This document shows, one piece after another, positions 1 to 64,000 of a stretch of DNA of 64,000 nucleotides; positions within the stretch are counted from its first letter, which is position 1; each line of letters begins with the position of its first letter. This stretch comes from Betaproteobacteria bacterium. GTDB taxonomy: Bacteria > Pseudomonadota > Gammaproteobacteria > Burkholderiales > CAIKXV01. The position numbers were made by a program, and so were the translations under genes. The DNA lies in contig CANGYF010000002.1 of the NCBI GenBank assembly GCA_947458265.1, positions 186,001 to 250,000 on the forward strand, in the 5' to 3' direction. Below the pieces are notes generated by a model. That model was not told where the DNA came from, made no database searches, and saw nothing but the letters and a program-made list of their open reading frames with translations.

Positions 1-395
1 TCGCCGTACACATCATTGGCCGAAACCAGCGCCGCTCCGTAGTGCAGGCCGATGTGCAGCTGGATCGCCTGGCCACCGAACCTGCGCTCGTCGATCGCCA
101 CCTGCATCTCGCTCGCCGCCAGCACCGCCTGGTCCGCGGTCGGGAACACGCACAGCAACTCGTCGCCGATCGTCTTCACCAGCCGGCCTTCGAACCTGGC
201 GAGCAAAAGCAGGATGCGTTCGAAGCATTCGTCGATTGCCGCCTTCGCCTGCGTATCGCCCAGCTTCGAATAGAGCGCGGTGCTGTTGCTGACGTCCGCG
301 AACAGCACTGCCAGCACGCGCCGCTCGGCCCGGGCGATCTGTGGCTCCGGCTGCGACTGTGCAACCGTCACCGCGGTCACGCCCGGATCGGGCAT
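1..395 (-). CDS. Class III adenylate/guanylate cyclase, N-terminal part (runs off the left edge)
   Basis: About 131 residues are visible. After a short variable N-terminus comes a class III nucleotidyl cyclase domain. FADVSNST carries the first metal-binding Asp (Asp34) and KTIGDELLCVF the second (Asp78), in the usual order and spacing. Such enzymes make cAMP or cGMP from ATP or GTP. The substrate-specifying and transition-state residues lie outside the window, so the product cannot be told. I chose the ATG at 395 because GAAGG precedes it by about 8 nt. A TTG at 458 would add 21 residues but has poorer spacing. There is no signal peptide or membrane segment in the visible part, so a cytosolic location is likely. 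Confidence 0.8.
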   Translation of the reverse strand, partial: MPDPGVTAVTVAQSQPEPQIARAERRVLAVLFADVSNSTALYSKLGDTQAKAAIDECFERILLLLARFEGRLVKTIGDELLCVFPTADQAVLAASEMQVAIDERRFGGQAIQLHIGLHYGAALVSANDVYG

Positions 396-625
396 ACCTG
401 CAGCCTTCAAGGTCGCCTCGTCGTTCGGATCGTGCAGGAAAAGGGGGTTCTCGCTCAAGGCCTTGTCTCTGGGTCGTTGATCGGTCGGGGTCCAACGAAT
501 GCTCCACCCGATCCCCGCCGAACAGTAACCGGGTAACGGCCCGGCACGGCAGAACTGTAGCAGCCCGGCACGGCAACCGAGCGCCGTCGTGCAGTTCCCG
601 GCGCTGCGCGGCCGCCAGGGAGCCG

Positions 626-1105
626 TCAGGCTGGCCGGCGCGGCACCAGCACGTTGGCCACCAGTTCCTGCATGACTTCGCGCTTCTGGTTGTAGGTCAG
701 CGTCCGGAGCTTGACGATGCCACGGTCCGGCCGGGAACCGGACGGACGCGCCTCCAGGATCTCGGTGACCGCCGTCAGGATGTCCCCGGGCCGGGTCGGC
801 GTCGGCCAGCGCAGCAGTTCGATGCCCAGCCCGACGCGCCCGCGGTCGTCCGACCGCATGTCGCCGCCGATCACCAGCTTCATCGTCAGTGCCGCCGTGT
901 ACCAGCCGCTGCCGATCAGGCCGCCGAAGATCGAGGCCCGTCCGGCCTCCGGATCGGTATGCATCGGCTGCGGGTCGAATTCCTTCGCGAAGCGGATCAT
1001 CTCCGCCTCCTCGAGCACCACGCTGCCGGTGTTGAAGTGGCGGCCGACCGTCATGTCCTCGAAGTAGATCGTGCCGTCGGGGGAACCCTGTATCTCGTCG
1101 CTCAA
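626..1105 (-). CDS. MaoC-like hot-dog fold dehydratase
   Basis: This 159-residue single-domain protein is of the MaoC/(R)-specific enoyl-CoA hydratase type. The central motif FDPQPMHTD followed by FGGLIGSGW matches the hydratase-2 signature, in which Asp and His activate water for addition to an enoyl-thioester. Family members act on enoyl-CoA or related thioesters in the cytosol. It is the last gene of a minus-strand run behind an FAD oxidase, a D-aminoacylase and a 3-hydroxybutyrate dehydrogenase-like SDR, with a 72-bp gap to the SDR. That setting suggests acyl-CoA catabolism; the real substrate is unknown. Confidence 0.85.
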   Translation of the reverse strand: MSDEIQGSPDGTIYFEDMTVGRHFNTGSVVLEEAEMIRFAKEFDPQPMHTDPEAGRASIFGGLIGSGWYTAALTMKLVIGGDMRSDDRGRVGLGIELLRWPTPTRPGDILTAVTEILEARPSGSRPDRGIVKLRTLTYNQKREVMQELVANVLVPRRPA

Positions 1106-1177
1106 TGCATGCTCCTCTATGCCTTCCGTGCGCGGCCCCGGAACCGGTGGCCGCCGTGTCTTGCGCCTGCGTCCCTG

Positions 1178-1972
1178 CTATTCCATGTGCCAGCCGTGGC
1201 TGACCACCACCGACTGCCCGGTCAGCGCATCGGTCGGGAACGCCGCCAGGAACAGCGCGGTCTGCGCGACGTCCTCGACCGTGGTGAACACGTTGTCCAC
1301 CGTATCCTTCAGCATGATGGTGCGAACCACCTCGTCCTCGCTGATGCCGTGGCGACGGGCGAGTTCAGGGATCTGCGCCAGCACCAGCGGCGTCTTCACG
1401 AAACCCGGGCAGATCACGTTGGTGCGCACGCCCTGCGGCCCGCCCTCCTTCGCCACCGCCTTCGCCAGTCCGACCAGCGCATGCTTGGCGGACACGTAAG
1501 GTGCCTTCAGGGCCGAGGCTTCCTTCGAATGCACCGAACCCATGTACAGGATGCATCCGCCGCGGCCAGCGGCGTACATCCGGCGCAGCGCGGCCCGGGT
1601 GCACAGGAAGGCACCGTCGAGGTGGATACCGATCATCCGCCGCCACTCGTCGAACGTGAACTCCTGCACCGGCTTGACCATCTGGATGCCGGCATTGGAC
1701 ACCACGATATCGATGCCGCCGAAGGCAGTGGTGCAGGCATCGAAGCCGGCTTCCACCTGCTGTTCGTCGGTCACGTCCATCGCCACGCCGATCGCCCGGC
1801 CGCCTGCGGCGACGATCGCCGAGGCAGCCTCGCCGGCGCCCGGCCCGTTCAGGTCGGCAAGGACCACCGCACATCCGGCCGCTGCGCAGGCCTCGGCGAT
1901 CGCCCGCCCGATGCCGCTCGCCGCACCGGTGACCAGCGCAGCCTTCCCGTCGAGCCTGTGTCCGCCACTCAT
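1178..1972 (-). CDS. SDR oxidoreductase, probable 3-hydroxybutyrate dehydrogenase
   Basis: The 264-residue classical short-chain dehydrogenase has the NAD-binding motif [10 protein letters not shown] near residue 15, the NAG motif near residue 93 and a catalytic triad at about Ser146, Tyr159 and Lys163 (YVSAK). The C-terminal half, with [19 protein letters not shown] and a VSHGWHM-type end, resembles D-3-hydroxybutyrate dehydrogenases, which interconvert 3-hydroxybutyrate and acetoacetate with NAD. Its ATG shares one base with the TAA stop of the upstream D-aminoacylase, so the two are probably translationally coupled. The family call is firm. The exact substrate is inferred from similarity and could be another 3-hydroxy acid. 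Confidence 0.85.
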
Positions 1973-3462
1973 TATCGTTCCTCCCTGCGCAGGACGCGAC
2001 CGGGGCGCTCCCCGGTCGCAACACCGTCGCGCCACACCGGTGTGCCATTCACCATCACCAGATGGATGCCGGCCGCCGGCCGTACCGGCGACTCGAACGT
2101 GGCGCTGTCGATCACGGTGGCCGGATCGAACAGCACGAGGTCGGCATAGGCGCCCGGCTCGATACGGCCCCGCGCGTTCAGCCCGAAGCGCGCAGCCGGC
2201 AATCCGGTCATCTTGTGCACCGCGACCTCCAGCGGAAACAGCCCGAGGTCGCGGCTGTAGTGGCCCAGCACACGCGGGAAGGTACCCCACAGCCGGGGAT
2301 GCGGGCTGGCATCGTGCGGCAACCCGTCGGAGCCGACCATCGTCTCGGGAAACGCGAGGATGCGCTGTACGTCGCGTTCGTCCATCATGAAGTAGATCGC
2401 GCCCGCCGGCTGCAGGCGCCGCACAGCCTCCTCGGCCGATACCCCCCAGTCGGCGGCGACCTGGGCCAGGTCGCGCCCCGCACATTCCGGATGGGGCGTC
2501 GACCATGCCACCAGCACCCGGGAGGACATCGACAGGCGCGACGCGCTGAGCACGGTTGAGGATGCTTCGTACGGATAGCAGTCGAGCGCCACCGGCTGTT
2601 GCTGCATCGCCTCGGCGATGCGCGCCAGCGTCTCGACCGACCGGCCGTGGTTGGCCAGACCGGCCACCTTGTGGTGCGAGATCACGACGCCGATGCCGCA
2701 GGCCCTGCCGATCTCCAGCGTCTCGTCGATCGCCGGCAGGATCGCCTCGGCTTCGTTGCGCATGTGGGTCACGTACAGCCCGCCGCAGGCGGTCAGCCGA
2801 CGCGACAGTTCGATCAGTTCCGACGTCGGAGCGGCGGCGGCTGGCGGATAGAAGGTACCGGTCGACAGCCCGATCGCCCCGGCCTGCATCGCCTCGTCGA
2901 TCGCCGCGCACATGCGCCGGCATTCAGCAGGCGATGCGGCGCGAGACAGGTCGTCCATCGCCGCGGCACGCAGCGTCGAGTGACCGACGAGGAAGGCCGC
3001 ATTGGTCGCCGCCGGCTGCCGCTCGAACGCCGCGAAGTAGTCTTCGAAGGTCGGGAAGCGGAACCATCCGCCGGCAGGGTCGAGCAGGTCCAGCGGCTGG
3101 GGTGGCCTGCCCTGCAGCGCCAGGCCTGCCAGCGAGATGCCGCAGTTGCCGGCGACCACCGTGGTCACGCCCTGGCTGACCTTGGGCGCCATGCCGCCGC
3201 CATCGAGCAGCATGCGGTCGTCGTGGGTATGGACATCGATGAATCCGGGCGCGAGCGCAAGCCCGCTGGCATCGATGGACGCCGCGCCGCGCAGCGTGCC
3301 GCCCTCGGCGATCGCCGCGATGCGGTCACCCTCGATCGCGACATCGCCAGTGAAGCGCGGCGCGCCGCTGCCGTCGAACACGGTGGCATTCGAGATCACC
3401 AGCGCCGGACGGCGTACGTCGCCGGCACCGGCCACGGCCGCCGCCCCGGGATCAGCCGGCAT
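1972..3462 (-). CDS. N-acyl-D-amino-acid deacylase (D-aminoacylase) family amidohydrolase
   Basis: The 496-residue metal-dependent amidohydrolase opens with the small beta-sandwich motif [11 protein letters not shown], then [10 protein letters not shown] (metal-binding histidines), [13 protein letters not shown], the SHHK metal-site region and [17 protein letters not shown]. This order is typical of N-acyl-D-amino-acid and N-acyl-D-Glu/Asp deacylases, which remove the acyl group to release D-amino acids. No signal peptide is seen, so the protein is probably cytosolic. The first codons overlap the end of the FAD oxidase gene by about 11 bp, and its stop overlaps the next start. Family members also hydrolyse dihydropyrimidine-like amides, so the substrate stays open. 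Confidence 0.85.
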
Positions 3463-4828
3463 CCGGCAGCACCTTGCCCGGGTTCATGATGCCCAGCGGG
3501 TCGAGTGCGCGCTTGATCGCCTGCATCGCCGACACCGCACCTTCACCATGCTCGCGCGCGAGGTAGCCGCGCTTGCCGATGCCGATGCCGTGCTCGCCGG
3601 TGCAGGTACCCCCGGCATCGATCGCCCGCTCGACCAGCACGCGGTGCAGCGACACGGTCAGCGCACGCTCGCGCTCGTCGCGCGCGAGATAGGTGACGTG
3701 GAAGTTGCCGTCGCCGACATGGCCGACGATCGGCGCGACCAGACCCGCTTCCCGGCTGTCGCGCTGCGCGGCCAGCACGCATTCGGCCAGCCGGGAGATC
3801 GGTACGCAGACATCGGCGACCATGCTCCGGGCACCCGGATGCAGCGCGAGGCCGGCGTAGTAGGCCGCATGCCGCGCCTTCCACAGCCGGTTGCGATCCT
3901 CGGTCTTCGCGGCCCAGCGGAAGGCGCCGCCGCCATGCCCGGCCGCCAGTGCGGCCACCGTGGCGGTCTGCTCGGCCACCCCGGCCTCGCTGCCGTGGAA
4001 TTCGTAGAACAGCGTCGGAGCCGGCATGAACTCATCGAGCTTCGAGTATGCGATCGACGCCTGCATCTGCAGTTCGTCGAGCAGTTCGATGCGCGCCACC
4101 GGCACGCCGAGCTGGATGGTCTCGATCACGCTGCGCACTGCACCTTCGAGCGTGTCGAACTGGCACACCGCGGAGGCGATACGCTCCGGCTGGCCGTACA
4201 GCTTCAGCTGCACCTCGGTGATCACGCCGAGCGTGCCTTCCGAACCGACGAACAGTCGGGTGAGGTCGTAGCCAGCGGCCGACTTGCGCGCCCGGCCGCC
4301 GGTGCGGATCACCTCTCCCGACGCCGTCACCACGGTCAGGCCGAGCACGTTCTCGCGCATCGTGCCGTAGCGCACCGCGTTGGTGCCCGACGCCCGGGTC
4401 GAGGCCATGCCGCCGATCGAGGCATCGGCGCCGGGATCGATCGGGAAGAACAGCCCGTGCGCCTTCAGCGCGTCGTTCAGCTGCAGGCGCGTCACGCCCG
4501 CCTGCACGCGTGCATCGAGGTCGTCGACGTTCACCGACAGCACCTGGTCCATGCGCGACAGGTCGAGGGACAGGCCGCCATGCACCGGGATCGAAGCACC
4601 TTCGATGCCGGTACCGGTGCCGAACGGCACCACCGGCATCCGGCAGGCGGAGGCCAGGCGCAGCACCGCGGACACATCCTCGGTGGACTCGACGAACAGC
4701 ACGGCGTCGGGCAGCGCATGCGCATGCCCGGACTCGTCGTGCGAATGCTGCTCGCGGATCGCCTGCGTCGTCTGCAACCGGTCGCCGACCAGCGCGCGCA
4801 GACGGTCCAGGGTAGCTGCTTCGATCAT
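3452..4828 (-). CDS. FAD-linked oxidase (GlcD/Dld-type 2-hydroxyacid dehydrogenase)
   Basis: The 458-residue protein has an N-terminal PCMH-type FAD-binding domain (PVVPFGTGTG near residue 70, then DPGADASIGGM and the SEGTLGVIT loop). A C-terminal FAD-oxidase domain contains VGHVGDGNFH and ends with GEHGIGIGKRGY and LDPLGIMNPGK. This layout is shared by glycolate oxidase subunit GlcD and cytochrome-linked D-lactate dehydrogenases, which oxidise D-2-hydroxyacids and pass electrons to the respiratory chain. The start at 4828 follows a good GGAAGGCAGGA ribosome site. It leads the four-gene minus-strand operon. No GlcE or GlcF partner is nearby, which favours the single-subunit D-lactate dehydrogenase type. 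Confidence 0.88.
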   Translation of the reverse strand: MIEAATLDRLRALVGDRLQTTQAIREQHSHDESGHAHALPDAVLFVESTEDVSAVLRLASACRMPVVPFGTGTGIEGASIPVHGGLSLDLSRMDQVLSVNVDDLDARVQAGVTRLQLNDALKAHGLFFPIDPGADASIGGMASTRASGTNAVRYGTMRENVLGLTVVTASGEVIRTGGRARKSAAGYDLTRLFVGSEGTLGVITEVQLKLYGQPERIASAVCQFDTLEGAVRSVIETIQLGVPVARIELLDELQMQASIAYSKLDEFMPAPTLFYEFHGSEAGVAEQTATVAALAAGHGGGAFRWAAKTEDRNRLWKARHAAYYAGLALHPGARSMVADVCVPISRLAECVLAAQRDSREAGLVAPIVGHVGDGNFHVTYLARDERERALTVSLHRVLVERAIDAGGTCTGEHGIGIGKRGYLAREHGEGAVSAMQAIKRALDPLGIMNPGKVLPDAG

Positions 4829-4923
4829 TCCTGCCTTCCATGGCGACAGCGGATGTCGCGTGCCGGTGTGATTCCGGTGTTGGTGGGATAATTCTAGGCT
4901 GTTTCCCCGCCACCGAGCAGCCC

Positions 4924-5964
4924 TTGCACCTGTCGCCCGCCACGCCGGCCCCGCACCCGCCCCTGCATGCGCAGCATCGCTTCTGCGTGGCGCCGATGAT
5001 GGACCTGACCGACCGCCACGCACGCTACTTCCTGCGCCTGCTGTCGCGGCATGCCCGGCTCTACACCGAGATGGTCACCACCGGCGCGCTGCTGCATGGC
5101 GATCGCGCGCGCTTCCTGCGCTTCGACCGTGCCGAACATCCGGTGGCGATCCAGCTCGGCGGCAGCGACCCGGCGGCCCTGGCCGCCTGTGCGGCCTTCG
5201 CCGAGGCAGAGGGCTACGACGAGGTCAACCTGAACGTCGGCTGCCCGAGCGATCGCGTGCAGTCCGGGCGTTTCGGGGCCTGCCTGATGGCGGAACCGGC
5301 ACTGGTCGCCGAAGGCGTGGCGGCGATGATCGCCGCGGTGCGCATCCCGGTGACGGTGAAGACCCGGATAGGCATCGACCGCGACGACTCCACCGAGCGT
5401 CTGTACACGCTGGTCGACGCGGTAGCGGCCGCCGGCTGCCGCACGCTGGTCGTTCATGCACGCAACGCCTGGCTGGACGGCCTGAGCCCGAAGGACAATC
5501 GCGAGATCCCGCCGCTGCGCTACCCGGTGGTGGGGCAGCTCAAGCGCGACCGGCCCGGGCTGTCGATCGTGATCAACGGCGGCCTGCAGACGATCGAGGA
5601 CTGCCACGCGGCGCTCGATACCTTCGGCCTGGACGGCGTGATGCTGGGCCGTGCCGCCTACTACTCGCCGTGGCTGCTCGCCGACGTCGACCGCAGCCTG
5701 TTCGGCGATGCGACGCGCACGGTCGATCGGCGCGAAGTGGTCGAGGCGATGATCGACTACGCCTGTGCACGGATGGCCGAGGGCACCCCGATGGCCTCGA
5801 TCACCCGCCACATGCTCGCGCTCTACCAGGCAGTGCCGGGCGCACGCGCCTGGCGCCGCCTGCTCAGTGAAAGGGCACCGAAGGTAGGTACCGCCCAGTC
5901 CCAGGCCATCGAGGTGATGCGCGCGGCACTCGCCTGCGTCGACCCCGACCGGGCAGCCGCCTGA
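4924..5964 (+). CDS. dusA: tRNA-dihydrouridine(20/20a) synthase DusA
   Basis: FMN-dependent reductase that makes dihydrouridine in the D-loop of tRNAs. The motif FCVAPMMDLTDRHAR at the N-terminus and NLNVGCPSDRVQSGRFGACL with the catalytic Cys are characteristic of the DusA subgroup. An in-frame ATG exists at 4840, but it lies inside the ribosome site of the divergent FAD oxidase gene. A -10-like GATAAT (4887-4892) also sits downstream of it. I therefore prefer the TTG at 4924, just before the conserved HRFCVAPMMD segment. The stop overlaps the ATG of the next gene (TGATG), so the two are probably cotranscribed. Confidence 0.92.
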   Translation: MHLSPATPAPHPPLHAQHRFCVAPMMDLTDRHARYFLRLLSRHARLYTEMVTTGALLHGDRARFLRFDRAEHPVAIQLGGSDPAALAACAAFAEAEGYDEVNLNVGCPSDRVQSGRFGACLMAEPALVAEGVAAMIAAVRIPVTVKTRIGIDRDDSTERLYTLVDAVAAAGCRTLVVHARNAWLDGLSPKDNREIPPLRYPVVGQLKRDRPGLSIVINGGLQTIEDCHAALDTFGLDGVMLGRAAYYSPWLLADVDRSLFGDATRTVDRREVVEAMIDYACARMAEGTPMASITRHMLALYQAVPGARAWRRLLSERAPKVGTAQSQAIEVMRAALACVDPDRAAA

Positions 5965-6911
5965 TGGCGCAACAGGCGGACGGTACCGGCGCGCCGGACG
6001 CAGCCGGACCGACGCCTGCTGCGCCCGCGACCAGTCCCAAGGATCCGGCGGCGAAGGCGGCAGCGGCACAGGCGCGCGGCATCGTCGCGATGATGATCAG
6101 CGCACTGCTGCTGATGCTCGGGGATTCGATCTCCAAGTTCCTGCTCGAGACCTACCCGGTCGGACAGGTGATCGCGCTCCGCCAGGGGTCCGCACTGCTG
6201 GTGATCTTCGCCTGGGCACTGGCGGTAGGCGGCCCGCGCATGCTCACGATCGTATCCTGGCGCGGGCAACTCACGCGCGGCGGGCTGTTCCTCGTCGGTA
6301 CCTTCTTGATCCTCAGCGCGCTGCACGAGCTGCCGCTGGCCACCGTGACCGCGATCGTCTTCGCCAGCCCGATCTTCGTGGCGGCGCTGTCCGCGTCCGT
6401 GCTCGGCGAGAAGGTCTCGCGCCGCGTCTGGATCGCGATCCTCGTCGGCTTCGTCGGCGTGCTGGTGATGATCCGCCCGGGCGCCGCGAGCTTCGAGTGG
6501 GCGCTGCTGCTGCCGCTGGCCGGCGCTGCGGTCAATGGCCTGCGCGATCTGGCCTCGCGCAGGCTGTCGCGCACCGACCATTCGCTGTCCATCCTGTTCT
6601 GGTCCACGCTGATCGTCGGGGTCGGCGGCGCGCTGATGGCGCCGTCCGACTGGCTGCCGGTCGGGGGCGTCGCGCTCGCCTGGTTCGTTCTGGCCGGCGT
6701 GATCAGTGCCGGGGCGCAGTTCGCGATGATCGAGGGGCTGCGCCTGGGCCGTGCCGCCGTCGTCACGCCCTTCAAGTACACCGGGCTGCTGTGGGCGGTG
6801 CTGCTCGGCGTGCTGTTCTGGAACGAATGGCCCGACCGCTGGCTGCTGATCGGCGCGCTGGTCGTGATCGGTGCCGGCATCTACATGAGCCGGGTACCCG
6901 CCGCGCGCTGA
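5964..6911 (+). CDS. EamA/DMT-superfamily transporter
   Basis: The 315-residue integral membrane protein has a duplicated EamA architecture of about ten hydrophobic segments. Each half ends with a helix rich in G, V and I, such as WIAILVGFVGVLVMI and LLIGALVVIGAGIYM. A soluble, Ala/Pro-rich stretch of about 35 residues precedes the first helix. Drug/metabolite transporters of this kind usually export amino acids or other metabolites across the inner membrane; the substrate cannot be read from sequence. The gene is coupled to dusA by TGATG. Its TGA faces the pyrD stop only two bases away, giving a convergent TGAGCTCA. Confidence 0.87.
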   Translation: MAQQADGTGAPDAAGPTPAAPATSPKDPAAKAAAAQARGIVAMMISALLLMLGDSISKFLLETYPVGQVIALRQGSALLVIFAWALAVGGPRMLTIVSWRGQLTRGGLFLVGTFLILSALHELPLATVTAIVFASPIFVAALSASVLGEKVSRRVWIAILVGFVGVLVMIRPGAASFEWALLLPLAGAAVNGLRDLASRRLSRTDHSLSILFWSTLIVGVGGALMAPSDWLPVGGVALAWFVLAGVISAGAQFAMIEGLRLGRAAVVTPFKYTGLLWAVLLGVLFWNEWPDRWLLIGALVVIGAGIYMSRVPAAR

Positions 6912-6913
6912 GC

Positions 6914-7990
6914 TCAGGCGCGCAGGTCCGCCCCGACCGCCTCGCCAATGCTGGAGAAGCCGTCGCGGCGAAGCAGCGCAGCCAGCTCGCGCTTGATCTC
7001 GTTGACCAGCGGCAGGCCGTAGAACACCAGCGCCGAATAGAGCTGGACCAGCGAGGCACCGGCGCGGATCTTCGCATAGGCGTCGGCGCCGCTGGCCACC
7101 CCGCCGCAGCCGATGATCGGCAGGCGGCCGCCGGTGGCGCGCGCGAACTCGGCCAGGCAGGCGTTGGCCCGCGGCAGCAGCGGCGCACCGGACAGGCCAC
7201 CGCCCTGCGCTGCGTCCCGGCTGGCCAGGCCCGGCGGCCGCTCGATCGTCGTGTTGCCGATGACCAGCCCGTCGACGCCGGTGGCCAGCGCCACCTCGGC
7301 GATGTCCTGTACCTGCTGCGCGTCCAGGTCGGGCCCGACCTTGGCCAGCAGCGGTGGCCGCCTGCGCCCGGTCGGCGTGGCCTCGCGCAGGGCGTCAGTC
7401 ACCCGCACCAGCAGGTCCTCGATCGGGGCGCGCGCCTGCATGCCGCGCAGGCCCGGCGTGTTCGGCGAGGAGATGTTGCAGACCACGTAGTCGGCCAGAC
7501 CGGCCACGGCCCGGATGCCGATCACGTAGTCGGCCGCTCCATCGACCGTCTCCTTGTTCTTGCCGACGTTCGCACCGACGATGCCGCGCGCTGCACCGGC
7601 ACGGCCGCGCGCACGCAGCCGCTCGACGTAGACATCGATGCCCTGGCTGTTGAAGCCGAAGCGGTTGATCACCGCGCGGTCCTCGGTCAGCCGGTACAGG
7701 CGCGGCTTCGGGTTGCCCGGCTGCGGCTTCGGCGTCACCGAACCGGCCTCGACGAAACCGAAGCCGGCCCGGAGCATCGGGTCGATGACCTCGGCATCCT
7801 TGTCGAAACCGGCAGCCAGCCCGATCGGGCTGGCGAAATCGAGGTGCCACACCCGGGTGGCGAGGATCGGATCCTCGAACGGTTGCGGCATCGGCGCCAC
7901 GCCCAGTTTCAGCGCGGACAATGCAGCCAGGTGGGCGGTTTCCGGCTCGAGCCGGTGCAGCAGTCGTTGCGACCAGGGGATGTCTTTCAT
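6914..7990 (-). CDS. pyrD: Dihydroorotate dehydrogenase (quinone), class 2
   Basis: The 358-residue enzyme oxidises dihydroorotate to orotate in pyrimidine synthesis, passing electrons through FMN to ubiquinone at the inner membrane. An N-terminal amphipathic helix region (about residues 1-35) precedes the barrel. FASPIGLAAGFDKD marks the flavin site, and CNISSPNTPGLRG carries the class 2 catalytic Ser at residue 175. The start at 7990 is set by alignment to the usual MKDIPW-like N-terminus. A TAGAAT (-10-like, 7999-8004 read on the minus strand) lies only 8 nt upstream of the ATG, so a very short leader is possible, but no -35 is visible. Confidence 0.95.
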   Translation of the reverse strand: MKDIPWSQRLLHRLEPETAHLAALSALKLGVAPMPQPFEDPILATRVWHLDFASPIGLAAGFDKDAEVIDPMLRAGFGFVEAGSVTPKPQPGNPKPRLYRLTEDRAVINRFGFNSQGIDVYVERLRARGRAGAARGIVGANVGKNKETVDGAADYVIGIRAVAGLADYVVCNISSPNTPGLRGMQARAPIEDLLVRVTDALREATPTGRRRPPLLAKVGPDLDAQQVQDIAEVALATGVDGLVIGNTTIERPPGLASRDAAQGGGLSGAPLLPRANACLAEFARATGGRLPIIGCGGVASGADAYAKIRAGASLVQLYSALVFYGLPLVNEIKRELAALLRRDGFSSIGEAVGADLRA

Positions 7991-8183
7991 GGCGGCCGAT
8001 TCTAGCGCGCCCGGCCCCCTGCCGCCCCCCTGCTGCCCCCTCCCGGCCAGAGGCCGGCCGGACGCCGTTACGGAGGCAAGGGCCAACAGGAGGCGCGGCG
8101 CATCTGCTACCCTCCCCGCCTTCCTGTTTTCCCACGCCTGAACAGCCGCGCGAGATGCGCGGCCCACGACCGGACGGCCCTGC

Positions 8184-8756
8184 ATGAAGCGAATGATCAT
8201 CGGCATCACCGGCGCGTCCGGCATCATCTACGGCGTGCGCGCCCTCGAGATCCTGCGCGACCTGCCCGACGTGGAGACCCACCTGGTGATGTCGCCCTCG
8301 GCCGCGCGCACGCTGGTCGAGGAAACCGACTACGACCTCGACCATGTGAAGTCGCTCGCCAGCGCGCAGCACAACTACCGCGACATCGGCGCGTCGATCT
8401 CCAGTGGCTCGTTCAAGACGGAAGGCATGCTGGTGGCCCCGTGCTCGATCAAGACGCTGTCGGGTATCGCGAACTCGTTCGACGACGAACTGATCGTGCG
8501 CGCTGCAGACGTGTGCCTGAAGGAGCGCCGCCGCGTGGTGCTGCTGCTGCGCGAGACGCCCCTGCATGCAGGGCACATCTCGCTGATGGAACAGGCGACG
8601 CGCAACGGCGCGATCATCATGCCGCCGGTGCCGGCCTTCTACCACCGGCCGAAGACGCTGGACGACATCGTCACCCAGACCGTCGGCCGCGCGCTGGACC
8701 TGTTCGGCATCGACACGCGCATGGTGAAACGCTGGAAGGAAGAGCCGGCATCGTGA
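8184..8756 (+). CDS. ubiX: UbiX flavin prenyltransferase
   Basis: The 190-residue flavoprotein transfers a dimethylallyl group to FMN to make prenylated FMN, the cofactor of UbiD-type decarboxylases in ubiquinone synthesis and aromatic acid metabolism. The N-terminal GITGASGIIYGVRA (from residue 7), the mid-region VAPCSIKTLSGIANSF and RRVVLLLRETPLHAGHISLM with PAFYHRPKTLDD are diagnostic. Length and start are normal. The GTG of the next gene overlaps the stop (GTGA). No ubiD is in the window. Confidence 0.95.
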   Translation: MKRMIIGITGASGIIYGVRALEILRDLPDVETHLVMSPSAARTLVEETDYDLDHVKSLASAQHNYRDIGASISSGSFKTEGMLVAPCSIKTLSGIANSFDDELIVRAADVCLKERRRVVLLLRETPLHAGHISLMEQATRNGAIIMPPVPAFYHRPKTLDDIVTQTVGRALDLFGIDTRMVKRWKEEPAS

Positions 8757-9283
8757 CGGCCGACGCCACCGGCAAGGACGGCTTCTGGGGCTTCTCGCTG
8801 CGCATCTACGCCCGGCCGGACGTACCGCAGGCTTGCCTCGCCCTCCAGGACGAGGGCGGCGCCGACGTCAACCTGGTGCTGTTCCTGCTGTATCTGGCCG
8901 ACTGCGGCCGGATGCTCGACGACGCCGCCGTGGCAGCGCTGGACCAGGCCACGCGCGACTGGCGCGAGCAGGTGGTGAAGCCGCTGCGCGGCGTGCGCCG
9001 CCTGCTGAAGGAAGACATCGGGGCATTCGCGGCGGACGCGACCGCCCCGCTGCGCAGCGACGTGAAGCGGGTCGAACTGGCCGCCGAGAAGCTGCAGCAG
9101 TTCACCCTCGAGGCGCTCGCCCCGCCGGCAACCGCGGGCGCCAGCGCGACCTCCCGGCGGCTCGCCGCGGCGACCCACCTGGCAAGCTACGCCGCGCGCT
9201 GCGGCAACTGGCCGGAAAACGCGCTGCACGTGCTGGTCGACGCATGGGCCGAGGATGCGTCGTCGCGCGGCCTGACGGACTGA
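8753..9283 (+). CDS. TIGR02444 family protein of unknown function
   Basis: The 176-residue soluble protein matches what is known of the TIGR02444 family: a helical protein opening with FWGFSLRIYARPDV, then ACLALQDEGGADVNLVLFL and a WREQVVKPLRGVRR segment. No catalytic motif, signal peptide or membrane helix is visible. It starts with a GTG overlapping the ubiX stop by 4 bp, so it is probably made together with UbiX. A link to UbiX function is not established. Confidence 0.8.
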   Translation: MTADATGKDGFWGFSLRIYARPDVPQACLALQDEGGADVNLVLFLLYLADCGRMLDDAAVAALDQATRDWREQVVKPLRGVRRLLKEDIGAFAADATAPLRSDVKRVELAAEKLQQFTLEALAPPATAGASATSRRLAAATHLASYAARCGNWPENALHVLVDAWAEDASSRGLTD

Positions 9284-9376
9284 ACGACCGCGCAGCACCA
9301 GCCGTACCGGAGGACAATCCGACGGCTGCCGGCAACCGCCGGATGCCCCCTGTCGACTGCCGCCGCCGGCGCGCCC

Positions 9377-11287
9377 ATGCCCTTGCCGATCTTCCGCTAC
9401 TTCGAAACCCGCGTGCAGCAGACCGCACTGCCGCCCGGGCCACCGCCTGCCGGGCTGCTCGCGTTCTACTGGCACTTCATCCGCCAGACGCGCGGGCTCT
9501 ATCTCGCGATGCTCTGCACCGGCCTGGCGGTGGCCCTGATCGACACGGTGATCCCGCTGTTCATCGGCCGCCTGGTCGGGCTGATGGAGCACCCCGACCG
9601 TGCGGCGGCCTTCGCGGACTCCGGGCCGATGCTGGCCGGCATGGCGCTGCTGATCCTGCTCGGACGCCCGCTGGCGATGCTCGCCGACAGTCTGGTGCGA
9701 AACAATGCGGTACTGCCCGGCGTCACCAGCATGATCCGCTGGCAGAGCCACTGGCATGTCGCACGGCAGGGCTGGTCCTTCTTCCAGAACGACTTCGCCG
9801 GGCGCATCGCCAACCGGGTGATGCAGACGAGCAACGCGCTGCGCGAATGCGTGGTCAGCAGCATCCGCGCGATCTGGTACATCGTGATCTACGGGCTCAC
9901 CGCGCTGCTGCTGATGGCGGCCGTCGACTGGCGCCTGGCCGTGCCCACGGCGCTGTGGTTCGTCGGCTATGTATTCTTCCTTCACCGCTTCGTGCCGCGC
10001 ATGCGCGACCTGGCAAAGGCGAGTTCGGAAGTGCGCTCGATGGTGATGGGCCGCGTGGTCGACAGCTACACGAACATCCTCACCGTGAAGCTGTTCGCCC
10101 GCGCGCGCGACGAGGATGCCTTCGTGCGCGAGGTGATCGACGAGCACACCGCGGCGATGGCTGCGCACATGCGCCTGATCACCCGCTTCATGTTCACGCT
10201 GTCGGTGATGAACGCCCTGCTGCTGACCTCGACCGCGGCCATCGGCATCGCACTGTGGAGCGAAGGCGTGATCGGTGCCGGGCTGGTCGCCACCGCGCTG
10301 CCGCTCGCCTGGCAGATCTCCAACGTCGCCGGCTGGGTCAGCTGGGAAGTCACCGGCATCTTCGAGAACATCGGCGTCGTGCAGGAGGGCATGGAGACCA
10401 TCGCAGTGCCGCTGACGCTGACCGACCGGCCGGGTGCCACCGACCTGGCGGTGAAGCCTGCGCCGCAGGGCGGTGCGATCCGCTTCGAGCACCTCACGTT
10501 CACCTATTCCCGGGAGGATGGCCGCAAGGTGCTCGATGACCTGTCGCTGGACATCAAGCCCGGCGAGCGTGTCGGACTGGTCGGCCGGTCCGGCGCCGGC
10601 AAGTCGACGCTGGTCAACCTGCTGCTGCGCTTCCACGAGACCGAGCATGGCCGCATCCTGATCGACGGCCAGGACATCTCCGAGGTCACCCAGGAGAGCC
10701 TGCGCGCGGCGATCGGCATGGTGACCCAGGACACCTCGCTGCTGCACCGGTCGATCGCGGCCAACATCGGCTACGGCCGTCCGGGTGCGACGATGGAACA
10801 GATCGTCGCGGCGGCACGCAAGGCGCAGGCGCACGATTTCATCGTCGACCTGCAGGACTGGAACGAACGCACCGGCTACGACGCACATGTCGGCGAGCGC
10901 GGGGTCAAGCTGTCGGGCGGCCAGCGCCAGCGCATCGCGATCGCGCGCGTGATTCTCAAGGATGCACCGATCCTGGTGCTCGACGAGGCCACCTCGGCGC
11001 TCGACAGCGAGGCCGAGCGCGCGATCCAGGAACAGTTGCTCGGGCTGATGGAGGGCAAGACCGTGATCGCGATCGCGCACCGGCTGTCGACCATCGCCCG
11101 CATGGACCGCCTGGTGGTGCTCGACGCGGGACGGGTGGTCGAACAGGGCACGCACGACGAGCTGCTTCGACTCGGCGGTCACTACGCCGTATTATGGCGC
11201 CATCAGTCTGGCGGCTTCCTGCCGGAGGCCCTCCCGGCTGCGGCTTCGGCCGTGACCGCGATACACCCTGAGGACGTGACGCCATGA
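9377..11287 (+). CDS. ABC exporter, fused permease and ATPase (MsbA-like)
   Basis: This 636-residue half-transporter has a six-helix transmembrane domain (about residues 35-340) followed by an ATPase domain. The latter has Walker A GRSGAGKSTLVNLLL, signature LSGGQRQRIAIARVIL, Walker B ILVLDEATSALD and the H-loop IAIAHRLSTIARM. Homodimeric exporters of this type move lipids, lipid-linked molecules or drugs out of the cytosol. The gene overlaps the class II aldolase start by ATGA. It lies about 1 kb from the lipid-tailoring locus, but that locus's nearer genes face the other way, so a functional link is only a possibility. Confidence 0.9.
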   Translation: MPLPIFRYFETRVQQTALPPGPPPAGLLAFYWHFIRQTRGLYLAMLCTGLAVALIDTVIPLFIGRLVGLMEHPDRAAAFADSGPMLAGMALLILLGRPLAMLADSLVRNNAVLPGVTSMIRWQSHWHVARQGWSFFQNDFAGRIANRVMQTSNALRECVVSSIRAIWYIVIYGLTALLLMAAVDWRLAVPTALWFVGYVFFLHRFVPRMRDLAKASSEVRSMVMGRVVDSYTNILTVKLFARARDEDAFVREVIDEHTAAMAAHMRLITRFMFTLSVMNALLLTSTAAIGIALWSEGVIGAGLVATALPLAWQISNVAGWVSWEVTGIFENIGVVQEGMETIAVPLTLTDRPGATDLAVKPAPQGGAIRFEHLTFTYSREDGRKVLDDLSLDIKPGERVGLVGRSGAGKSTLVNLLLRFHETEHGRILIDGQDISEVTQESLRAAIGMVTQDTSLLHRSIAANIGYGRPGATMEQIVAAARKAQAHDFIVDLQDWNERTGYDAHVGERGVKLSGGQRQRIAIARVILKDAPILVLDEATSALDSEAERAIQEQLLGLMEGKTVIAIAHRLSTIARMDRLVVLDAGRVVEQGTHDELLRLGGHYAVLWRHQSGGFLPEALPAAASAVTAIHPEDVTP

Positions 11288-12060
11288 ACCATCCTTCGAC
11301 TTCCGGCCTGGGCAGCGACGTGCGCAGCCGGGTCTCCACCGACGAATGGACGGCCCGCGTCGACCTCGCCTGCTGCCACCGGCTGCTCGCGCACTACGGC
11401 TCGAACGACCTCACCTACAACCACCTGTCGATGCGCGTGCCGGGCGAACCGCAGCACCTGCTGATCAAGCCGCCGACGATGATGTTCGAGGAGGTCACCG
11501 CCTCCAGCCTGCTGAAGTTCGACTTCGAGGGGAACCCGCAGCAGGACAGCCCGCGCCTGCGCGGTGGCGGCCTGGTGATCCATGCCGGCCTGCTCGCCGC
11601 ACGCCCCGACCTGAACGCGGTGTTCCATACGCATACCGAGGCGGCGATGGGCGTGTCGTCCCAGCAGCACGGCCTGCTGATGATCAACCAGCAGGCGGTC
11701 ACCTTCTACAAGCGCATTGCCTACCATTCGTTCGGCGGCTTCGAGTTCAACATGGAGCAGCGTGCGCCGCTGATCCGGGACCTCGGCGACCAGTCGATCA
11801 TGCTGTTGCGAAACCACGGTGCGCTGGTGTGCGGCGCGAGCGTGCAGGATGCCTTCTTCGAGCACCACTTCCTCGAGATGGCCTGCAAGGGGCAGATCGC
11901 CGCACTGTCCGGCGGCGCTCCGGTCACGCTGATCGAAGACTCGGTCTGCGAATACGCGCTTGGCCAGTCTCAGGGGGGCGAGCGACTGGCCAACCGGGCG
12001 AAGAACTGGGCAGCCTGTCTGCGCCAGGCCGACCGCCTCGATCCCTCGTTCCGCGACTGA
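11284..12060 (+). CDS. Class II aldolase/adducin family protein
   Basis: The 258-residue zinc-dependent aldolase-fold protein has the entry motif YGSNDLTYNHLSMRV, the metal ligands in VFHTHTEAAMG, LLRNHGALVCG, and a further His in FEHHFLEMACK. Relatives include L-fuculose-phosphate aldolase, ribulose-phosphate epimerase AraD and many uncharacterised sugar- or acid-cleaving enzymes. The exact reaction cannot be assigned. It is probably cytosolic. The ATG overlaps the upstream ABC exporter stop, indicating one transcript. Its last codons form the first copy of the 14-bp tandem repeat that follows. Confidence 0.82.
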   Translation: MNHPSTSGLGSDVRSRVSTDEWTARVDLACCHRLLAHYGSNDLTYNHLSMRVPGEPQHLLIKPPTMMFEEVTASSLLKFDFEGNPQQDSPRLRGGGLVIHAGLLAARPDLNAVFHTHTEAAMGVSSQQHGLLMINQQAVTFYKRIAYHSFGGFEFNMEQRAPLIRDLGDQSIMLLRNHGALVCGASVQDAFFEHHFLEMACKGQIAALSGGAPVTLIEDSVCEYALGQSQGGERLANRAKNWAACLRQADRLDPSFRD

Positions 12061-12123
12061 CGTTCTGCGACTGACGTTGCGCGACTCACGTTGCGCGACT
12101 GACGTTGCGCGACTGACGTTGCG
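12054..12123. repeat. Five-copy 14-bp tandem repeat
   Basis: Five head-to-tail copies of CGACTGACGTTGCG occupy exactly 70 bp. Copies 2, 4 and 5 are identical, copy 1 differs in the last bases (CTG for GCG) and copy 3 has one C for G. Copy 1 contains the final Asp codon and TGA of the class II aldolase gene, so the array grew out of the gene end into the spacer. The unit is not a multiple of three and is not spaced like CRISPR. Confidence 0.9.
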
Positions 12124-12126
12124 CCA

Positions 12127-12169
12127 CCGGCCTTTAGCCGGAATGACCCGGCAAAGGGCTAGTGCCGGG
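12127..12169. terminator. Two hairpins between convergent genes, possible bidirectional terminator
   Basis: CCGGC/GCCGG with a 5-nt loop (12127-12141) is followed by CCCGGCA/TGCCGGG with a 9-nt loop (12147-12169). They lie between the convergent ends of the class II aldolase and the desaturase. There is no clear U-run on either strand, so factor-independent termination is uncertain. Confidence 0.4.
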
Positions 12170-12171
12170 CA

Positions 12172-13128
12172 TCAGCGGGTCGGCGCCATCGCCGGCAATG
12201 GTGCCGGCCCGAGGTACCCTGGCTCGTTCGCCCGATACCACGCGTCCAGCGCCGGCAGGTTGTGCATCGCTACCGTCGGATGCAGGTGGTGCGCGACATG
12301 GAAGCCGATGTTGCGCGGATAGAGGAACAGCCGCCCGGCCAGGCCCCAGTCGTGGGTGCGGGTGGTGGCAACGAGGGTGGCGGGATCGCGGTCGGTGGTA
12401 CGCACATGAAGGTGCTCGGCGACTACCCGGTTCGCATTGAACAACCCGGCCAGCATCAGCGGCAGCAGGTAGCCGTACAGGAAGGCCTGTGGCCAGAGCA
12501 TCGCCACCGGCACCAGGCACAGGAAGAACAGGGCCTGGGCCGGTTCCGCCCGCAGGCAGCGCTCGATCTCGGCATGCTGCGTCAGGTCGACGTCGCTGCG
12601 TTCGCCGAAGAACACGCGTCCGTAGGCGTTGCGCAGCCGAGGCAAGGCCAGCGCCGCGCAGCCGAAGAAGCTGCGCAGGAACCAGGCGATCACCATCACC
12701 GGCCCGCGCAGCCGTCCGAGCACCGCCGGCAGGAGCCGATGCGAGGCTCCCGGCTTGAAGTAAGGATCGAGTTCCATGCCGCTGTGGCGATGATGCCGCA
12801 GGTGGTGGTAGCGCATCGCAGGCAGCGTCGAGGTGATCGGGTAGCCGGCGAGCAGCTCGAGCAGGCGCGAGGCGGCCGTCGGCGCAGCCCGCTTCAGGTG
12901 GCAGGCATCGTGCAGCACGACGCCCAGCGCATGCAGGCGCCCGGCCACCAGCAGCATCCAGAGCGGCCAGAGCGCAGACGGCCCGACGGCCATCGCGATC
13001 CAGCAGGCGACGATCGCCACCCAGTCGACGCAGGCGGCACGCAGCAGTTCGCCAATGCGTGCCGCACGAAGCAATGCGGGCGGGAGATCGGCGCGTCGGG
13101 CGAAGCGCGGTACGGACGGGGCGTTCAT
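12172..13128 (-). CDS. Fatty acid desaturase-superfamily membrane di-iron enzyme
   Basis: The 318-residue integral membrane protein has the three histidine boxes of the desaturase/hydroxylase superfamily: HDACH (73-77), HHLRHHRHSG (from about 108) and FHVAHHLHP near residue 280. Hydrophobic stretches lie at about 35-68 and 190-240. Members insert double bonds or hydroxyls into acyl chains, carotenoids or lipid head groups at the inner membrane. It is the last of six overlapping minus-strand genes; its ATG overlaps the stop of the preceding GNAT-like gene (ATGA). The HHLHP end box is also found in carotenoid ketolase/hydroxylase-like and ornithine-lipid hydroxylase (OlsE) relatives, so hydroxylation is as likely as desaturation. 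Confidence 0.85.
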   Translation of the reverse strand: MNAPSVPRFARRADLPPALLRAARIGELLRAACVDWVAIVACWIAMAVGPSALWPLWMLLVAGRLHALGVVLHDACHLKRAAPTAASRLLELLAGYPITSTLPAMRYHHLRHHRHSGMELDPYFKPGASHRLLPAVLGRLRGPVMVIAWFLRSFFGCAALALPRLRNAYGRVFFGERSDVDLTQHAEIERCLRAEPAQALFFLCLVPVAMLWPQAFLYGYLLPLMLAGLFNANRVVAEHLHVRTTDRDPATLVATTRTHDWGLAGRLFLYPRNIGFHVAHHLHPTVAMHNLPALDAWYRANEPGYLGPAPLPAMAPTR

Positions 13129-14213
13129 ATGCGGGACAGGTCCATGCAGGGCACCCGATCGTCCAGCGCAGCCACCGCGCCGGCGCCGTCCGCATAGTGC
13201 ACGACATAGAGTCGGCCGGCGGCCCGGATCGCACGATACCCGTCCAGCGCCACGGCCAGCGGGTCGTCCTCGTGCATCGACACGATCGCATGGTGCCACG
13301 GTCCTCGGCGCAGATCGCGATAGGCATGCCGGAGCAGCCCGCGCCACAGGGCGACGTCGTCGCCGGCCACGGCGACCGCCGCCAGGTAGACATACGGCAC
13401 GCGTTCGCCTGGCGCTGGCAGCGGCTTTAGCGGCACCACGCGTGCAGCCGCGTTGTACAGCGGCCGCAGCACGGCCAGCCTGGGCGAATAGGCTTCGATG
13501 AAGGTCTGCCGCAACGCATGCTGGTCCCAGGCCGCCACGCACGCCACCAGCCGGCTGCCCCGCTCGGCCACGAAGAAATCGGTGATCGACAGGCCGGGTG
13601 GAAAGCGCGACCAGTCGCGGGTGAACTGCCGGCGCAGAGCAGCGGCTGCGAGCAGTCCGGCCACGTCGGCCTCGTCGCCACTGGTTGCACGCCGGAAGGA
13701 CACGCCCGGCAAGGCCAGTGCAGCCTTGGGCAGGTCGAGGCAGAGGGCCGGGCTGAGCATGCGGCCGACATCGCGATAGGTCGGCAGGCCGGCGCGGCCG
13801 CTCGCGATCGAGCCGATGGCAGCCCGGTTGCCGTCGAGGATCACCGTGAGATAGAAATCGACCGGATCGGCGTCGTGCAGGGCCTTGAGCACGCGGTAGC
13901 CGCGGGCGACCAGCATGCCACCGCGCGCATGCGCGGCCAGCCGCAGGTCCGACAGCAGCCCGACCCGCTGCCAGCGGCCATTGATGCACAGCTGGGTCAT
14001 CAGGCGTGCGCCCATGCCGACCAGTTCGCCGGTCTGCGAATCGACGCACTTGTGCACCTGCACCTGCTCGCCCTGCAGCGCGCAGCCAGCGAAATAGGAC
14101 GGCTCGCGCCGGAAGCTCACCGACAGATCGCCGCGCAACCAGTCGGACGCCATGCGTGCACGCAACGCGGCATCGTCCGCCTCGACCGCCGGTTCGAAGC
14201 GGTAGCGGCTCAT
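13125..14213 (-). CDS. GNAT-like acyltransferase protein, uncharacterised
   Basis: The 362-residue soluble protein has no strongly diagnostic motif, but its pattern suggests an N-acetyltransferase fold, perhaps duplicated. An N-terminal stretch (FEPAVEADDAALRARM, then CVDSQTGELVGMGARLM and VGLLSDLRLAAHARGGMLVARGY) resembles strand-acceptor-strand elements. A second half starts with SFRRATSGDEADVAGLLAAA. No signal or membrane segment is seen. It sits between the GH3 gene and a desaturase with 4-bp overlaps on both sides, so a role in the same pathway is likely. An acyl-transfer step on an amino acid or amine would fit, but that is inference. Confidence 0.65.
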   Translation of the reverse strand: MSRYRFEPAVEADDAALRARMASDWLRGDLSVSFRREPSYFAGCALQGEQVQVHKCVDSQTGELVGMGARLMTQLCINGRWQRVGLLSDLRLAAHARGGMLVARGYRVLKALHDADPVDFYLTVILDGNRAAIGSIASGRAGLPTYRDVGRMLSPALCLDLPKAALALPGVSFRRATSGDEADVAGLLAAAALRRQFTRDWSRFPPGLSITDFFVAERGSRLVACVAAWDQHALRQTFIEAYSPRLAVLRPLYNAAARVVPLKPLPAPGERVPYVYLAAVAVAGDDVALWRGLLRHAYRDLRRGPWHHAIVSMHEDDPLAVALDGYRAIRAAGRLYVVHYADGAGAVAALDDRVPCMDLSRI

Positions 14214-15907
14214 GGCCTCGCCACCGCGAAGGACGCAAGGTCCGGCTCGCCGACGCGACCCAGCACGCCAGGCTTGGCATCGCCCAGCCGCTGTCCGCCC
14301 GCGAGCGCCAGCGCCTGCAGGCGAGCGGCGAGCCGATCGACACGGCAGGCGGCCACCGGCGCGAGCTGTCCTACGCGCCGGGCATAGGCGTACTGCGGAT
14401 TGTGCGCGAGCCGCTCGTCCAGCAGCATTGCCAGCCGGGCTGCATCGCCCTGGCCACCGTCGGCAGCATCGAGCACCAGCACATAGCCCACGACGGGCGT
14501 GCGCACCGGCACCAGCCTCATCGTGCGCATCGTGCGCATCCCGCGCCCAGATGACGCAGCGCCTCCGGTGCCGCCATCGGCCTCCAGCGCCGCCTGCCAG
14601 CAGCCGAGCACGAACGCCTCGTCCAGTTTCTCGCCGCACAGGTCGCCGGTGGCAGTGCCGCGGCCGAGCAGGCGCAGCCTGGGCGCATGCTGCCAGTGGC
14701 CGGTGACGCGGACACGGTCACCGAGCCGGTAGCGGTACAGGCCGGCCGAGGTGGTGACCAGCACGGCATACTCGCCGCCCTGCTCGACCTCATGGCAGCC
14801 GAAGCAGCGGCCACCGTCGTCCTCGAACTCGATCACCGTGGAACCGACGGCTGCGACCGGGTCGCCGCCATCGCACAGGGGTACCGAGACGATGGCCTCG
14901 GTGGCGAGCAGTCCCTTGCCCTGGATCTCCACCGTGGGGAAGGCCGCCGCGAGCGATGGCACCCAGGCAGCGGCGCTGGCGTGGGTCCAGCACGACAGCA
15001 GCGCCAGCCGGGGCCAGATCGCAGCCCAGTCGGGCACCGGCGCGCGCAGGGCAGCGTCTACCCGCAACGCGCGCTGCGGGTCCGCGCGCAGGCGAGCGAG
15101 CGCGGCATCGACCGCCGGCGGCAGCGCGTCGGGCCGGCGTCCGCTCGCGATCGCATCGACCAGCCTTTCCCGGCCTTCCACCGCCTGCCGGCACAGTTCG
15201 GTCCAGAACGTGGGGCTCCATACCGAGACCATCGCCAGGCGCTCGTCGGCCAGGAGGTAGTGCAACGTGGTGTTGCGCCAGGCCTCGATGTCGTCGATCG
15301 CAGCGACCGCCGGCGGCACGCACAGCAGGCTGCCCACGGCGGCGGCGGCGTCTCCGAAGTACTCGGCATCGGAGGCGAGTCCGATCCGGATGCCACCGGC
15401 GGTCGCCTCCGGCCGCCGTGCCGCCGGGCTGATCGACCAGTAGCTGGTGCCGGCCATCGCGGCGGGTCGCTCCAGGCAGAGGTCGTCGAGCCAGGCGAAC
15501 AGTCCCTGCCTCAGCAGCGCCAGCCCGCTTGCGGTCAGCGGTACCAGCTTCGTGCCGCCGGTGCTGCCGCCGGTGCGTTCGAACGCGGCCAGCGGCTCAT
15601 CGACGAGCAGGCCTGGCTCTCCCGCGGCCATCGCCTCGATCGACGGTGCGAACCTTTCGTAGTCGCCGGGCGGAACCGCATCGCGCCACGCCGCCAGCCC
15701 GTCGGTCGAGCCACCCGCTGCCCGCCCGCAACGGTCGAGCACGCGGTCGAATCGATGTGCGCGCGCGAACGCGCAGCCGCGGTGGCGCGACAGGATGTCG
15801 CGCAGCAGTGCCTGCTGCGTCGCCCCGGCATCGGCGGCATCGCTTTGCAGGCGGTCGCGCGCACCGTCGACCGTCGCGGCGAGTTCAGTCCAGCCCATCG
15901 GCGACAC
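14210..15907 (-). CDS. GH3-family acyl-adenylating amido synthetase
   Basis: The 565-residue protein looks like a GH3 (auxin-responsive promoter family) member of the ANL adenylating enzymes. ATP-binding motif 1 is RTGGSTGGTKLVPL (residues 111-124). Motif 2 is around EIQGKGLLATEA (about 335). Motif 3 is YRYRLGDRVRVTG (about 405). Plant GH3 enzymes activate a carboxylic acid as the acyl-AMP and join it to an amino acid; bacterial members are little studied. It starts with GTG and overlaps the upstream GNAT-like gene by 23 bp and the downstream one by 4 bp. Placed among desaturases and a Rieske oxygenase, it is the probable acyl-activating and conjugating step. Confidence 0.85.
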   Translation of the reverse strand: MSPMGWTELAATVDGARDRLQSDAADAGATQQALLRDILSRHRGCAFARAHRFDRVLDRCGRAAGGSTDGLAAWRDAVPPGDYERFAPSIEAMAAGEPGLLVDEPLAAFERTGGSTGGTKLVPLTASGLALLRQGLFAWLDDLCLERPAAMAGTSYWSISPAARRPEATAGGIRIGLASDAEYFGDAAAAVGSLLCVPPAVAAIDDIEAWRNTTLHYLLADERLAMVSVWSPTFWTELCRQAVEGRERLVDAIASGRRPDALPPAVDAALARLRADPQRALRVDAALRAPVPDWAAIWPRLALLSCWTHASAAAWVPSLAAAFPTVEIQGKGLLATEAIVSVPLCDGGDPVAAVGSTVIEFEDDGGRCFGCHEVEQGGEYAVLVTTSAGLYRYRLGDRVRVTGHWQHAPRLRLLGRGTATGDLCGEKLDEAFVLGCWQAALEADGGTGGAASSGRGMRTMRTMRLVPVRTPVVGYVLVLDAADGGQGDAARLAMLLDERLAHNPQYAYARRVGQLAPVAACRVDRLAARLQALALAGGQRLGDAKPGVLGRVGEPDLASFAVARP

Positions 15908-16610
15908 CGGCGAGGAAGGACGAGCGGACCATCGAACGCAGGTTCTCCGGCGCCAGCCGGGCGAGGCAGACCAGCTCGTCGCCGTTGCAGTAGCCGGGAT
16001 TGCGCTGCAGGAAGAACGCCACCTCCGGCCGCGACGACAGGCGCGAAGCCACCTCGGCCAGGTCAGGCTTCAACTGGCCCATCGACCGAGGGAAGCTGAC
16101 CACGCCGCGCCCCGGATCGAAGTCGCTGCCGAAGCGTGCCGCGGCGATCGCATCGGCCAGCGGCCGCAGGTCGTCGTCGCCGCCGGACGGATGCGGGAAG
16201 AAGCGACGCGCGAACACACTGAGGTAGCGGTAGGTGCGATGGCCCTTGGAGATCAGCAGCCAGTACAGCGGCCTGCCGGGATCGCGTGCCTGCAGCGCGC
16301 CGGCCAGCCGCGCGAACGCCCGGCTCAGCGCCTGCTGTCCCCAGGCACTGCGATCGATGATCGTGTCGCCGGAGAACAGCACCTGCACCCGGGAGCCGTT
16401 CCAGTCGAACGGATGGTCGACCGCGGTCGAGAAGCCGCACAACCGTCCGCCCTCCTCGACCAGGATCACATGGCCCTTGGCCGCGAGGTCGGCGCGGAAG
16501 CGGACAGGCTCACAGGCATCGTAGTGCGCCGCATAGAGCCGGTACATCGCGTCGACCAGTGGATCAACCAGCGCATCCGCACGCACGATGCGCGCAGCGA
16601 GCGCGGTCAC
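15885..16610 (-). CDS. GNAT-like protein, uncharacterised
   Basis: The 241-residue soluble protein has features suggesting an acetyltransferase fold: GHVILVEEGGRLCGFST (a beta-hairpin as in GNAT strands 2-3), then VLFSGDTIIDRSAWGQQALSR, a strand-turn-helix of the acetyl-CoA-binding kind, and a conserved-looking WLLISKGHRTYRYLSVF. No membrane segment is seen. Translation starts at a GTG that overlaps the Rieske gene stop (GTGA), and the gene overlaps the GH3 start by 23 bp. It probably works with the GH3 enzyme; the acyl donor and acceptor are unknown. Confidence 0.65.
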   Translation of the reverse strand: MTALAARIVRADALVDPLVDAMYRLYAAHYDACEPVRFRADLAAKGHVILVEEGGRLCGFSTAVDHPFDWNGSRVQVLFSGDTIIDRSAWGQQALSRAFARLAGALQARDPGRPLYWLLISKGHRTYRYLSVFARRFFPHPSGGDDDLRPLADAIAAARFGSDFDPGRGVVSFPRSMGQLKPDLAEVASRLSSRPEVAFFLQRNPGYCNGDELVCLARLAPENLRSMVRSSFLAGVADGLD

Positions 16611-17638
16611 AGCACGATCCGCACGTCGCGCACCGCACCGGCCGCCGGGGTGGGTTCCCCGCGAGCGAGGGCCGAACGCCAGCGCCAGATCGCTTCCCCG
16701 AGCAGGTCGGCCTCGGTGCTGCGCGCCGGCGCTGCGCCGTCAGCGCGGTTCCCGGCAACACGGTCGAGCATGCGCACGTCCTGCCGGATGATCCAGCGCG
16801 ACAGCGGCTCGAAGAACAGGCGCACCAGCGGTCCGAGGCCACGGAAGCGGAACGACATCACCGTGTAGACCTCGATCGCATCGCCCTCGACCGGGCTGCA
16901 GGTCGAGGTGATGTTGTAGGCCAGCCCGTTCGGGAACGCATAGTCGACGCAGCTGGTGGCCGGTGCGATGAAACGGTCGACATGGTGCATCGTGCCGCCC
17001 GGTGGCGAGAACATCGCCCAGATCACGCTGCGCCGGCGCGGCTCGCCGAAGTATTCGGCCTGCGCACCGTCGGCCAGCATGGTCACCCGCGCGGTGACCG
17101 GTGTCCCGGTGGGCGAGCGGAACCAGCCACGGTGCACGAAGGTCGCATGCGGGCAGTCGAGGAAGTTCTCGAGGCAGGCCTCGATGCTGCCGCGAAAGCG
17201 CGTCTTCATGATGAAGCGCGTCCAGCCGGGTTCGCCGCAGGTCGCGATCGGTCGCGGCGGCCCGTCCGGGACACCCTCGCCCGGCCAGGTCCACACCAGC
17301 CCGTCCTGCTCGACGCAGGGCAGCGCGGCCGCCTGCAGCCCTGCCGGCACGGGCACGCCCGCGCCCAACGCAGGTACCCGCGCGACGCGGCCACTGCCTT
17401 CGTACTCCCAGCCATGATAGGGACATTGCAGCCGTGCGGCGCAGACGCGCCCGGCCGACAGCGGCGCATGGCGATGCACGCAGCGGTCCTCGAGCACGGC
17501 CGGCCGCCCGTCCTCGCCGCGGAACACGGCCAGCCGGCGGCCGAACAGGCGCACGCCCAGCGGCAAGCGCCGGCCGAGGTCGCGGCTGCGGCAGAGTGCA
17601 TACCAGTGCCGCAGCAGTGGATCACCGCCTGCAGGCAT
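16607..17638 (-). CDS. Rieske [2Fe-2S] aromatic-ring-hydroxylating-type oxygenase, alpha subunit
   Basis: The 343-residue non-heme iron oxygenase binds a Rieske cluster through Cys53-x-His55 and Cys72-x2-His75 (CPYHGWEY). The catalytic mononuclear iron site is ENFLDCPHATFVH, with Asp161, His164 and His169. The compact size and single subunit recall VanA/PaO/PrnD-like monooxygenases rather than two-subunit dioxygenases. Such enzymes hydroxylate, demethylate or desaturate varied substrates and need a separate reductase, which is not encoded nearby. The ATG overlaps the upstream desaturase stop by one base (TGATG). Within this operon an acyl chain or lipid ring is the plausible target. Confidence 0.88.
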   Translation of the reverse strand: MPAGGDPLLRHWYALCRSRDLGRRLPLGVRLFGRRLAVFRGEDGRPAVLEDRCVHRHAPLSAGRVCAARLQCPYHGWEYEGSGRVARVPALGAGVPVPAGLQAAALPCVEQDGLVWTWPGEGVPDGPPRPIATCGEPGWTRFIMKTRFRGSIEACLENFLDCPHATFVHRGWFRSPTGTPVTARVTMLADGAQAEYFGEPRRRSVIWAMFSPPGGTMHHVDRFIAPATSCVDYAFPNGLAYNITSTCSPVEGDAIEVYTVMSFRFRGLGPLVRLFFEPLSRWIIRQDVRMLDRVAGNRADGAAPARSTEADLLGEAIWRWRSALARGEPTPAAGAVRDVRIVL

Positions 17639-18573
17639 CAGAAGTAGTGCTTCGCCAGCCGCGAGGGATCGTCCGGATAGGGCTCGGGCGGACGGAACAC
17701 CGACAGGTAGCGGTACCAGAGCGGCTGCGTCTCGCGCGGGTCCACCTTCGCGTGAAGGTCCTGCCAAGGCGCACGCGGATGCCGATGGTGCGACAGGTTG
17801 TAGTTGAAGTTGAGGAACAGCCAGCGCACCGGTGCCGGCAGGCGCAGGTCGTAGGCTCCTTCGATGCGGTCGAGCGGCGTGCGCATGTGGTAGACCCACT
17901 GCAGCGAGGAGTAGGAGAACGCGTAGCACGCGTAGAGCACCAGCAGCAGCTGCCAGTTCCAGCCGAACAGCCAGATGCAGGCCGACCACCAGGCGACCGC
18001 AAGCACCGCCTCCAGGCGCAGCAGCTGCCAGTCGTCAGCGTCGAACTCGGCGAACGACCGGCTGTAGCCATCCATCGTGGTCATCTGCAGCGCCAGCGAT
18101 TTCGCATGGCGGTACGGCAGGAAGGGCAGCAGCAGGCTCGCCACGAAGCTGCCCAGCCAGATGCCGCCGAGGATCGCGAAGTAGTAGAGTCCGACCTTGA
18201 ATGCAGCCCGCTCCCCGGGCAGGATGAATTCGGCGAGTTCAGCATGCGAACGGTTGCGCTGGTGGTGCCCCTCGTGGTTCACGCGGATCAGCGTGTACGA
18301 ACTGCCGAACATCGTGGAGGCCATCGCGCCCATCGCCCAGTTCAGTCTGCGCGAACGATGGCCGTTGCGGTGGCAGCACTCGTGCATCATCGAGAACACG
18401 CCCTGCATCATCAGGCAGAACAGCAGCACGACCGCGGCTTTCCCGGCCAACGGAATGTCATGGTGCAGCAGCTCTATCAGGCTGCCCCAGGCGAGCAGCT
18501 GCAGCAGGAGCACGACCAGATTCTGGCGGTCGAGGGACAGGCGGCGGATGTCGGGCGTACGGTTCTGTCGCAT
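17638..18573 (-). CDS. Fatty acid desaturase-superfamily membrane enzyme (first gene of operon)
   Basis: The 311-residue membrane protein has histidine boxes HECCHRNGH (64-72), NHEGHHQRNRSH (99-110) and YNLSHHRHP near residue 260, with hydrophobic spans at about 18-60 and 125-150. The box pattern places it in the membrane di-iron desaturase/hydroxylase superfamily, in a different branch from the second desaturase in this operon. It leads six minus-strand genes that all overlap their neighbours, and it faces a plus-strand operon across 86 bp. A TAGAAT at 18613-18618 could be its -10 element. The substrate is unknown. Confidence 0.86.
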   Translation of the reverse strand: MRQNRTPDIRRLSLDRQNLVVLLLQLLAWGSLIELLHHDIPLAGKAAVVLLFCLMMQGVFSMMHECCHRNGHRSRRLNWAMGAMASTMFGSSYTLIRVNHEGHHQRNRSHAELAEFILPGERAAFKVGLYYFAILGGIWLGSFVASLLLPFLPYRHAKSLALQMTTMDGYSRSFAEFDADDWQLLRLEAVLAVAWWSACIWLFGWNWQLLLVLYACYAFSYSSLQWVYHMRTPLDRIEGAYDLRLPAPVRWLFLNFNYNLSHHRHPRAPWQDLHAKVDPRETQPLWYRYLSVFRPPEPYPDDPSRLAKHYF

Positions 18574-18612
18574 TCGGCTGGGGCGGAGTTCCGTGCAGTA
18601 GGGGCGGCATCG

Positions 18613-18618
18613 ATTCTA
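18613..18618 (-). promoter_or_regulatory. Possible -10 element of the six-gene lipid-tailoring operon
   Basis: Read on the minus strand, TAGAAT matches the sigma70 -10 hexamer in five of six positions and lies about 40 bp upstream of the first desaturase ATG. No convincing -35 hexamer is found 16-18 bp further up, so this would be a weak or activator-dependent promoter. It lies in the 86-bp region (18574-18659) shared with the divergent hydrolase gene. Confidence 0.3.
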
Positions 18619-18659
18619 GTCCGAGTGGCAGCAGACACGGCAGATCGGCTGGTGGTCTG

Positions 18660-19517
18660 TTGACCGGCGCGACCGTGCTCGACGCACACGGCAATGCGCA
18701 TGCCGCCGAATTCGCCCGGATGTTCGACCGGCAGGAGGACGGTGCCATTCGACCGGCTGACATTCCCGACTGCACGGTGGTGATGGTGCGTGGCCTGTTC
18801 GGATCATGGATCCCGGGCCATTTCCGGGCCCCGATCGAGCTGCTGCGGGCGCGGGGATGGCACGCGACGGTCGCGCGGACCGACCCGGCCGGAACACTCG
18901 AACGCAACCGCCGGCTGCTGCTGGTGCAGGTCGCGGCACTGGTCGAGGCGGGGCAGCGCCCGGTGTTCCTCGCCCACAGCAAGGGCGGGCTGGAGACGCT
19001 GCTGGCACTGGCCGCTGAACCACGCCTGGCTGCTGCGACGCTGGGCTTCGCAGGCGTGCAGGTACCAAGGGCGGGCGCGCCCTTCCTCGAGAGCCTGTTC
19101 CACCGGCGCCACCACGACAGCCGCACGCCCGCCGAACGGCTGGTCGAGCCGCTTCAGGCCGCGGCGCTCACCCTGGCCGGCGCGCGGGCCGCCTGCCGGG
19201 AACTGGAAGACGCAGCGCTGGCACCGAGCGTCTCGCGCGTGGACGGCACGACGTTCCCGTTTCCCGTGCTGATGGCCGCGTCGCGGGCCGCGCGGCCGTC
19301 CGGGTCGCTCGAGCTGCGCTTCGCGCGGCTCGGTCGCATCCACCCCGGGCAGGCGCACGACGGCGTGTTCCTCGAGCGCGACCAGTGCTGGCCGGCAGCA
19401 GCGATGCTTCATCTGGACGGCATCGACCACGCACAGCCTTCGGTCGGCGGCCTCGGCTTCGCGCACGACCGCTTCTGGCTGGCGCTGCTGCAGGTCGTGC
19501 TCGGACGGCTGCGATGA
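18660..19517 (+). CDS. Alpha/beta hydrolase, lipase/esterase-like
   Basis: The 285-residue protein has an oxyanion-type motif VMVRGLFGSW (residues 41-50) and a nucleophile elbow LAHSKGG with Ser107. A candidate catalytic His lies in HPGQAHDGVF or DGIDHAQ near the C-terminus. It resembles triacylglycerol lipase/PGAP1-like hydrolases; no signal peptide is seen. The start is uncertain: TTG at 18660, GTG at 18675 and ATG at 18720 are all in frame, none with a strong ribosome site. It leads three overlapping plus-strand genes opposite the desaturase/GH3 operon. Hydrolysing or transferring an acyl group of the cluster's product would fit but is inferred. Confidence 0.75.
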   Translation: MTGATVLDAHGNAHAAEFARMFDRQEDGAIRPADIPDCTVVMVRGLFGSWIPGHFRAPIELLRARGWHATVARTDPAGTLERNRRLLLVQVAALVEAGQRPVFLAHSKGGLETLLALAAEPRLAAATLGFAGVQVPRAGAPFLESLFHRRHHDSRTPAERLVEPLQAAALTLAGARAACRELEDAALAPSVSRVDGTTFPFPVLMAASRAARPSGSLELRFARLGRIHPGQAHDGVFLERDQCWPAAAMLHLDGIDHAQPSVGGLGFAHDRFWLALLQVVLGRLR

Positions 19518-20254
19518 ACCTGCCGCGCACCGTCGACGCCGTGCCGCTGTCGTTCCGGCTGCTGCACCGGTTCGAACGCTACCTCGCGCGCGCTTCCTTG
19601 CATGGCGATCCGCCGGTGCACGACCCGCGCGTGTTCGACTGGATACCGGCGCTGGAGTCTGCGGTGCCAGCGATCGCAGCCGAGTATCGCCGGCTGGTCG
19701 ATGCCGGCGAACCCCTGCCGCCGTTCCACGAGATCTCGCCCGAGCAACTGCCGATCACCTCCGATGGGCGCTGGCGCACCTTCGTGCTGCATGCCTACGG
19801 CATCGAAGCACGACGCAACAGCGCGCTGTGCCCGGCGACGGCAGCGGCGGTACGCGCCGTCCCCGGCATGCAGACCGCGATGTTCTCGATCCTGGAGCCA
19901 GGCAAGCGGCTGGCACCCCACCGGGGACCCTACAAGGGCCTGCTGCGCGTGCAGGTGGCGCTCGAGTTGCCGGCCGATCGCGAGGCCTGCTGGATCGAGG
20001 TGGACGGGATCCGGATGCACTGGCAACCGGGGCGCGCGATCGTCTTCGACGACACCCGGATACACAGTGCCGCGAACGAGGCGCAGCAACGCCGCTGCGT
20101 GCTGTTCCTGGACATCCTGCGCCCGCTGCGCGGCGACGCCGACCGGCTGAACCGCCTGCTGCTCTGGCTGCTGCGGCGCAGTCCGTTCGCATGGCGCGCA
20201 CGCAAGGTTTTCGCCGACTGGTATCGCCGAAACGGGATCGTCGCCGATGCCTGA
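19514..20254 (+). CDS. Aspartyl/asparaginyl beta-hydroxylase-family dioxygenase (LpxO/OlsC-like)
   Basis: The 246-residue 2-oxoglutarate/Fe(II)-dependent hydroxylase has the iron ligands His136 (APHRGPYKG) and His184 (FDDTRIHSAANEA), followed by Arg194, which would bind 2-oxoglutarate (RRCVLFLDILRP). In bacteria this family contains LpxO, which hydroxylates lipid A acyl chains, and OlsC/OlsD, which hydroxylate ornithine lipids. Its ATG overlaps the stop of the hydrolase gene, and the next gene overlaps by 8 bp. With desaturases and acyl-adenylating enzymes next door, an acyl-chain target is more likely than a protein target. Confidence 0.85.
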   Translation: MNLPRTVDAVPLSFRLLHRFERYLARASLHGDPPVHDPRVFDWIPALESAVPAIAAEYRRLVDAGEPLPPFHEISPEQLPITSDGRWRTFVLHAYGIEARRNSALCPATAAAVRAVPGMQTAMFSILEPGKRLAPHRGPYKGLLRVQVALELPADREACWIEVDGIRMHWQPGRAIVFDDTRIHSAANEAQQRRCVLFLDILRPLRGDADRLNRLLLWLLRRSPFAWRARKVFADWYRRNGIVADA

Positions 20255-20939
20255 CGCCCCCGCCACTGTCCCTGTGCTGCCGGTGCTGCGCAGCCGCCGC
20301 GGCAAGTACGCTGCCGCGCTGCTGGTGGCCCTGGCCTGCGCGGCACTCTACGTGGTGCCTGGTCAGTGGGCGCTCGAGCGTGCGCAGGTGATCGGCCTGT
20401 CTGCCTGGGAACAGCGCATTCCGTGGATCCCGCAGACCGTTTGGCCCTACCTGGCGCAGTACCCACTGCTGATCACGGCCTATGCCTGCTGCAGCGACCT
20501 GCGCCGTTGCAGCCGCTTCCTCTACGCCGCCCTGTTCGCGCAGGCGATCGCCGCAGCCTGCTTCATCGCGCTGCCGCTGCGCTACCCGCGCGAGGCCTTC
20601 GCTGCCGCCGCCCTGCCCGACCCCGCCACCGCTGCCGTCGCAGCCTGGGTACGTGCGATGGATGCACCGGTGAACTGCCTGCCCAGCCTGCACGTGACCA
20701 GTTGCCTGTTCTGCATGCTGCTGCTCGGACGCGGCGGCGGCGCCTGGCGCCTGGCCGGCCATGCAGTCGCCCTGTCCAGCATGGCCAGCACGCTCACGTT
20801 CAAGCAGCACTATGCGATCGACCTGCTGGCCGGCGCAGCGGTCGCAATCCTGGCCTGGTCGATCGCCGGCGCGCTGCTGCGCGAGCGACCGCGCAGCGCA
20901 TGGACGGCGCAGGATCAGCCGATGTCCGCCGGTTCCTGA
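20247..20939 (+). CDS. PAP2/AUR1-like phosphatase or phosphotransferase, membrane-bound
   Basis: The 230-residue membrane protein has about five or six hydrophobic spans and the two catalytic motifs of the PAP2 superfamily in the inositol-phosphotransferase style: NCLPSLHVTS with His149 and LTFKQHYAIDLLAG with His188 and Asp192. This combination is seen in AUR1-like enzymes and in lipid phosphate phosphatases, which hydrolyse or transfer phospho-head-groups at the membrane surface. It closes the plus-strand set of the lipid-tailoring locus (8-bp overlap with the hydroxylase gene). The reaction, phosphatase or head-group transfer, cannot be decided here. Confidence 0.82.
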   Translation: MPDAPATVPVLPVLRSRRGKYAAALLVALACAALYVVPGQWALERAQVIGLSAWEQRIPWIPQTVWPYLAQYPLLITAYACCSDLRRCSRFLYAALFAQAIAAACFIALPLRYPREAFAAAALPDPATAAVAAWVRAMDAPVNCLPSLHVTSCLFCMLLLGRGGGAWRLAGHAVALSSMASTLTFKQHYAIDLLAGAAVAILAWSIAGALLRERPRSAWTAQDQPMSAGS

Positions 20940-21022
20940 CGCCCCGCCTGGGAACCCGGCTGACTCTGCGCCAGTGTACGATCAAGTGGTCATTCTCAAA
21001 TAACAGGATTACAGGAGGAAGC

Positions 21023-22036
21023 ATGCTGGACACGCTGCCCGGACCCCGCCCCGACGCTCGCAGGACCGACCGCCGTCGTGCTGTGCTGGTGGCCGGTTTC
21101 TCTGCGCTGGCCTGCTGCGCGACATCGATTCACGCACAGAAGTTCCCGGCCAAGCCGATCCGCATGATCGTCGGCTATGCGCCCGGCGGTGGCACCGACA
21201 TCATGGGTCGGCTGATCGCCCAGGAAATCTCCAGCGCGCTGGCCCAGCCGGTGGTGGTCGAGAACCGGCCCGGCGCGGCGCAGAACGTCGCGGCCGAGTT
21301 CGTCGCCCGGCAGCCGGCCGACGGCTACACGCTGTTCATGAGTTCCGCGGCGCACGGCATCAACGTCAGCCTGTACTCGAAGATCAACTACGACCCGGTG
21401 AAGGACTTCGCACCGATCGCGGTGTTCGCCACCAGCCCGAACCTGCTGCTGGTGCATCCTTCGTTCCCGGCCAAGTCGGTGAAGGAGTTCATCTCGGTTG
21501 CGCGGAAGAATCCGGGCAGGCTGAACTATTCGTCCTCCGGCGTGGGCAGTTCGCAGCACCTGTCCGGCGAGATGCTGAAGGTGATGATCGGCGTCGACAT
21601 GACGCACATCCCGTACAAGGGCAGCGCGCCGTCGCTGGCCGGGCTGGCGAGCGGTGAAGTCGACTTCGCGTTCAACAACATTCCGTCGGCGCAACCGCTG
21701 CTGGCGCCGGGACGCATCCGTGCCCTGGGCATCACCAGCGCAAGGCGCTCGCCACTGCTGCCGAACCTGCCGACGATGGTCGAAGGCGGCATCCCAGGCT
21801 TCGTGACCGAGACCTGGTACGGGCTGCTCGTCCCGGCCGGCACGCCGCGCGACGTCGTGATGCTCTACAACGACGTGACGGTGAAGGCGGTACAGAAGCC
21901 CGATGTGCGCGACCGGCTGGCGCAGATGGGCGCCGACCCGATCGCCGAATCGCCGGAGTTCTTCGCGAAGTACCTCGCCGCCGAGATCGCGCGCTGGGCG
22001 AAGGTGATCCGGGAATCGAAGGCCAAGGCAGAATGA
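21023..22036 (+). CDS. Bug/TctC-family periplasmic solute-binding protein
   Basis: This 337-residue member of the tripartite tricarboxylate transporter substrate-binding family has an RR-containing N-region and a signal sequence ending near ATSIHAQ. The body has KPIRMIVGYAPGGGTDIMGR, VVVENRPGA, ADGYTLFM, YDPVKDFAPIA and HIPYKGSAPSL, the usual ligand-pocket landmarks. Such proteins bind carboxylates or other small acids. The start at 21023 is well supported by AGGAGGAA 5-6 bp upstream. No TctA/TctB membrane partners are nearby. It leads a run with a dienelactone hydrolase, a second Bug protein and a Gfo/Idh/MocA oxidoreductase. Confidence 0.92.
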   Translation: MLDTLPGPRPDARRTDRRRAVLVAGFSALACCATSIHAQKFPAKPIRMIVGYAPGGGTDIMGRLIAQEISSALAQPVVVENRPGAAQNVAAEFVARQPADGYTLFMSSAAHGINVSLYSKINYDPVKDFAPIAVFATSPNLLLVHPSFPAKSVKEFISVARKNPGRLNYSSSGVGSSQHLSGEMLKVMIGVDMTHIPYKGSAPSLAGLASGEVDFAFNNIPSAQPLLAPGRIRALGITSARRSPLLPNLPTMVEGGIPGFVTETWYGLLVPAGTPRDVVMLYNDVTVKAVQKPDVRDRLAQMGADPIAESPEFFAKYLAAEIARWAKVIRESKAKAE

Positions 22037-22073
22037 CGGTTTCGCCGTACCCAACCAACCCCGAGGAATGAAG

Positions 22074-22982
22074 ATGACCGACAGTGCCCTGCTCGACCAG
22101 CCCCGCGCGATCACCCAGGTCGAGATCGACCAGCGGGTGTTCGACCTGTACGACGAGTACTGCCACGGCCGCATGGACCGGCGCGAGTTCCTGCTGCGCG
22201 CGGCGGCGGTCACCGCCGGCGGCCTGGCGATGGCGCAGGCGCTGATGCCGCGCTATGCCGCGGCACAGACCATCTCGTTCACCGATTCGCGCATCCGCGC
22301 GCAGTACGTGAACTACCCGTCGCCCGGCGGCAACTCGGGCCAGATGCGCGGCTACCTGGTGCAGCCGGCAGGCAAGGGCCCGTTCCCGGTCGTGCTGGTG
22401 ATCCACGAGAACCGCGGCCTGAACCCCTACATCGAGGATGTCGCGCGTCGAGCTGCGGTCGACGGTTTCCTGGCGCTGGCACCTGACGGCCTGTTCCCGG
22501 CGGGCGGCTACCCGGGCAACGACGACGACGGCCGGATGCTGCAGTCGAAACTCGACCAGCCGAAGCTGCGCACCGACATGCTCAACAGCGCGACCTTCCT
22601 CAAGGCGCATGCGCTGTCGAACGGCAAGCTGGGCGTCACGGGCTTCTGCTGGGGCGGCGGCACGACCAACTGGCTCGCCACCCAGATGGGCGATGCACTC
22701 CAGGCCGGCGTGCCCTACTACGGCGCGGCCGCCGAGACTGCCGCCGTGCCGAAGATGCGCGCCCCCCTGCTGGTGCACTACGCCGAGAACGACGACGGCA
22801 TCAATCGCCTGAAGGCGGGCTTCGAAGAGGCCAAGAAGTCAGCCGGCATCCGGTTCGAATCGCATGTGTATCCCGGCACGCAGCACGGCTTCCACAACAA
22901 CTCGACGCCGCGCTACAACGAGGCGGCGGCGAAGCTGTCCTGGGATCGCACGGTCGCCTTCTTCCGCAAGCACCTCGCCTGA
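22074..22982 (+). CDS. Dienelactone hydrolase-family protein, exported
   Basis: The 302-residue alpha/beta hydrolase has a Tat-like signal (DRREFLLRAAAVTAGG, then AAAQ), so it is probably periplasmic. The mature part carries VLVIHENRGLNPYIEDVARR, the nucleophile region GVTGFCWGGG with the Cys of dienelactone hydrolases, and VYPGTQHGFHN with the catalytic His. Classical members open dienelactone in chlorocatechol breakdown; exported relatives have unknown ester or lactone substrates. An ATG at 22068 is also in frame, but GAGGA at 22063-22067 is placed properly only for the ATG at 22074. The stop overlaps the next start (TGATG). Confidence 0.85.
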   Translation: MTDSALLDQPRAITQVEIDQRVFDLYDEYCHGRMDRREFLLRAAAVTAGGLAMAQALMPRYAAAQTISFTDSRIRAQYVNYPSPGGNSGQMRGYLVQPAGKGPFPVVLVIHENRGLNPYIEDVARRAAVDGFLALAPDGLFPAGGYPGNDDDGRMLQSKLDQPKLRTDMLNSATFLKAHALSNGKLGVTGFCWGGGTTNWLATQMGDALQAGVPYYGAAAETAAVPKMRAPLLVHYAENDDGINRLKAGFEEAKKSAGIRFESHVYPGTQHGFHNNSTPRYNEAAAKLSWDRTVAFFRKHLA

Positions 22983-23986
22983 TGCGTCCGACGTCCCAGC
23001 CTGCCATCGCCCTTCCCGCGGCGCTCCTGTCCCTGCCCGCGCTGCTGGCGCCGCTGCTGCTGGCACCGGCGGGGGCTGCGGCGCAGTCCTGGCCGTCGAA
23101 GCCCCTGCGCTACATCGTGCCGTTCCCGCCGGGCGGCGGCGCCGACCTGGTCGCGCGCGCGGTGGCGCAGAAGCTCAACGAGCAGGCCGGCCTGTCGGTG
23201 GTGGTCGAGAACAGGCCAGGTGCTGGCACCATCGTCGGCGCGGAAGCGGCGGCCCGCTCCGCTCCCGACGGCTATACGCTGTTCATGGGCTCGAACACCA
23301 CCAACGCGATCAACCCCAACCTGCATCCGAAGCTGCCGTACGACACCCTGAAGGACTTCGCGCCGGTCACCCGGCTCAGCGCATTCCCGAACATCCTGGT
23401 CGTGCACCCATCGATGCCGGTGAAGTCGGTGAAGGACCTCATCACGCTGGGCAAGGCCAGGCCCGGGCAACTGAACTACGGATCCTCCGGCTCCGGAACT
23501 CCGGCGCAGCTTGCCGGCGTGATGTTCGGCGATGCCGCGGGCGTAAAGATGGTGCACGTGCCCTACAAGGGCAGCGCGCCGGCCCTGGCTGCGCTGATCG
23601 GCGGCGAGACCCAGCTGATGTTCGCGAGCCTCGGGTCCAGCCTGACCTTCATCAAGAGCGGCCGCCTGCGCCCGCTCGCAGTCACCAGTGCGAAACGCTC
23701 TGCCGCCATCCCGGAAATGCCGACCATCGCCGAGTCCGGATTCCCCGGCTTCGAGGCGATCACCTGGCACGGCCTGATGGTGCCGGCCGGCACCCCGACA
23801 CCGATCGTGCAGCGGCTCAATGCCGAGACCGTGAAGATCCTGAGGCAGCCCGACTTCGTTGCCTGGCTGCTGTCGCAGGGCGCCGACGCCACGCCATCGA
23901 CGCCGGAAGAGTTCACCACGTTCCTGAAGAGCGAGCTCGCACTGTATGCCCGGCTGGTCAAGCAGTCCGGCATGAAGCCGGACTGA
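22982..23986 (+). CDS. Bug/TctC-family periplasmic solute-binding protein
   Basis: The 334-residue protein has a long Ala/Leu-rich signal peptide ending at about GAAAQ, then KPLRYIVPFPPGGGADLVAR, VVENRPGAGT, APDGYTLFMG, YDTLKDFAPV and HVPYKGSAPALA. This is a typical Bug protein for a small carboxylate-like ligand. It is coupled to the upstream dienelactone hydrolase by TGATG and followed after 8 bp by a Gfo/Idh/MocA gene. The ligand may therefore be the substrate or product of these enzymes, which is an inference from order. Confidence 0.92.
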   Translation: MRPTSQPAIALPAALLSLPALLAPLLLAPAGAAAQSWPSKPLRYIVPFPPGGGADLVARAVAQKLNEQAGLSVVVENRPGAGTIVGAEAAARSAPDGYTLFMGSNTTNAINPNLHPKLPYDTLKDFAPVTRLSAFPNILVVHPSMPVKSVKDLITLGKARPGQLNYGSSGSGTPAQLAGVMFGDAAGVKMVHVPYKGSAPALAALIGGETQLMFASLGSSLTFIKSGRLRPLAVTSAKRSAAIPEMPTIAESGFPGFEAITWHGLMVPAGTPTPIVQRLNAETVKILRQPDFVAWLLSQGADATPSTPEEFTTFLKSELALYARLVKQSGMKPD

Positions 23987-23994
23987 CCACCCGG

Positions 23995-25119
23995 ATGCGC
24001 TCCATCCATCCGAAGCGCATCGGCCTGGCCATCGTCGGCGCGGGCCGCGTGGGGCTGATGCGCGGCGAGATCGCCGCGCGGTTTCCCCAGGTCGACTGGA
24101 TCGGCATCGCCGAGATCGACCCCGGGCGCGCAAGCCATGTCGCCGCGAAGCTCGGCGCCGATTTCGTCACCGCCGACTACCGCGAACTGCTGCGGCGGCC
24201 GGAGGTCACGGCGGCGCTGATCTCCACCGTCGGCCACCTGCATGCGGATCCGACGCTCGCGGCACTCGAGAACCCGAACAAGGTGTCGCTGCTCATCGAG
24301 AAGCCGATCGCCAACGATCTCGCACAGTCGGAGCGGGTGCTCGAGGCGATCCGCCAGTCCGGCGTCGATGCGCTGATCGGCTACACCCAGCGCTTCCGGC
24401 GGCGCTGGATGGTGGCGAAGGACAAGGTCGCCAGCGGCGAACTGGGCGACATCACCACCGTCTCCACCCGCGCCTTCCTCAACCGCATGGTGGCGCTCAA
24501 TGCCTACCGGCGCGAGCCCGACCCGGTACCCAATTCGCCAATGGTGATCTCCGGCACGCATGCACTCGACATCGTCATGTGGATGATGGAAGGCCGCCGG
24601 CCGGTCGAGGTCGATGCGCGCTCTATCGCGAAGACGCTGGGCCCCGCGTGCGGCGGCATCGACGCCACGGCCGGCACGATGGTCTTCGACGATGGCACGA
24701 TCTACCAGAGCATGGTCAACTGGGCGCTGCCGGTATCCTGGCCAGGCGCGGTCTACGGGCTTGAGGTCGGCGTGGTGGGCACCACCGGCGTGATGACCAT
24801 CGACGACACCCACCGCGACTTCGTGATGGCGACCGAGGCTCCGCAGGGTGGCGCCTACCTGTCCGATGCCAGCCGCCGCGTCGACTTCATCGGCAGCACG
24901 CCGGCTGGGGACATGGCGCTCGGCGCACTGCGCGGCCCGCTGCACGACGAGACCCAGGCCTGGCTCGAGCGGCTGTCGTTCGGCGCGCGCACGATCCACG
25001 CGACCGCGGAAGAGGGCCACGACCGGCTGATGCTCGCCAAGGCATACGACCTGTCCGCCCGGCTGCGGCGACCGGTCAAACTGCCGATCGGCGCCGGCGA
25101 CGAGTACGCGCAGGCCTGA
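23995..25119 (+). CDS. Gfo/Idh/MocA-family oxidoreductase
   Basis: The 374-residue NAD(P)-dependent dehydrogenase has an N-terminal Rossmann domain (GLAIVGAGRVGLMRGEIA) and the EKPIAND motif near residue 101, characteristic of the family. A C-terminal alpha/beta domain carries GYTQRFRRRW and SGTHALDIVMWMM with the catalytic-type His. Similar proteins act on inositols, sugars and their derivatives. The start at 23995 is the first Met before the Rossmann strand. It ends the plus-strand run begun by the Bug protein at 21023. The substrate is not predictable. Confidence 0.88.
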   Translation: MRSIHPKRIGLAIVGAGRVGLMRGEIAARFPQVDWIGIAEIDPGRASHVAAKLGADFVTADYRELLRRPEVTAALISTVGHLHADPTLAALENPNKVSLLIEKPIANDLAQSERVLEAIRQSGVDALIGYTQRFRRRWMVAKDKVASGELGDITTVSTRAFLNRMVALNAYRREPDPVPNSPMVISGTHALDIVMWMMEGRRPVEVDARSIAKTLGPACGGIDATAGTMVFDDGTIYQSMVNWALPVSWPGAVYGLEVGVVGTTGVMTIDDTHRDFVMATEAPQGGAYLSDASRRVDFIGSTPAGDMALGALRGPLHDETQAWLERLSFGARTIHATAEEGHDRLMLAKAYDLSARLRRPVKLPIGAGDEYAQA

Positions 25120-25146
25120 GGGCGCGCCCGGTCAAGCGTGTCGGCC

Positions 25147-25950
25147 TCAGCCGGCGCGCGGCAACCCGGCGAACACCAGGCCCGTCCACGCCAGCACATA
25201 GGCAACCACCAGCGGCGGCAACAGCGCGCGGCCGAGCCCTGGCCGCAGCTGCTGCAGCGCCAGGCCTGCCAGCGGCAGCAACTGCTGTGCATGTACAGCC
25301 AGGAAGTGGGCGGGCCGCAGGTCGGGCCCGCCGAGGTACCAGCCGGCCAACGGCATCCCGCTGCCCGGCGGCGGCCGCAGCCCGCCGAGCAGGAAGCCGC
25401 TTACCACCGACAGCAGGAAAGTGAGCCACAGCCCGGCGACGACCGCGCGCACCAGCACCGTCGGCGGCAGCGCACGCCGCAGCTGCCAGGCCAGCACCGG
25501 CTGTGTGGCCACCAGCAGGACTGCGGCGAGCCCCATCAGCCCGAACATCGCGGCATGGAAGGGATCGGCCGTGTTGTAGTGCGACGGCGCCCCGAGCGCC
25601 GCCTGCAGCGAGATGTAGCCAACCTCGAACGACATGGTGCCGATGACCACCCAGGCGAGGGTGCGGATCGTGCGCGACTGCCGCTGTGCCTGCGGCAGCA
25701 GCCCGACGATCCACGCCATGGTCAGCGCGAACAGCGCGCCCGAAGCCATGAACTTGAGCGGCTTGGCCCAGTTCGCGACGCCGTATACGGTGCGCGGATC
25801 GAGCGCGAGTGCGGCCAGCGCCGGGATCGCCAGCAGCAGCATCGCCAGCGCGAACAGCACCAGCGGCCGCTGGTCGCAGTACAACCGGCCGACCATGCGC
25901 AGTACCGGACTGCCTGGCGACAGCACCGGTTCGACGAACGTTCCAGCCAT
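25147..25950 (-). CDS. Uncharacterised integral membrane protein under TetR-type control
   Basis: The 267-residue protein has about seven hydrophobic spans (LVLFALAMLLLAIPALAALA, ALFALTMAWIVGLLP, WVVIGTMSFEVGYISL, LMGLAAVLLVATQPVLAW, LWLTFLLSVVSGFLLGG and others). Polar residues within spans include a conserved-looking HYNTADPFHAAMFG and AHFLAVHAQQLLP, which might bind a metal or heme. I do not recognise the family with certainty. The start at 25950 is chosen because longer in-frame starts would lie inside the operator. It is divergent from a TetR regulator and is very likely its main target. Confidence 0.75.
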   Translation of the reverse strand: MAGTFVEPVLSPGSPVLRMVGRLYCDQRPLVLFALAMLLLAIPALAALALDPRTVYGVANWAKPLKFMASGALFALTMAWIVGLLPQAQRQSRTIRTLAWVVIGTMSFEVGYISLQAALGAPSHYNTADPFHAAMFGLMGLAAVLLVATQPVLAWQLRRALPPTVLVRAVVAGLWLTFLLSVVSGFLLGGLRPPPGSGMPLAGWYLGGPDLRPAHFLAVHAQQLLPLAGLALQQLRPGLGRALLPPLVVAYVLAWTGLVFAGLPRAG

Positions 25951-25964
25951 CGGCGGACCCCTTC

Positions 25965-26012
25965 TGTTGACAGTGTCTACATGATTCCCTATCTTTGTAG
26001 ACACTGTCAACA
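25965..26012. promoter_or_regulatory. Divergent promoter with a 48-bp near-perfect inverted-repeat operator
   Basis: Two 17-bp arms, TGTTGACAGTGTCTACA (25965-25981) and its exact complement (25996-26012), flank 14 bp. On the plus strand TTGACA (25967-25972), a 17-bp spacer and TATCTT (25990-25995) form a good sigma70 promoter for the TetR gene. On the minus strand TTGACA (26005-26010) and a weaker AATCAT, 18 bp away, serve the membrane-protein gene. Each arm is itself a near-palindrome around GACA-N-TGTC, as expected for a TetR dimer site. Two operator sites therefore seem to cover both -35 boxes. Confidence 0.85.
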
Positions 26013-26108
26013 TCAGCCACTCTGCCATGGACGCTCCTCCCTCGCCGATGCCATCCCACACGCCCGCACCGTTCCTCGAGCGTTACGTGCCGTGGGCGTG
26101 GTGAGGGC

Positions 26109-26786
26109 GTGGTGAGGGCAGCAGCGAAGTCCCGGGCGAGGGCACGGCCCACCGCACGGCCGGCGGACCTGCGCGAAGCCTGCGTGCAGGCCGCGCGCGA
26201 GGTGATCGCAGAGCGCGGGGTCGAGGGCCTGAGCATGCGCGACGTGGCGCGCATGCTGGGCATCTCGCACCAGGCACCGTACCGGCACTTCGAAAGCCGA
26301 GACCACCTGCTCGCCGAGATCATGCGCCGCTGCTTCGCCGACTTCGCATCGCACCTGGACGCGCGCCCCCGTTCGGCGGATGACCGCGAAGACCTCGCGG
26401 CGATGGGCGAGGCCTACCTCGCCTATTCGGCCGCCAAGCCGCTCGAGTACCGGCTGATGTTCGGCACGCCGTGGCCGGCGCCGGCGCACCATGCGGGCCT
26501 GGTGACCGATGCGGTGCATGCCTTCGACATCCTGCGCAACAACCTCAGGCGACGGCACGGCGACGCACCGGGCATGCAGGCGCGCGCCGACCTCGACGCG
26601 ATGTTCATCTGGTCAGCCCTGCACGGGATGGCCAGCATCACCCGCTCCCAGGCCATGGACTGCCTGCAGCTCGCACCCGGAGTCGGCGCGGCCTTCAAGG
26701 ACTACCTGATGTGCAAGGTCGGCGCCGCGCTGGAGGTGCCGGTCGAGCTGGAGGCGCCGCCGCGAAGCAGGGCAGGCCGGCGATGA
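26109..26786 (+). CDS. TetR/AcrR-family transcriptional regulator
   Basis: The 225-residue regulator has an N-terminal basic stretch, then a TetR helix-turn-helix (REVIAERGVEGLSMRDVARMLGI with HQAPYRHFESRDHLLAEI, about residues 30-75). A C-terminal ligand-binding domain resembles TetR_C_33/WHG types (YRLMFGTPWPAP, ALHGMASI). It starts with GTG at 26109 or 26112. It is divergent from a membrane-protein gene, with a double operator between them, which predicts autoregulation and repression of the neighbour. The inducer is unknown. Confidence 0.92.
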   Translation: MVRAAAKSRARARPTARPADLREACVQAAREVIAERGVEGLSMRDVARMLGISHQAPYRHFESRDHLLAEIMRRCFADFASHLDARPRSADDREDLAAMGEAYLAYSAAKPLEYRLMFGTPWPAPAHHAGLVTDAVHAFDILRNNLRRRHGDAPGMQARADLDAMFIWSALHGMASITRSQAMDCLQLAPGVGAAFKDYLMCKVGAALEVPVELEAPPRSRAGRR

Positions 26787-26811
26787 ACCGCCGGCTGCCA
26801 CGCCCGTTCGG

Positions 26812-28482
26812 CTACTTCGCCGGGATCACCGGCACCATCAGCCACGACTCGCGCTCCCCACCGGAGTGAATGGTGTTGGTCGCACCGGCGTTGTAGTCGT
26901 TGTTGTAGTGGGTGAAGTGGCCAGTACCCACGCCATCGCGCGGGGTGATGTCCAGCCGGAGCTTGTGGCCCTTGCGGAACACCATGCTGGTCGGCCAGAT
27001 CTCGACCTGGCATTCCACCACCTGCCCCGGCTCGAGCCACCAGCGCTCATCATGCGCATGGTAGGGACGGTAGGGCAGCGACTTCTCCGCGTCGAGCTTG
27101 CGGTGCGAGGCGCGCAGCCAGCCCTTGGTCACGCACTGCACCGGCTCTCCGCGCTGGCCCACCTCTTCGACATCCTTGCCATCGGGACCGATGTTGCGGA
27201 TGGTGGCGTAGATGTCCATGTCTTCCGAGGTGCTGGACACCCAGAGGTTCAGCACCAGCGGCCCGGTGACTTCCATGTCCTCGGCCATCGTCGGCGTCTC
27301 GAACGACACGCCCGAGCGACCCGACACCGGACGATAGTGACCGGGGCCCGCCGAGTAGTCGATCGACTTCGCGGCAGCCGGTGCCTCGGTGACCAGAGAG
27401 CCCTCGGCCTTGCTGCTGCCCTTCGACGGCGCATCCTGCTCGAGGTTCAGGTAGAGCTTCGTCCACTGCGTGCGGGCGATCGGCCATTCGTTCTCTTCCC
27501 GGAACGCGTAGGGCTTCGTGCTGCCGCCGGTACGGATCTCGAGCTTGACCGGCGGCTCGTCCATCATGCCGGTGTCGATGCCCTTGAGCCAGTGGTCGAA
27601 CCAGCGCAGCTGGTCGATGCGGGCCTCGAGCGCGTGGAACGGATGGAAGTGGCTGCCAGTGTGGATGCGCAGCTTCTTGTGCTTCGAGGCCGCGAGCATG
27701 TAGGCCTCGGTATTGCCGCGCAGGTGCATCGCGAAGCCGCCCCAGTTGCCGACGCTGTACATCGGCACCTTGATCTTCTCCCACTGCGCGCTCTTCTTGC
27801 GCCACTCGTCGGAGTCGAGGTCCTGGCGCATGTACTCCCACAGGATGTTGTTGTTGAATGCATCCGGGTTGTAGCTGCGCGGGCGCCCGAGCAGGTTGTG
27901 TGCCGCGGTGCTGTTGGCCCACTGCGAGATGAAGCCCATCGCGAAAATGCCGCCATGGTAGGCCTGGTCGCGGTACTGGTCGGCCCTGCCCTCCCAGGGC
28001 ATGATCGCCTTCAGCGACGGCGGCTGCAGGTTGGCGAGCCGGTACTGGAACGCCGCATGGTACGAGATGCCGAGCGTGCCCACGTTGCCGTTGCACCACG
28101 GCTGCTTCGCGATCCACTCGACGCAGTCGTAGGAGTCGAGGCCTTCCTGGTACGAGCTGGGGTCCGACCGGCCGGGCGACTTGCCGGTGCCGCGGGTGTC
28201 CACGCGCAGCAGCGCATAGCCGCGCGGGCACCACCACAGCGGGTTGGCAGTCTCCCAGTTCATGTACGGGTTGCCTTCCTCCTCGCAGTCGTCCGGCGGG
28301 ATCCAGACCTTGTCCTTCTGGTAAGGCCCGAGGTTCATGATCACCGGGAAGCGCTCGTCGCCACCGTCTGGCCGGAACACGTCGGCGAAGATCAGCGTGC
28401 CATCGCGCATCGGGATCTTCACGTCCTTCTCGACGATCATCGGGTAGTCGCGCGGCTGCGACATCTCCTGCTTCTCTGCCAT
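26812..28482 (-). CDS. CocE/NonD family hydrolase
   Basis: The 556-residue enzyme has the X-Pro dipeptidyl-peptidase/cocaine-esterase layout. An alpha/beta hydrolase core has KIPMRDGTLIFADVFRP, RGYALLRVDTRGTGKS and a nucleophile elbow GTLGISYHAAFQYR. A helical cap is followed by a C-terminal jelly-roll (WVSSTSEDMDIYATI, PGQVVECQVEIWPTSMVF). The elbow lacks the usual Gly two residues after the Ser-Tyr pair (GISYHA instead of GxSYxG). No signal peptide is seen. The SD is weak, and the gene is 13 bp downstream of a Bug protein gene in the same direction, so they may be cotranscribed. Family members cleave esters or amides; the substrate is unknown. Confidence 0.88.
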   Translation of the reverse strand: MAEKQEMSQPRDYPMIVEKDVKIPMRDGTLIFADVFRPDGGDERFPVIMNLGPYQKDKVWIPPDDCEEEGNPYMNWETANPLWWCPRGYALLRVDTRGTGKSPGRSDPSSYQEGLDSYDCVEWIAKQPWCNGNVGTLGISYHAAFQYRLANLQPPSLKAIMPWEGRADQYRDQAYHGGIFAMGFISQWANSTAAHNLLGRPRSYNPDAFNNNILWEYMRQDLDSDEWRKKSAQWEKIKVPMYSVGNWGGFAMHLRGNTEAYMLAASKHKKLRIHTGSHFHPFHALEARIDQLRWFDHWLKGIDTGMMDEPPVKLEIRTGGSTKPYAFREENEWPIARTQWTKLYLNLEQDAPSKGSSKAEGSLVTEAPAAAKSIDYSAGPGHYRPVSGRSGVSFETPTMAEDMEVTGPLVLNLWVSSTSEDMDIYATIRNIGPDGKDVEEVGQRGEPVQCVTKGWLRASHRKLDAEKSLPYRPYHAHDERWWLEPGQVVECQVEIWPTSMVFRKGHKLRLDITPRDGVGTGHFTHYNNDYNAGATNTIHSGGERESWLMVPVIPAK

Positions 28483-28495
28483 CTGCTCTCTCCGT

Positions 28496-29476
28496 CTATC
28501 GTTCCGGCCTGATGTCTGCGGCCTTGATCAGCGCCGCGGTCTTGTCGTAGTCGAACTGCACCTTCGCAGCGAACTGCTCGGGCGTGTTGGGTACGAACTC
28601 GATGCCCTTCGATGCCCACGACGCCTTCATCTCCGGCGTGGACAGAGCGCCCCCGACCACCGAGTTTAGCCGGGCGATGATCTCGCGCGGCGTTCCGATC
28701 GGGGCGAAGATGCCTTCGATTCCGCTGATCTCGTAGGCCTTCAGTCCCGACTCGGCGATCGTCGGCACCTGGGGCAGCAATGCGCTGCGCTGGGTGCCGG
28801 TCATGGCCAGCGCACGCAGGCGGCCAGCATCGATATGGCCCTTCACCGTGGGCACGTGCACGAACATGGTGTCCACGCGCCCAGCGACCAGGTCGAGCAC
28901 CGCCGGCGGGCTGCCACGATAGGCCACGTGCAGCATGTCGACCTTCGCCTCGAGCTTCAGCAGTTCGCCGGCCAGCTGGAAATTGCTGCCCACGCCCGAT
29001 GAGGCGAAGGAGATCATCCCCGGCTTCGCACGCGCGACGGCGATCAGTTCCTTCACGTTGCGCGCAGGCACCGACGGATGCGCGACCAGCACCAGGTCGT
29101 AGGTGCTGACCTGAACGACAGCCGCCAGGTGCTTCATCGTGTCCCAGCGCGGCGAGGCATTGAGCTGCGGGCTGATGGTGACGAACGATCCGGGCTGGAT
29201 CAGCAGCGTCTGGCCGTCCGGCGGCTGCTTCGCGACGAAGTCGTTGGCGACCATCCCGGCGGTGCCTGGCCGGTTGTCGATGACGACCGGCACGCCGAGC
29301 AGCGGTGCGACGGCCTGCTGGATCGCACGTGCGGTGATGTCGGTCCCGCCACCGGCCTGCGAACCCGTGACCAGCCGCACAGGTTTCGACGGGAACGGCT
29401 GTGCAGGTGCGACCACCGGCAACAGTGCCGATGCACAGAGTGCTGCCGCAGGCAGCAGGCGACCCAAAGGATGCAT
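28496..29476 (-). CDS. Bug/TctC-family periplasmic solute-binding protein
   Basis: The 326-residue protein has a signal peptide (LLPAAALCASALLPVVAPAQ) and the family landmarks KPVRLVTGSQAGGGTDITAR, VVIDNRPGTAG, PPDGQTLLIQ and HVAYRGSPPAV. The glycine loop reads GSQAGGGTD rather than the more usual PPGGxxD type, which may change ligand choice. The start at 29476 is supported by GGGAGGAAG. It precedes the CocE/NonD hydrolase gene, suggesting that the hydrolase processes the captured ligand. No membrane transporter partners are nearby. Confidence 0.9.
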   Translation of the reverse strand: MHPLGRLLPAAALCASALLPVVAPAQPFPSKPVRLVTGSQAGGGTDITARAIQQAVAPLLGVPVVIDNRPGTAGMVANDFVAKQPPDGQTLLIQPGSFVTISPQLNASPRWDTMKHLAAVVQVSTYDLVLVAHPSVPARNVKELIAVARAKPGMISFASSGVGSNFQLAGELLKLEAKVDMLHVAYRGSPPAVLDLVAGRVDTMFVHVPTVKGHIDAGRLRALAMTGTQRSALLPQVPTIAESGLKAYEISGIEGIFAPIGTPREIIARLNSVVGGALSTPEMKASWASKGIEFVPNTPEQFAAKVQFDYDKTAALIKAADIRPER

Positions 29477-29636
29477 GAACTTCCTCCCTCGTCCGTACGG
29501 TCCCCGTCGAATGACTGGTGCGGGTTGGCCCGGCCTGAACGTGTAAACGAGTGTAACGCAGGCGCCGGGTGTCAGCGCCGCCCTGTCAGGAACGTTGCTG
29601 GATACATGGCCCCCCGCCATCGACAAGGCAGACGAG

Positions 29637-30107
29637 ATGAAGATCCTGGAATCGAAGGCGTTGCGCGCAGCAGGTATCGCCCTGCCGCTGCTGATGACAG
29701 GATGCGCGATCGTGCCCGATGGCGGCGTGGTCTACTCGCCGGGCTACCGGGTTCCGGCCTACTCGGCCAACCACTATTCCTTCGGCTACTACTCGACCTA
29801 TGGGTCCGGCTACTACCCGCGTCCGTATGCCCCGCCGGTATACATCGGCCGCCCGGCACCGCCGCCTGCCATCATCGTTCGTCCGGCGCCACCGCCTGCC
29901 GTCATCGTTCGTCCGACGCCGGCGCCGGTGGTCGTGCTGCCGGCGCCCCGTCCGCCCGTTCATGGTCATGGCCATGGTCATGGCCATCGCGATGGCGATC
30001 GTTCATACGGCCATGGTGGACACGGTGGACACAGTGGCCACGGTTTCCACGGCGGCCACGGCGGAAACCGTGGCGACCATGACCGCGGCGGGCGCAGCGC
30101 TCGCTGA
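29637..30107 (+). CDS. Small His/Gly-rich lipoprotein
   Basis: The 156-residue protein has a lipoprotein signal ending in the lipobox LMTGC (Cys near residue 22). A Tyr-rich stretch follows (HYSFGYYSTYGSGYYPRPY). Next comes a threefold Pro repeat (IVRPAPPPAVIVRPTPAP). The C-terminus alternates His and Gly (VHGHGHGHGHRDGD, then GHGGHGGHSGHG). It is predicted to be membrane-anchored on the periplasmic side and disordered. The His-rich tail could bind Ni, Zn or Cu ions, an inference from composition only. The first Met of the lipoprotein signal is taken as start. No known family is recognised. Confidence 0.7.
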   Translation: MKILESKALRAAGIALPLLMTGCAIVPDGGVVYSPGYRVPAYSANHYSFGYYSTYGSGYYPRPYAPPVYIGRPAPPPAIIVRPAPPPAVIVRPTPAPVVVLPAPRPPVHGHGHGHGHRDGDRSYGHGGHGGHSGHGFHGGHGGNRGDHDRGGRSAR

Positions 30108-30218
30108 GTCCCTGTACATCGTTGCAGCGATGCGGCGGCCGTCGCGCTGGAGGCTGCCCGCGCTTGCGTTGCAGCGGGAAAGCGCTAGGATGGCAGTGGA
30201 AGTACCCATGGAGGTCCC

Positions 30219-30353
30219 ATGCAGCTCGCGCCCGATTTTTCGCTGGAGGAACTGACGGTTTCCGATACAGCTCGGCGCAAGCGGATCTCCAACGATCCCG
30301 CGCCGGCGCACCTGCGCAACCCGCGCCGCACCGCTGCGCTGCTGCAGGCGTGA
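30219..30353 (+). pseudogene. Fragment of an M15-family peptidase (N-terminal 44 residues)
   Basis: A 44-codon reading frame with GGAGG just upstream encodes LAPDFSLEELTVSDTARR, then KRISNDPAP and RRTAALLQA, and stops. It closely resembles the N-terminus of M15 D-Ala-D-Ala carboxypeptidase/phage endolysin-like proteins, which read F-SL-ELT-S-TA-R-GI-N-P. The catalytic zinc site (SxHxxGxAxD and HxH) would follow about 60 residues further on but is absent; the next gene lies on the other strand. This is probably a relic. A short expressed peptide cannot be excluded. Confidence 0.6.
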
Positions 30354-30386
30354 ACCTGCGCCCGGCGGGCTGGCACGGAAGCAGGC

Positions 30387-31178
30387 TCAGCCCGGCCCGC
30401 GCAGCCCGTCCGCGATCGACCGGGTCATCACATACACATGGAACTCGACGGTCTGCAGCATGATCAGGTCGACCCCGGCCTGCTCGAGCGCGCGCGCATG
30501 GGCGATCTGACCGTCGATCGACGGGAAGGCGTAGCCGGTGTTGGCGAGCACGACCTTGCCGCGCGCATGCGCCGCGCTGCAGGTGCGCTCGATCGCACCG
30601 AGCACGTCCGGATGCAGGTAGTCGAGCGGATGGCCAAGCACCTGCGCCAGGTCGCTGCAGCCGATGAACGCGCCCGAGATACCGTCGATCGACAGGATCT
30701 CCTCGATCTCGTCCAGTGCCCCCAGCGATTCCACCAGCGGCAGCAGCAGGCGTACGCCACCGGCCTGTTCGGTCGCCCGCGCCTGCTGGGCTGCATCGGT
30801 CACCGGTGCACCGACATGCGGATCACCGGCCATGTGCACCATCATCCGGGCATCGGCGGCCGAGGCCACCGACCAGATCAGTCCTTCGGCGCCGCACGCG
30901 AACGCCCGCTCGGCATCGACCGGGAAGCGCCGGTCCGGCATCGCCGCACCGGCGCCCCACGGATTGGCCGGCAGGCGCACGAACGGGTACAGCCCCTCGG
31001 CACGCGACTTCCAGGCCACGTGCGACAGTTCGGTCCAGTCGACGCTGGAATGCATCATGTCGACGATCAGGAAATCGAGGCCTGCGCTCGCCACGTGCTG
31101 AACCAGGTTCGGGCCACCCTTGGCCATGGTGCCGAGCGAACGGCGGCCGGCACGGATGTTTTCGATCAGTCTGTACAT
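30387..31178 (-). CDS. HpcH/HpaI aldolase/citrate lyase family protein
   Basis: The 263-residue metal-dependent class II aldolase has LGTMAKGGPNLVQHVASAGLDF at the N-terminus, FVRLPANPWG, LLPLVESLGALDEIEEIL with the metal-binding Glu, and GAFIGCSDLAQVLGHP with the metal-binding Asp. Enzymes of this family cleave 2-keto-4-hydroxy acids to pyruvate and an aldehyde. The usual VDxEHG segment is replaced by VDMMHSS, a deviation at the place where the second metal-site Glu and the base His sit. The substrate is therefore uncertain. It is a single gene with no pathway neighbours. Confidence 0.85.
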   Translation of the reverse strand: MYRLIENIRAGRRSLGTMAKGGPNLVQHVASAGLDFLIVDMMHSSVDWTELSHVAWKSRAEGLYPFVRLPANPWGAGAAMPDRRFPVDAERAFACGAEGLIWSVASAADARMMVHMAGDPHVGAPVTDAAQQARATEQAGGVRLLLPLVESLGALDEIEEILSIDGISGAFIGCSDLAQVLGHPLDYLHPDVLGAIERTCSAAHARGKVVLANTGYAFPSIDGQIAHARALEQAGVDLIMLQTVEFHVYVMTRSIADGLRGPG

Positions 31179-31242
31179 GCAGCGATGGTACGTGCTGCCC
31201 GGCCGCCACGCACGAAGGCGAAGACATCCACGGAGGGAACCA

Positions 31243-31935
31243 GTGCCGGCAATGCCTGAAGTCCTCGTAACGACCGGCCTCGCGCCGGCTGCCCCGGCAC
31301 CGCGCGCGTCGCTGGTCGACCGTGGCAACGGCCTGCTCTACGACAGCGTGCTCGGCATCACCTGGCTGCAGGACGCCAACTACGCACGCACCGTGAAGCA
31401 CCGGGGCACCGCGCCGGACGGCGGACTGCGCTGGGCCGAAGCGATGTCATGGGTCGGTGGGCTCGTGTACCAGGGCCACCACGGATGGCGGCTGCCGAAG
31501 ACCGCGCCGGTCGCGGGCAGCGCGGCGGGCTGGCGGCATGCAACGGGCACCGACGGCCAGTCCGATGGCGGCTACAACATCCTGTCCCCGGCCTCGGAAC
31601 TCGCCTGGATGTACTACGTGAACCTCGGCCTGCAGTCGAACTTCACCCCTGACGGCAAGCCGCGCCAGCCACCCGTATCCGGCATCTTCCGCAACGGACC
31701 GGTGCTGCACCCGCCCGGCCCGCTCGAGGGAGACGTCACGTTCAACGGGATCACCGTGCGCAACCTGCAGAACGCCGTCTACTGGTCGCAGACCACGGCA
31801 GACTTCGGCGACGACTTCGCGTTCGCCATGGTGTTCAGCGTCGGCTACCAGGGCACGATGTCGAAGGACAACCCGAACTGGCTGTGCTGGCCGGTCCACG
31901 ACGGCGACGTGGCGGCCTTGCCACCGGGCAAGTAG
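31243..31935 (+). CDS. DUF1566 (Lcl C-terminal-like) domain protein
   Basis: The 230-residue protein has the typical opening VDRGNGLLYDSVLGITWLQDANYA, WAEAMSWVGGLVYQGHHGWRLP and a closing VYWSQTTADFGDDFAFAMVF. These mark the DUF1566/Lcl C-terminal fold, related to C-type-lectin-like domains, often found in surface or secreted proteins. No clear signal peptide is seen with the chosen start. The GTG at 31243 is preferred because GGAGGG lies 5 bp upstream; an ATG at 31252 is an alternative. The function is unknown. Confidence 0.72.
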   Translation: MPAMPEVLVTTGLAPAAPAPRASLVDRGNGLLYDSVLGITWLQDANYARTVKHRGTAPDGGLRWAEAMSWVGGLVYQGHHGWRLPKTAPVAGSAAGWRHATGTDGQSDGGYNILSPASELAWMYYVNLGLQSNFTPDGKPRQPPVSGIFRNGPVLHPPGPLEGDVTFNGITVRNLQNAVYWSQTTADFGDDFAFAMVFSVGYQGTMSKDNPNWLCWPVHDGDVAALPPGK

Positions 31936-31994
31936 ACTCGGCGCAGGGCCGCGCGATGCAGGCCACCGAAGGTTGCACCGGAGCACGATCCCCC

Positions 31995-32330
31995 ATGGCC
32001 TACACCTTCAAGTCCCGTTCCGCCGCCAGCGTGACCCTGTTGCGTGCTAACGGCGACGACATCCTGCGCCTGGTCGGCAGGACACCCTCCGAGCGCGGTG
32101 CGATCCCGGCCGAAGACCTGCCATCGGCCATCGCGGCCATCGAGGCGGCCATCGCCCCGGGCCGGGCCGGTTCCGGCACCGCCCGCCCTGCAGCCACCGG
32201 CAGCGCCGGCCACCCGGTCGACGACGAGGAACCGGAGGTGGTCACGCTGCGCCAGCGAGCCCTGCCCTTCCTGCAACTGCTGCGCGAGGCGCAGGCTGCC
32301 GGGGAAGCGGTCACCTGGGGCGTGGTATAG
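31995..32330 (+). CDS. DUF1840 family protein
   Basis: The 111-residue soluble protein begins MAYTFKSRSAASVTLLRANG and continues GDDILRLVGRTPSERG and AIAAIEAAI, the hallmarks of DUF1840, a small family common in betaproteobacteria. The C-terminal part (VVTLRQRALPFLQLLREA) forms a helix that ends with a hydrophobic WGVV. Function is unknown. It lies 4 bp upstream of corA and is probably cotranscribed with it. Confidence 0.85.
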   Translation: MAYTFKSRSAASVTLLRANGDDILRLVGRTPSERGAIPAEDLPSAIAAIEAAIAPGRAGSGTARPAATGSAGHPVDDEEPEVVTLRQRALPFLQLLREAQAAGEAVTWGVV

Positions 32331-32334
32331 CCGC

Positions 32335-33309
32335 ATGCTGATCAACTGCGTCGTCTACGAGAATGGCGCCAAGCTCGCCGACATACCCGTATCTGAGATC
32401 AGCGACTGGCTGACCCGGCCCGACTGCTTCGTCTGGGTCGCGCTGCAGGATGCCACGCCGGAAGAGCTCGACGAGATGCGGCTCGAGTTCGGGTTGCATG
32501 AACTGGCGGTGGAGGATGCGCGCAACGGCCACCAGCGTCCGAAGATCGAAGAGTACGGTGAGTCCCTGTTCGTGGTGCTGCACCTGATCGAACAGGAACC
32601 GGACGGCGACCACGCGCTCTCGGTCGGCGAAGTGGACGTGTTCGTCGGGCCGAACTACGTGCTCTCGGTGCGCAGCCACAGCAGGCTCGGATTCCTGGGC
32701 GTGCGCAAGCGCTGTGAACGCGAGCCGGAACTGCTGCGCATGGGTACGGGCTTCGTGCTCTACGCCCTGATGGACGCGGTGGTCGACCGCTACTTCCCGA
32801 TCCTGGACGCGCTCGAAGTCGAGATCGAGGCCATCGAGGACAACATCTTCACCAAGGGCGCCGCCCTGTCGAGCATCCGCAGCCTCTACCAGCTCAAGCA
32901 GCGGGTGATGGTGCTCAGGCATGCGGTCGTCCCGCTGCTCGACGCGGCCGCGAAGCTGCACGGCGGACGCGTTCCCGAGGTCTGCGCCGGCGTGCAGGAT
33001 TACCTGCGCGACGTGGTCGACCACCTTTCCCGCATCCAGACGTCGATCGATTCGATCCGCGACATGATCGGCACCGCGATCCAGGTCAACCTGTCGATGG
33101 TCAACATCGAAGAGGCCGAGGTGACCAAGCGCCTCGCGGCCTGGGCTGCGATCTTCGCGGTGTGCACGGCGTTCGCCGGCATCTGGGGCATGAACTTCGA
33201 GCACATGCCGGAACTGCAGTGGAAGTACGGCTACGCCGGCGCACTCGCGCTCATCGGAGGTGCCTGCGTGTACCTGTACCGCAGGTTCAGGCGCGCTGGC
33301 TGGCTCTGA
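32335..33309 (+). CDS. corA: CorA-type magnesium/divalent cation transporter
   Basis: The 324-residue protein has an N-terminal cytoplasmic domain with acidic helices, a long stalk helix (RIQTSIDSIRDMIGTAIQVN) and two C-terminal membrane helices. The first ends in the signature GMN (GIWGMNFEHMPEL). The pentamer forms a Mg2+ channel in the inner membrane, also permeable to Co2+ or Ni2+. Length and motifs are normal. The 2-TM-GxN family also contains ZntB-like Zn exporters, but the GMN and MPEL loop favours CorA. Confidence 0.92.
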   Translation: MLINCVVYENGAKLADIPVSEISDWLTRPDCFVWVALQDATPEELDEMRLEFGLHELAVEDARNGHQRPKIEEYGESLFVVLHLIEQEPDGDHALSVGEVDVFVGPNYVLSVRSHSRLGFLGVRKRCEREPELLRMGTGFVLYALMDAVVDRYFPILDALEVEIEAIEDNIFTKGAALSSIRSLYQLKQRVMVLRHAVVPLLDAAAKLHGGRVPEVCAGVQDYLRDVVDHLSRIQTSIDSIRDMIGTAIQVNLSMVNIEEAEVTKRLAAWAAIFAVCTAFAGIWGMNFEHMPELQWKYGYAGALALIGGACVYLYRRFRRAGWL

Positions 33310-33348
33310 CTCTTCCTGCGAGCACTGTCTGCGGCGGGTGCCCGAGGG

Positions 33349-34329
33349 TCAGATGTAACGGCAGAGTACGACGGCCGCTTCCGACCCGCGGCCCACGACC
33401 TGCTTCCATGCGGCGAGGACCCATCCGTCCCGACCATCCCGGCGCGCCGCCGCATCGTCGCGATGGGCGACCTCGTCCAGCCGGCATTGCTCGAGGAGCG
33501 TGCGCAGGGACGGCAGGTCGGGCAAGGGATACCGCGACTGCACGGGCGGATGCTGCAGGAGCGCGTCGATCAGCACCACCTGCACGGCATAGTGGCGATC
33601 GACGAACGTCTCCACCGCCTCGATCGTCGCAAACACCGCCCGCGGCCCGAAGCACGCAGGAAGCGCACCGGTCAGCCAGCCGGACACGCGCCAGATCGGC
33701 AGCAGCCGGCTGCGCCAGCGCGGCGGCACGACCTGCTCGACCTGCGCCAGATGGCGTTGCTCGGTCTCGAGATGGTGCTGCGCGAACGCGCGCACCGACG
33801 GATCGCGCGACACCGCGAGGATGCCGCGGTAGATCATGACCGCGCCGGTCTCGCCCGCATGGTCGGTACGCAGTTCCCGCAGCAACGGCAGCGCGCGCGC
33901 ATCCTTCGCGCCAGGACGCCCGCGCCACAGCGGGCGCACGCGCAGGAAGCCGGTATAGCCCAGGTCCAGCAGGGGCAGGACCCCGGGCAGCCGGGCAATC
34001 CGCGCCAGCCAGCGCCAGCGCGGCAGCGCCGACCAGATCTCGACGAAGGCCGCGGCGCCCTGCACCAGCGTGCCGTCGGCCCTGCGCACGTGAAGGCGCG
34101 CGAGCGCTGCCTGTCGATCCAGCCCGGTCCCGAGTTCGGCCGGTACACAGCCATCGGCGTCGAGCCATTGCAGCGACTGACCGCCTTCCGCCCGCTGGTA
34201 GGTGGCGATCTCCGCGCGGCACAATGGGCACCCACCGTCGTAGTAGACGCAGGCCTTGCCGGACATCGTCGGGTCGGACGATATCGACAACGCGACCGCG
34301 GCATGCGGATCGGACGGGACACTGCTCAC
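33349..34329 (-). CDS. Fusion of a DCC/DUF393 thiol-oxidoreductase domain with a COQ7-type di-iron hydroxylase
   Basis: The 326-residue protein has two parts. Residues about 24-135 form a DCC domain opening with ACVYYDGGCPLCRAEI, including the CPLC thioredoxin-like pair. Residues about 145-326 form a COQ7-type domain with TDHAGETGAVMIYRGI, HHLETEQRHL, IEAVETFVDRHY and RLDEVAHRDDA, which supply the six carboxylate/His ligands of the di-iron site. COQ7 hydroxylates demethoxyubiquinol in ubiquinone synthesis. The DCC domain's partner role is unknown; it could deliver reducing power. An internal Met at residue 22 is an alternative start. It is convergent with corA. Confidence 0.87.
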   Translation of the reverse strand: MSSVPSDPHAAVALSISSDPTMSGKACVYYDGGCPLCRAEIATYQRAEGGQSLQWLDADGCVPAELGTGLDRQAALARLHVRRADGTLVQGAAAFVEIWSALPRWRWLARIARLPGVLPLLDLGYTGFLRVRPLWRGRPGAKDARALPLLRELRTDHAGETGAVMIYRGILAVSRDPSVRAFAQHHLETEQRHLAQVEQVVPPRWRSRLLPIWRVSGWLTGALPACFGPRAVFATIEAVETFVDRHYAVQVVLIDALLQHPPVQSRYPLPDLPSLRTLLEQCRLDEVAHRDDAAARRDGRDGWVLAAWKQVVGRGSEAAVVLCRYI

Positions 34330-34443
34330 GTAGGCGCCTCGGCGTGCGGCGCGATGCCGCGGGACTCCCCATTATCCTGCCGCGCTGCCGGTGGGAGGGG
34401 TGGCTGCGCCTCTGTCTGAACGCCGCTACCGTCTGGCAGCCAG

Positions 34444-35520
34444 TCAGCGCGACGGCACGGTCACCACCGGCGCTGCCAGTCCCTGGCCGGTCTCCGCCAG
34501 CGACGACAGGATCAGCAGGAATGTGAACATGCGCTTGCTCGCGATGTCGTTGTCGTCTATCCAGTACCAGTGGCCCCTGTAGGGTACTGCGGCATAGCTG
34601 TCGGCCGGCATCTCAGTGCCCGAGCGGATGCGAACGATGCTCGCCGCCCGCGGCGCGTCGCCGGCCTTCAACAGCCCGGGTGTGACGCGGCCGGCAGCGA
34701 CATGCGCCGCAGGCAGATCGACGCCGAAGCCCAGCTCGATCAGGAGCTCCAGCATCGACCGGGTGAGCAGCGCGACCTCGCCGTCGCCGCGCGACGTCAG
34801 GCCGTAGGTCAGGTCGAATTCAGCGGAGTCAGGCTTCAGGCCCAGCAGGTCGCTCACGACGCGAGCATCGCTTATGGTACGCGGGTCGGTCTCGGCGCGG
34901 CGCAGGACGACGACAACGCTGCCACGGTCCTTGCGCGAGTCGACGCGGATACCCATGTTGCCAGCTCGCTGGATGCGAGCCATCGCCTCGACCAGCGTGC
35001 CAAAGCCCGGATCGGCCATCACGCCGTAACGCGAGTTGCGCAGGCCGTTGATGCTGCCCACCACGCTTCGCAGCACCAGGTCCACCGGCCAGCCACTCTG
35101 GATCAGCTGGAATACCGATGCAGGCGGCACCGGCTGCAGCATCGACCGGGTGAAGCGGTCGCCCAGCAAGGGCTGGTAGGTTACGGTCGGCGTGTTGGAC
35201 CAGCTGCTCTCCGCACCCAGCGAGAACACATTCGGCGCTACGCCCTCGGGCAACTGCGCACTGGCCGAGGTCTTGCCTGCAACCGAATAGCTGTTGATTA
35301 CCGAGGCCACGTCCAGGAACACTGGCGCATCTGCATAGCGCAGCCGCACCACATTCAGCAGGGTCTGGCGTTTCCAGGAATCGGCGATCACCTCGCCATA
35401 GCCCATGCGGTCGACGGCGACGCGGTGGGGCGGCACGCTGGCGCAACCGGTCAGCCACAGCACTGTCATGGCGGCGGTGGCCGCGGCGGTAAGTGTCTTC
35501 GTGGGCACTGGCTTCTTCAA
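34444..35520 (-). CDS. Uncharacterised lipoprotein
   Basis: The 358-residue protein has a lipoprotein signal with lipobox LTGC (Cys26), then a body with no family I recognise. Noticeable segments are WKRQTLLNVVRLRYADAPVF, SMLQPVPPASVFQLIQSGW and a C-terminal VPYRGHWYWIDDNDIASKR followed by a hydrophobic FTFLLILSSLAE. The start is a TTG without a strong ribosome site; a GTG about four codons later is possible. It lies 57 bp downstream of the second of two tandem outer-membrane protein genes, on the same strand, so it may assemble with or assist them. Confidence 0.7.
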   Translation of the reverse strand: MKKPVPTKTLTAAATAAMTVLWLTGCASVPPHRVAVDRMGYGEVIADSWKRQTLLNVVRLRYADAPVFLDVASVINSYSVAGKTSASAQLPEGVAPNVFSLGAESSWSNTPTVTYQPLLGDRFTRSMLQPVPPASVFQLIQSGWPVDLVLRSVVGSINGLRNSRYGVMADPGFGTLVEAMARIQRAGNMGIRVDSRKDRGSVVVVLRRAETDPRTISDARVVSDLLGLKPDSAEFDLTYGLTSRGDGEVALLTRSMLELLIELGFGVDLPAAHVAAGRVTPGLLKAGDAPRAASIVRIRSGTEMPADSYAAVPYRGHWYWIDDNDIASKRMFTFLLILSSLAETGQGLAAPVVTVPSR

Positions 35521-35577
35521 TCTGGTCTTGCGAGGGTCTGGCGTGCGCTGCGGCGTACGCCGCCGGCGCTGGGGTAC

Positions 35578-36426
35578 CTACTTCGGAAACAGGAAGGTCA
35601 CCGCCAGCCGGAAGCCCACGCCATGGGGGCCATTGGTCGGGCTTTCTACGTAATAGCGCACCCCAGCGGTGAGCTGTACGGTTTGGCTGCCCAGCTTCAT
35701 GATCTGGCCAACCAACAGCGCAACGGGGGCGTTCCACTGCCGGTTGTTCCAGTCGTAGGTCGATTCGGTCTGGATCGTGAAGCTGGTGGCCGATTTCAGC
35801 GTGTAGGTGAAAAACGGCTGGATGAACGTGCTGCTGATGTCCTGCCTGCCGCTGCCCGCCACCGACCAGATGTGGTTGGCGAGCACGCCGTAGGTCATCT
35901 GCCCATCGAACTTGAGTGCAGCCCCGGTCGGCCCGAGACCCCACTTGTTGGCGCTGATGAAGTTGGTGCTGCTGGGGATCAGCATCACTGGCCCCACGCC
36001 CCAGATCAGACCGTTGGAACCAGGCTTTCTCGGCGAGAAGAAGAAGCTCTGCACCACGTCGCCGATGCCGCTCTGGCTGCCGTCGCCAAGCCTGGGTACA
36101 TCCTGGCTGACGACCGGCATGATCGTGCGCGAGATGATGTTCCAGTCGTCGTTCAGGCTGATCGGCACCACTGGCTGGATGTTCAGCGTGGTCCGGCTGC
36201 CGTCGCGGTTGGCACCGATGTCGCGGTCGAAGTTGAACTGGAACGGCACGCTGATCGCCGCTTCGATCGGGTTGGACCTCTTCCTGGCCAACTCCTCGGC
36301 GTCCTGCGCTGCGGCCGGGCGGGGCGAGGCCACCAGAACCATCGCCACTGCCGCCGTGACGCAGCAAGAGATGGCGAAGCTGATGGCGCGTTGGCTGCGA
36401 CCCTGTTGACGCCCGTCAATGTTCAT
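35578..36426 (-). CDS. Outer-membrane transporter-like protein ('neuromedin U'-type family), copy 2
   Basis: The 282-residue protein has a signal peptide ending near RPAAAQ, then DAEELARKRSNPIEAAISVP, LNIQPVVPISLNDDWNIISR, SGIGDVVQSFFFSP and a C-terminal strand ending VTFLFPK, with Phe near the end as in beta-barrel proteins. This matches a family of small outer-membrane barrels often mislabelled neuromedin U or called transporter/MetA-pathway proteins; the true role is unknown. It is nearly identical in layout to its neighbour at 36501, from which it arose by tandem duplication. The two and a downstream lipoprotein gene face the same way. Confidence 0.82.
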   Translation of the reverse strand: MNIDGRQQGRSQRAISFAISCCVTAAVAMVLVASPRPAAAQDAEELARKRSNPIEAAISVPFQFNFDRDIGANRDGSRTTLNIQPVVPISLNDDWNIISRTIMPVVSQDVPRLGDGSQSGIGDVVQSFFFSPRKPGSNGLIWGVGPVMLIPSSTNFISANKWGLGPTGAALKFDGQMTYGVLANHIWSVAGSGRQDISSTFIQPFFTYTLKSATSFTIQTESTYDWNNRQWNAPVALLVGQIMKLGSQTVQLTAGVRYYVESPTNGPHGVGFRLAVTFLFPK

Positions 36427-36500
36427 TCGGTGTCTCTTAATGTCTTTGTCTTGCGAGGGTCTGGCGTGCGCTGCGGCGTACGCCGCCGGCACTGGGGTAC

Positions 36501-37349
36501 CTACTTCGGAAACAGGAAGGTCACCGCCACCCGGAAGGCCACGCCATGGGGGCCATTGGTCGGGCTGTCTGCGTAATAGCGCACCCCGGCGGTGAACTGT
36601 ACGGGCTGGCTGCCCAGCTTCATGATCTGACCGACCGACAGCGCAACAGGGACGTTCCACTGCCGGTTGTTCCAGTCGTAGGTCGACTCGGTCTGGATCG
36701 TGAAGCTGGTGGCCGACTTCAGCGTGTAGGTGAAAAACGGCTGGACGAACGTGCTGCTGATGTCCTGCCTGCCGCTGCCCGCCACCGACCAGATGTGGTT
36801 GGCGAGCACGCCGTAGGTCATCTGTCCATCGACCTTGAGTGCAACCCCGGTCGGCCCGAGGCCCCACTTGTCGGCGCTGATGAAGTTGGTGCTGCTGGGG
36901 ATCAGCATCACGGGTCCCACACCCCAGATCAGGCCGTTGGGACCAGGCTTCTTCGGCGAGAAGAAGAAGTTCTGCACCACGTCGCCGATGCCGCTCTGGC
37001 TGCCGTCGCCCAGCCCGGGCACATCCTGCCGGACGACCGGCATGATGGTGCGCGAGATGATGTTCCATTCGTCGTTCAGGCTGATCGGCACCACTGGCTG
37101 AATGTTCAGCGTGGTCCGGCTGCCGTCGCGGTTGGCACCGATGTCGCGGTCGAAGTTGAACTGGAACGGCAGGCTGATCACCGCTGCGATCGGGTTGGAC
37201 ATCTTGCGGGCCAACTCCTCGGCGTCCTGCGCTGCGGCCGGGCGGGGCGAGGCCACCAGAACCATCGCTACTGCCGCGGTGACACAGCAAGAGATGGCGA
37301 AGGTGGTCGCGCGTTGGCTGCGACCCTGTTGACGGCCGTCAATGTTCAT
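36501..37349 (-). CDS. Outer-membrane transporter-like protein ('neuromedin U'-type family), copy 1
   Basis: The 282-residue first copy has the same signal peptide and the same barrel landmarks (LNIQPVVPISLNDEWNIISR, FFFSPKKPGPNGLIWGVGP, TESTYDWNNRQWNVPVAL). It differs from copy 2 mainly in small changes such as K/R, D/E and S/N, and in charged positions near the N-terminus. The start at 37349 is chosen to match copy 2; an in-frame extension upstream exists but is not part of the duplicated coding unit. A weak promoter may be TTGATG-17 bp-TAGAGT upstream on the minus strand. The barrel would sit in the outer membrane; substrates are unknown. Confidence 0.82.
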   Translation of the reverse strand: MNIDGRQQGRSQRATTFAISCCVTAAVAMVLVASPRPAAAQDAEELARKMSNPIAAVISLPFQFNFDRDIGANRDGSRTTLNIQPVVPISLNDEWNIISRTIMPVVRQDVPGLGDGSQSGIGDVVQNFFFSPKKPGPNGLIWGVGPVMLIPSSTNFISADKWGLGPTGVALKVDGQMTYGVLANHIWSVAGSGRQDISSTFVQPFFTYTLKSATSFTIQTESTYDWNNRQWNVPVALSVGQIMKLGSQPVQFTAGVRYYADSPTNGPHGVAFRVAVTFLFPK

Positions 37350-37419
37350 TAGGTGTCTCTTCCTGTCTCTGTCGTCGGACTCTAGCATCGCCGAATTGGC
37401 GCATCAATTGCCCGTTGGC

Positions 37420-39228
37420 TCAGCCGAGCCTGATCGCACGCACTTCGGCGGCGTGCTCGTCCATCGGGATCACCGGCAGTTGATCCGGGCCATTGGCCGG
37501 CAGGCTGCGCAGGTGATCCATGATGGCCTGCCACTCCTTCACTTCATGCAGCGCACGGCTACCGGCACCCTTGGCCACGCTGCTCGCGTCCATGGTGCCC
37601 GGCGGCGCCAGCAGGTGGGCGGTGCTGTGGCGCGGGTCGTCGAGCGCGTCGACCTTGGACGTGAGCGGCTGGCCCATCCGGTTCCTGGCCACCGGCGCGA
37701 GCTTGCCCCTGGTGTACCTGGGGATGGCGGTGATGATCATGCCGAGCATCAGCGGGCAGCTCAGGCTGTACAGCTGCGGATGCTCGCCGCTGATGTCGAT
37801 CGCACGATAGCCGCTGTCGAGATCGCCGAGCTCGATCGCGGTCACCACGTCGAACCTCGGGCGCAAGGGGTCGTAGCGGAAGCGCATGCCCGAGGCACGC
37901 GGAAAGTACTCGCCGGGATGCGCCGGGTTGTCGACCAGGAAGAATTCGAGCAGGGCCTTCAGATCCGCGCCGGTGAACCACCCGGTGACCAGCGTGCTGC
38001 CGGCCGTCTGATCCAGCACGCCCGCGCCCAGTGGCGCAACGGCGAACACGTCATAGACCGTTACCACACCGGTCTTGCCGCGCAGCAGCGGCGCCCGTAT
38101 CAAGCCGTTGGCGGTGAAGCCGATGTCGGCCTGCGTCGCTTGCCGGAAGGCATCGGTGCACAGGTTGGCGAGCACGGTACCGGCTGCGATGTCGGTGTGG
38201 GTGTTGACCAGATCCCGCGGGGCGATGGCCAGCGGCTGGTCGATGCTGTAGCCGCGCGAAGCGAACACCGCTGCCGTGACCGAGGCCTTGAGCTCGTCGA
38301 TCCTGCCGGCAATGGCACGATCGCCCTCGATGGTGTCGTCGATCGGGTGCAGTCGATACGACTCGACCGTCAGTACATCACCGTCGACACCGATCACCAG
38401 CTCACCGAGGTTCTTGCCCTCGAGCCCGGTCTGCACCACCGGTGTGCGGCCGTTGACGATGATGGGCTCGTGCAGCACGGTGTGGCTGTGGCCGCCGATC
38501 ACGATGTCGATGCCGGGCACGGCCTGCGCCAGCTGCACGTCCTCCCCGTCGCTGTAGAGGCCGTCGGGGCCCTTGATGACGCCACCATGGCTCAGTGCGA
38601 TCACCACGTCGACCTTCTCGGTTTCGCGCAGGATCTGCACGACCTCGCGGGCGGCCTGGATCGGGTCGGGGAAGTGCATCGCACCGCCATTGGTGTAGAT
38701 CTGCGCTTCCTTGCCCAGCACGCCGAACAGGCCGAAGCGCATGCCGCCGCGCTCGATCACGGTGTGGCGGCGGATGGTGCCGTCGCGAGTCAGGCGCTGC
38801 AACCCGGCCAGGCTCGGGTCGCTGCCAGACGCATCGCAGTTCGAGGCCAACACGACCGGAACGCTGCCTGCGGCGGCAGCCACGCCGATGGCCTGGCCCA
38901 GGCCCTCGGGCCCGAGGTCGAACTCGTGGTTGCCGAAGGTGGTGGCGTCATAGCCCATGTGGCCCATCAACTGCAGTTCGCCGCCCAGTTCGCGACTGGC
39001 GGCAGCGAACGGCGTGCCCATGCTGTAGTCGCCCGCGTCGAGCGTGAGCACAGGGCCAAGGCCATCGCACGCCGCGCGCCTGCGGGCGATCAGTGCAGCC
39101 AGCCGCGCATAGCCGCCACGCGTCTCGTCGTCGTTCAGCGTGAACGGCGTGTAGTCCGCGGCTGGCCCCATGCCGATGAAGGCCGAGTGCATGTCGTTGG
39201 TGTGCAGGATGGTGAACGTACGCTTCAT
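37420..39228 (-). CDS. Bifunctional metallophosphatase/5'-nucleotidase family protein
   Basis: The 602-residue protein has an N-terminal calcineurin-like phosphatase domain with HTNDMHS (Asp12, His14), TLDAGDYSMGT, TFGNHEFDLGP and IGGHSHTVLHE, which hold two metal ions. A C-terminal 5'-nucleotidase domain follows (FTANGLIRAPLLRGKTGVVT, then GADLKALLEFFLVDNP). Classical members dephosphorylate nucleotides in the periplasm, but no signal peptide is present here, so the enzyme may be cytosolic or the substrate differs. The start at 39228 follows GAGGAGA. It is 10 bp downstream of a methyltransferase gene, probably in one operon. Confidence 0.88.
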   Translation of the reverse strand: MKRTFTILHTNDMHSAFIGMGPAADYTPFTLNDDETRGGYARLAALIARRRAACDGLGPVLTLDAGDYSMGTPFAAASRELGGELQLMGHMGYDATTFGNHEFDLGPEGLGQAIGVAAAAGSVPVVLASNCDASGSDPSLAGLQRLTRDGTIRRHTVIERGGMRFGLFGVLGKEAQIYTNGGAMHFPDPIQAAREVVQILRETEKVDVVIALSHGGVIKGPDGLYSDGEDVQLAQAVPGIDIVIGGHSHTVLHEPIIVNGRTPVVQTGLEGKNLGELVIGVDGDVLTVESYRLHPIDDTIEGDRAIAGRIDELKASVTAAVFASRGYSIDQPLAIAPRDLVNTHTDIAAGTVLANLCTDAFRQATQADIGFTANGLIRAPLLRGKTGVVTVYDVFAVAPLGAGVLDQTAGSTLVTGWFTGADLKALLEFFLVDNPAHPGEYFPRASGMRFRYDPLRPRFDVVTAIELGDLDSGYRAIDISGEHPQLYSLSCPLMLGMIITAIPRYTRGKLAPVARNRMGQPLTSKVDALDDPRHSTAHLLAPPGTMDASSVAKGAGSRALHEVKEWQAIMDHLRSLPANGPDQLPVIPMDEHAAEVRAIRLG

Positions 39229-39238
39229 GCCAGTCTCC

Positions 39239-40501
39239 TCAGAGCCCCGGGTGCAGGCTTGATCTGTCGAACACCATCTGATCCCACCAGCCCAGCCGCT
39301 CGAAGAAGTCGTGCGCCATGGCGGGCGGTACGCCGTCTGCGATCTCGCCCAGTGTCCGGATGCCATCCACGCGATCGAACAGGTACTTTTCGACGGCATC
39401 GATCGGCAGCACCAGGTCGCGATAGCTGTGGGTACGGTTGATCAGCACAGCGGCTGCGCCTGGCGGCAGGCGTTCCTGCACGCAGATCGTGTCCGGCAGG
39501 CGGATGGGTACCGAGGCACGCCACGCGTGGTCTGCGTGCTCGCCCAGGTCGTATGGTGGCGTACCGTCCGGATGGTCGTCACGACAGGCCACCACGCTGT
39601 GCATCACCATCGTGCCGCGGAACAGTTCGACTGCGGCGAACTGTTCCGGCACCGCCAGCCGGGCGATGCGCCCTGCCTGGGGAAGCGTGGCCATCACGCC
39701 GCAGCGCGGACTGTAGGGCGCCTGGCTGAGCCAGCGGCCGAAGCGCAGCCCACCCTGGGCCAGGAACTCGAACAACTGTGGCACCGAATAGGCGCGGTCC
39801 TGCGGATTGAGCAGCGCATCGGCCACGGCCGCTGCATGCTTGAAGTCGGGCGCCTGTCGCAACACGTGCTCCAGCGGATGGCCGGGCGGCAACGACTTGA
39901 GTGCGATCATCAGGTCGGCGATGCCCGCTTCGGTGGCCGGCACCCCGATGCGCCGGCAGAAGTCCTGCAGCAGGTAGATGCCGGTGCGCCCGTAAGGGGC
40001 ATACACCATCAGGTGCATCACGCCGTCGGGCTTGAGCACGCTGCGCAGCGCCTGCAGGCCTGCGACAGGATCGGCCAGGTGGTGCAGCACGCCGGTGCAG
40101 ACGACCTGGTCGAACTGCATGCCGAGTTCACCCGCGCGCTCGACGGGAAGCTGGTGCAGCTGCAGGTTGTCGAGCCCGTGCCTGTGCTTGAGCGCTTCGG
40201 TGCAGCGCACGCTGGTGGCACTGAAGTCGATGCCGGTCACGCGCGCCGCGGGCCAGCGCACTGCGTGCCTGGCCGCCTGCGAGGTACCGCAGCCGGCAAT
40301 CAGGATCGAAGGGTCTTCGCGGTAGGGCAGGCCGGGCTGGAACAGGTGATGGTCGGCGCGGCGCCGCTGCGGATCGGCCCACAGCTGCCGGTACTGGTCG
40401 AGGCTGTCGATCGGCCCGGGATAGGGGTAGCGCTCGTAGAAGGCCTGGACGCGGTCGATCGTACCGGACGAAGACAGAGAGGGTTCTTCGGAGTAGCTCA
40501 T
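39239..40501 (-). CDS. SAM-dependent class I methyltransferase with an extra C-terminal domain
   Basis: The 420-residue protein has an N-terminal FYERYPYPGPIDSLDQYRQL segment followed by a class I methyltransferase core: ILIAGCGTSQAARHAVRW (motif I), VTGIDFSATSVRCTEALK, FDQVVCTGVLHHLADP and LKPDGVMHLMVYAPYGR. The last about 90 residues (INRTHSYRDLVLPIDAVEKY, then VDGIRTLGEIADGV) look like a small PqqD- or winged-helix-like domain. The methyl acceptor is unknown. The gene lies between a 5'-nucleotidase-like gene (10 bp) and the terminator of the arylsulfatase unit, so it starts a new unit. Confidence 0.82.
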   Translation of the reverse strand: MSYSEEPSLSSSGTIDRVQAFYERYPYPGPIDSLDQYRQLWADPQRRRADHHLFQPGLPYREDPSILIAGCGTSQAARHAVRWPAARVTGIDFSATSVRCTEALKHRHGLDNLQLHQLPVERAGELGMQFDQVVCTGVLHHLADPVAGLQALRSVLKPDGVMHLMVYAPYGRTGIYLLQDFCRRIGVPATEAGIADLMIALKSLPPGHPLEHVLRQAPDFKHAAAVADALLNPQDRAYSVPQLFEFLAQGGLRFGRWLSQAPYSPRCGVMATLPQAGRIARLAVPEQFAAVELFRGTMVMHSVVACRDDHPDGTPPYDLGEHADHAWRASVPIRLPDTICVQERLPPGAAAVLINRTHSYRDLVLPIDAVEKYLFDRVDGIRTLGEIADGVPPAMAHDFFERLGWWDQMVFDRSSLHPGL

Positions 40502-40520
40502 CGAACAGACATCATGAATG

Positions 40521-40555
40521 AAAAATCCCCGGCAAACCCATGGCCTGCCGGGGAT
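40521..40555 (-). terminator. Rho-independent terminator of the arylsulfatase unit
   Basis: Read on the minus strand, ATCCCCGGCA and TGCCGGGGAT form a perfect 10-bp stem with an 11-nt loop, followed directly by TTTTT and CATT. It lies about 50 bp past the sulfatase stop and just before the methyltransferase start. Confidence 0.88.
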
Positions 40556-40606
40556 CGGACCCATGCCATTGCGCGCCAGACGGGCCGCGCAATCGGCACC
40601 GGCTGA

Positions 40607-42088
40607 TCAGCCGCCCTTCTGCCCCGCAGCCAGGCTCTCGAGCACCGCGTCCAGCGAGAAGGTGCCAACCTTCTGGCTGGGCGGGAACTCCTTGAACGTG
40701 GCGATGTACTTGCCGATGAACTCCTGCGCCGGCACGAACATGAACACGCGATCGAGGCGCCAGTGGTCGTAGTCGATCGAGACCTTGTCGGCGATCTCGA
40801 ACGGATCGGTGCGCAGGTTGAACAGCTTGGGCACGCGCAATGGCACGAAGGGCTCGGCCCAGACCGCGAAGCCGTGGGCGCGCTGCTCCTGGAACACGAT
40901 CTTCCACTGGTTGTAACGCAGTGCCACCAGCGAGCCGTCGTCGTTCCAGTAGAAGAACTCCTTGCGCGGGCTGGGCGCATTGCCACCAATGGCGGGCGTG
41001 AGGTCGTAGCCATCGAGGTGGACCTTGAAGGTCTTGTTGCCGACTTTCATGCCCTTGAGCAGCTGCTCTTTCACACCAGGCACACCGGCGATCGTCATGA
41101 TCGTCGGCAGCATGTCTTCGTGCGAAAAGATGTCGTTGCTGACCGTGCCGGGCTTGATGTGGCCAGGCCAGCGGATCGCGCAGGGCACACGGTAGCCGCC
41201 TTCCCAGTTCTCGTTCTTCTCGCCACGGAACGGCGTGGTGCCGCCATCGGGCCAGGAGAAGCATTCGGCGCCGTTGTCGGTCGAATACATCACGACGGTA
41301 TTGTCAGTGAGGCCCAGTTCGTCGAGTTTGTCGAGAATCTGCCCGACGTGCCCGTCGTGCTCGACCATGCCGTCGGGGTAGGTGCCCAGGCCGGTCTTGC
41401 CCTTCGATTCTTCCTTCAGGTGCGTGAAGATGTGCATGCGGGTGGAGTTCCACCAGAGGAAGAAAGGCTTGTCGGCCTTCTTCGCCTTCTCGAGATAGTC
41501 CAGCGTGAGGGCGGTGACTTCTTCGTCGATGGTCTTCATGCGCTCGATGTTGAGCGGACCGGTGCTTTCGATTTTCTGCGTGCCGTCCGGATTGGCCCAG
41601 CTGTGGATCACGCCGCGCGTCGCATACTTCTTGATCATCTCGGGATCTTTGAAGTAGTCGGGGTTCTCCGGCTCCTGCTCGGCGTTCAGGTGGTACAGCG
41701 AGCCGAAGAATTCGTCGAAGCCGTGCGCGGTGGGCAGGGTCTCGTCGGCATCGCCGAGGTGGTTCTTGCCGAACTGGGCGGTCATGTAGCCCTGGTCCTT
41801 GAGCAGCTCGGCGATGGTGACATCGCGCGCCTGCAGGCCTTCCTTGGCGCCAGGCAGGCCGACCTTCAGCATGCCGGTACGGAAGCCCGACTGGCCGGTG
41901 ATGAAGCAGGCGCGGCCGGCGGTGCAACTCTGCTGGCCGTACCAGTCGGTGAACATCGCGCCCTCCTTGGCGATGCGATCGATGTTCGGGGTCTTGTAGC
42001 CCATCATGCCGTGGTTGTAGGCGCTGATGTTGAACCAGCCGATGTCGTCGCCCCAGAGGATCAGGAAATTCGGTTTCTTATCAGCCAT
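40607..42088 (-). CDS. Arylsulfatase-type sulfatase (Cys-type formylglycine enzyme)
   Basis: The 493-residue type I sulfatase has the N-terminal metal site NFLILWGDDIGW (Asp14, Asp15) and the formylglycine site QQSCTAGRACFITGQ with Cys55. Further landmarks are MTAQFGKNHLGD, FFLWWNSTRMHIF and VVMYSTDNGAECFSW for the remaining metal and sulfate ligands. Cys55 must be oxidised to formylglycine. There is no signal peptide, so the enzyme is predicted to be cytosolic and to cleave internalised sulfate esters. A ribosome site (AAAGGATGGAG) precedes the ATG. A radical-SAM maturase lies just upstream and a SulP anion transporter beyond it. Confidence 0.92.
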   Translation of the reverse strand: MADKKPNFLILWGDDIGWFNISAYNHGMMGYKTPNIDRIAKEGAMFTDWYGQQSCTAGRACFITGQSGFRTGMLKVGLPGAKEGLQARDVTIAELLKDQGYMTAQFGKNHLGDADETLPTAHGFDEFFGSLYHLNAEQEPENPDYFKDPEMIKKYATRGVIHSWANPDGTQKIESTGPLNIERMKTIDEEVTALTLDYLEKAKKADKPFFLWWNSTRMHIFTHLKEESKGKTGLGTYPDGMVEHDGHVGQILDKLDELGLTDNTVVMYSTDNGAECFSWPDGGTTPFRGEKNENWEGGYRVPCAIRWPGHIKPGTVSNDIFSHEDMLPTIMTIAGVPGVKEQLLKGMKVGNKTFKVHLDGYDLTPAIGGNAPSPRKEFFYWNDDGSLVALRYNQWKIVFQEQRAHGFAVWAEPFVPLRVPKLFNLRTDPFEIADKVSIDYDHWRLDRVFMFVPAQEFIGKYIATFKEFPPSQKVGTFSLDAVLESLAAGQKGG

Positions 42089-42135
42089 AGCTCCATCCTT
42101 TCTTCAGCAAACAAGGCGCGCATGCGCCAGTCGGA

Positions 42136-42151
42136 CAACCCGATCGGGTTG
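42136..42151. promoter_or_regulatory. Perfect 16-bp palindrome between maturase and sulfatase
   Basis: CAACCCGATCGGGTTG is its own exact complement and lies 15 bp past the maturase stop and about 48 bp before the sulfatase ATG. A second short inverted repeat (GGCGCGCATGCGCC) follows at 42115-42128. It could be a repressor operator or a hairpin adjusting sulfatase levels. No regulator gene is adjacent. Confidence 0.5.
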
Positions 42152-42165
42152 CACGGTCGAGAAAA

Positions 42166-43620
42166 TCATGATCGTTGGCCAGCGGCCGGGCTGACCTCGG
42201 CCTCGGCCTGGGCCCGCGCCTGCGGCGCCACTGGCTCGACACCGCTGAACCGCGTCTTCGGATCGCGGTCGCCGTGGCAGAAGCGGAACTTGCTGCCGCT
42301 GCCGCAGGGGCAAGGCTGGTAGGCGTCGCGCCGGGCGTCCAGCGCGGCGATGCTGTTCATTACCTCGGCGGGCGGGTGGCCCTTCTTGTACAACTGGGCC
42401 ATCACGTTGAAGGTCGGGCCGGTGTGCATGAAGAACTTCTCGAGCCCGGCACAGAGATAGTTCTGGCCTGGCTCGCCGTCCTTGCTGAGCGCGAAGCGAT
42501 CTTTGGGGCAGCCGCCATTGCACCAGTTGCGCACCTTGCAGGTCTGGCACTGCTGCGTCAGCGAGTCGCGCTTGCCCTGGCCGAACTGTCGTTGCTCGCT
42601 TGATGCCACCAGCGTGAGCATGTGCGTCTTGTGGATGTTGCCCAGCAGGTGCTTCGGTTCGACGAAGTGATCGCACGAGTAGAGGTCGCCGTTGTGCTCC
42701 AGCGCCGGGCCGTAGCCGCAGGTGGGCGCATGGATGCACAGGAGGTGGCGGCCGAAGAAGGCCTCGAGCGTGACGTCGAACAGCTGCACATAGACCTGGC
42801 CCACGTCGCGTCGCACCCACTCTTCGAACACGTCGATCAGAAAGGTGCCGTACTGTTCCGAGCCGACCGTGCGTTCGGTGACCAGGTTGCCGGTCTGGGT
42901 GTAGAGCACGCGCTTCTCGCCGGGCACCTCGCTCCAGCCCTTGTTGGCGATGGCGATGGTCTGCTCGGTGGCGCGCTCGATGATGGGGATGAACTGGACC
43001 CACTTCGCGCCCAGCTCGTCGCGGAAGAAGCGGTAGACCGCCCGCCCGTGGTGCTGGTTGGCGGCATTGACGGTGCACAGGATGTTGAAGTCGACGTCGT
43101 GCCTGCGCAGCGCCCGCCAGCCCTTCATCACCAGGTCGAAGGTACCCTTGCCGCGGCGGTCGAGCCGATAGGTGTCGTGCAACTCGCGCGGGCCGTCCAC
43201 GCTCAAGCCGACCAGGAAGTCGTGCTGCTTGAAGAACGTGCACCAGGCGTCGTCCAGCAGCAGCCCGTTGGTCTGGAAGGTGTGCTTTACCGTCTGACCG
43301 GGCCGGCGATACTTCTCGACCAGTTCGACCGCATGCTCGAAGAACTCCAGCTTCATCAGCGTCGGCTCGCCGCCCTGCCAGGCCACGGTGACCTCAGGCA
43401 CACGGTGGGACTCGAGCAACTGGCGGATGTAGGCCTCGAGCGTAGCCGTCGACATCCGGCTCCGGTCGTTCGGGTACAGCGCTTCCTTGGACAGGAAAAA
43501 GCAGTAGGTGCAATCGATGTTGCAGGTCGAACCGCTGGGCTTGGCCAGCAGATGGAACCCAGGCGGGCCCGAGTCGGGCATCGGCGGGTGTTCTGCGGGC
43601 GATTCAGCGAACTGGGTCAT
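42166..43620 (-). CDS. Anaerobic sulfatase-maturating enzyme (radical SAM/SPASM) with C-terminal SEC-C motif
   Basis: The 484-residue enzyme oxidises the active-site Cys or Ser of sulfatases to formylglycine. The radical-SAM cluster motif is CNIDCTYC (Cys33, Cys37, Cys40), followed by VTVAWQGGEPTLM. The SPASM domain has CGYGPALEHNGDLYSCDHF and CQTCKVRNWCNGGCPKD, which bind two auxiliary 4Fe-4S clusters. A short C-terminal extension, PCPCGSGSKFRFCHGD, is a SEC-C-type zinc motif not usually attached to this family. The gene sits directly upstream of the sulfatase, its evident client. The start has no strong ribosome site. Confidence 0.92.
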   Translation of the reverse strand: MTQFAESPAEHPPMPDSGPPGFHLLAKPSGSTCNIDCTYCFFLSKEALYPNDRSRMSTATLEAYIRQLLESHRVPEVTVAWQGGEPTLMKLEFFEHAVELVEKYRRPGQTVKHTFQTNGLLLDDAWCTFFKQHDFLVGLSVDGPRELHDTYRLDRRGKGTFDLVMKGWRALRRHDVDFNILCTVNAANQHHGRAVYRFFRDELGAKWVQFIPIIERATEQTIAIANKGWSEVPGEKRVLYTQTGNLVTERTVGSEQYGTFLIDVFEEWVRRDVGQVYVQLFDVTLEAFFGRHLLCIHAPTCGYGPALEHNGDLYSCDHFVEPKHLLGNIHKTHMLTLVASSEQRQFGQGKRDSLTQQCQTCKVRNWCNGGCPKDRFALSKDGEPGQNYLCAGLEKFFMHTGPTFNVMAQLYKKGHPPAEVMNSIAALDARRDAYQPCPCGSGSKFRFCHGDRDPKTRFSGVEPVAPQARAQAEAEVSPAAGQRS

Positions 43621-43688
43621 CGTCTGGGTTCAATGAAACAGGTCTGTTTTCTGCAGTTCTGACCATTACGACTCGCGCCGCAGGCCGG

Positions 43689-43720
43689 CGGTGGAATCCA
43701 CCGGTCCTCGCGCGAGTATA
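43689..43720 (-). promoter_or_regulatory. Possible promoter with downstream operator dyad for the maturase/sulfatase unit
   Basis: On the minus strand TATACT (43715-43720) matches the -10 hexamer in five of six positions and is followed, at the expected start point, by CGGTGG-N3-CCACCG (43689-43703). The -35 region is poor. A dyad just after the start point would suit repression of the sulfatase unit. About 70 bp of leader would precede the maturase ATG. Confidence 0.35.
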
Positions 43721-43755
43721 GGCCGAGGCAGCGGAAACGACGATTGCACCTTAGG

Positions 43756-45429
43756 TCATCGCCCGGGCCCGGGTCCCGGGCTCTGCCAGGCTTCGAGCGC
43801 CTTGAACAGATTGTGAAAGACGCGCTGCGGGCCGAGTGCCGCGCCCAGCGGCGTGCGATCGAGCAACTGGCGCAGGTCAGGCGCCACGCCGGCCAGCCAA
43901 AGACGCATGCCGCGTGCCCGCAGGCTCTGCTCGGCGTCGGTCAGCATCAGCAGCGCGGTGTACTCGATATCGGGAATCGCGCTGCAGTCGAGCACGATCA
44001 CCTGCGGCGGCGGCTGGGTCTGCGCGATCAGTGCCTGCATCCGGGCGGCCACATTGGCGGCGTTGGCAAAGTTCAGCCGCCCTTCGGTACGCAGCAGCAG
44101 CAGGCCGGGGAAGGTCTCGTCCTGCGGATTGTCGCCTGCACGACGAAATACACCTTGTGCGCGGCTGTAGGCGCCTCGGTAAACCGGCGGATGGTTCGCG
44201 TGGTAGAGCAGCGTGAGCATCGAGATCGCCACTGCGATCAGGATGCCTTGCAGCGTACCGATCAGCACCACGCCGGCGAGAGTGGCCAGCGCCCAGAGGA
44301 ACTCGTCTCGCCGCACCCGGGCGATGGCGCGAAACGCCGCCGGCTTGACCATGCCCAGGCCCAGCACCAGGATCAGTGCACCCAATGCCGGGTCGGGCAG
44401 CAGGCCGATCACGTTCGACAGCAGCAACAGGGTCAGCAGCACCACCAGGGCGTTGACCCACTGCGCCATCTGGCTGCGCGCACCGGCCTTGTCGGCGATG
44501 GCCGTCTGCGACGTACCACCGCCCGCCGGCATGCCGCCGACCGCCGCCGCCGCCAGATTGGCCGCGCCCACCGCCAGCAGTTCGCGATTGGCATCGATCG
44601 GCGTGTCGTCACGCTGCTGGAAGGTGCGTGCGGCGGCCACCGATTCGGTGAACGACATCAGCGCGATGCCCAGCGCCGCCGGCCACAACGAAGCCACGAA
44701 GCGCAGTTCGGGCCAGGCCAGCGCCGGCAGGCCGGAGGGTACTGCGCCGACCGACTTGACACCCAACCCCTGCAGATCGAACAGGGCGGCGACCGCGATG
44801 CTCACCGCCACCCAGGTGAGCGGCGCCGACAGACGCGGCAGCAGCCTTGGCAATCCCATCAGCACGACGATGCCGGCAGCGGCGACCAGCAGCGTTTGAA
44901 CGTGAACCTGCGGCAACAGCGATGGCAGTTCCAGCAGGATGCCGACGCTGCCGTGGCTGGCGAAATGCAGGCCCAGCACCGATTTGAGCGCACCGATCAC
45001 GATCACTACGCCGACTCCGGCCTCGAACCCGACCAGCACGGGCTTCGAAATGAAGTTCGCCAGGAAGCCCAACCGCAGCAGTCGGGCGGCCACCAGCACG
45101 GCGCCAACCAGCAGGGCCAGCGTGGTGGCCACCGCACGCGCATCGGCATCCGGATTCTGCGCCGTGGTGACGGCGATCTGCGTGGCCACCAGCATCGCGA
45201 TGGCCGAGGTGCTGGTGACGCTGAGCGGGCGTGAGCCGCCCAGCAGCGGGTAGACCAGCATCGCCGCCAGCGCGGTGTAGAGGCCGATCTCGACCGGCAG
45301 GCCGGCAATGGCTGCGATGGCCATCGCCTTGGGGATCACCACCGCAGCGGCGGTGAGCCCGGCCACCGTGTCGGCGCGCAGCCACTCGCGTCTGTAGGCT
45401 GGCAACCAGCCGGCGACAGGCAGTTTCAT
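43756..45429 (-). CDS. SulP-family anion transporter with STAS domain
   Basis: The 557-residue inner-membrane transporter has about 10-12 hydrophobic spans. GLTAAAVVIPKAMAIAAIAG at the start, GGSRPLSVTSTSAIAMLV and GGMPAGGGTSQTAI are the SulP signature regions. A C-terminal cytoplasmic STAS domain runs over the last about 120 residues (VIVLDCSAIPDIEYTALLML). SulP proteins carry sulfate, bicarbonate or other anions. Lying next to a sulfatase and its maturase suggests handling of sulfate, though direction is unknown. The start at 45429 is the first Met before the membrane region. Confidence 0.9.
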   Translation of the reverse strand: MKLPVAGWLPAYRREWLRADTVAGLTAAAVVIPKAMAIAAIAGLPVEIGLYTALAAMLVYPLLGGSRPLSVTSTSAIAMLVATQIAVTTAQNPDADARAVATTLALLVGAVLVAARLLRLGFLANFISKPVLVGFEAGVGVVIVIGALKSVLGLHFASHGSVGILLELPSLLPQVHVQTLLVAAAGIVVLMGLPRLLPRLSAPLTWVAVSIAVAALFDLQGLGVKSVGAVPSGLPALAWPELRFVASLWPAALGIALMSFTESVAAARTFQQRDDTPIDANRELLAVGAANLAAAAVGGMPAGGGTSQTAIADKAGARSQMAQWVNALVVLLTLLLLSNVIGLLPDPALGALILVLGLGMVKPAAFRAIARVRRDEFLWALATLAGVVLIGTLQGILIAVAISMLTLLYHANHPPVYRGAYSRAQGVFRRAGDNPQDETFPGLLLLRTEGRLNFANAANVAARMQALIAQTQPPPQVIVLDCSAIPDIEYTALLMLTDAEQSLRARGMRLWLAGVAPDLRQLLDRTPLGAALGPQRVFHNLFKALEAWQSPGPGPGR

Positions 45430-45453
45430 CGGGTCACCAGGGTCGGCGCAGGC

Positions 45454-45825
45454 CTAGCGCATCACGCGCGTGACCAGTCCCCGCAGCAACAGGTAGGGCA
45501 CGATGGCCAGCAGGAAGGCCACGATGATCACTTCACCGGGGTACACCGTGCCCAGCACCCTGATCTGGAAAACGATGTCCAGCACCATCGCCAGAACGAA
45601 CACCTTGCCTACGCTCTTCCAGCCGTCCCTGAGCATTTCGCGACGGTGCCCACTGTTGGTGAACAACCCCCAGAAGTAAGGCGGCTTTCCCAGCTTCGCA
45701 TCATTCAGCCCGGCGATGATGGCGAAGATCGAGGCCATCACCGGTTGCAGGATCAGGCGGAACTTCATCGGCCCGGTGACACGGTCCGACATGTGTTCAA
45801 CGATGCGCATCCAGATCTCATCCAT
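45454..45825 (-). CDS. Small integral membrane protein, uncharacterised
   Basis: The 123-residue protein has membrane spans near 30-50, 76-95 and 98-118 (LILQPVMASIFAIIAGLNDA, VFVLAMVLDIVFQIRVLG, VIIVAFLLAIVPYLLLRGL). A charged N-terminus and a conserved-looking FTNSGHRREMLRDGWKSVGK loop are visible. The family is not recognised. The start at 45825 follows AAGGAGAGAG; a longer in-frame start is less likely. It lies 24 bp upstream of the SulP gene and 23 bp downstream of another membrane protein gene, probably in one operon. Confidence 0.7.
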   Translation of the reverse strand: MDEIWMRIVEHMSDRVTGPMKFRLILQPVMASIFAIIAGLNDAKLGKPPYFWGLFTNSGHRREMLRDGWKSVGKVFVLAMVLDIVFQIRVLGTVYPGEVIIVAFLLAIVPYLLLRGLVTRVMR

Positions 45826-45848
45826 CGGCTCTCTCTCCTTCCTTCTGT

Positions 45849-46598
45849 TCAACCCAGCGGCAACAGGATCAGCGCGTACAGCAGGCCGCCGGCCAGGAAG
45901 GGGACGAAGTGGCCCTCTTTCTCGGACGGCAACTCCATCAGGCTGCTGTTGACGATCACCGCACCCGACAGGAACGCGACCAGCAGTGCCACCACTGCCA
46001 GTGGCAGGGCCAGCAGCTGCCCCACCGCCCAGCCCAGCGGCAACATGGCTGCCAGCCAGTAGCGGCCACGGCGGGCATAGGCTTCGCCGTGCTCTTCGCT
46101 CAATGCGTGGTCCACGGCCAGGAAGTGGACAGCCATCGCCGTGGTGAACAGCAGCAGCGGCACCCGACCTTCTTCCAGGTCGTGCACCAGCAGGTAGCCC
46201 ACCAGCACCGCGTAGACCGCGAAACCGCCCACGTGCAGGTTGAACGCCGCCTGCTCGCGCTGCTCTGCATCGGAGTCGCGGACCTGCTTGCGCAGGTGGT
46301 CCAGCCCGTAGAAGGTCATGAAGCCGATCAGCGCGACCGCGTAGATCACCATGCCTTCGAAGCGCGTCTGCACCGATGCCGACTCGACAAAGATCAGGCG
46401 CACGCCCTGCAGTTCGGGCATGACATGCACGAAGACATAGGCCGCGGCCATGCCGGCGCAGAACGATACCCGCTTGCGCTGATCCCGCGTGACGGCGCTC
46501 AGCGGATGCAGGCGCCCCCCTGCCAGGACGACGGCCGCCAGCGCCAGCGCTGCGAGCCCGGTCGCCACCAGTTCAGTGGGTTCCCAGCCCGCTATCAC
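45849..46598 (-). CDS. Integral membrane protein, about eight spans, uncharacterised
   Basis: The 249-residue protein has hydrophobic segments throughout (LVATGLAALALAAVVLAGG, FCAGMAAAYVFVHVMPELQG, YAVALIGFMTFYGLDHLR, FAVYAVLVGYLLVHDLEE, FTTAMAVHFLAVDHALSEEH, LLALPLAVVALLVAFLSGA). His and Glu residues inside membrane segments (FVHVMPE, FLAVDHALSEEHGEA) recall ZIP-type metal transporters, but the match is not certain. It starts with GTG overlapping the TGA of the DUF202 gene (GTGA), so the two are translationally coupled. Confidence 0.68.
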   Translation of the reverse strand: MIAGWEPTELVATGLAALALAAVVLAGGRLHPLSAVTRDQRKRVSFCAGMAAAYVFVHVMPELQGVRLIFVESASVQTRFEGMVIYAVALIGFMTFYGLDHLRKQVRDSDAEQREQAAFNLHVGGFAVYAVLVGYLLVHDLEEGRVPLLLFTTAMAVHFLAVDHALSEEHGEAYARRGRYWLAAMLPLGWAVGQLLALPLAVVALLVAFLSGAVIVNSSLMELPSEKEGHFVPFLAGGLLYALILLPLG

Positions 46599-47128
46599 AG
46601 GGCCCTGGCGATGATGGCAATGAACAGGAACAGACCGATCGCCGACATCAACAGGGCCATCACGAATGACGGGCGCCAGATCGCGAAACCGTTCTGCTTG
46701 CGCAGGTCCTGCAGGCGGAACCAGTACTCGACGGTGCCCAGCACCATCGCTACCGTACCCATGCCGGTCAGGAACATGCCCATGGCGCGCGGGCTGCTGG
46801 CGTGGGTCAGCTGAGTACCCGCCTCCTCGAAGCCCTGCAGCAGCTTGTAGATGGTGAAGCCGAAGCTGATCATCGACAGCGCGGTACGTACCCAGGCCAT
46901 CAACGACCGGTCCGCCGCCATCAGGGTGCGGTCGGCTGCCATCCGGGTGCGCTCGAGGGCAAGCTCGTCGGATGTCTTGGGGGCTCTGCCGGCCTGCTCA
47001 GGGGCAGCAGGATGGTGGAGCCGCTTTCCAAGCCCGCCCAAGCGGTGCTGCGCGTGCGCGTCCGTACCGCCTTGGCCGTGATCCTGCGGTGGTGTGTCTG
47101 GGGTCGGGGTCGGGGTCGGGGTCGTCAT
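46595..47128 (-). CDS. DUF202 (YidH-type) membrane protein
   Basis: The 177-residue protein has a disordered Thr-Pro/His/Gly-rich N-terminus of about 55 residues. The first codons come from a GGGGTC hexamer repeat that encodes TPTPTPT. Then comes the DUF202 core LALERTRMAADRTLMAADRS, LMAWVRTALSMISFGFTIYK and two further membrane spans. DUF202 proteins are small inner-membrane proteins of unclear function, often near transport genes. It is the first gene of the four-gene membrane set ending with SulP. Confidence 0.85.
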   Translation of the reverse strand: MTTPTPTPTPDTPPQDHGQGGTDAHAQHRLGGLGKRLHHPAAPEQAGRAPKTSDELALERTRMAADRTLMAADRSLMAWVRTALSMISFGFTIYKLLQGFEEAGTQLTHASSPRAMGMFLTGMGTVAMVLGTVEYWFRLQDLRKQNGFAIWRPSFVMALLMSAIGLFLFIAIIARAL

Positions 47129-47210
47129 TCAATGTCCTTCATGGCCCGCGCGTCCATGACTGACCGACGCGCCGGGATCTTCGGCCTCTCCGCGAGAAGA
47201 TATCCTCGCG

Positions 47211-48488
47211 CTACGCCGTCTTCACGATCGGCGGCACGTAGTACTCACCGGACAGAATTTCCGCCTTCGGCACATACGTGCGCAGGTTGAGCGTGAACGG
47301 CCTGCCTTTTGGGCATGGCAACCAGTTCGACTCCGGGACGCCGTCCGGCAGCTCGGATGCCAGATGCAGTTTCAGGGAACCATCCGGCTCGAACTGGAAC
47401 TGCGACCGGTTGTTGAAGTTGAACCGGTCGAGCCGGTTCGGAACCACCCGGTAATCCGGCAGGGACATCAACGTCAACGACCAGTAGGCATTGACGTGCT
47501 TCGCCGGCAGGTCCTCCGGCTTGAAGTCGAGGACATACACGCTGTCGCCGTCCAGGGGCGTGCCGGCGGCGTCGGCTTCGCCAATGAAATAGACGACCTC
47601 CTGGTTGTTGTTCCACCAGATGCCGGCGAAGTTGGCGGCGGCGCGGAACCAGAAATCCTCGCCGAAACCCGTCTCCTTGCCGGTCGTGGCGATCCAGCCG
47701 CCGCGCTTGTCGCCGTAACTGCGCACGAACTGCACGAGGCCCGGAATCGCCTTCTGCCGGATGATCGCGTCGATGGCGGCGCGATTGTCTTCCGCCTTCG
47801 CAATGAAGGCTGCAATGTCGCGGGCCTGCTTCTGCATGCCCGGCGCCAGTTTCATGTTGTCCGGCGCGCTGTCGAGTACCTGATCCAGCATGGGTTGCGA
47901 GAACGCATCGACCGCGATGAGTTCCTTGTTGCTGAACATCGGGATTTCCACTGCGGGAACGATCTCGGGTTCCCTCGACTTGACGATCCTGAACTGATGC
48001 TGCAACGCCAACGCGCCCTGGTCGTCGCCCTTGCGCTCCACCCGCGCCAGCATCTTGGCCTTCCGCGACGGCAGGTCGAGCCGGAATGCGCCGTCGGGAA
48101 TCGTCGGGTTGGATCCGGCCAGGCACAGCGCGAACCGGCCGTGCGGACAGTCCGGCAAATTGCGCTCGTTGACGTTGTAGAGGATGTCGGCCCACTCATC
48201 CATGATCTGCGCGGTGTAGTAGCGCCCTTCCACCTTGGGCACTTCCAGCACGACCGGCGTCGTCTCGTCCACTGCGAACCATGCCTCGAGGTACGCGACA
48301 TCGAGATTAGGGTTCACGAACTCCGCCTTGCCGAGTTCGTTGAACTTGATCACGTTGTAGTCGACCGCCTCCTCGGCGATGTCGATGCGTTCCTGGCGGA
48401 TCACCAGGTAACGAGCGAGGACGTAGATATAGGTGTCGACGACGTCCTTCTCGGAAAGGCCCAGTGCAGCAAGTGCGTTGGCAGTCAT
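47211..48488 (-). CDS. DUF1254/DUF1214-type protein, first paralogue
   Basis: The 425-residue protein carries the DUF1254-type N-terminal fold (DVVDTYIYVLARYLVIRQER, then FVNPNLDVAYLEAWFAVDE and VEGRYYTAQIMDEWADI) and a DUF1214-type C-terminal part (KHVNAYWSLTLMSLPDYRVV, FEPDGSLKLHLAS). Such proteins are often exported, but no signal peptide is seen here. Function is unknown. It lies 3 bp after its larger relative at 48492, so the two are one operon and probably form a hetero-complex or successive steps. Confidence 0.82.
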   Translation of the reverse strand: MTANALAALGLSEKDVVDTYIYVLARYLVIRQERIDIAEEAVDYNVIKFNELGKAEFVNPNLDVAYLEAWFAVDETTPVVLEVPKVEGRYYTAQIMDEWADILYNVNERNLPDCPHGRFALCLAGSNPTIPDGAFRLDLPSRKAKMLARVERKGDDQGALALQHQFRIVKSREPEIVPAVEIPMFSNKELIAVDAFSQPMLDQVLDSAPDNMKLAPGMQKQARDIAAFIAKAEDNRAAIDAIIRQKAIPGLVQFVRSYGDKRGGWIATTGKETGFGEDFWFRAAANFAGIWWNNNQEVVYFIGEADAAGTPLDGDSVYVLDFKPEDLPAKHVNAYWSLTLMSLPDYRVVPNRLDRFNFNNRSQFQFEPDGSLKLHLASELPDGVPESNWLPCPKGRPFTLNLRTYVPKAEILSGEYYVPPIVKTA

Positions 48489-48491
48489 GGT

Positions 48492-49904
48492 CTACACCCT
48501 TTCAATGTCTGGAAGTACCCAGGAGCGGTCGAAGTAGGGCTGGGTCGGCCCATAAAGTCGGAAGTACGTGAACCAGCCCTTGCCGGGGATCGTCTGGATC
48601 CAGTTCGACTCAGGCTTTCCGGCTGGCGCCTGCGGCCCGAAGTACAGGTCGACCGAGCCGTCGGCGTTCTTGACGATGTTGTCGCGCGACGAACGATCCG
48701 GTTGCACGCCCGTATCGACGAAACAGCGCGTTTCGTTGTCATAGACCGTGAACGACCAGAACTGGACCACGGGCGCATCGGGTGGCACGTGCAGTGCATA
48801 GTTTTCGCTGCCCTCGAGCCAACGTCCCTCGCTGTCCTTCGACGATTCCAGGTAGACCTGCCCGAGTCCCACCGTGCGCCCCATCATGCCGACAGAGACA
48901 CCGACCGCCTCGTAGAACCAGGACGTGCGCTCGTCGAGTTGCGTATGGTGCGCAGCCTCCTGGTTGGTCTCTTGCAGGAACAGCGAAAGATCCCACTGCT
49001 TGCCCGGCCAGACCTTCGCGCCCTGGAAGCGCTTTTCGTAGCCGATCGTGCGCGCCATCACCTCGCCGACGCGGGCCGCCTCGATGAGCGTCTGCGTCTG
49101 CCGTGCGTCCGGGTTGAAGGGCCTGCCCTTCTCGATGCCCAGCGGCTGGAGCATTCCCATGATCATCCGGTCGCGTTCGTGCACGGGTTCTTCGTTGATG
49201 ATTCTGGACAGTCCCTCCCAGTAGGCCAGTCCGGTGGGCTGTGTCCCGCTCCATTTGCGGCCATTCGGCCTGATGTGCACGGCCTGCGGCGGATTCTCGC
49301 GCTGGCTGTAGGGATAGATGCGTATGGCTGCCACCAGCGCCATGGCCTTTTCGAGATCGGGCTCGAGTACGCGATGCGCGACCCAGACGTTGACCGTGGA
49401 AGAGCGGAACACGTGATAGCCATCCGGACGTATTTCAGGGTCGTTCGGTCCGAGGATGAGGTACTTGCCACCTGCGCCCTTGTCGGGTCCGGTCTGGCCG
49501 GAATCCGTGATCGGCCGCTGCCAGAAATCGACGACGCCGCCGGCCGTCGGGCCTGCGGGAATCTCCATCACCAGCGGGCCCATGCCCTCCATGCTGGGAA
49601 ACGCCATGATGTAAGGGGTCGTGGCGTTGGCGGTGAGCAGGCCGAGCTTGTCCGTGAACGTGAGGTAATCAACGAAGTCCAGATTGCCCGCGCCGAACTT
49701 CTCGCGCTGCTCCGCCTGCCACTGCTGCATGGCCATGAGCGGCAGCGCCCAGAGATAGGCCTGGCAGCCGCGCTGGAAATCGATTTCGTCGAAGATGCTC
49801 TTGACGGTCGCATCCGTCGGATAGCCGTTCGTCAGCTCGATCCGGCCGAGCCGGGACTCGACGGGGCCGCTGGTGGGCAATTGCTGCGCTTCAGGGTTGC
49901 TCAT
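48492..49904 (-). CDS. DUF1254/DUF1214-type protein, second paralogue
   Basis: The 470-residue protein resembles its downstream neighbour but is longer. CQAYLWALPLMAMQQWQAEQ and TFTDKLGLLTANATTPYIMA form the DUF1254 part. VVQFWSFTVYDNETRCFVDT and DGSVDLYFGPQAPAGKPESN with GWFTYFRLYGPTQPYFDRSW form the DUF1214 part. The latter pattern (perhaps a carbohydrate- or lipid-binding jelly roll) is common in proteins of unknown role. No signal peptide is seen. The upstream gap to the lipoprotein gene contains a terminator-like hairpin, so this gene starts its own transcript. Confidence 0.85.
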   Translation of the reverse strand: MSNPEAQQLPTSGPVESRLGRIELTNGYPTDATVKSIFDEIDFQRGCQAYLWALPLMAMQQWQAEQREKFGAGNLDFVDYLTFTDKLGLLTANATTPYIMAFPSMEGMGPLVMEIPAGPTAGGVVDFWQRPITDSGQTGPDKGAGGKYLILGPNDPEIRPDGYHVFRSSTVNVWVAHRVLEPDLEKAMALVAAIRIYPYSQRENPPQAVHIRPNGRKWSGTQPTGLAYWEGLSRIINEEPVHERDRMIMGMLQPLGIEKGRPFNPDARQTQTLIEAARVGEVMARTIGYEKRFQGAKVWPGKQWDLSLFLQETNQEAAHHTQLDERTSWFYEAVGVSVGMMGRTVGLGQVYLESSKDSEGRWLEGSENYALHVPPDAPVVQFWSFTVYDNETRCFVDTGVQPDRSSRDNIVKNADGSVDLYFGPQAPAGKPESNWIQTIPGKGWFTYFRLYGPTQPYFDRSWVLPDIERV

Positions 49905-50011
49905 TCATGCATCCAGGCGTGTCAATGGGTCAATACTCGCTGCGCAGCTCCACCGGAAACTGTCATCCGGCGTGCCTGAGCAAGTCCGAATTCTCCAACC
50001 GCACAATGACA

Positions 50012-50042
50012 GAAAGCGGCGCAAACACTGCTCGCCGCTTTC
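50012..50042 (-). terminator. Terminator-like hairpin after the lipoprotein gene
   Basis: GAAAGCGGCG and CGCCGCTTTC form a perfect 10-bp stem with an 11-nt loop, 50 bp past the stop of the lipoprotein gene at 50092. On the minus strand it is followed by TGTCATT, a weak U-run, so termination may be partial. Confidence 0.6.
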
Positions 50043-50091
50043 CGCACTGTCCTGCAGTCCCGGCCTGCGCCAGGACCCTGCCGCCGTCGAC

Positions 50092-50673
50092 TTACTTCGC
50101 CGGCTCGACGCTGACTGCCATCGCCTCACGATAGCGAACTTCCACCTCGTCGCCCTTCTTGAGGGTACGCAGAAACTCGCGCGCTTTCGGGTCGTTGACC
50201 TTGATCCGACGGTTGAAGCCTTTCGGCCCGGTGAACTCGACGACGTTCCCGACGGTATCGACCTCGTAGATCCTGACCACGACGCTCGTTTCAGTTGCCA
50301 CCAGTGCGCCAGGCCGCTGCCCCGGTTCGGCACGGGCTGCAAGCGCGCCGGCGCCAGTCGTTCCGGTGCCGCGCTTCACCACCTCGGCAAGCAACGCCTC
50401 CTGGAAGCGGATGACGACCTTGTCACCCTTCTGTACCTGGGCCAGGTTGCGCACCTGCGGGCCTGCTTCGAACACGGCCGAGCGACCCTCCGGCCCGCGC
50501 AGCACGACGACGCGGCTGGGGACGTCGATCGCCTCGACGACCGCGGTGATCGTCTGTGTCTCGGTCAACTCCAGCGGGCCGCTCGGCGTCGCCGCGCAAC
50601 CGGCCAGCAATGCGACCGCCGCGGCGAACAGTGCACGCATCGAAAGGATGTTCCGGGAAAGTGAGAATCGCAT
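50092..50673 (-). CDS. Lipoprotein, uncharacterised, OB-like repeats
   Basis: The 193-residue protein has a lipoprotein signal with lipobox LLAGC (Cys at about 26 with this start). The body contains two similar halves that look like small beta-barrels, with ITAVVEAIDVPSRVVVLRGPEG in the first and VRIYEVDTVGNVVEFTGPKG in the second. Each is followed by a KGDKV or KKGDEVEVRYREA strand, suggesting duplicated OB-like folds. It should be anchored in the membrane facing the periplasm. Three Met codons (50688, 50673, 50640) are possible starts; none has a good ribosome site. Family and role are unknown. Confidence 0.7.
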   Translation of the reverse strand: MRFSLSRNILSMRALFAAAVALLAGCAATPSGPLELTETQTITAVVEAIDVPSRVVVLRGPEGRSAVFEAGPQVRNLAQVQKGDKVVIRFQEALLAEVVKRGTGTTGAGALAARAEPGQRPGALVATETSVVVRIYEVDTVGNVVEFTGPKGFNRRIKVNDPKAREFLRTLKKGDEVEVRYREAMAVSVEPAK

Positions 50674-50715
50674 GTGGGTCGTGGCCATAGTCGGAAAGAC
50701 AACGAGTGTCCCAAG

Positions 50716-50740
50716 AAAAACCGACTCTGTACAGTCCGGT
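50716..50740 (-). terminator. Rho-independent terminator of the tRNA-Ser transcript
   Basis: On the minus strand ACCGGACT and AGTCGGT form a short stem (one bulged G) with a 6-nt loop, followed by five T. It lies 115 bp downstream of the tRNA-Ser gene and about 45 bp before the lipoprotein starts. Confidence 0.55.
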
Positions 50741-50853
50741 CACTTGCCATGGCTCAGAGCCCTGGCTGTTCAGGGGCCCAAGACGGAAAGCCTAGCGTGC
50801 GGCGGGGCTCCAGACGCCTTGCAACCCGGCGGAGCGAGTTGGAAGGTCTTGTA

Positions 50854-50944
<91 letters not shown>

Positions 50945-51091
50945 GGGACGCGCGATTTTACACGCATCCGGAATTCGTGCCAGCACCTTCGTGCGGTGTG
51001 CTGTATCCGTCGCCTGCGCCGTGAACCAGCACGCAACCACTACCCGGGGCACGTGGCACAATCGTAGCCCGTTGGACACCAGGGAAAGCCG

Positions 51092-52615
51092 ATGCCGCTG
51101 TCGCTGACTCTGCTTCTGTCTGTGCTGTTGCCGTGCCTGGTCGTTCCGTCGCTGCGGTCGCTGGTGTGGACGGCGTTCGCCCACGCGACCATGCGCGCCC
51201 TGCCGCTGCTGCTGCTGGCAGCGCTGGCGGGCTGCGGTGAAGCCGAGCCCCCGGCCAAGGTGGTGCCCCCGCTGGTGGAAGGCGGAGAACTGGTCGTCCT
51301 CACCCACCAGAGCGCGACGACCTTCTATCTGGACAGCGAAGGCAGGCATAGCGGCCTCGAATACGAGCTGGTGTCGCGTTTCGCGGCCGAAGCCGGCTAC
51401 AAGGTGCGCTTCATCGCACTGCCGCAGTTCTCGGCAGTGCTGCCGGCGCTGGCCAAGGGACAGGGACACATCGCCGCCGCCGGCCTGAGCATCACGCCCG
51501 AGGCCGCGAAGCACTTCACCTTCGGGCCGAGCTACCAGGAGGTTTCTCTCGAGGTCATCTATGACACCGAGGGCCTGCGTCCACGCAGCATCAACGACCT
51601 CGTCGGCAAGCGCGTGGACGTGCTTGCCGGCTCGCTCGCCATCCCTGAACTGCAGCGTATCCAGGCGAAGCTGCCGACGCTTGCATGGAACGAGGTGCTC
51701 GCGCGTGACACTGAAGAGATCGCCGGGCGTGTCGCCGGTCGCCAGGCACAGTTCGCCGTTGCGGAATCGCATGCAGTGGATGTCGCGCGCAACTTCCATC
51801 CATCCATCGGTACCGCCTTCGCGATCGGGCAGCCGCGCAAGCTGGCCTGGGCGCTGCCGAAGAACGCCGACCCGGAACTGGTGAAGAAGCTCGAGGCTTT
51901 CTTCGGGCGCATCCGCAGCGACGCTACCCTTACTCGCCTGATCGACCGCTACTACGGCCACCTGCAGCGCCTGACCGATGCGCACATGGCTCACTTCATG
52001 AGCCGGGTGCGCAGCGTGCTGCCGCTCTACCGCAAGCACTTCCAGGATGCCCAGGACCTCACCGGCATCGACTGGCGGCTGATCGCGGCACTGGGCTTCC
52101 AGGAATCGCACTGGGACCCGGCCGCGGTCTCGCCCACCGGCGTGCGCGGGCTGATGATGATGCAGGACGACACCGCAGCCAGGATGGGCGTGAAGAACCT
52201 GCTCGACCCGCGCGAGAACATCCTCGGCGGTGCGCGCTACCTGTTGATGCTGCGCGACCTGCTGCAGCGTGCGCAGGAACCGGACAGGACCTGGATCGCG
52301 CTGTCGGCCTACAACATCGGCTTCGGACACCTGGAGGATGCGCGGGCGATCGCCCGTTCGCTCAACCTCGACCCGAACGTGTGGGTCAACATGAAGCAGG
52401 TGCTGCCGCTGCTGATGCGCCCGGAGCACTCCGCGGTCACGCGGTTCGGCTATGCGCGCGGCGGCGAGGCGGTGATCCTCACCGAGAACGTCCGCCAGTA
52501 CTATGACATCCTGCAGCGCGTCGAGGCGCCGCACAAGCCTGCCTTCGAGAGCCTGCGCGACGAGATCACCCTGCTGCCGCCCGGGCAGAAGGCGCCGTCG
52601 CTGAAGGGGCCCTGA
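51092..52615 (+). CDS. mltF: MltF-like membrane-bound lytic murein transglycosylase
   Basis: The protein has an SBP_bac_3-like domain (about residues 65-275, e.g. VVLTHQSATTFYLD and SGLEYELVSRFAAEAGYKV). A lytic transglycosylase domain follows (about 320-450), with WRLIAALGFQESHWDPAAVS holding the catalytic Glu, then PTGVRGLMMMQDDTAARMGV and IALSAYNIGFGH. MltF cleaves peptidoglycan between MurNAc and GlcNAc without water. The frame opens at 51092 after AGGGAAAG, but the signal with lipobox LAALAGC begins at an internal ATG (51191). That start may be the real one; the longer N-terminus would be unusual. Confidence 0.9.
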   Translation: MPLSLTLLLSVLLPCLVVPSLRSLVWTAFAHATMRALPLLLLAALAGCGEAEPPAKVVPPLVEGGELVVLTHQSATTFYLDSEGRHSGLEYELVSRFAAEAGYKVRFIALPQFSAVLPALAKGQGHIAAAGLSITPEAAKHFTFGPSYQEVSLEVIYDTEGLRPRSINDLVGKRVDVLAGSLAIPELQRIQAKLPTLAWNEVLARDTEEIAGRVAGRQAQFAVAESHAVDVARNFHPSIGTAFAIGQPRKLAWALPKNADPELVKKLEAFFGRIRSDATLTRLIDRYYGHLQRLTDAHMAHFMSRVRSVLPLYRKHFQDAQDLTGIDWRLIAALGFQESHWDPAAVSPTGVRGLMMMQDDTAARMGVKNLLDPRENILGGARYLLMLRDLLQRAQEPDRTWIALSAYNIGFGHLEDARAIARSLNLDPNVWVNMKQVLPLLMRPEHSAVTRFGYARGGEAVILTENVRQYYDILQRVEAPHKPAFESLRDEITLLPPGQKAPSLKGP

Positions 52616-52621
52616 GCGCGA

Positions 52622-53941
<1,320 letters not shown>

Positions 53942-54028
53942 CTACGAAAAAAGCGCGCTGGGGCTGGCCTGTACCGGCCAGTGCGCGCCGCCATCGCCCG
54001 CACGACGCATCACCCCAAGGAGGAAGGC

Positions 54029-54925
54029 TTGACCCAGGATCCCCCGTCGATCCCGCCCACGCGCGGGCCCGACCGCCAGCCGCGCCGCCCGGCGCTGGCC
54101 CTGCCGCCCGGCAGCTGCGACTGCCACTCGCATGTGTTCGGGCCGGCCGAGCGCTTCCCGTACGCGCCCACCCGCAGCTATACCCCGCCGGACTGCACCA
54201 CCGCCGAGTATGTGCAGATGCTGCAGACCATCGGCTGCGAGCGCGCGGTGATCGTGCAGCCGAGCTGCTATGCCACCGACAACGCGGCCACGCTCGACGC
54301 ACTGCGCTCCGGCAGCTTCGAGTTCCGCGGCGTGGCGGTGATCTCCGGGCACGAGACCGATGCGCAGTTGCAGGACATGCACGAGGCCGGCGTGCGCGGC
54401 GTGCGGCTGAACCTGCACACCCGCGGCGCGGTGCTGGGCCTGGCCGACGCCGGGCGCCTGGCCGCCCGCGTGCGTGCGTTCGGCTGGCATGTGCAGGTCT
54501 ATGTCGAGGTCGCCGCGCTGCCCGACCTGGACGCACTGCTCGCCACCCTCGGCGGTACCGTGGTGATCGACCACATGGGCCATCCATCGGTCTGCGCGGG
54601 TACCGATGCGCCGGCCTTCCGCACGCTGCTGCGGGCGCTGGCCGACGGCCGCTGCTGGGTGAAGCTGTCCGGCGCCTACCGGCTGTCGAAGTCCCATCCG
54701 GGCTATCCCGAGGCCACGCCGTTCGCCCGGGCGCTGGTCGCGGCCAACCCGGAGCGGCTGGTCTGGGGCAGCGACTGGCCGCACCCGAACTTCGACGGCC
54801 CGATGCCGAACGATGCAGAACTGGTCGACCTGCTGGCCGACTGGATCCCCGACGCCGCGACCCGCCAGCAGGTGTTGGTGGACAACCCGGCACGGCTGTA
54901 CGACTTCCCCACGAGGACACCATGA
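54029..54925 (+). CDS. LigI-like metal-dependent amidohydrolase (amidohydrolase_2)
   Basis: The 298-residue protein has GSCDCHSHVFGPAERFPY with the HxH metal motif, a sequence close to 2-pyrone-4,6-dicarboxylate lactonase. It is followed by AVIVQPSCYATDNAATLD, VVIDHMGHPS, CWVKLSGAYRLS and LVWGSDWPHPNFDGPMPND with the catalytic Asp. Such enzymes open lactones or decarboxylate aromatic acids. Translation starts at a TTG (54029): AAGGAGGAA stands 4-5 nt upstream, whereas an upstream GTG at 53981 lacks a site. It overlaps the following Bug gene (ATGA), linking uptake and breakdown of one ligand. Confidence 0.87.
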   Translation: MTQDPPSIPPTRGPDRQPRRPALALPPGSCDCHSHVFGPAERFPYAPTRSYTPPDCTTAEYVQMLQTIGCERAVIVQPSCYATDNAATLDALRSGSFEFRGVAVISGHETDAQLQDMHEAGVRGVRLNLHTRGAVLGLADAGRLAARVRAFGWHVQVYVEVAALPDLDALLATLGGTVVIDHMGHPSVCAGTDAPAFRTLLRALADGRCWVKLSGAYRLSKSHPGYPEATPFARALVAANPERLVWGSDWPHPNFDGPMPNDAELVDLLADWIPDAATRQQVLVDNPARLYDFPTRTP

Positions 54926-55911
54926 ACAGGATGCGGATGACCACCACCGGCAGTGCCACGTTCTGGGCGCTTGCCCTGCTGCTCTGCCCCACCCTCGCCG
55001 AAGCCCAGCCGGCCTGGCCGTCGAAGCCGATCCGGCTCATCGTGCCGCTCGCCCCGGGTGGCAACCAGGACCTGATCGCACGCAACGTGATGCAGCGGGT
55101 CGCAGTCGAGGTCGGCCAGCCGGTAGTGGTCGAGAACCGTCCCGGCGTCGGCGGGGTGGTCGGTTCGGAAGTGGTCGCGCGCGGGCCGGCCGACGGCTAC
55201 CAGTGGCTGTCGATCTCCAACACGTTCGTCACCGTGCCGAGCGTGCTGCCGAACGTGCCCTACGACCCGGTGAAGGATTTCGTCACCGCCAGCGTGATCG
55301 CCAACATCCCGCAGGTGCTGGTGGTCAACCCGGCGATGCCGGTGAAGACGGTGCAGGACCTGGTGAAGCTGGCGAAGGCACGCCCCGGGCAGGTGAACGT
55401 GGCGATGTCCGGCTCGGGCAGCACCGGGCACATTGCCTCGGTGGGCTTCACCCGGGCCGCCGGCATCGAGGTGACCTACGTGCCGTACAAGGGCAACGCC
55501 CTGGCACTCATCGACGTGATGGGCGGGCATGTGTCGGTGCTGTTCGATCAGGTCAGCACCTCGATCCCGCTGATCCGCTCGGGCAAGGTGCGCGCGCTCG
55601 GGGTGACCAGCACGCGGCGATCGGTCCTCTTGCCCGACGTGCCGACCATTGCAGAGTCCGGGTTCGCTGGCTACGAGGCGGCGACGTTCAATGCGGTACT
55701 GGCTCCGGCCGCAGTGCCGGCGGCCATCGTGTCGCGCATGCATGCGGCGATCGCGGCCGCGGTGAAGCAACCGGAGCTGCGCGGCCGCATGGCCGAACTC
55801 GGCATCGAGCTGATGGCCAATGCCTCGCCCGAGGAGGCCACGGCATTCGTGCGCTCGGAGGTGGCACGCATGGCGAGGCTGGTGAAGGAAGCCGGCATCA
55901 AGGCCGACTGA
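54922..55911 (+). CDS. Bug/TctC-family periplasmic solute-binding protein
   Basis: The 329-residue protein has a signal peptide ending at LAEAQ, then KPIRLIVPLAPGGNQDLIAR, VVVENRPGVGGVVGSEVVA, YDPVKDFVTA and YVPYKGNALALI. The glycine-rich loop has GGNQD where GGxxD is usual, so Asn replaces Gly. It is coupled to the LigI-like amidohydrolase gene (ATGA). The ligand is likely a lactone or aromatic carboxylate, by association only. A hairpin follows the stop. Confidence 0.92.
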   Translation: MNRMRMTTTGSATFWALALLLCPTLAEAQPAWPSKPIRLIVPLAPGGNQDLIARNVMQRVAVEVGQPVVVENRPGVGGVVGSEVVARGPADGYQWLSISNTFVTVPSVLPNVPYDPVKDFVTASVIANIPQVLVVNPAMPVKTVQDLVKLAKARPGQVNVAMSGSGSTGHIASVGFTRAAGIEVTYVPYKGNALALIDVMGGHVSVLFDQVSTSIPLIRSGKVRALGVTSTRRSVLLPDVPTIAESGFAGYEAATFNAVLAPAAVPAAIVSRMHAAIAAAVKQPELRGRMAELGIELMANASPEEATAFVRSEVARMARLVKEAGIKAD

Positions 55912-55919
55912 CCCGCGCG

Positions 55920-55951
55920 GCCCGGGCGCGGCAGCATGGGCCGCGCCGGGC
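55920..55951. terminator. GC-rich hairpin between convergent genes
   Basis: GCCCGGGCGCGGC and GCCGCGCCGGGC pair over 12 bp with one bulged G and a 7-nt loop. It lies between the stop of the Bug gene and the convergent MFS gene, so it may act in both directions. No U-run is present. Confidence 0.42.
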
Positions 55952-55966
55952 GCGCCACCCCAACGC

Positions 55967-57181
55967 TCAACCGGCGGTCGCTGACGGCGGTGGCCCAGGC
56001 GGGTCAGGCGGGTCAGGCGACACTGGGCCGTTGTTCAACGAGCGCCGGTAGAACTCGCCGCCACCGAACAGCATCGCGGCACAACCGAGGAACACCGGGA
56101 TGTAGCCGGTGACGCTGGCAAGCGCCCCGAAGGCGAGCGGAATGGTCACATGCGTGAGCTGGTTGATCATCACGCGGATGCCGGTGCCCTCGCCCGCCCG
56201 GCCCTTCGGCGACAGGTTGTAGATCAGCGTCATCGACAGCGGCTGGGCGCAGCCGCAGCCCAGTCCGAGCACGAAGGCGATGATCGCCAGCGTCAGGCCG
56301 CCGGTGAAGAACGGCAGCAGCGCGTAGGCGATGCCGGTGGTGAAGATCGCCCAGGCCAGCACCGGCCCCTCGCCGTGCTTGGTCGCGAGCTTGGCTGCCA
56401 CCAGGCGCACGACGAAGGTCGCGCTGGCGAAGGTCGCCATGATCATGCCGATAGCCGAGGCCGAATGGCCGATGGAGCGCGCATAGACCGGCAGGAAGAA
56501 GTTGAACAGGTCCCAGGCGGTCGCAATCACGCCACCGGCGAAGAAGGTGCGCTTGAGCGCAGGGATCCGCCACAGGTCCAGCGAGCTGGTCTTCGGCTCG
56601 CCCCGTCTTGCCGATGCCCGGCGCTGCGGGATCCAGCTGGGGAACCACCAGACGGCCACCAGGGCGATCAGCGGCAGCGCGGCCAGCACCAGGTAGGTCG
56701 CGCGGTAGCCGATCAGGTCGATCGAGAAGCCGGCGATCAGCGGGCCGAGCAGGCCGGACAGCGAGAAACCCATGCCCAGCAGCGCGAAGTTCCGGGCACG
56801 GCTCTCCGGCCCGCCGAGCGAGCCGGTCATCGTCTGCGCGGCCACCTGCCAGGCCATGAAACCGACGCCCAGCACGCTGGCCGAGATGCAGAGCGCGACC
56901 ATGTTCGGAAAGAACCAGGGAATCAGCAGCCCCGTGAGCACCATCAGCGCACCGAATACCAGCGGCAGCCGCATGCCGAGGCGGTCGACCATCTGGCCCG
57001 CCCGGACCGCGAGAAACAGTGGCAGCAGCGCATACAGCGACACCACGACACCGATCATCAGCGGGCTCGCCTCCAGGTGCAGGGCGAACAGCGAAGACAG
57101 GACGCGACTGCCCCCGAACCCGACATGGGTCAGCACGCTCATCAGCACGATGAGCTTGAGCGGGCGCGAGGGCCCTGTCAT
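55967..57181 (-). CDS. Major facilitator superfamily transporter
   Basis: The 404-residue protein has twelve predicted hydrophobic helices and MFS loop motifs: AGQMVDRLGMRLPLVFGALM between helices 2 and 3, and AKLATKHGEGPVLAWAIF in the second half. Neighbouring segments are GSRVLSSLFALHLEASPLMIG and LGCGCAQPLSMTLIYNLSPK. The substrate is unknown. It is transcribed away from a second MFS gene, with a dyad-containing region between them. Confidence 0.87.
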   Translation of the reverse strand: MTGPSRPLKLIVLMSVLTHVGFGGSRVLSSLFALHLEASPLMIGVVVSLYALLPLFLAVRAGQMVDRLGMRLPLVFGALMVLTGLLIPWFFPNMVALCISASVLGVGFMAWQVAAQTMTGSLGGPESRARNFALLGMGFSLSGLLGPLIAGFSIDLIGYRATYLVLAALPLIALVAVWWFPSWIPQRRASARRGEPKTSSLDLWRIPALKRTFFAGGVIATAWDLFNFFLPVYARSIGHSASAIGMIMATFASATFVVRLVAAKLATKHGEGPVLAWAIFTTGIAYALLPFFTGGLTLAIIAFVLGLGCGCAQPLSMTLIYNLSPKGRAGEGTGIRVMINQLTHVTIPLAFGALASVTGYIPVFLGCAAMLFGGGEFYRRSLNNGPVSPDPPDPPGPPPSATAG

Positions 57182-57231
57182 GGGCGTCGCGGGTCCACGG
57201 TCAGCGGGTCGGTAGGCATCGGGCAGTTTCC

Positions 57232-57250
57232 ATTATGCGAGTAAACTCGC
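57232..57250 (-). promoter_or_regulatory. Possible operator/promoter of the minus-strand MFS gene
   Basis: Read on the minus strand, CATAAT (57232-57237) is a -10-like element about 50 bp before the ATG. The spacer upstream of it holds a perfect dyad, GCGAGT-AA-ACTCGC (57237-57250). A protein bound there would cover the promoter. No regulator gene is adjacent and the -35 is poor. Confidence 0.35.
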
Positions 57251-57298
57251 CCGCAGTCGAACCGTACGTCGTTCGGCAGCACGCATGGACGCCAACGC

Positions 57299-58498
57299 AT
57301 GGATGCCCAGAAGAAGAATGTCGCCGTGCTCGCTGGTTGCCAGGCGATCACGCAGGTCAAGATGTCGATGCTCATCGCCATCGCGGGACTGTCCGGCTAT
57401 GCGCTTGCCGCCGACAAGGCCTGGGCGACCCTGCCGGTCACCATCTACGTGATCGGTTCTGCGCTGGCGACGCTGCCCTCGGGCACCTTCATGAAACGCC
57501 ATGGCCGGCGCAGCGGATTCGCGCTCGGCGCCAGCTTCGGCATCGCCGGCGGCGTGGTCTGCGCGGCTGCCTTGTGGCTGGAGAGCTTTCTGGTGCTGTG
57601 CATGGGCACGGCGATCCTTGGCGTATTCGTCGCGTTCGGACGGGCCTACCGCTTCGCCGCGGCAGACTCGGCATCGAAGGAATTCAAGGCGAAGGCTATC
57701 TCGCTGGTGCTCGCTGGCGGCATCGTGGGCGGCATCGTCGGCCCCAACCTGGCGAACTGGACGAAGGACATGATGCCGGGCCTCGCGTTCGGCGCATCCT
57801 TCCTGGCGATCAGCGCCCTGTCGGCGCTGACCCTGCTCGCGCTGATGCCGCTGCGCATCCCGCCGCTGACCGCCGCCGAGCAGGCCGAGCCGGGGCGTCC
57901 GATCGGCGAGATCATGCGCCAGCCGACCTTCATCGTCGCGGTCACTGCATCGGCCGTCGGCTACGGCATCATGAACCTGCTGATGGTCGCCACGCCGATC
58001 GCCATGCACCATCACGATTATCCGTTCAGCAACACCGCCTTCGTGCTCGAGTGGCACCTGATCGGCATGTTCGCGCCGTCGTTCTTCACCGGCCACCTGA
58101 TCACCCGCTTCGGCGCGCTGAAGGTGATGACCGTGGGCGCGATCCTCAACCTCGTATGCATCGGCATCGCGTTGTCCGGCGAGAGCGTCTGGCACTTCTG
58201 GGCGTCGCTGTGCATCCTCGGCATCGGCTGGAACTTCCTGTTCACCAGCGGCTCGGCCCTGCTCACCGAAACCTACCGACCGTCGGAGCGCGAGAAGACA
58301 CAGTCGATGCACGACTTCGTGACCTTCGCCATCATGGCGGTCACCTCGCTCGTCTCCGGGGCAATGCTGTCCCACGAAGGCTTGGGCTGGCATGCGATCA
58401 ACTACGGTTCGCTGCCGTTCGTGCTCGCGGTGCTGGTGGCGATCGCCTGGCTGTCCGCGATGCGCCGCAAGGGCATCAGCGGCACCGCGCCGGACTGA
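57299..58498 (+). CDS. Major facilitator superfamily transporter
   Basis: The 399-residue, twelve-helix MFS protein has the loop 2-3 signature GTFMKRHGRRSGFALGASFG, GRAYRFAAADSASKEFKAKA and a mid-helix GFLITRF-like turn (GHLITRFGALKVM). Histidines in the loop after helix 6-7 (AMHHHDYPFSNTAFVLEWH) are unusual. The substrate is unknown. The start at 57299 has only a weak ribosome site, and an ATG at 57285 is out of frame. It faces the GGDEF gene tail-to-tail. Confidence 0.87.
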   Translation: MDAQKKNVAVLAGCQAITQVKMSMLIAIAGLSGYALAADKAWATLPVTIYVIGSALATLPSGTFMKRHGRRSGFALGASFGIAGGVVCAAALWLESFLVLCMGTAILGVFVAFGRAYRFAAADSASKEFKAKAISLVLAGGIVGGIVGPNLANWTKDMMPGLAFGASFLAISALSALTLLALMPLRIPPLTAAEQAEPGRPIGEIMRQPTFIVAVTASAVGYGIMNLLMVATPIAMHHHDYPFSNTAFVLEWHLIGMFAPSFFTGHLITRFGALKVMTVGAILNLVCIGIALSGESVWHFWASLCILGIGWNFLFTSGSALLTETYRPSEREKTQSMHDFVTFAIMAVTSLVSGAMLSHEGLGWHAINYGSLPFVLAVLVAIAWLSAMRRKGISGTAPD

Positions 58499-58513
58499 AG
58501 CCGGCAGGCAGGC

Positions 58514-59608
58514 TCAGTCTTCCGCGCGAACGCAGTTGCGGCCAGCCGCCTTCGCCCGGTAGACCCCGCGGTCGGCGGCTGTCACCAGGTACGCGGCGAG
58601 TTGCGCGGTACTGTCAAAGCGATCGGGCATGGCGCTGGCGATGCCGAGCGAGACGGTGGCCGGGATATGGCCACCAGCCCCGTCCGGGAACGGCGATGCA
58701 GCCACCGCCGCGCGTACCCGCTCTCCCACCGCCATCGCCATCCCGGCATCGCCATCGACCAGCACGGCGGCGAACTCCTCGCCCCCGTAGCGCCCGAGCG
58801 CATCGGACGGGCGCAACTCGGCCTTGATGCGCGCCGCGACGCCGCGCAGTACCTCATCGCCGGCCGGATGGCCGAACCGGTCGTTGATCGCCTTGAAGCG
58901 GTCGACGTCAACAAACAGGCAGGACAGCGGCTGGCGGGTGTGCAGGGCACGGTCGGCCTCCTCGCGCAGGCGCTGGTCGAAATAGCGCCGGTTGTGCACC
59001 CCGGTCAGCGGATCGCTCAGGCTCAGGTGCTTCAGGCGCTCGCGGTTGGCGACGTTCTCGAAGCACATTGCGATGATCCCGGCCAGCCGTTCGAGGAATT
59101 CCGTTCCCATGCCGGGCGAGAAGCGCGCGAAATCGCGGCTGCCCAGGTTCAGGCTGCCCACCAGCCGGCGGCGGCGCTGCAGCGGCAAGATCGCGACGCT
59201 CTCGGGCGGCGCTGGCTCCAGCGGGAACAGCACGCCATGCAGCGGCTTCACGAACGCGCCCAGCGACGTGCGGCCGGCACCCTCGAGCGCCCGGAACAGT
59301 TCGGAGAAACCGCCGAGCAGGATCAGGTCGGGGTAGTCCTTCGTATCGATGTTGACCGCCTCGAACAGGCTGCGCAGTTCATGGTCCGGGTCGCACAGCG
59401 TGAGCGTCACCGCATCGTAGTCATTGATGCGCTTGAGTTCGTTGAACAGCATGTCGAACAATTCCGGGAAGGTCGACCCTTCCATCAGGCCAAGCTCGAT
59501 GCGCCGGTGCCGGCTGAAGATCTGTTCGTTGCGCCGCCCGTCGGCCAGCAGTGCCTCCAGGCGCTCGCGCAGCGAGCGGTTCTCCGCAAGTCGCCGGTCG
59601 ACGCCCAT
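58514..59608 (-). CDS. Diguanylate cyclase with N-terminal GAF/DUF484-like sensor
   Basis: The 364-residue protein has a coiled N-terminus (ENRSLRERLEALLADGRRNE), a GAF/DUF484-like sensor domain (about 50-195) and a GGDEF domain (about 205-360). The active site is GGEEF, so synthesis of c-di-GMP is likely. RPSD lies five residues before it, the position of the product-binding inhibitory RxxD site. LSDPLTGVHNRRYFDQRL and FVDVDRFKAINDRFGH supply metal and GTP contacts. No membrane span is seen. The start at 59608 is 8 bp past the stop of the M61 gene. Confidence 0.9.
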   Translation of the reverse strand: MGVDRRLAENRSLRERLEALLADGRRNEQIFSRHRRIELGLMEGSTFPELFDMLFNELKRINDYDAVTLTLCDPDHELRSLFEAVNIDTKDYPDLILLGGFSELFRALEGAGRTSLGAFVKPLHGVLFPLEPAPPESVAILPLQRRRRLVGSLNLGSRDFARFSPGMGTEFLERLAGIIAMCFENVANRERLKHLSLSDPLTGVHNRRYFDQRLREEADRALHTRQPLSCLFVDVDRFKAINDRFGHPAGDEVLRGVAARIKAELRPSDALGRYGGEEFAAVLVDGDAGMAMAVGERVRAAVAASPFPDGAGGHIPATVSLGIASAMPDRFDSTAQLAAYLVTAADRGVYRAKAAGRNCVRAED

Positions 59609-59616
59609 CGCGCCGC

Positions 59617-61497
59617 TCAGGCCGGTGGGCCCGAGGTACCGAGCCAGGCGGCACGCACCGCCGCAGCCTGCGCAGACGCACCTGCGTCGACCGAGAGCCA
59701 GGCCGTATCCGGCGGCGCCTCGGCCAGGGTCACGCGACACTGGTACAACTCGTCGCGGCGGAACGCATGCACGTCAAGCACGCGCCCTGGCTGCGACGAC
59801 GACAGCAGCGCCTCGAGCCCGGCGAAGCGCAGGCCGTCGACTGCCATCACCTGGTCGCCCGCAGACAGCCCCGCCCGCTGCGCCGGGCTGTCGTCGTGCA
59901 CCAGCGAGACCTTGCCATCGCCACCGATACGCGCGCCGATCCATGCACGGGCCGGTGGCGCGGTCGGCGCTGCGGTCGGCGCTGCCACCGCAACCTCAGC
60001 CTCGATGGCCACCACATCGGCCGGCACCTTCGCCAGCGGGCCCGGTGTGCCGCCCTTGTCGGACTCGCCGGTGGCTGGACGCAGGCCCAGCGTGATGCCG
60101 ACGGTGGCGAGCAGCGTCGCGAGCGGCAGGTCTTCGGTTCCGTCCACCGCCAGCGCGAAGAACGCACCGAGGTCGCGCCCGGCGATCTCGGACGCAAGCG
60201 ACGGGATACGGTCCTCCGGCACGCCGATGCCGCGCGCACCGTACTCCTGCCACAGCCGGCGCATCAGGTCGTCGAGCGAACGCATGCCGCCGGTGGCCTC
60301 GCGCAGCGTGAGGTCGAGCGCGAGCGCGACCAGCGACCCCTTCGTGTAGTAGCTCACCACCGCGTTGGGCGTGTTCTCGTCCGGGCGGTAGAACTTGATC
60401 CAGGTATCGAAGCTCGACTCCCCGACCGACTGCTTCAGCCGCCCGGCACCACGCAGCACCCGGGTGACCGTCTCGCCGAGCATCTGCAGGTACTCGTCGC
60501 GCGTGACCAGCCCGCAGCGCACCAGCGCCAGGTCGTCGTAGTAGGACGTGATGCCCTCGAACGCCCACAGCTGTCGCGTGTAGCCCTCGCGCGACAGGTC
60601 GTAGGGCAGGAAGGCGGCCGGCTTGATCCGCTTCACGTTCCACGCGTGGAAGTACTCGTGGCTCGCCAGCCCGAGCAGCGTGCGGTACTTGTCGGTCGTC
60701 TTTGCCTGCCCGACCTGCGGCAGGTCGTCGCGACTGCACAGCAGGCTGGTCGACGCACGGTGTTCCAGGCCGCCATAGCCGTCACCGACCACCATGACCT
60801 GGAACAGGTAGCGCTCGAACGGTGGCGGCGCGCCGAACAGGTCGATCTGGGCGGTGCAGGCGCGGGCGAAGTCGCGTGCGAGCCGGTCGAGGTCGCCCCG
60901 GTGGCGGCCGGTGACCGCGATGTCGTGGCGCACACCATGCGCCTCGAACGAGACCAGGTCGAAGGTGCCGCATTCGACCGGGTGGTCGATCAGTTCGTCG
61001 TGGTCGGCGGCGCGGTACAGACCGAATCCATGCTCCGGCGCACCGGCACGCGGCAGCGTGGTCGCGACCCGCCAGTGACGGAATGCATCGCCCGCGGGCG
61101 GCTGGATGTCGACCGAGCACGGCTCGTGCTCCCGCCCCTCGACCGCGAGGAACACGGACGTGCCGTTGAAGTAGGCATGGGTGATGTCGAGATGGGCGGC
61201 GCGCACCGACAGGTCCCAGGCGTAGATCTCGCAGGTGACCGACAGCGGGCCCTCGCAGGGCGCGCACTGCCAGCGGTGCTTGTCGAGCTTGGTCACCGCC
61301 ACCGGCTTGCCCTGCCCGTCGCGTGCGGCGATGGACAGCACATGGCGGGCGAACTCGCGCACCAGGTAGCTGCCCGGGATCCAGACCGGCAGCCACAGGC
61401 GCTGGCCGGTCGGGTCGGGGTCGGACACCTGCACGGTGACCTGGAAGCGGTGTGCTTCCGGTGAAGCGGGAACGATCAGGTAGTGGATCTTTTCCAT
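59617..61497 (-). CDS. M61 glycyl-aminopeptidase-like protease with C-terminal PDZ domain
   Basis: The 626-residue protein has an N-terminal beta-rich domain (about 1-180), a gluzincin catalytic domain with GLASHEYFHAWNVKRIKP (HExxH zinc site) and the downstream Glu in LWAFEGITSYYDD. A PDZ domain lies in the last about 110 residues (GKVSLVHDDSPAQRAGLSAG, DQVMAVDGLRFAG). The family removes N-terminal Gly or Ala. No signal peptide is evident. The ATG at 61497 is used; a TTG three codons upstream is also possible. It follows pepN on the same strand. Confidence 0.9.
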   Translation of the reverse strand: MEKIHYLIVPASPEAHRFQVTVQVSDPDPTGQRLWLPVWIPGSYLVREFARHVLSIAARDGQGKPVAVTKLDKHRWQCAPCEGPLSVTCEIYAWDLSVRAAHLDITHAYFNGTSVFLAVEGREHEPCSVDIQPPAGDAFRHWRVATTLPRAGAPEHGFGLYRAADHDELIDHPVECGTFDLVSFEAHGVRHDIAVTGRHRGDLDRLARDFARACTAQIDLFGAPPPFERYLFQVMVVGDGYGGLEHRASTSLLCSRDDLPQVGQAKTTDKYRTLLGLASHEYFHAWNVKRIKPAAFLPYDLSREGYTRQLWAFEGITSYYDDLALVRCGLVTRDEYLQMLGETVTRVLRGAGRLKQSVGESSFDTWIKFYRPDENTPNAVVSYYTKGSLVALALDLTLREATGGMRSLDDLMRRLWQEYGARGIGVPEDRIPSLASEIAGRDLGAFFALAVDGTEDLPLATLLATVGITLGLRPATGESDKGGTPGPLAKVPADVVAIEAEVAVAAPTAAPTAPPARAWIGARIGGDGKVSLVHDDSPAQRAGLSAGDQVMAVDGLRFAGLEALLSSSQPGRVLDVHAFRRDELYQCRVTLAEAPPDTAWLSVDAGASAQAAAVRAAWLGTSGPPA

Positions 61498-61531
61498 GTC
61501 GCGCAAGGATAGCTGCTATTGCGGGCGGACC

Positions 61532-64000
61532 TCAGCCCAGCGCCTTCGTCGCCACCTCGTACACATCCTTGGACAGCTTCTCCTGCGCCGCGATCGCCTG
61601 CAGCTCGGCGCGCATCAACGCCTGCCGCTGCGGGTCGTACTTGCGCCAGCGGTTCAGCGCACCCAGCATGCGCGCGGCCACCTGCGGGTTCTGGCGGTCG
61701 AGCTTCAGCACCTGTTCGCGCAGGAACGCATAGCCCGAGCCGTCGGCCTGGTGGAAGCGCAGCGGGTTGCCATGGCAGAACACGCCGACCAGCGCACGGA
61801 TGCGGTTGGGATTGCGCGCATCGTAGGCGGGGTGGCCCATCAGCGCGCGCACCTGTGCCAGCGCATCCGGCGCCTCGGAACGGGCCTGCAACGCGAGCCA
61901 CTTGTCGATCACCAGCGGATCGGCCTTCCACTGTGCATGGAACGCATCCAGCGCGCGCTGGCGCGCATCGCCCGGCACGTCGACGATGCACGACAGCGCC
62001 GCGATCTGGTCGGTCATGTTGTCGGCCGAATCGAACTGGGCCAGCGCCAGGGCGAGCGCATCCGGGGTACCGGCGCGGCTCAGGTAGGCAAGGCAGGTGT
62101 TGCGCAGCGCGCGCCGGCCGATCGACTCGCCGTCGTGGCTGTACGCCCCGGGTGCGCGGTTCGCCTCGTACGTCTGCTCGAGCGCGCTGCGATGCGCGCG
62201 CGCCAGCTGGCCCACCACCGCTTCGCGCGCGGCGTGCAGGCCTTCGACGTCCACCTGCACCATCTGCTCACCCAGGAAGGTGAAATCCGGCAGGGACAGC
62301 GCCAGCGCCTTGAAACGGCCGTCGAGCGCAGGGTCGGCAAGCGTTCGACCGAACGCATCGATGAATGCAGCGGGCAGCTCGATCGCCTGGCCGGCGCGGA
62401 ACGATGCGACCGCGCCGAGCAGGATGCGCGTGGCCAGCCGCTGACCGGCCTCCCAGCGGTTGAACGGATCGTCGTCATGGCCCATCAGGAATGCCAGCTC
62501 GGCGTCGCTGCAATCGAGGTTCAGCTTCACCGGCGCGGAGAAGCCGCGCAGCAGCGAGGGCACGGGCGCAGACGGCACCCCCTCGAACACGAAGCGCTGC
62601 TGCGCCTCGACCAGCGACAGGACCAGTTCGGTCCCGGCGGGCGCTGCCGTCCCGGCCAGCTGCAGCGGCAACGGCCGGCCACCGGCATCGAGCAGCGAGA
62701 CCCGTACCGGGATGTGCAGCGGCTGCTTGTGCGGCTGCCCGGGCGTGGCCGCGGTGTGCTGGGTCAGGGTGAGCGTGAAACGCCGCTCGCGCGCATCGTA
62801 GGCGGTGGCGACGGTGACCTCCGGCGTGCCCGCCTGCGAATACCACCGTCGGAACAGCGCCAGGTCGACCCCGGAGGCGTCCTGCATCGCCTGCGCGAAG
62901 TCGTCGCAGGTGACCGCCTGGCCGTCATGGCGCTCGAAGTAGAGGTCCATGCCCGCGCGGAACTTCTCCGGCCCGAGCAGGGTGTGCATCATCCGGATCA
63001 CTTCCGCGCCCTTCTCGTAGACGGTCGCGGTATAGAAGTTGCTGATCTCGATGTACGCGTCGGGGCGCACCGGATGCGCGAGCGGGCCGCCGTCCTCGGG
63101 GAACTGGTGGCTGCGCAGGGTACGCACGTCGCTGATGCGCTTGACCGCCTTCGAGGTCATGTCGGCGGTGAACTGCTGGTCGCGGAAGACGGTGAGACCT
63201 TCCTTCAGGGACAGCTGGAACCAGTCGCGGCAGGTGACGCGGTTGCCGGTCCAGTTGTGGAAGTACTCGTGCGCGATCACTGCCTCGATCGCCTCGAAGT
63301 CGGCATCGGTCGCGGTCTCGGCCTTCGCCAGCACGTACTTCGAGTTGAAGACGTTCAGGCCCTTGTTCTCCATCGCGCCCATGTTGAAGTCGTCGGCGCT
63401 GAAGATCATGTAGGCATCGAGGTCGTACTCGCGGCCGAAGGCCTCCTCGTCCCAGCGCATCGCCCGCTTCATCGAGGCGATCGCATGGTCGCACTTGTCG
63501 AGGTTGTGCTGCTCGACCCAGACCTCGACGCCGACCTCGCGCCCGGACATCGTGGTGAAGGTATCGCGCGCGCAGACGAGGTTACCGGCCACCAGCGCGA
63601 ACAGGTAGGACGGCTTCGGCCACGGGTCGACCCAGGTGGCGAAATGCCTTCCCTCGGCGCCCTTTCCAGTGGCCGGGCCGCTCTCGCCGCGGTTGCCATT
63701 GGACAGCAGCACCGGGTACTTGTTCCGGTCGGCGATGATGGTCGTGGTGTAGCGGGCCATCACGTCCGGGCGGTCGAGGAAGTAGGTGATCTTGCGGAAG
63801 CCGCGCGCCTCGCACTGGGTGCAGAAGTTGCCGCTGGACTTGTACAGGCCCTCGAGCGCGGTGTTCGCCTCGGGATGGATGATCGTCACCACCTCGAGCG
63901 TGAACTGCCGCGGCACCCGGCCGATGGTCAGCCCTTCGGCATCGACCACGTACTCCGACGGATCGAGTGCCCGGCCATCGAGCACGATCGCTTCGAGCTC
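61532..64000 (-). CDS. pepN: Aminopeptidase N, 5' end outside the window
   Basis: About 822 residues are visible; the first about 50-60 lie past position 64000. Landmarks are FNMGAMENKGLNVFNSKYVL (GAMEN exopeptidase motif), VIAHEYFHNWTGNRVTCRDW with zinc ligands HExxH and the downstream Glu in LSLKEGLTVFRD, and a helical C-terminal domain with MGHDDDPFNRWEAGQRLATR. PepN is the main broad-specificity zinc aminopeptidase of proteobacteria and acts in the cytosol on peptides. Length is consistent with a complete protein of about 880 residues. Confidence 0.95.
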   Translation of the reverse strand, partial: ELEAIVLDGRALDPSEYVVDAEGLTIGRVPRQFTLEVVTIIHPEANTALEGLYKSSGNFCTQCEARGFRKITYFLDRPDVMARYTTTIIADRNKYPVLLSNGNRGESGPATGKGAEGRHFATWVDPWPKPSYLFALVAGNLVCARDTFTTMSGREVGVEVWVEQHNLDKCDHAIASMKRAMRWDEEAFGREYDLDAYMIFSADDFNMGAMENKGLNVFNSKYVLAKAETATDADFEAIEAVIAHEYFHNWTGNRVTCRDWFQLSLKEGLTVFRDQQFTADMTSKAVKRISDVRTLRSHQFPEDGGPLAHPVRPDAYIEISNFYTATVYEKGAEVIRMMHTLLGPEKFRAGMDLYFERHDGQAVTCDDFAQAMQDASGVDLALFRRWYSQAGTPEVTVATAYDARERRFTLTLTQHTAATPGQPHKQPLHIPVRVSLLDAGGRPLPLQLAGTAAPAGTELVLSLVEAQQRFVFEGVPSAPVPSLLRGFSAPVKLNLDCSDAELAFLMGHDDDPFNRWEAGQRLATRILLGAVASFRAGQAIELPAAFIDAFGRTLADPALDGRFKALALSLPDFTFLGEQMVQVDVEGLHAAREAVVGQLARAHRSALEQTYEANRAPGAYSHDGESIGRRALRNTCLAYLSRAGTPDALALALAQFDSADNMTDQIAALSCIVDVPGDARQRALDAFHAQWKADPLVIDKWLALQARSEAPDALAQVRALMGHPAYDARNPNRIRALVGVFCHGNPLRFHQADGSGYAFLREQVLKLDRQNPQVAARMLGALNRWRKYDPQRQALMRAELQAIAAQEKLSKDVYEVATKALG

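Follow-up and report, generated by a model that had tools for sequence, protein, structure and literature searches.

A nine-gene betaproteobacterial locus with a GNAT-GH3-GNAT core shared by distant proteobacteria and a possible role in acyl-amide synthesis

Related lipid pathways and the layout of the locus

The closest published pathway to the locus described here is the OlsH/OlsI pathway of Singulisphaera acidiphila, published in 2025, in which a GH3 protein and an alpha/beta hydrolase are reported to make ornithine lipid (PMC12493201). The nine genes at 12172-20939 of the window (the whole 64,000-nucleotide stretch of DNA that was analysed, from contig CANGYF010000002.1 of a Betaproteobacteria bacterium) resemble this pathway in that one locus pairs a ligase of the GH3 family with an alpha/beta hydrolase, and the first reaction to be expected is the ATP-dependent conversion of a fatty acid to an amide. 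They differ from it in having, in addition, two GNATs, a Rieske oxygenase, two desaturases, an OlsC-like hydroxylase and a PAP2 protein, and in a GH3 that scores far below the OlsH cut-off. With the OlsBA and OlsC/LpxO systems the locus shares an OlsC-related PF05118 hydroxylase and, in a general sense, GNAT-type acyltransferases; in contrast to them, it has no OlsA or OlsB (its proteins match neither model), and its hydroxylase lies below the NCBIfam cut-offs for OlsC (187.8 of 450 bits, NF052565) and LpxO (118.4 of 500 bits, NF033391). A sequence-only reading of this DNA had known of no described pathway with this combination. That stands for the gene set, of which, as of the wider cluster family, no description was found in the open-licence literature searched; it does not stand for the pairing of GH3 with an alpha/beta hydrolase, for which the OlsH/OlsI lipid pathway exists. 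All nine open reading frames were confirmed:

18573-17638, minus strand, 311 aa: D1, membrane fatty-acid-desaturase-type di-iron enzyme with three His boxes (PF00487, 92.8 bits); first gene of the minus-strand run, 5' to 3'
17638-16607, minus strand, 343 aa: Rieske non-haem iron oxygenase of VanA_C type (PF00355, 83.6 bits; PF19112, 34.5 bits)
16610-15885, minus strand, 241 aa, GTG start: GNa, predicted single-domain GNAT acyltransferase (AF2 model, pLDDT 92, matching GNAT structures)
15898-14210, minus strand, 562 aa, alternative GTG start at 15907: GH3, predicted acyl-AMP-forming acyl acid amido synthetase (Pfam and AtGH3.12 profile match)
14213-13125, minus strand, 362 aa: GNb, predicted double-GNAT acyltransferase of N-myristoyltransferase (NMT) type (AF2 model, VIA-align, conserved C-terminus)
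13128-12172, minus strand, 318 aa: D2, second desaturase-type di-iron enzyme, with His boxes (PF00487, 88.6 bits)
18660 (TTG; or ATG at 18720)-19517, plus strand: alpha/beta hydrolase, possible acyltransferase or esterase (match to 5d8m, E 5e-4)
19514-20254, plus strand, 246 aa: OlsC/LpxO-type Fe(II)/2-oxoglutarate lipid hydroxylase (PF05118, 138.8 bits, above cut-off)
20247-20939, plus strand, 230 aa: PAP2-superfamily membrane phosphatase/phosphotransferase (PF14378, PAP2_3, 45.2 bits; cut-off 27)

Adjacent genes share between 1 and 14 bases (23 if GH3 begins at its GTG), and the divergent arms are 86 bases apart, provided that the TTG start of the hydrolase is correct; a search of 11900-21200 found no promoter of sigma-70 type. 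In a congener, G010, all nine genes lie within one 8.8-kb collinear alignment at 80% identity. Their dN/dS values of 0.15-0.31 signify purifying selection (the two flanking genes stand at 0.10), and the catalytic motifs searched for are intact in the locus proteins. Collinearity, low dN/dS and intact motifs make the nine genes more than a chance assembly and, by these sequence comparisons, one biosynthetic unit. The proposal that the genes act together, originally drawn from overlap and divergence, is supported by the keeping of the whole set in G010 and by the recurrence of its core in other families. At the left edge of the cluster, homology ends at base 12061 and other genes follow in 4/4 congeners examined; the window-type cluster is present in only part of the genus.

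The GNa-GH3-GNb core and its partners in other genomes

Pfam matches above cut-off bear out the families first given to both desaturases, the Rieske protein (with VanA_C), GH3 (with GH3_M), the Asp/Arg hydroxylase and the PAP2_3 protein. Both GH3 domains clear their cut-offs of 23.6 bits each (PF03321, 118.9 bits; PF23571, GH3_M, 56.4 bits), and the family profile matches AtGH3.12 over nearly its full length (E 1e-43). The assignment of the window GH3 as an acyl acid amido synthetase is supported by these matches, which place it in the same family as the plant GH3 amido synthetases (AtGH3.12 and others); unlike those, it belongs to a bacterial group with partner genes of its own. GNa and GNb have no Pfam match above cut-off, yet the label "GNAT-like" that they had been given holds, in that their predicted models match GNAT structures, single for GNa and double for GNb. 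Among the matches listed, the best PDB matches of the GNa model are single-domain GNATs, and an HMM search finds GNa relatives in 12 of the loci searched besides the window's own.

By sequence, the locus is one member of a wider cluster family with a core of GNa (single GNAT), GH3 and GNb (double GNAT). This three-gene core recurs in distant proteobacteria: the two GNATs and GH3, usually accompanied by a Rieske oxygenase and a desaturase, are found again in other families. Of 369 genomes of the class, 19 have GH3; eight have GNb, and 8/8 of these are among the 19 (P 1e-11, uncorrected for relatedness). The sequence-only reading had looked to the neighbourhoods of GH3 homologues for the same partners, and would have been refuted by their absence from most genomes. 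The outcome is split: a GNAT partner adjoins GH3 in nine of the 19 genomes, and in the other ten the fetched stretch has none. The partnered GH3s do form one group, with 17/17 on one side of a 28-row GH3 tree (support 100/99). The 17 partnered loci, which were located via GH3 or GNb and hence have one part present by construction, contain GNa (15), GNb (15), a Rieske oxygenase (10), a D1-type desaturase (9), an alpha/beta hydrolase (8) and PAP2 (7). GNb also occurs without core partners in two genomes of one genus, and GNa without other cluster genes in one Azospirillum stretch.

The remaining genes are distributed unevenly. D1 has HMM relatives in seven further loci of the cluster family (E 1e-23 to 4e-40). 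The Rieske protein, with both of its motifs present (CxH..CxxH and NxxDxxHxxxxH, from residues 53 and 158), has relatives 38-87% identical in six other loci; Rieske proteins 19-24% identical are found in three further loci and, encoded by a second gene, in L041. PAP2 relatives lie beside the core in L040, L042, L043, L045 and L047, and PAP2 is annotated in the Citrobacter cluster; the window PAP2 protein may be a phosphatase or an AUR1-like transferase, activities that are indistinguishable from sequence here. Pfam gives no match to the alpha/beta hydrolase up to E 0.1. Around its A-H-S-K-G motif the protein matches the carboxyl esterase MGS0156 (E 5e-4), and in profile comparison it weakly matches c7, an alpha/beta hydrolase of other clusters (hhalign probability 28%, E 6.5e-4). 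In a sample of 250 genomes of the order it is found in four, two of them cluster carriers and two (G142 and G175) with weak matches, that of G175 in a 7.7-kb contig with no other cluster genes. D2 weakly resembles the arginine hydroxylase GntB (42 of 380 bits) and has no relative in other loci by HMM search. In the examined loci from outside the genus, HMM searches find no relatives of D2, the OlsC-like protein or the hydrolase, and for this reason the three may be later additions. L039 and L040 gave D2-like matches in a tblastn run with composition correction off; the HMM search having found none, no orthology is claimed.

The proposed product and its alternatives

It is about evenly balanced whether the nine genes constitute one locus making an acyl amide, that is, a lipid-like N-acylated small molecule assembled by a pair of amide-forming enzymes and oxidised afterwards. 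GH3 would convert a carboxylic acid and ATP to the acyl-AMP and couple it to an amine; GNb, with its NMT-type double-GNAT fold and its own C-terminal carboxylate as the proposed base, would acylate an amine from acyl-CoA, and GNa would carry out another acyl transfer. D1, D2, the Rieske oxygenase and the OlsC-like enzyme would act later, desaturating or hydroxylating the chain or the headgroup, the alpha/beta hydrolase would move or remove an ester-bound acyl group, and PAP2 would add or remove a phosphate-linked group. Computation shows the unit and its conservation, the families, folds and motifs, and the C-terminal register of GNb; the order of these steps, the substrates, the chain length, the small-amine acceptor of GNb and the end product are inferred. 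Coupling of an acyl chain to an amine and oxidation of the chain, already suggested by the sequence-only reading, are the natural reading of the set. If the proposal is right, GH3-dependent lipid assembly extends beyond ornithine lipids; an unannotated string of nine genes also becomes a defined cluster family with a searchable, expressible core.

The alternative that survives best, and that has a reasonable though lesser chance of being correct, is that the cell exports its acyl amide as a diffusible natural product (a signal, surfactant or antibiotic) and does not make a membrane lipid. The core GNa-GH3-GNb of Acinetobacter baumannii stands alongside HlyD, MFS and outer-membrane efflux genes and an amidase, and HlyD and MFS genes come after GNb in L048; with exporters in related core clusters, a secreted product fits better than a membrane lipid. 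Some other members of the family have tandem B12-radical-SAM, AurF or P450 genes, as in natural-product clusters, and the confinement of the window-type cluster to part of a genus is also in keeping with such a product. The window cluster, however, has no exporter inside it, and PAP2, OlsC-like and desaturase enzymes are a typical set for editing membrane lipids.

Improbable by comparison is a variant of the OlsH/OlsI pathway, in which GH3 would make lyso-ornithine lipid, the alpha/beta hydrolase would O-acylate it and the OlsC-like enzyme would hydroxylate it. The three proteins do occur together in the locus, and the synthesis of ornithine lipid by GH3 and an alpha/beta hydrolase has been demonstrated (PMC12493201), but the window GH3 scores 31.1 bits against an OlsH equivalog cut-off of 620 (NCBIfam NF052613). 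Eight other partnered GH3s, tested singly, give 35-52 bits (six) or no match (two), and the partnered group is split, at the support of 100/99, from the more OlsH-like GH3s of L012 and L013. This pathway would also leave the two GNATs, the Rieske oxygenase and PAP2 without a role, and a different contig of the genome carries an OlsB-like gene of its own (145 of 350 bits, below cut-off); the PF13444 (OlsB) matches of the genome are on contigs C9 and C21, with none on C2. With cut-offs unreached or genes elsewhere in the genome, ornithine lipid by OlsH or OlsBA was rejected, and a specific link to ornithine lipids is not supported. Modification of hopanoids or sterols is very improbable and largely refuted: among NCBIfam models, the sterol demethylase SdmA matches the Rieske protein best (75.8 of 600 bits) and radical SAMs of related clusters match the hopanoid enzymes HpnJ/HpnR weakly, but the squalene-hopene-cyclase N-domain (PF13249) is absent from 23/23 genomes searched, 18 of which carry GNb or GH3 of the cluster family, so that another cyclase family would be needed.

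GNb and eukaryotic N-myristoyltransferase

NMTs are known chiefly from eukaryotes; structure searches have reported double GNATs of NMT type from bacteria and archaea (PMC12219266). The AF2 model of GNb (mean pLDDT 92) matches double-domain GNAT structures and aligns with eukaryotic NMT over 303/362 residues (VIA-align, Z 24.1, rmsd 3.8), and NMTs are 50/50 among the VIA-align matches listed; ranked by Foldseek E-value, other double GNATs (MAB_4324, E 2e-13) stand above NMT. This resemblance had escaped the sequence-only reading. The aligned range reaches residue 362 of the GNb model and, on the NMT side, C-terminal residues such as 496 and 455. GNb is like eukaryotic NMT in a double-GNAT fold that aligns nearly end to end; in this alignment of the model its last residue falls where the catalytic C-terminus of NMT lies. 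The C-terminus is [DE]xxx[LIVM]-COOH in 20/20 GNb proteins examined, as against 3/162 background proteins; a shared end of this kind would be needed if the C-terminus served as catalytic base as in NMT.

GNb is unlike NMT in its 10-11% identity, in having no significant Pfam NMT match and in its location in a metabolic cluster. The window protein matches neither Pfam NMT_C nor the NMT N-terminal model, and 2/17 GNb relatives, both from one genus, match NMT_C weakly and below cut-off (best E 0.0037). The metabolic setting makes a small-molecule amine the likely acceptor of GNb, in preference to a protein N-terminus. A fold match does not by itself establish function. That GNb-like acyltransferases are true bacterial counterparts of NMT, with their own last-residue carboxylate as base and, as acceptor, a small-molecule amine of a lipid or natural-product pathway, in a so far undescribed proteobacterial family of acyl-amide clusters, is put forward tentatively and is less likely than not. 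If it is true, GNb-type enzymes are candidates for the kind of ancestor that gave rise to protein N-myristoylation, and it is on the origin of the eukaryotic modification that these findings bear. The GNb locus also supplies a genomic context for bacterial NMT-type double GNATs, until now known as structures only (PMC12219266). A whole-genome NMT_C search gave weak matches in 3/30 genomes (G832, G852 and G653). Those of G832 and G852, which belong to one genus, fall in GNb; the match in G653 lies where that genome has its second Rieske gene.

The nine genes and their chromosomal slot

All nine open reading frames that the sequence-only reading had placed between 12172 and 20939 are present where it put them. 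In each of the two strand groups, adjacent frames share 1 to 14 bases, and the divergent gap is 86 bases, provided that the alpha/beta hydrolase starts at TTG 18660. Six of the proteins match Pfam families above cut-off, as listed here; the single-GNAT protein GNa, the double-GNAT protein GNb and the hydrolase have no Pfam match above cut-off.

Pfam matches of proteins encoded at 12172-20939
Desaturases D1 and D2, minus strand: FA_desaturase, both above cut-off
Rieske protein, minus strand: Rieske and VanA_C, two domains
GH3 protein, minus strand: GH3, two domains
OlsC-like protein, plus strand: Asp_Arg_Hydrox
PAP2 protein, plus strand: PAP2_3

The Rieske motif, the iron-site motif and the His boxes are intact in the locus proteins, and the GH3 gene is the only one in the source genome (4.01 Mb, 33 contigs). 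No sigma-70-like promoter was found across 11900-21200, and two terminator-like sites in that interval are not above chance. The sole Rfam match above gathering score within the window is a tRNA (50858-50944, minus strand).

In the congener G010 the nine-gene block forms a single collinear 8.8-kb alignment to the window at 80% identity; the same block is found as record JAJTHE010000008.1, a betaproteobacterial MAG. Between the window and G010, dN/dS is 0.15-0.31 for the nine genes and 0.10 for two flanking genes. Nine other congeners (drafts, 83-100% complete) have no match to the window's GH3 or GNb. At the left edge, congener homology spans the ABC and aldolase genes and ends at base 12061, just past the aldolase stop, in all four congeners examined, with other genes beyond it; the right edge is placed in one of the four, G006, where homology restarts 12.4 kb later, at window base 20954. 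The nine genes thus occupy a variable chromosomal slot. The congeners carry at this slot (L065 5149-17510, L066 548-11152; both fetched stretches) a 111-aa gene together with large ORFs that by eye resemble an efflux pump.

Linkage of GH3 with the two GNATs

Seventeen loci, from 14 families spread over at least two classes of the phylum, combine GH3 with at least one GNAT, but GH3 or GNb is present in each by construction because the loci were located through one or the other. Co-occurrence in the class sample is less dependent on how loci were located. There, 19 of 369 genomes have GH3 (PF03321) and eight of the same 369 have GNb, all eight lying within the 19; the probability of this co-occurrence is 1e-11, or 2e-10 without the source genome, uncorrected for relatedness. 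Among the 11 GH3 genomes without GNb, one (G399) has GNa; in the other ten, HMM searches of the fetched stretch found nothing matching GNa, GNb, the Rieske oxygenase, D1 or c7 (the alpha/beta-hydrolase family of other clusters), one flank being hardly visible in three of these (L095, L098, L103) because GH3 lies within 1.5 kb of the contig start. In a midpoint-rooted tree of 28 GH3 proteins, a branch with 100/99 support separates the 17 partnered ones from the 11 unpartnered ones. The expectation that GH3 homologues keep these partners thus fails across the family as a whole (partners lacking in 10 of 19), but it stands for the GH3 group to which the window's protein belongs. Two observations run counter to strict linkage: GNb is solitary in two genomes of one genus (L022 9666-10757, L023 9725-10819), and one Azospirillum stretch has GNa without GH3 or GNb. 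The solitary GNb keeps the family's C-terminal motif; the L022 copy sits between M23 peptidase and pseudouridine synthase genes.

With a profile built from three sequences, GNb was found in 6 of 399 genomes of the order as well as the eight of the class, both counts including the source genome; the GH3 profile was positive in 9 of 299 genomes of the phylum sample, two of them weakly. Among the 17 partnered loci (L026 is cut at a contig end and L094 stops 1.3 kb past GH3), GNa and GNb are each present in 15, a Rieske oxygenase in ten (seven window-like, three just 19-24% identical to the window's), a D1-type desaturase in nine, an alpha/beta hydrolase (the window's type or c7) in eight and PAP2 in seven. 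Clustering, backed by one to three Pfam checks per member, adds further recurring members: tandem B12-radical-SAM proteins, a SnoaL-like protein, a 219-aa membrane protein and a protein of roughly 900-970 aa that combines an NQR2/RnfD-like membrane domain with FG-GAP repeats and a UnbV/ASPIC domain; AurF or P450 genes occur in single loci. The gene for the NQR2/RnfD-like protein comes after GNb in six loci (L040 5315-8074; L010, L021, L026, L039 and L041 by clustering), and its product might supply electrons to the cluster oxygenases. In Citrobacter portucalensis, plasmid NZ_CP134684.1 has GNa and GH3, then GNb flanked on each side by two radical SAMs, then PAP2; a D1-like desaturase and one more radical SAM are encoded on the opposite strand; Burkholderia arboris NZ_CP101525.1 carries GNa, GNb, a D1-like gene, GH3 and a Rieske gene.

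Relationships of the enzymes

The GNb model (pLDDT 92.2) is a double GNAT. Ranked by Foldseek E-value, the tandem GNAT MAB_4324 comes first (2e-13) and N-myristoyltransferase (NMT) appears from rank 8; ranked by VIA-align Z, eukaryotic NMTs are 50 of 50 among the matches listed, the best of these at Z 24.1 and rmsd 3.8 over 303 residues, with identities of 10-11%. In most listed VIA-align rows the GNb side ends at its last residue, 362, or one earlier, and the NMT side at residues such as 496 (human) or 455 (yeast). None of 17 aligned GNb proteins has a residue past the common last column, although aligners tend to align ends, and [DE]xxx[LIVM] closes 20 of 20 GNb proteins (near-identical pairs and the three named carriers included) compared with 3 of the 162 other proteins encoded there. 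Published papers give Gln496 (human) and L455 (yeast) as catalytic C-terminal residues of NMT, and use of the C-terminal carboxylate is described as unique to NMT within GNATs (PMC4964394); PMC12219266 reports, at the level of structure, NMT-type proteins from bacteria and archaea. Sequence is weak support for GNb as an NMT: Pfam NMT_C matches two of 17 GNb proteins, both of one genus and below cut-off (best E 0.0037). The GNa model (pLDDT 92) resembles single GNAT domains, with a best Foldseek E of 1.3e-6 and a VIA-align Z of 12.5.

A GH3 family profile (18 rows, two OlsH-like) matches AtGH3.12 at 1e-43. Against the model for OlsH, the GH3 of the published OlsH/OlsI ornithine-lipid pathway, the window protein scores 31 bits (cut-off 620); among ten other GH3s the highest scores belong to the unpartnered L012 (99) and L013 (75). 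These more OlsH-like genes (L012 8989-10647, L013 9327-10958), in two genomes of different families, lie between fatty-acid-hydroxylase-type and enolase-superfamily genes, a context separate from the cluster family. The window hydrolase and c7 have their best PDB match in common, and direct profile comparison of the two (probability 28%, E 6.5e-4) is no more than suggestive. Among NCBIfam models D2 scores best against the arginine hydroxylase GntB (42 bits, cut-off 380), and so it might act on an amino-acid part instead of the chain.

The candidate product

Since two acyl-transfer enzymes and an acyl-AMP ligase are the components met most often in the clusters, the product is read as an acyl amide, which these enzymes would make and which the Rieske, desaturase and 2-oxoglutarate enzymes would afterwards oxidize; PAP2 would act on phosphate groups and the hydrolase on ester groups. 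That the window locus makes a membrane lipid is close to an even call, favored by its PAP2 and OlsC-like genes and its lack of exporters. Export of the product is a tentative alternative there. It is favored where exporters adjoin the core (GNa-GH3-GNb), as they do in L048 and in Acinetobacter baumannii NZ_CP064203.1 (3.97 Mb, deposited as a plasmid), in which co-directional genes for an amidase, HlyD, MFS, GNa, GH3, an outer-membrane efflux protein, GNb and a SurE-like protein (L106 1255-12148) suggest an exported product. An ornithine lipid made by a known route is not supported, and hopanoid or sterol chemistry was judged unlikely. An OlsB-like gene, below OlsB cut-offs, adjoins a GT4 glycosyltransferase gene on another contig of the source genome (G000:C9:35147-35986; L014 4648-5487).

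Searches of open-licence papers brought up no published description of the gene set. GH3-dependent lipid synthesis as such is already known (PMC12493201).
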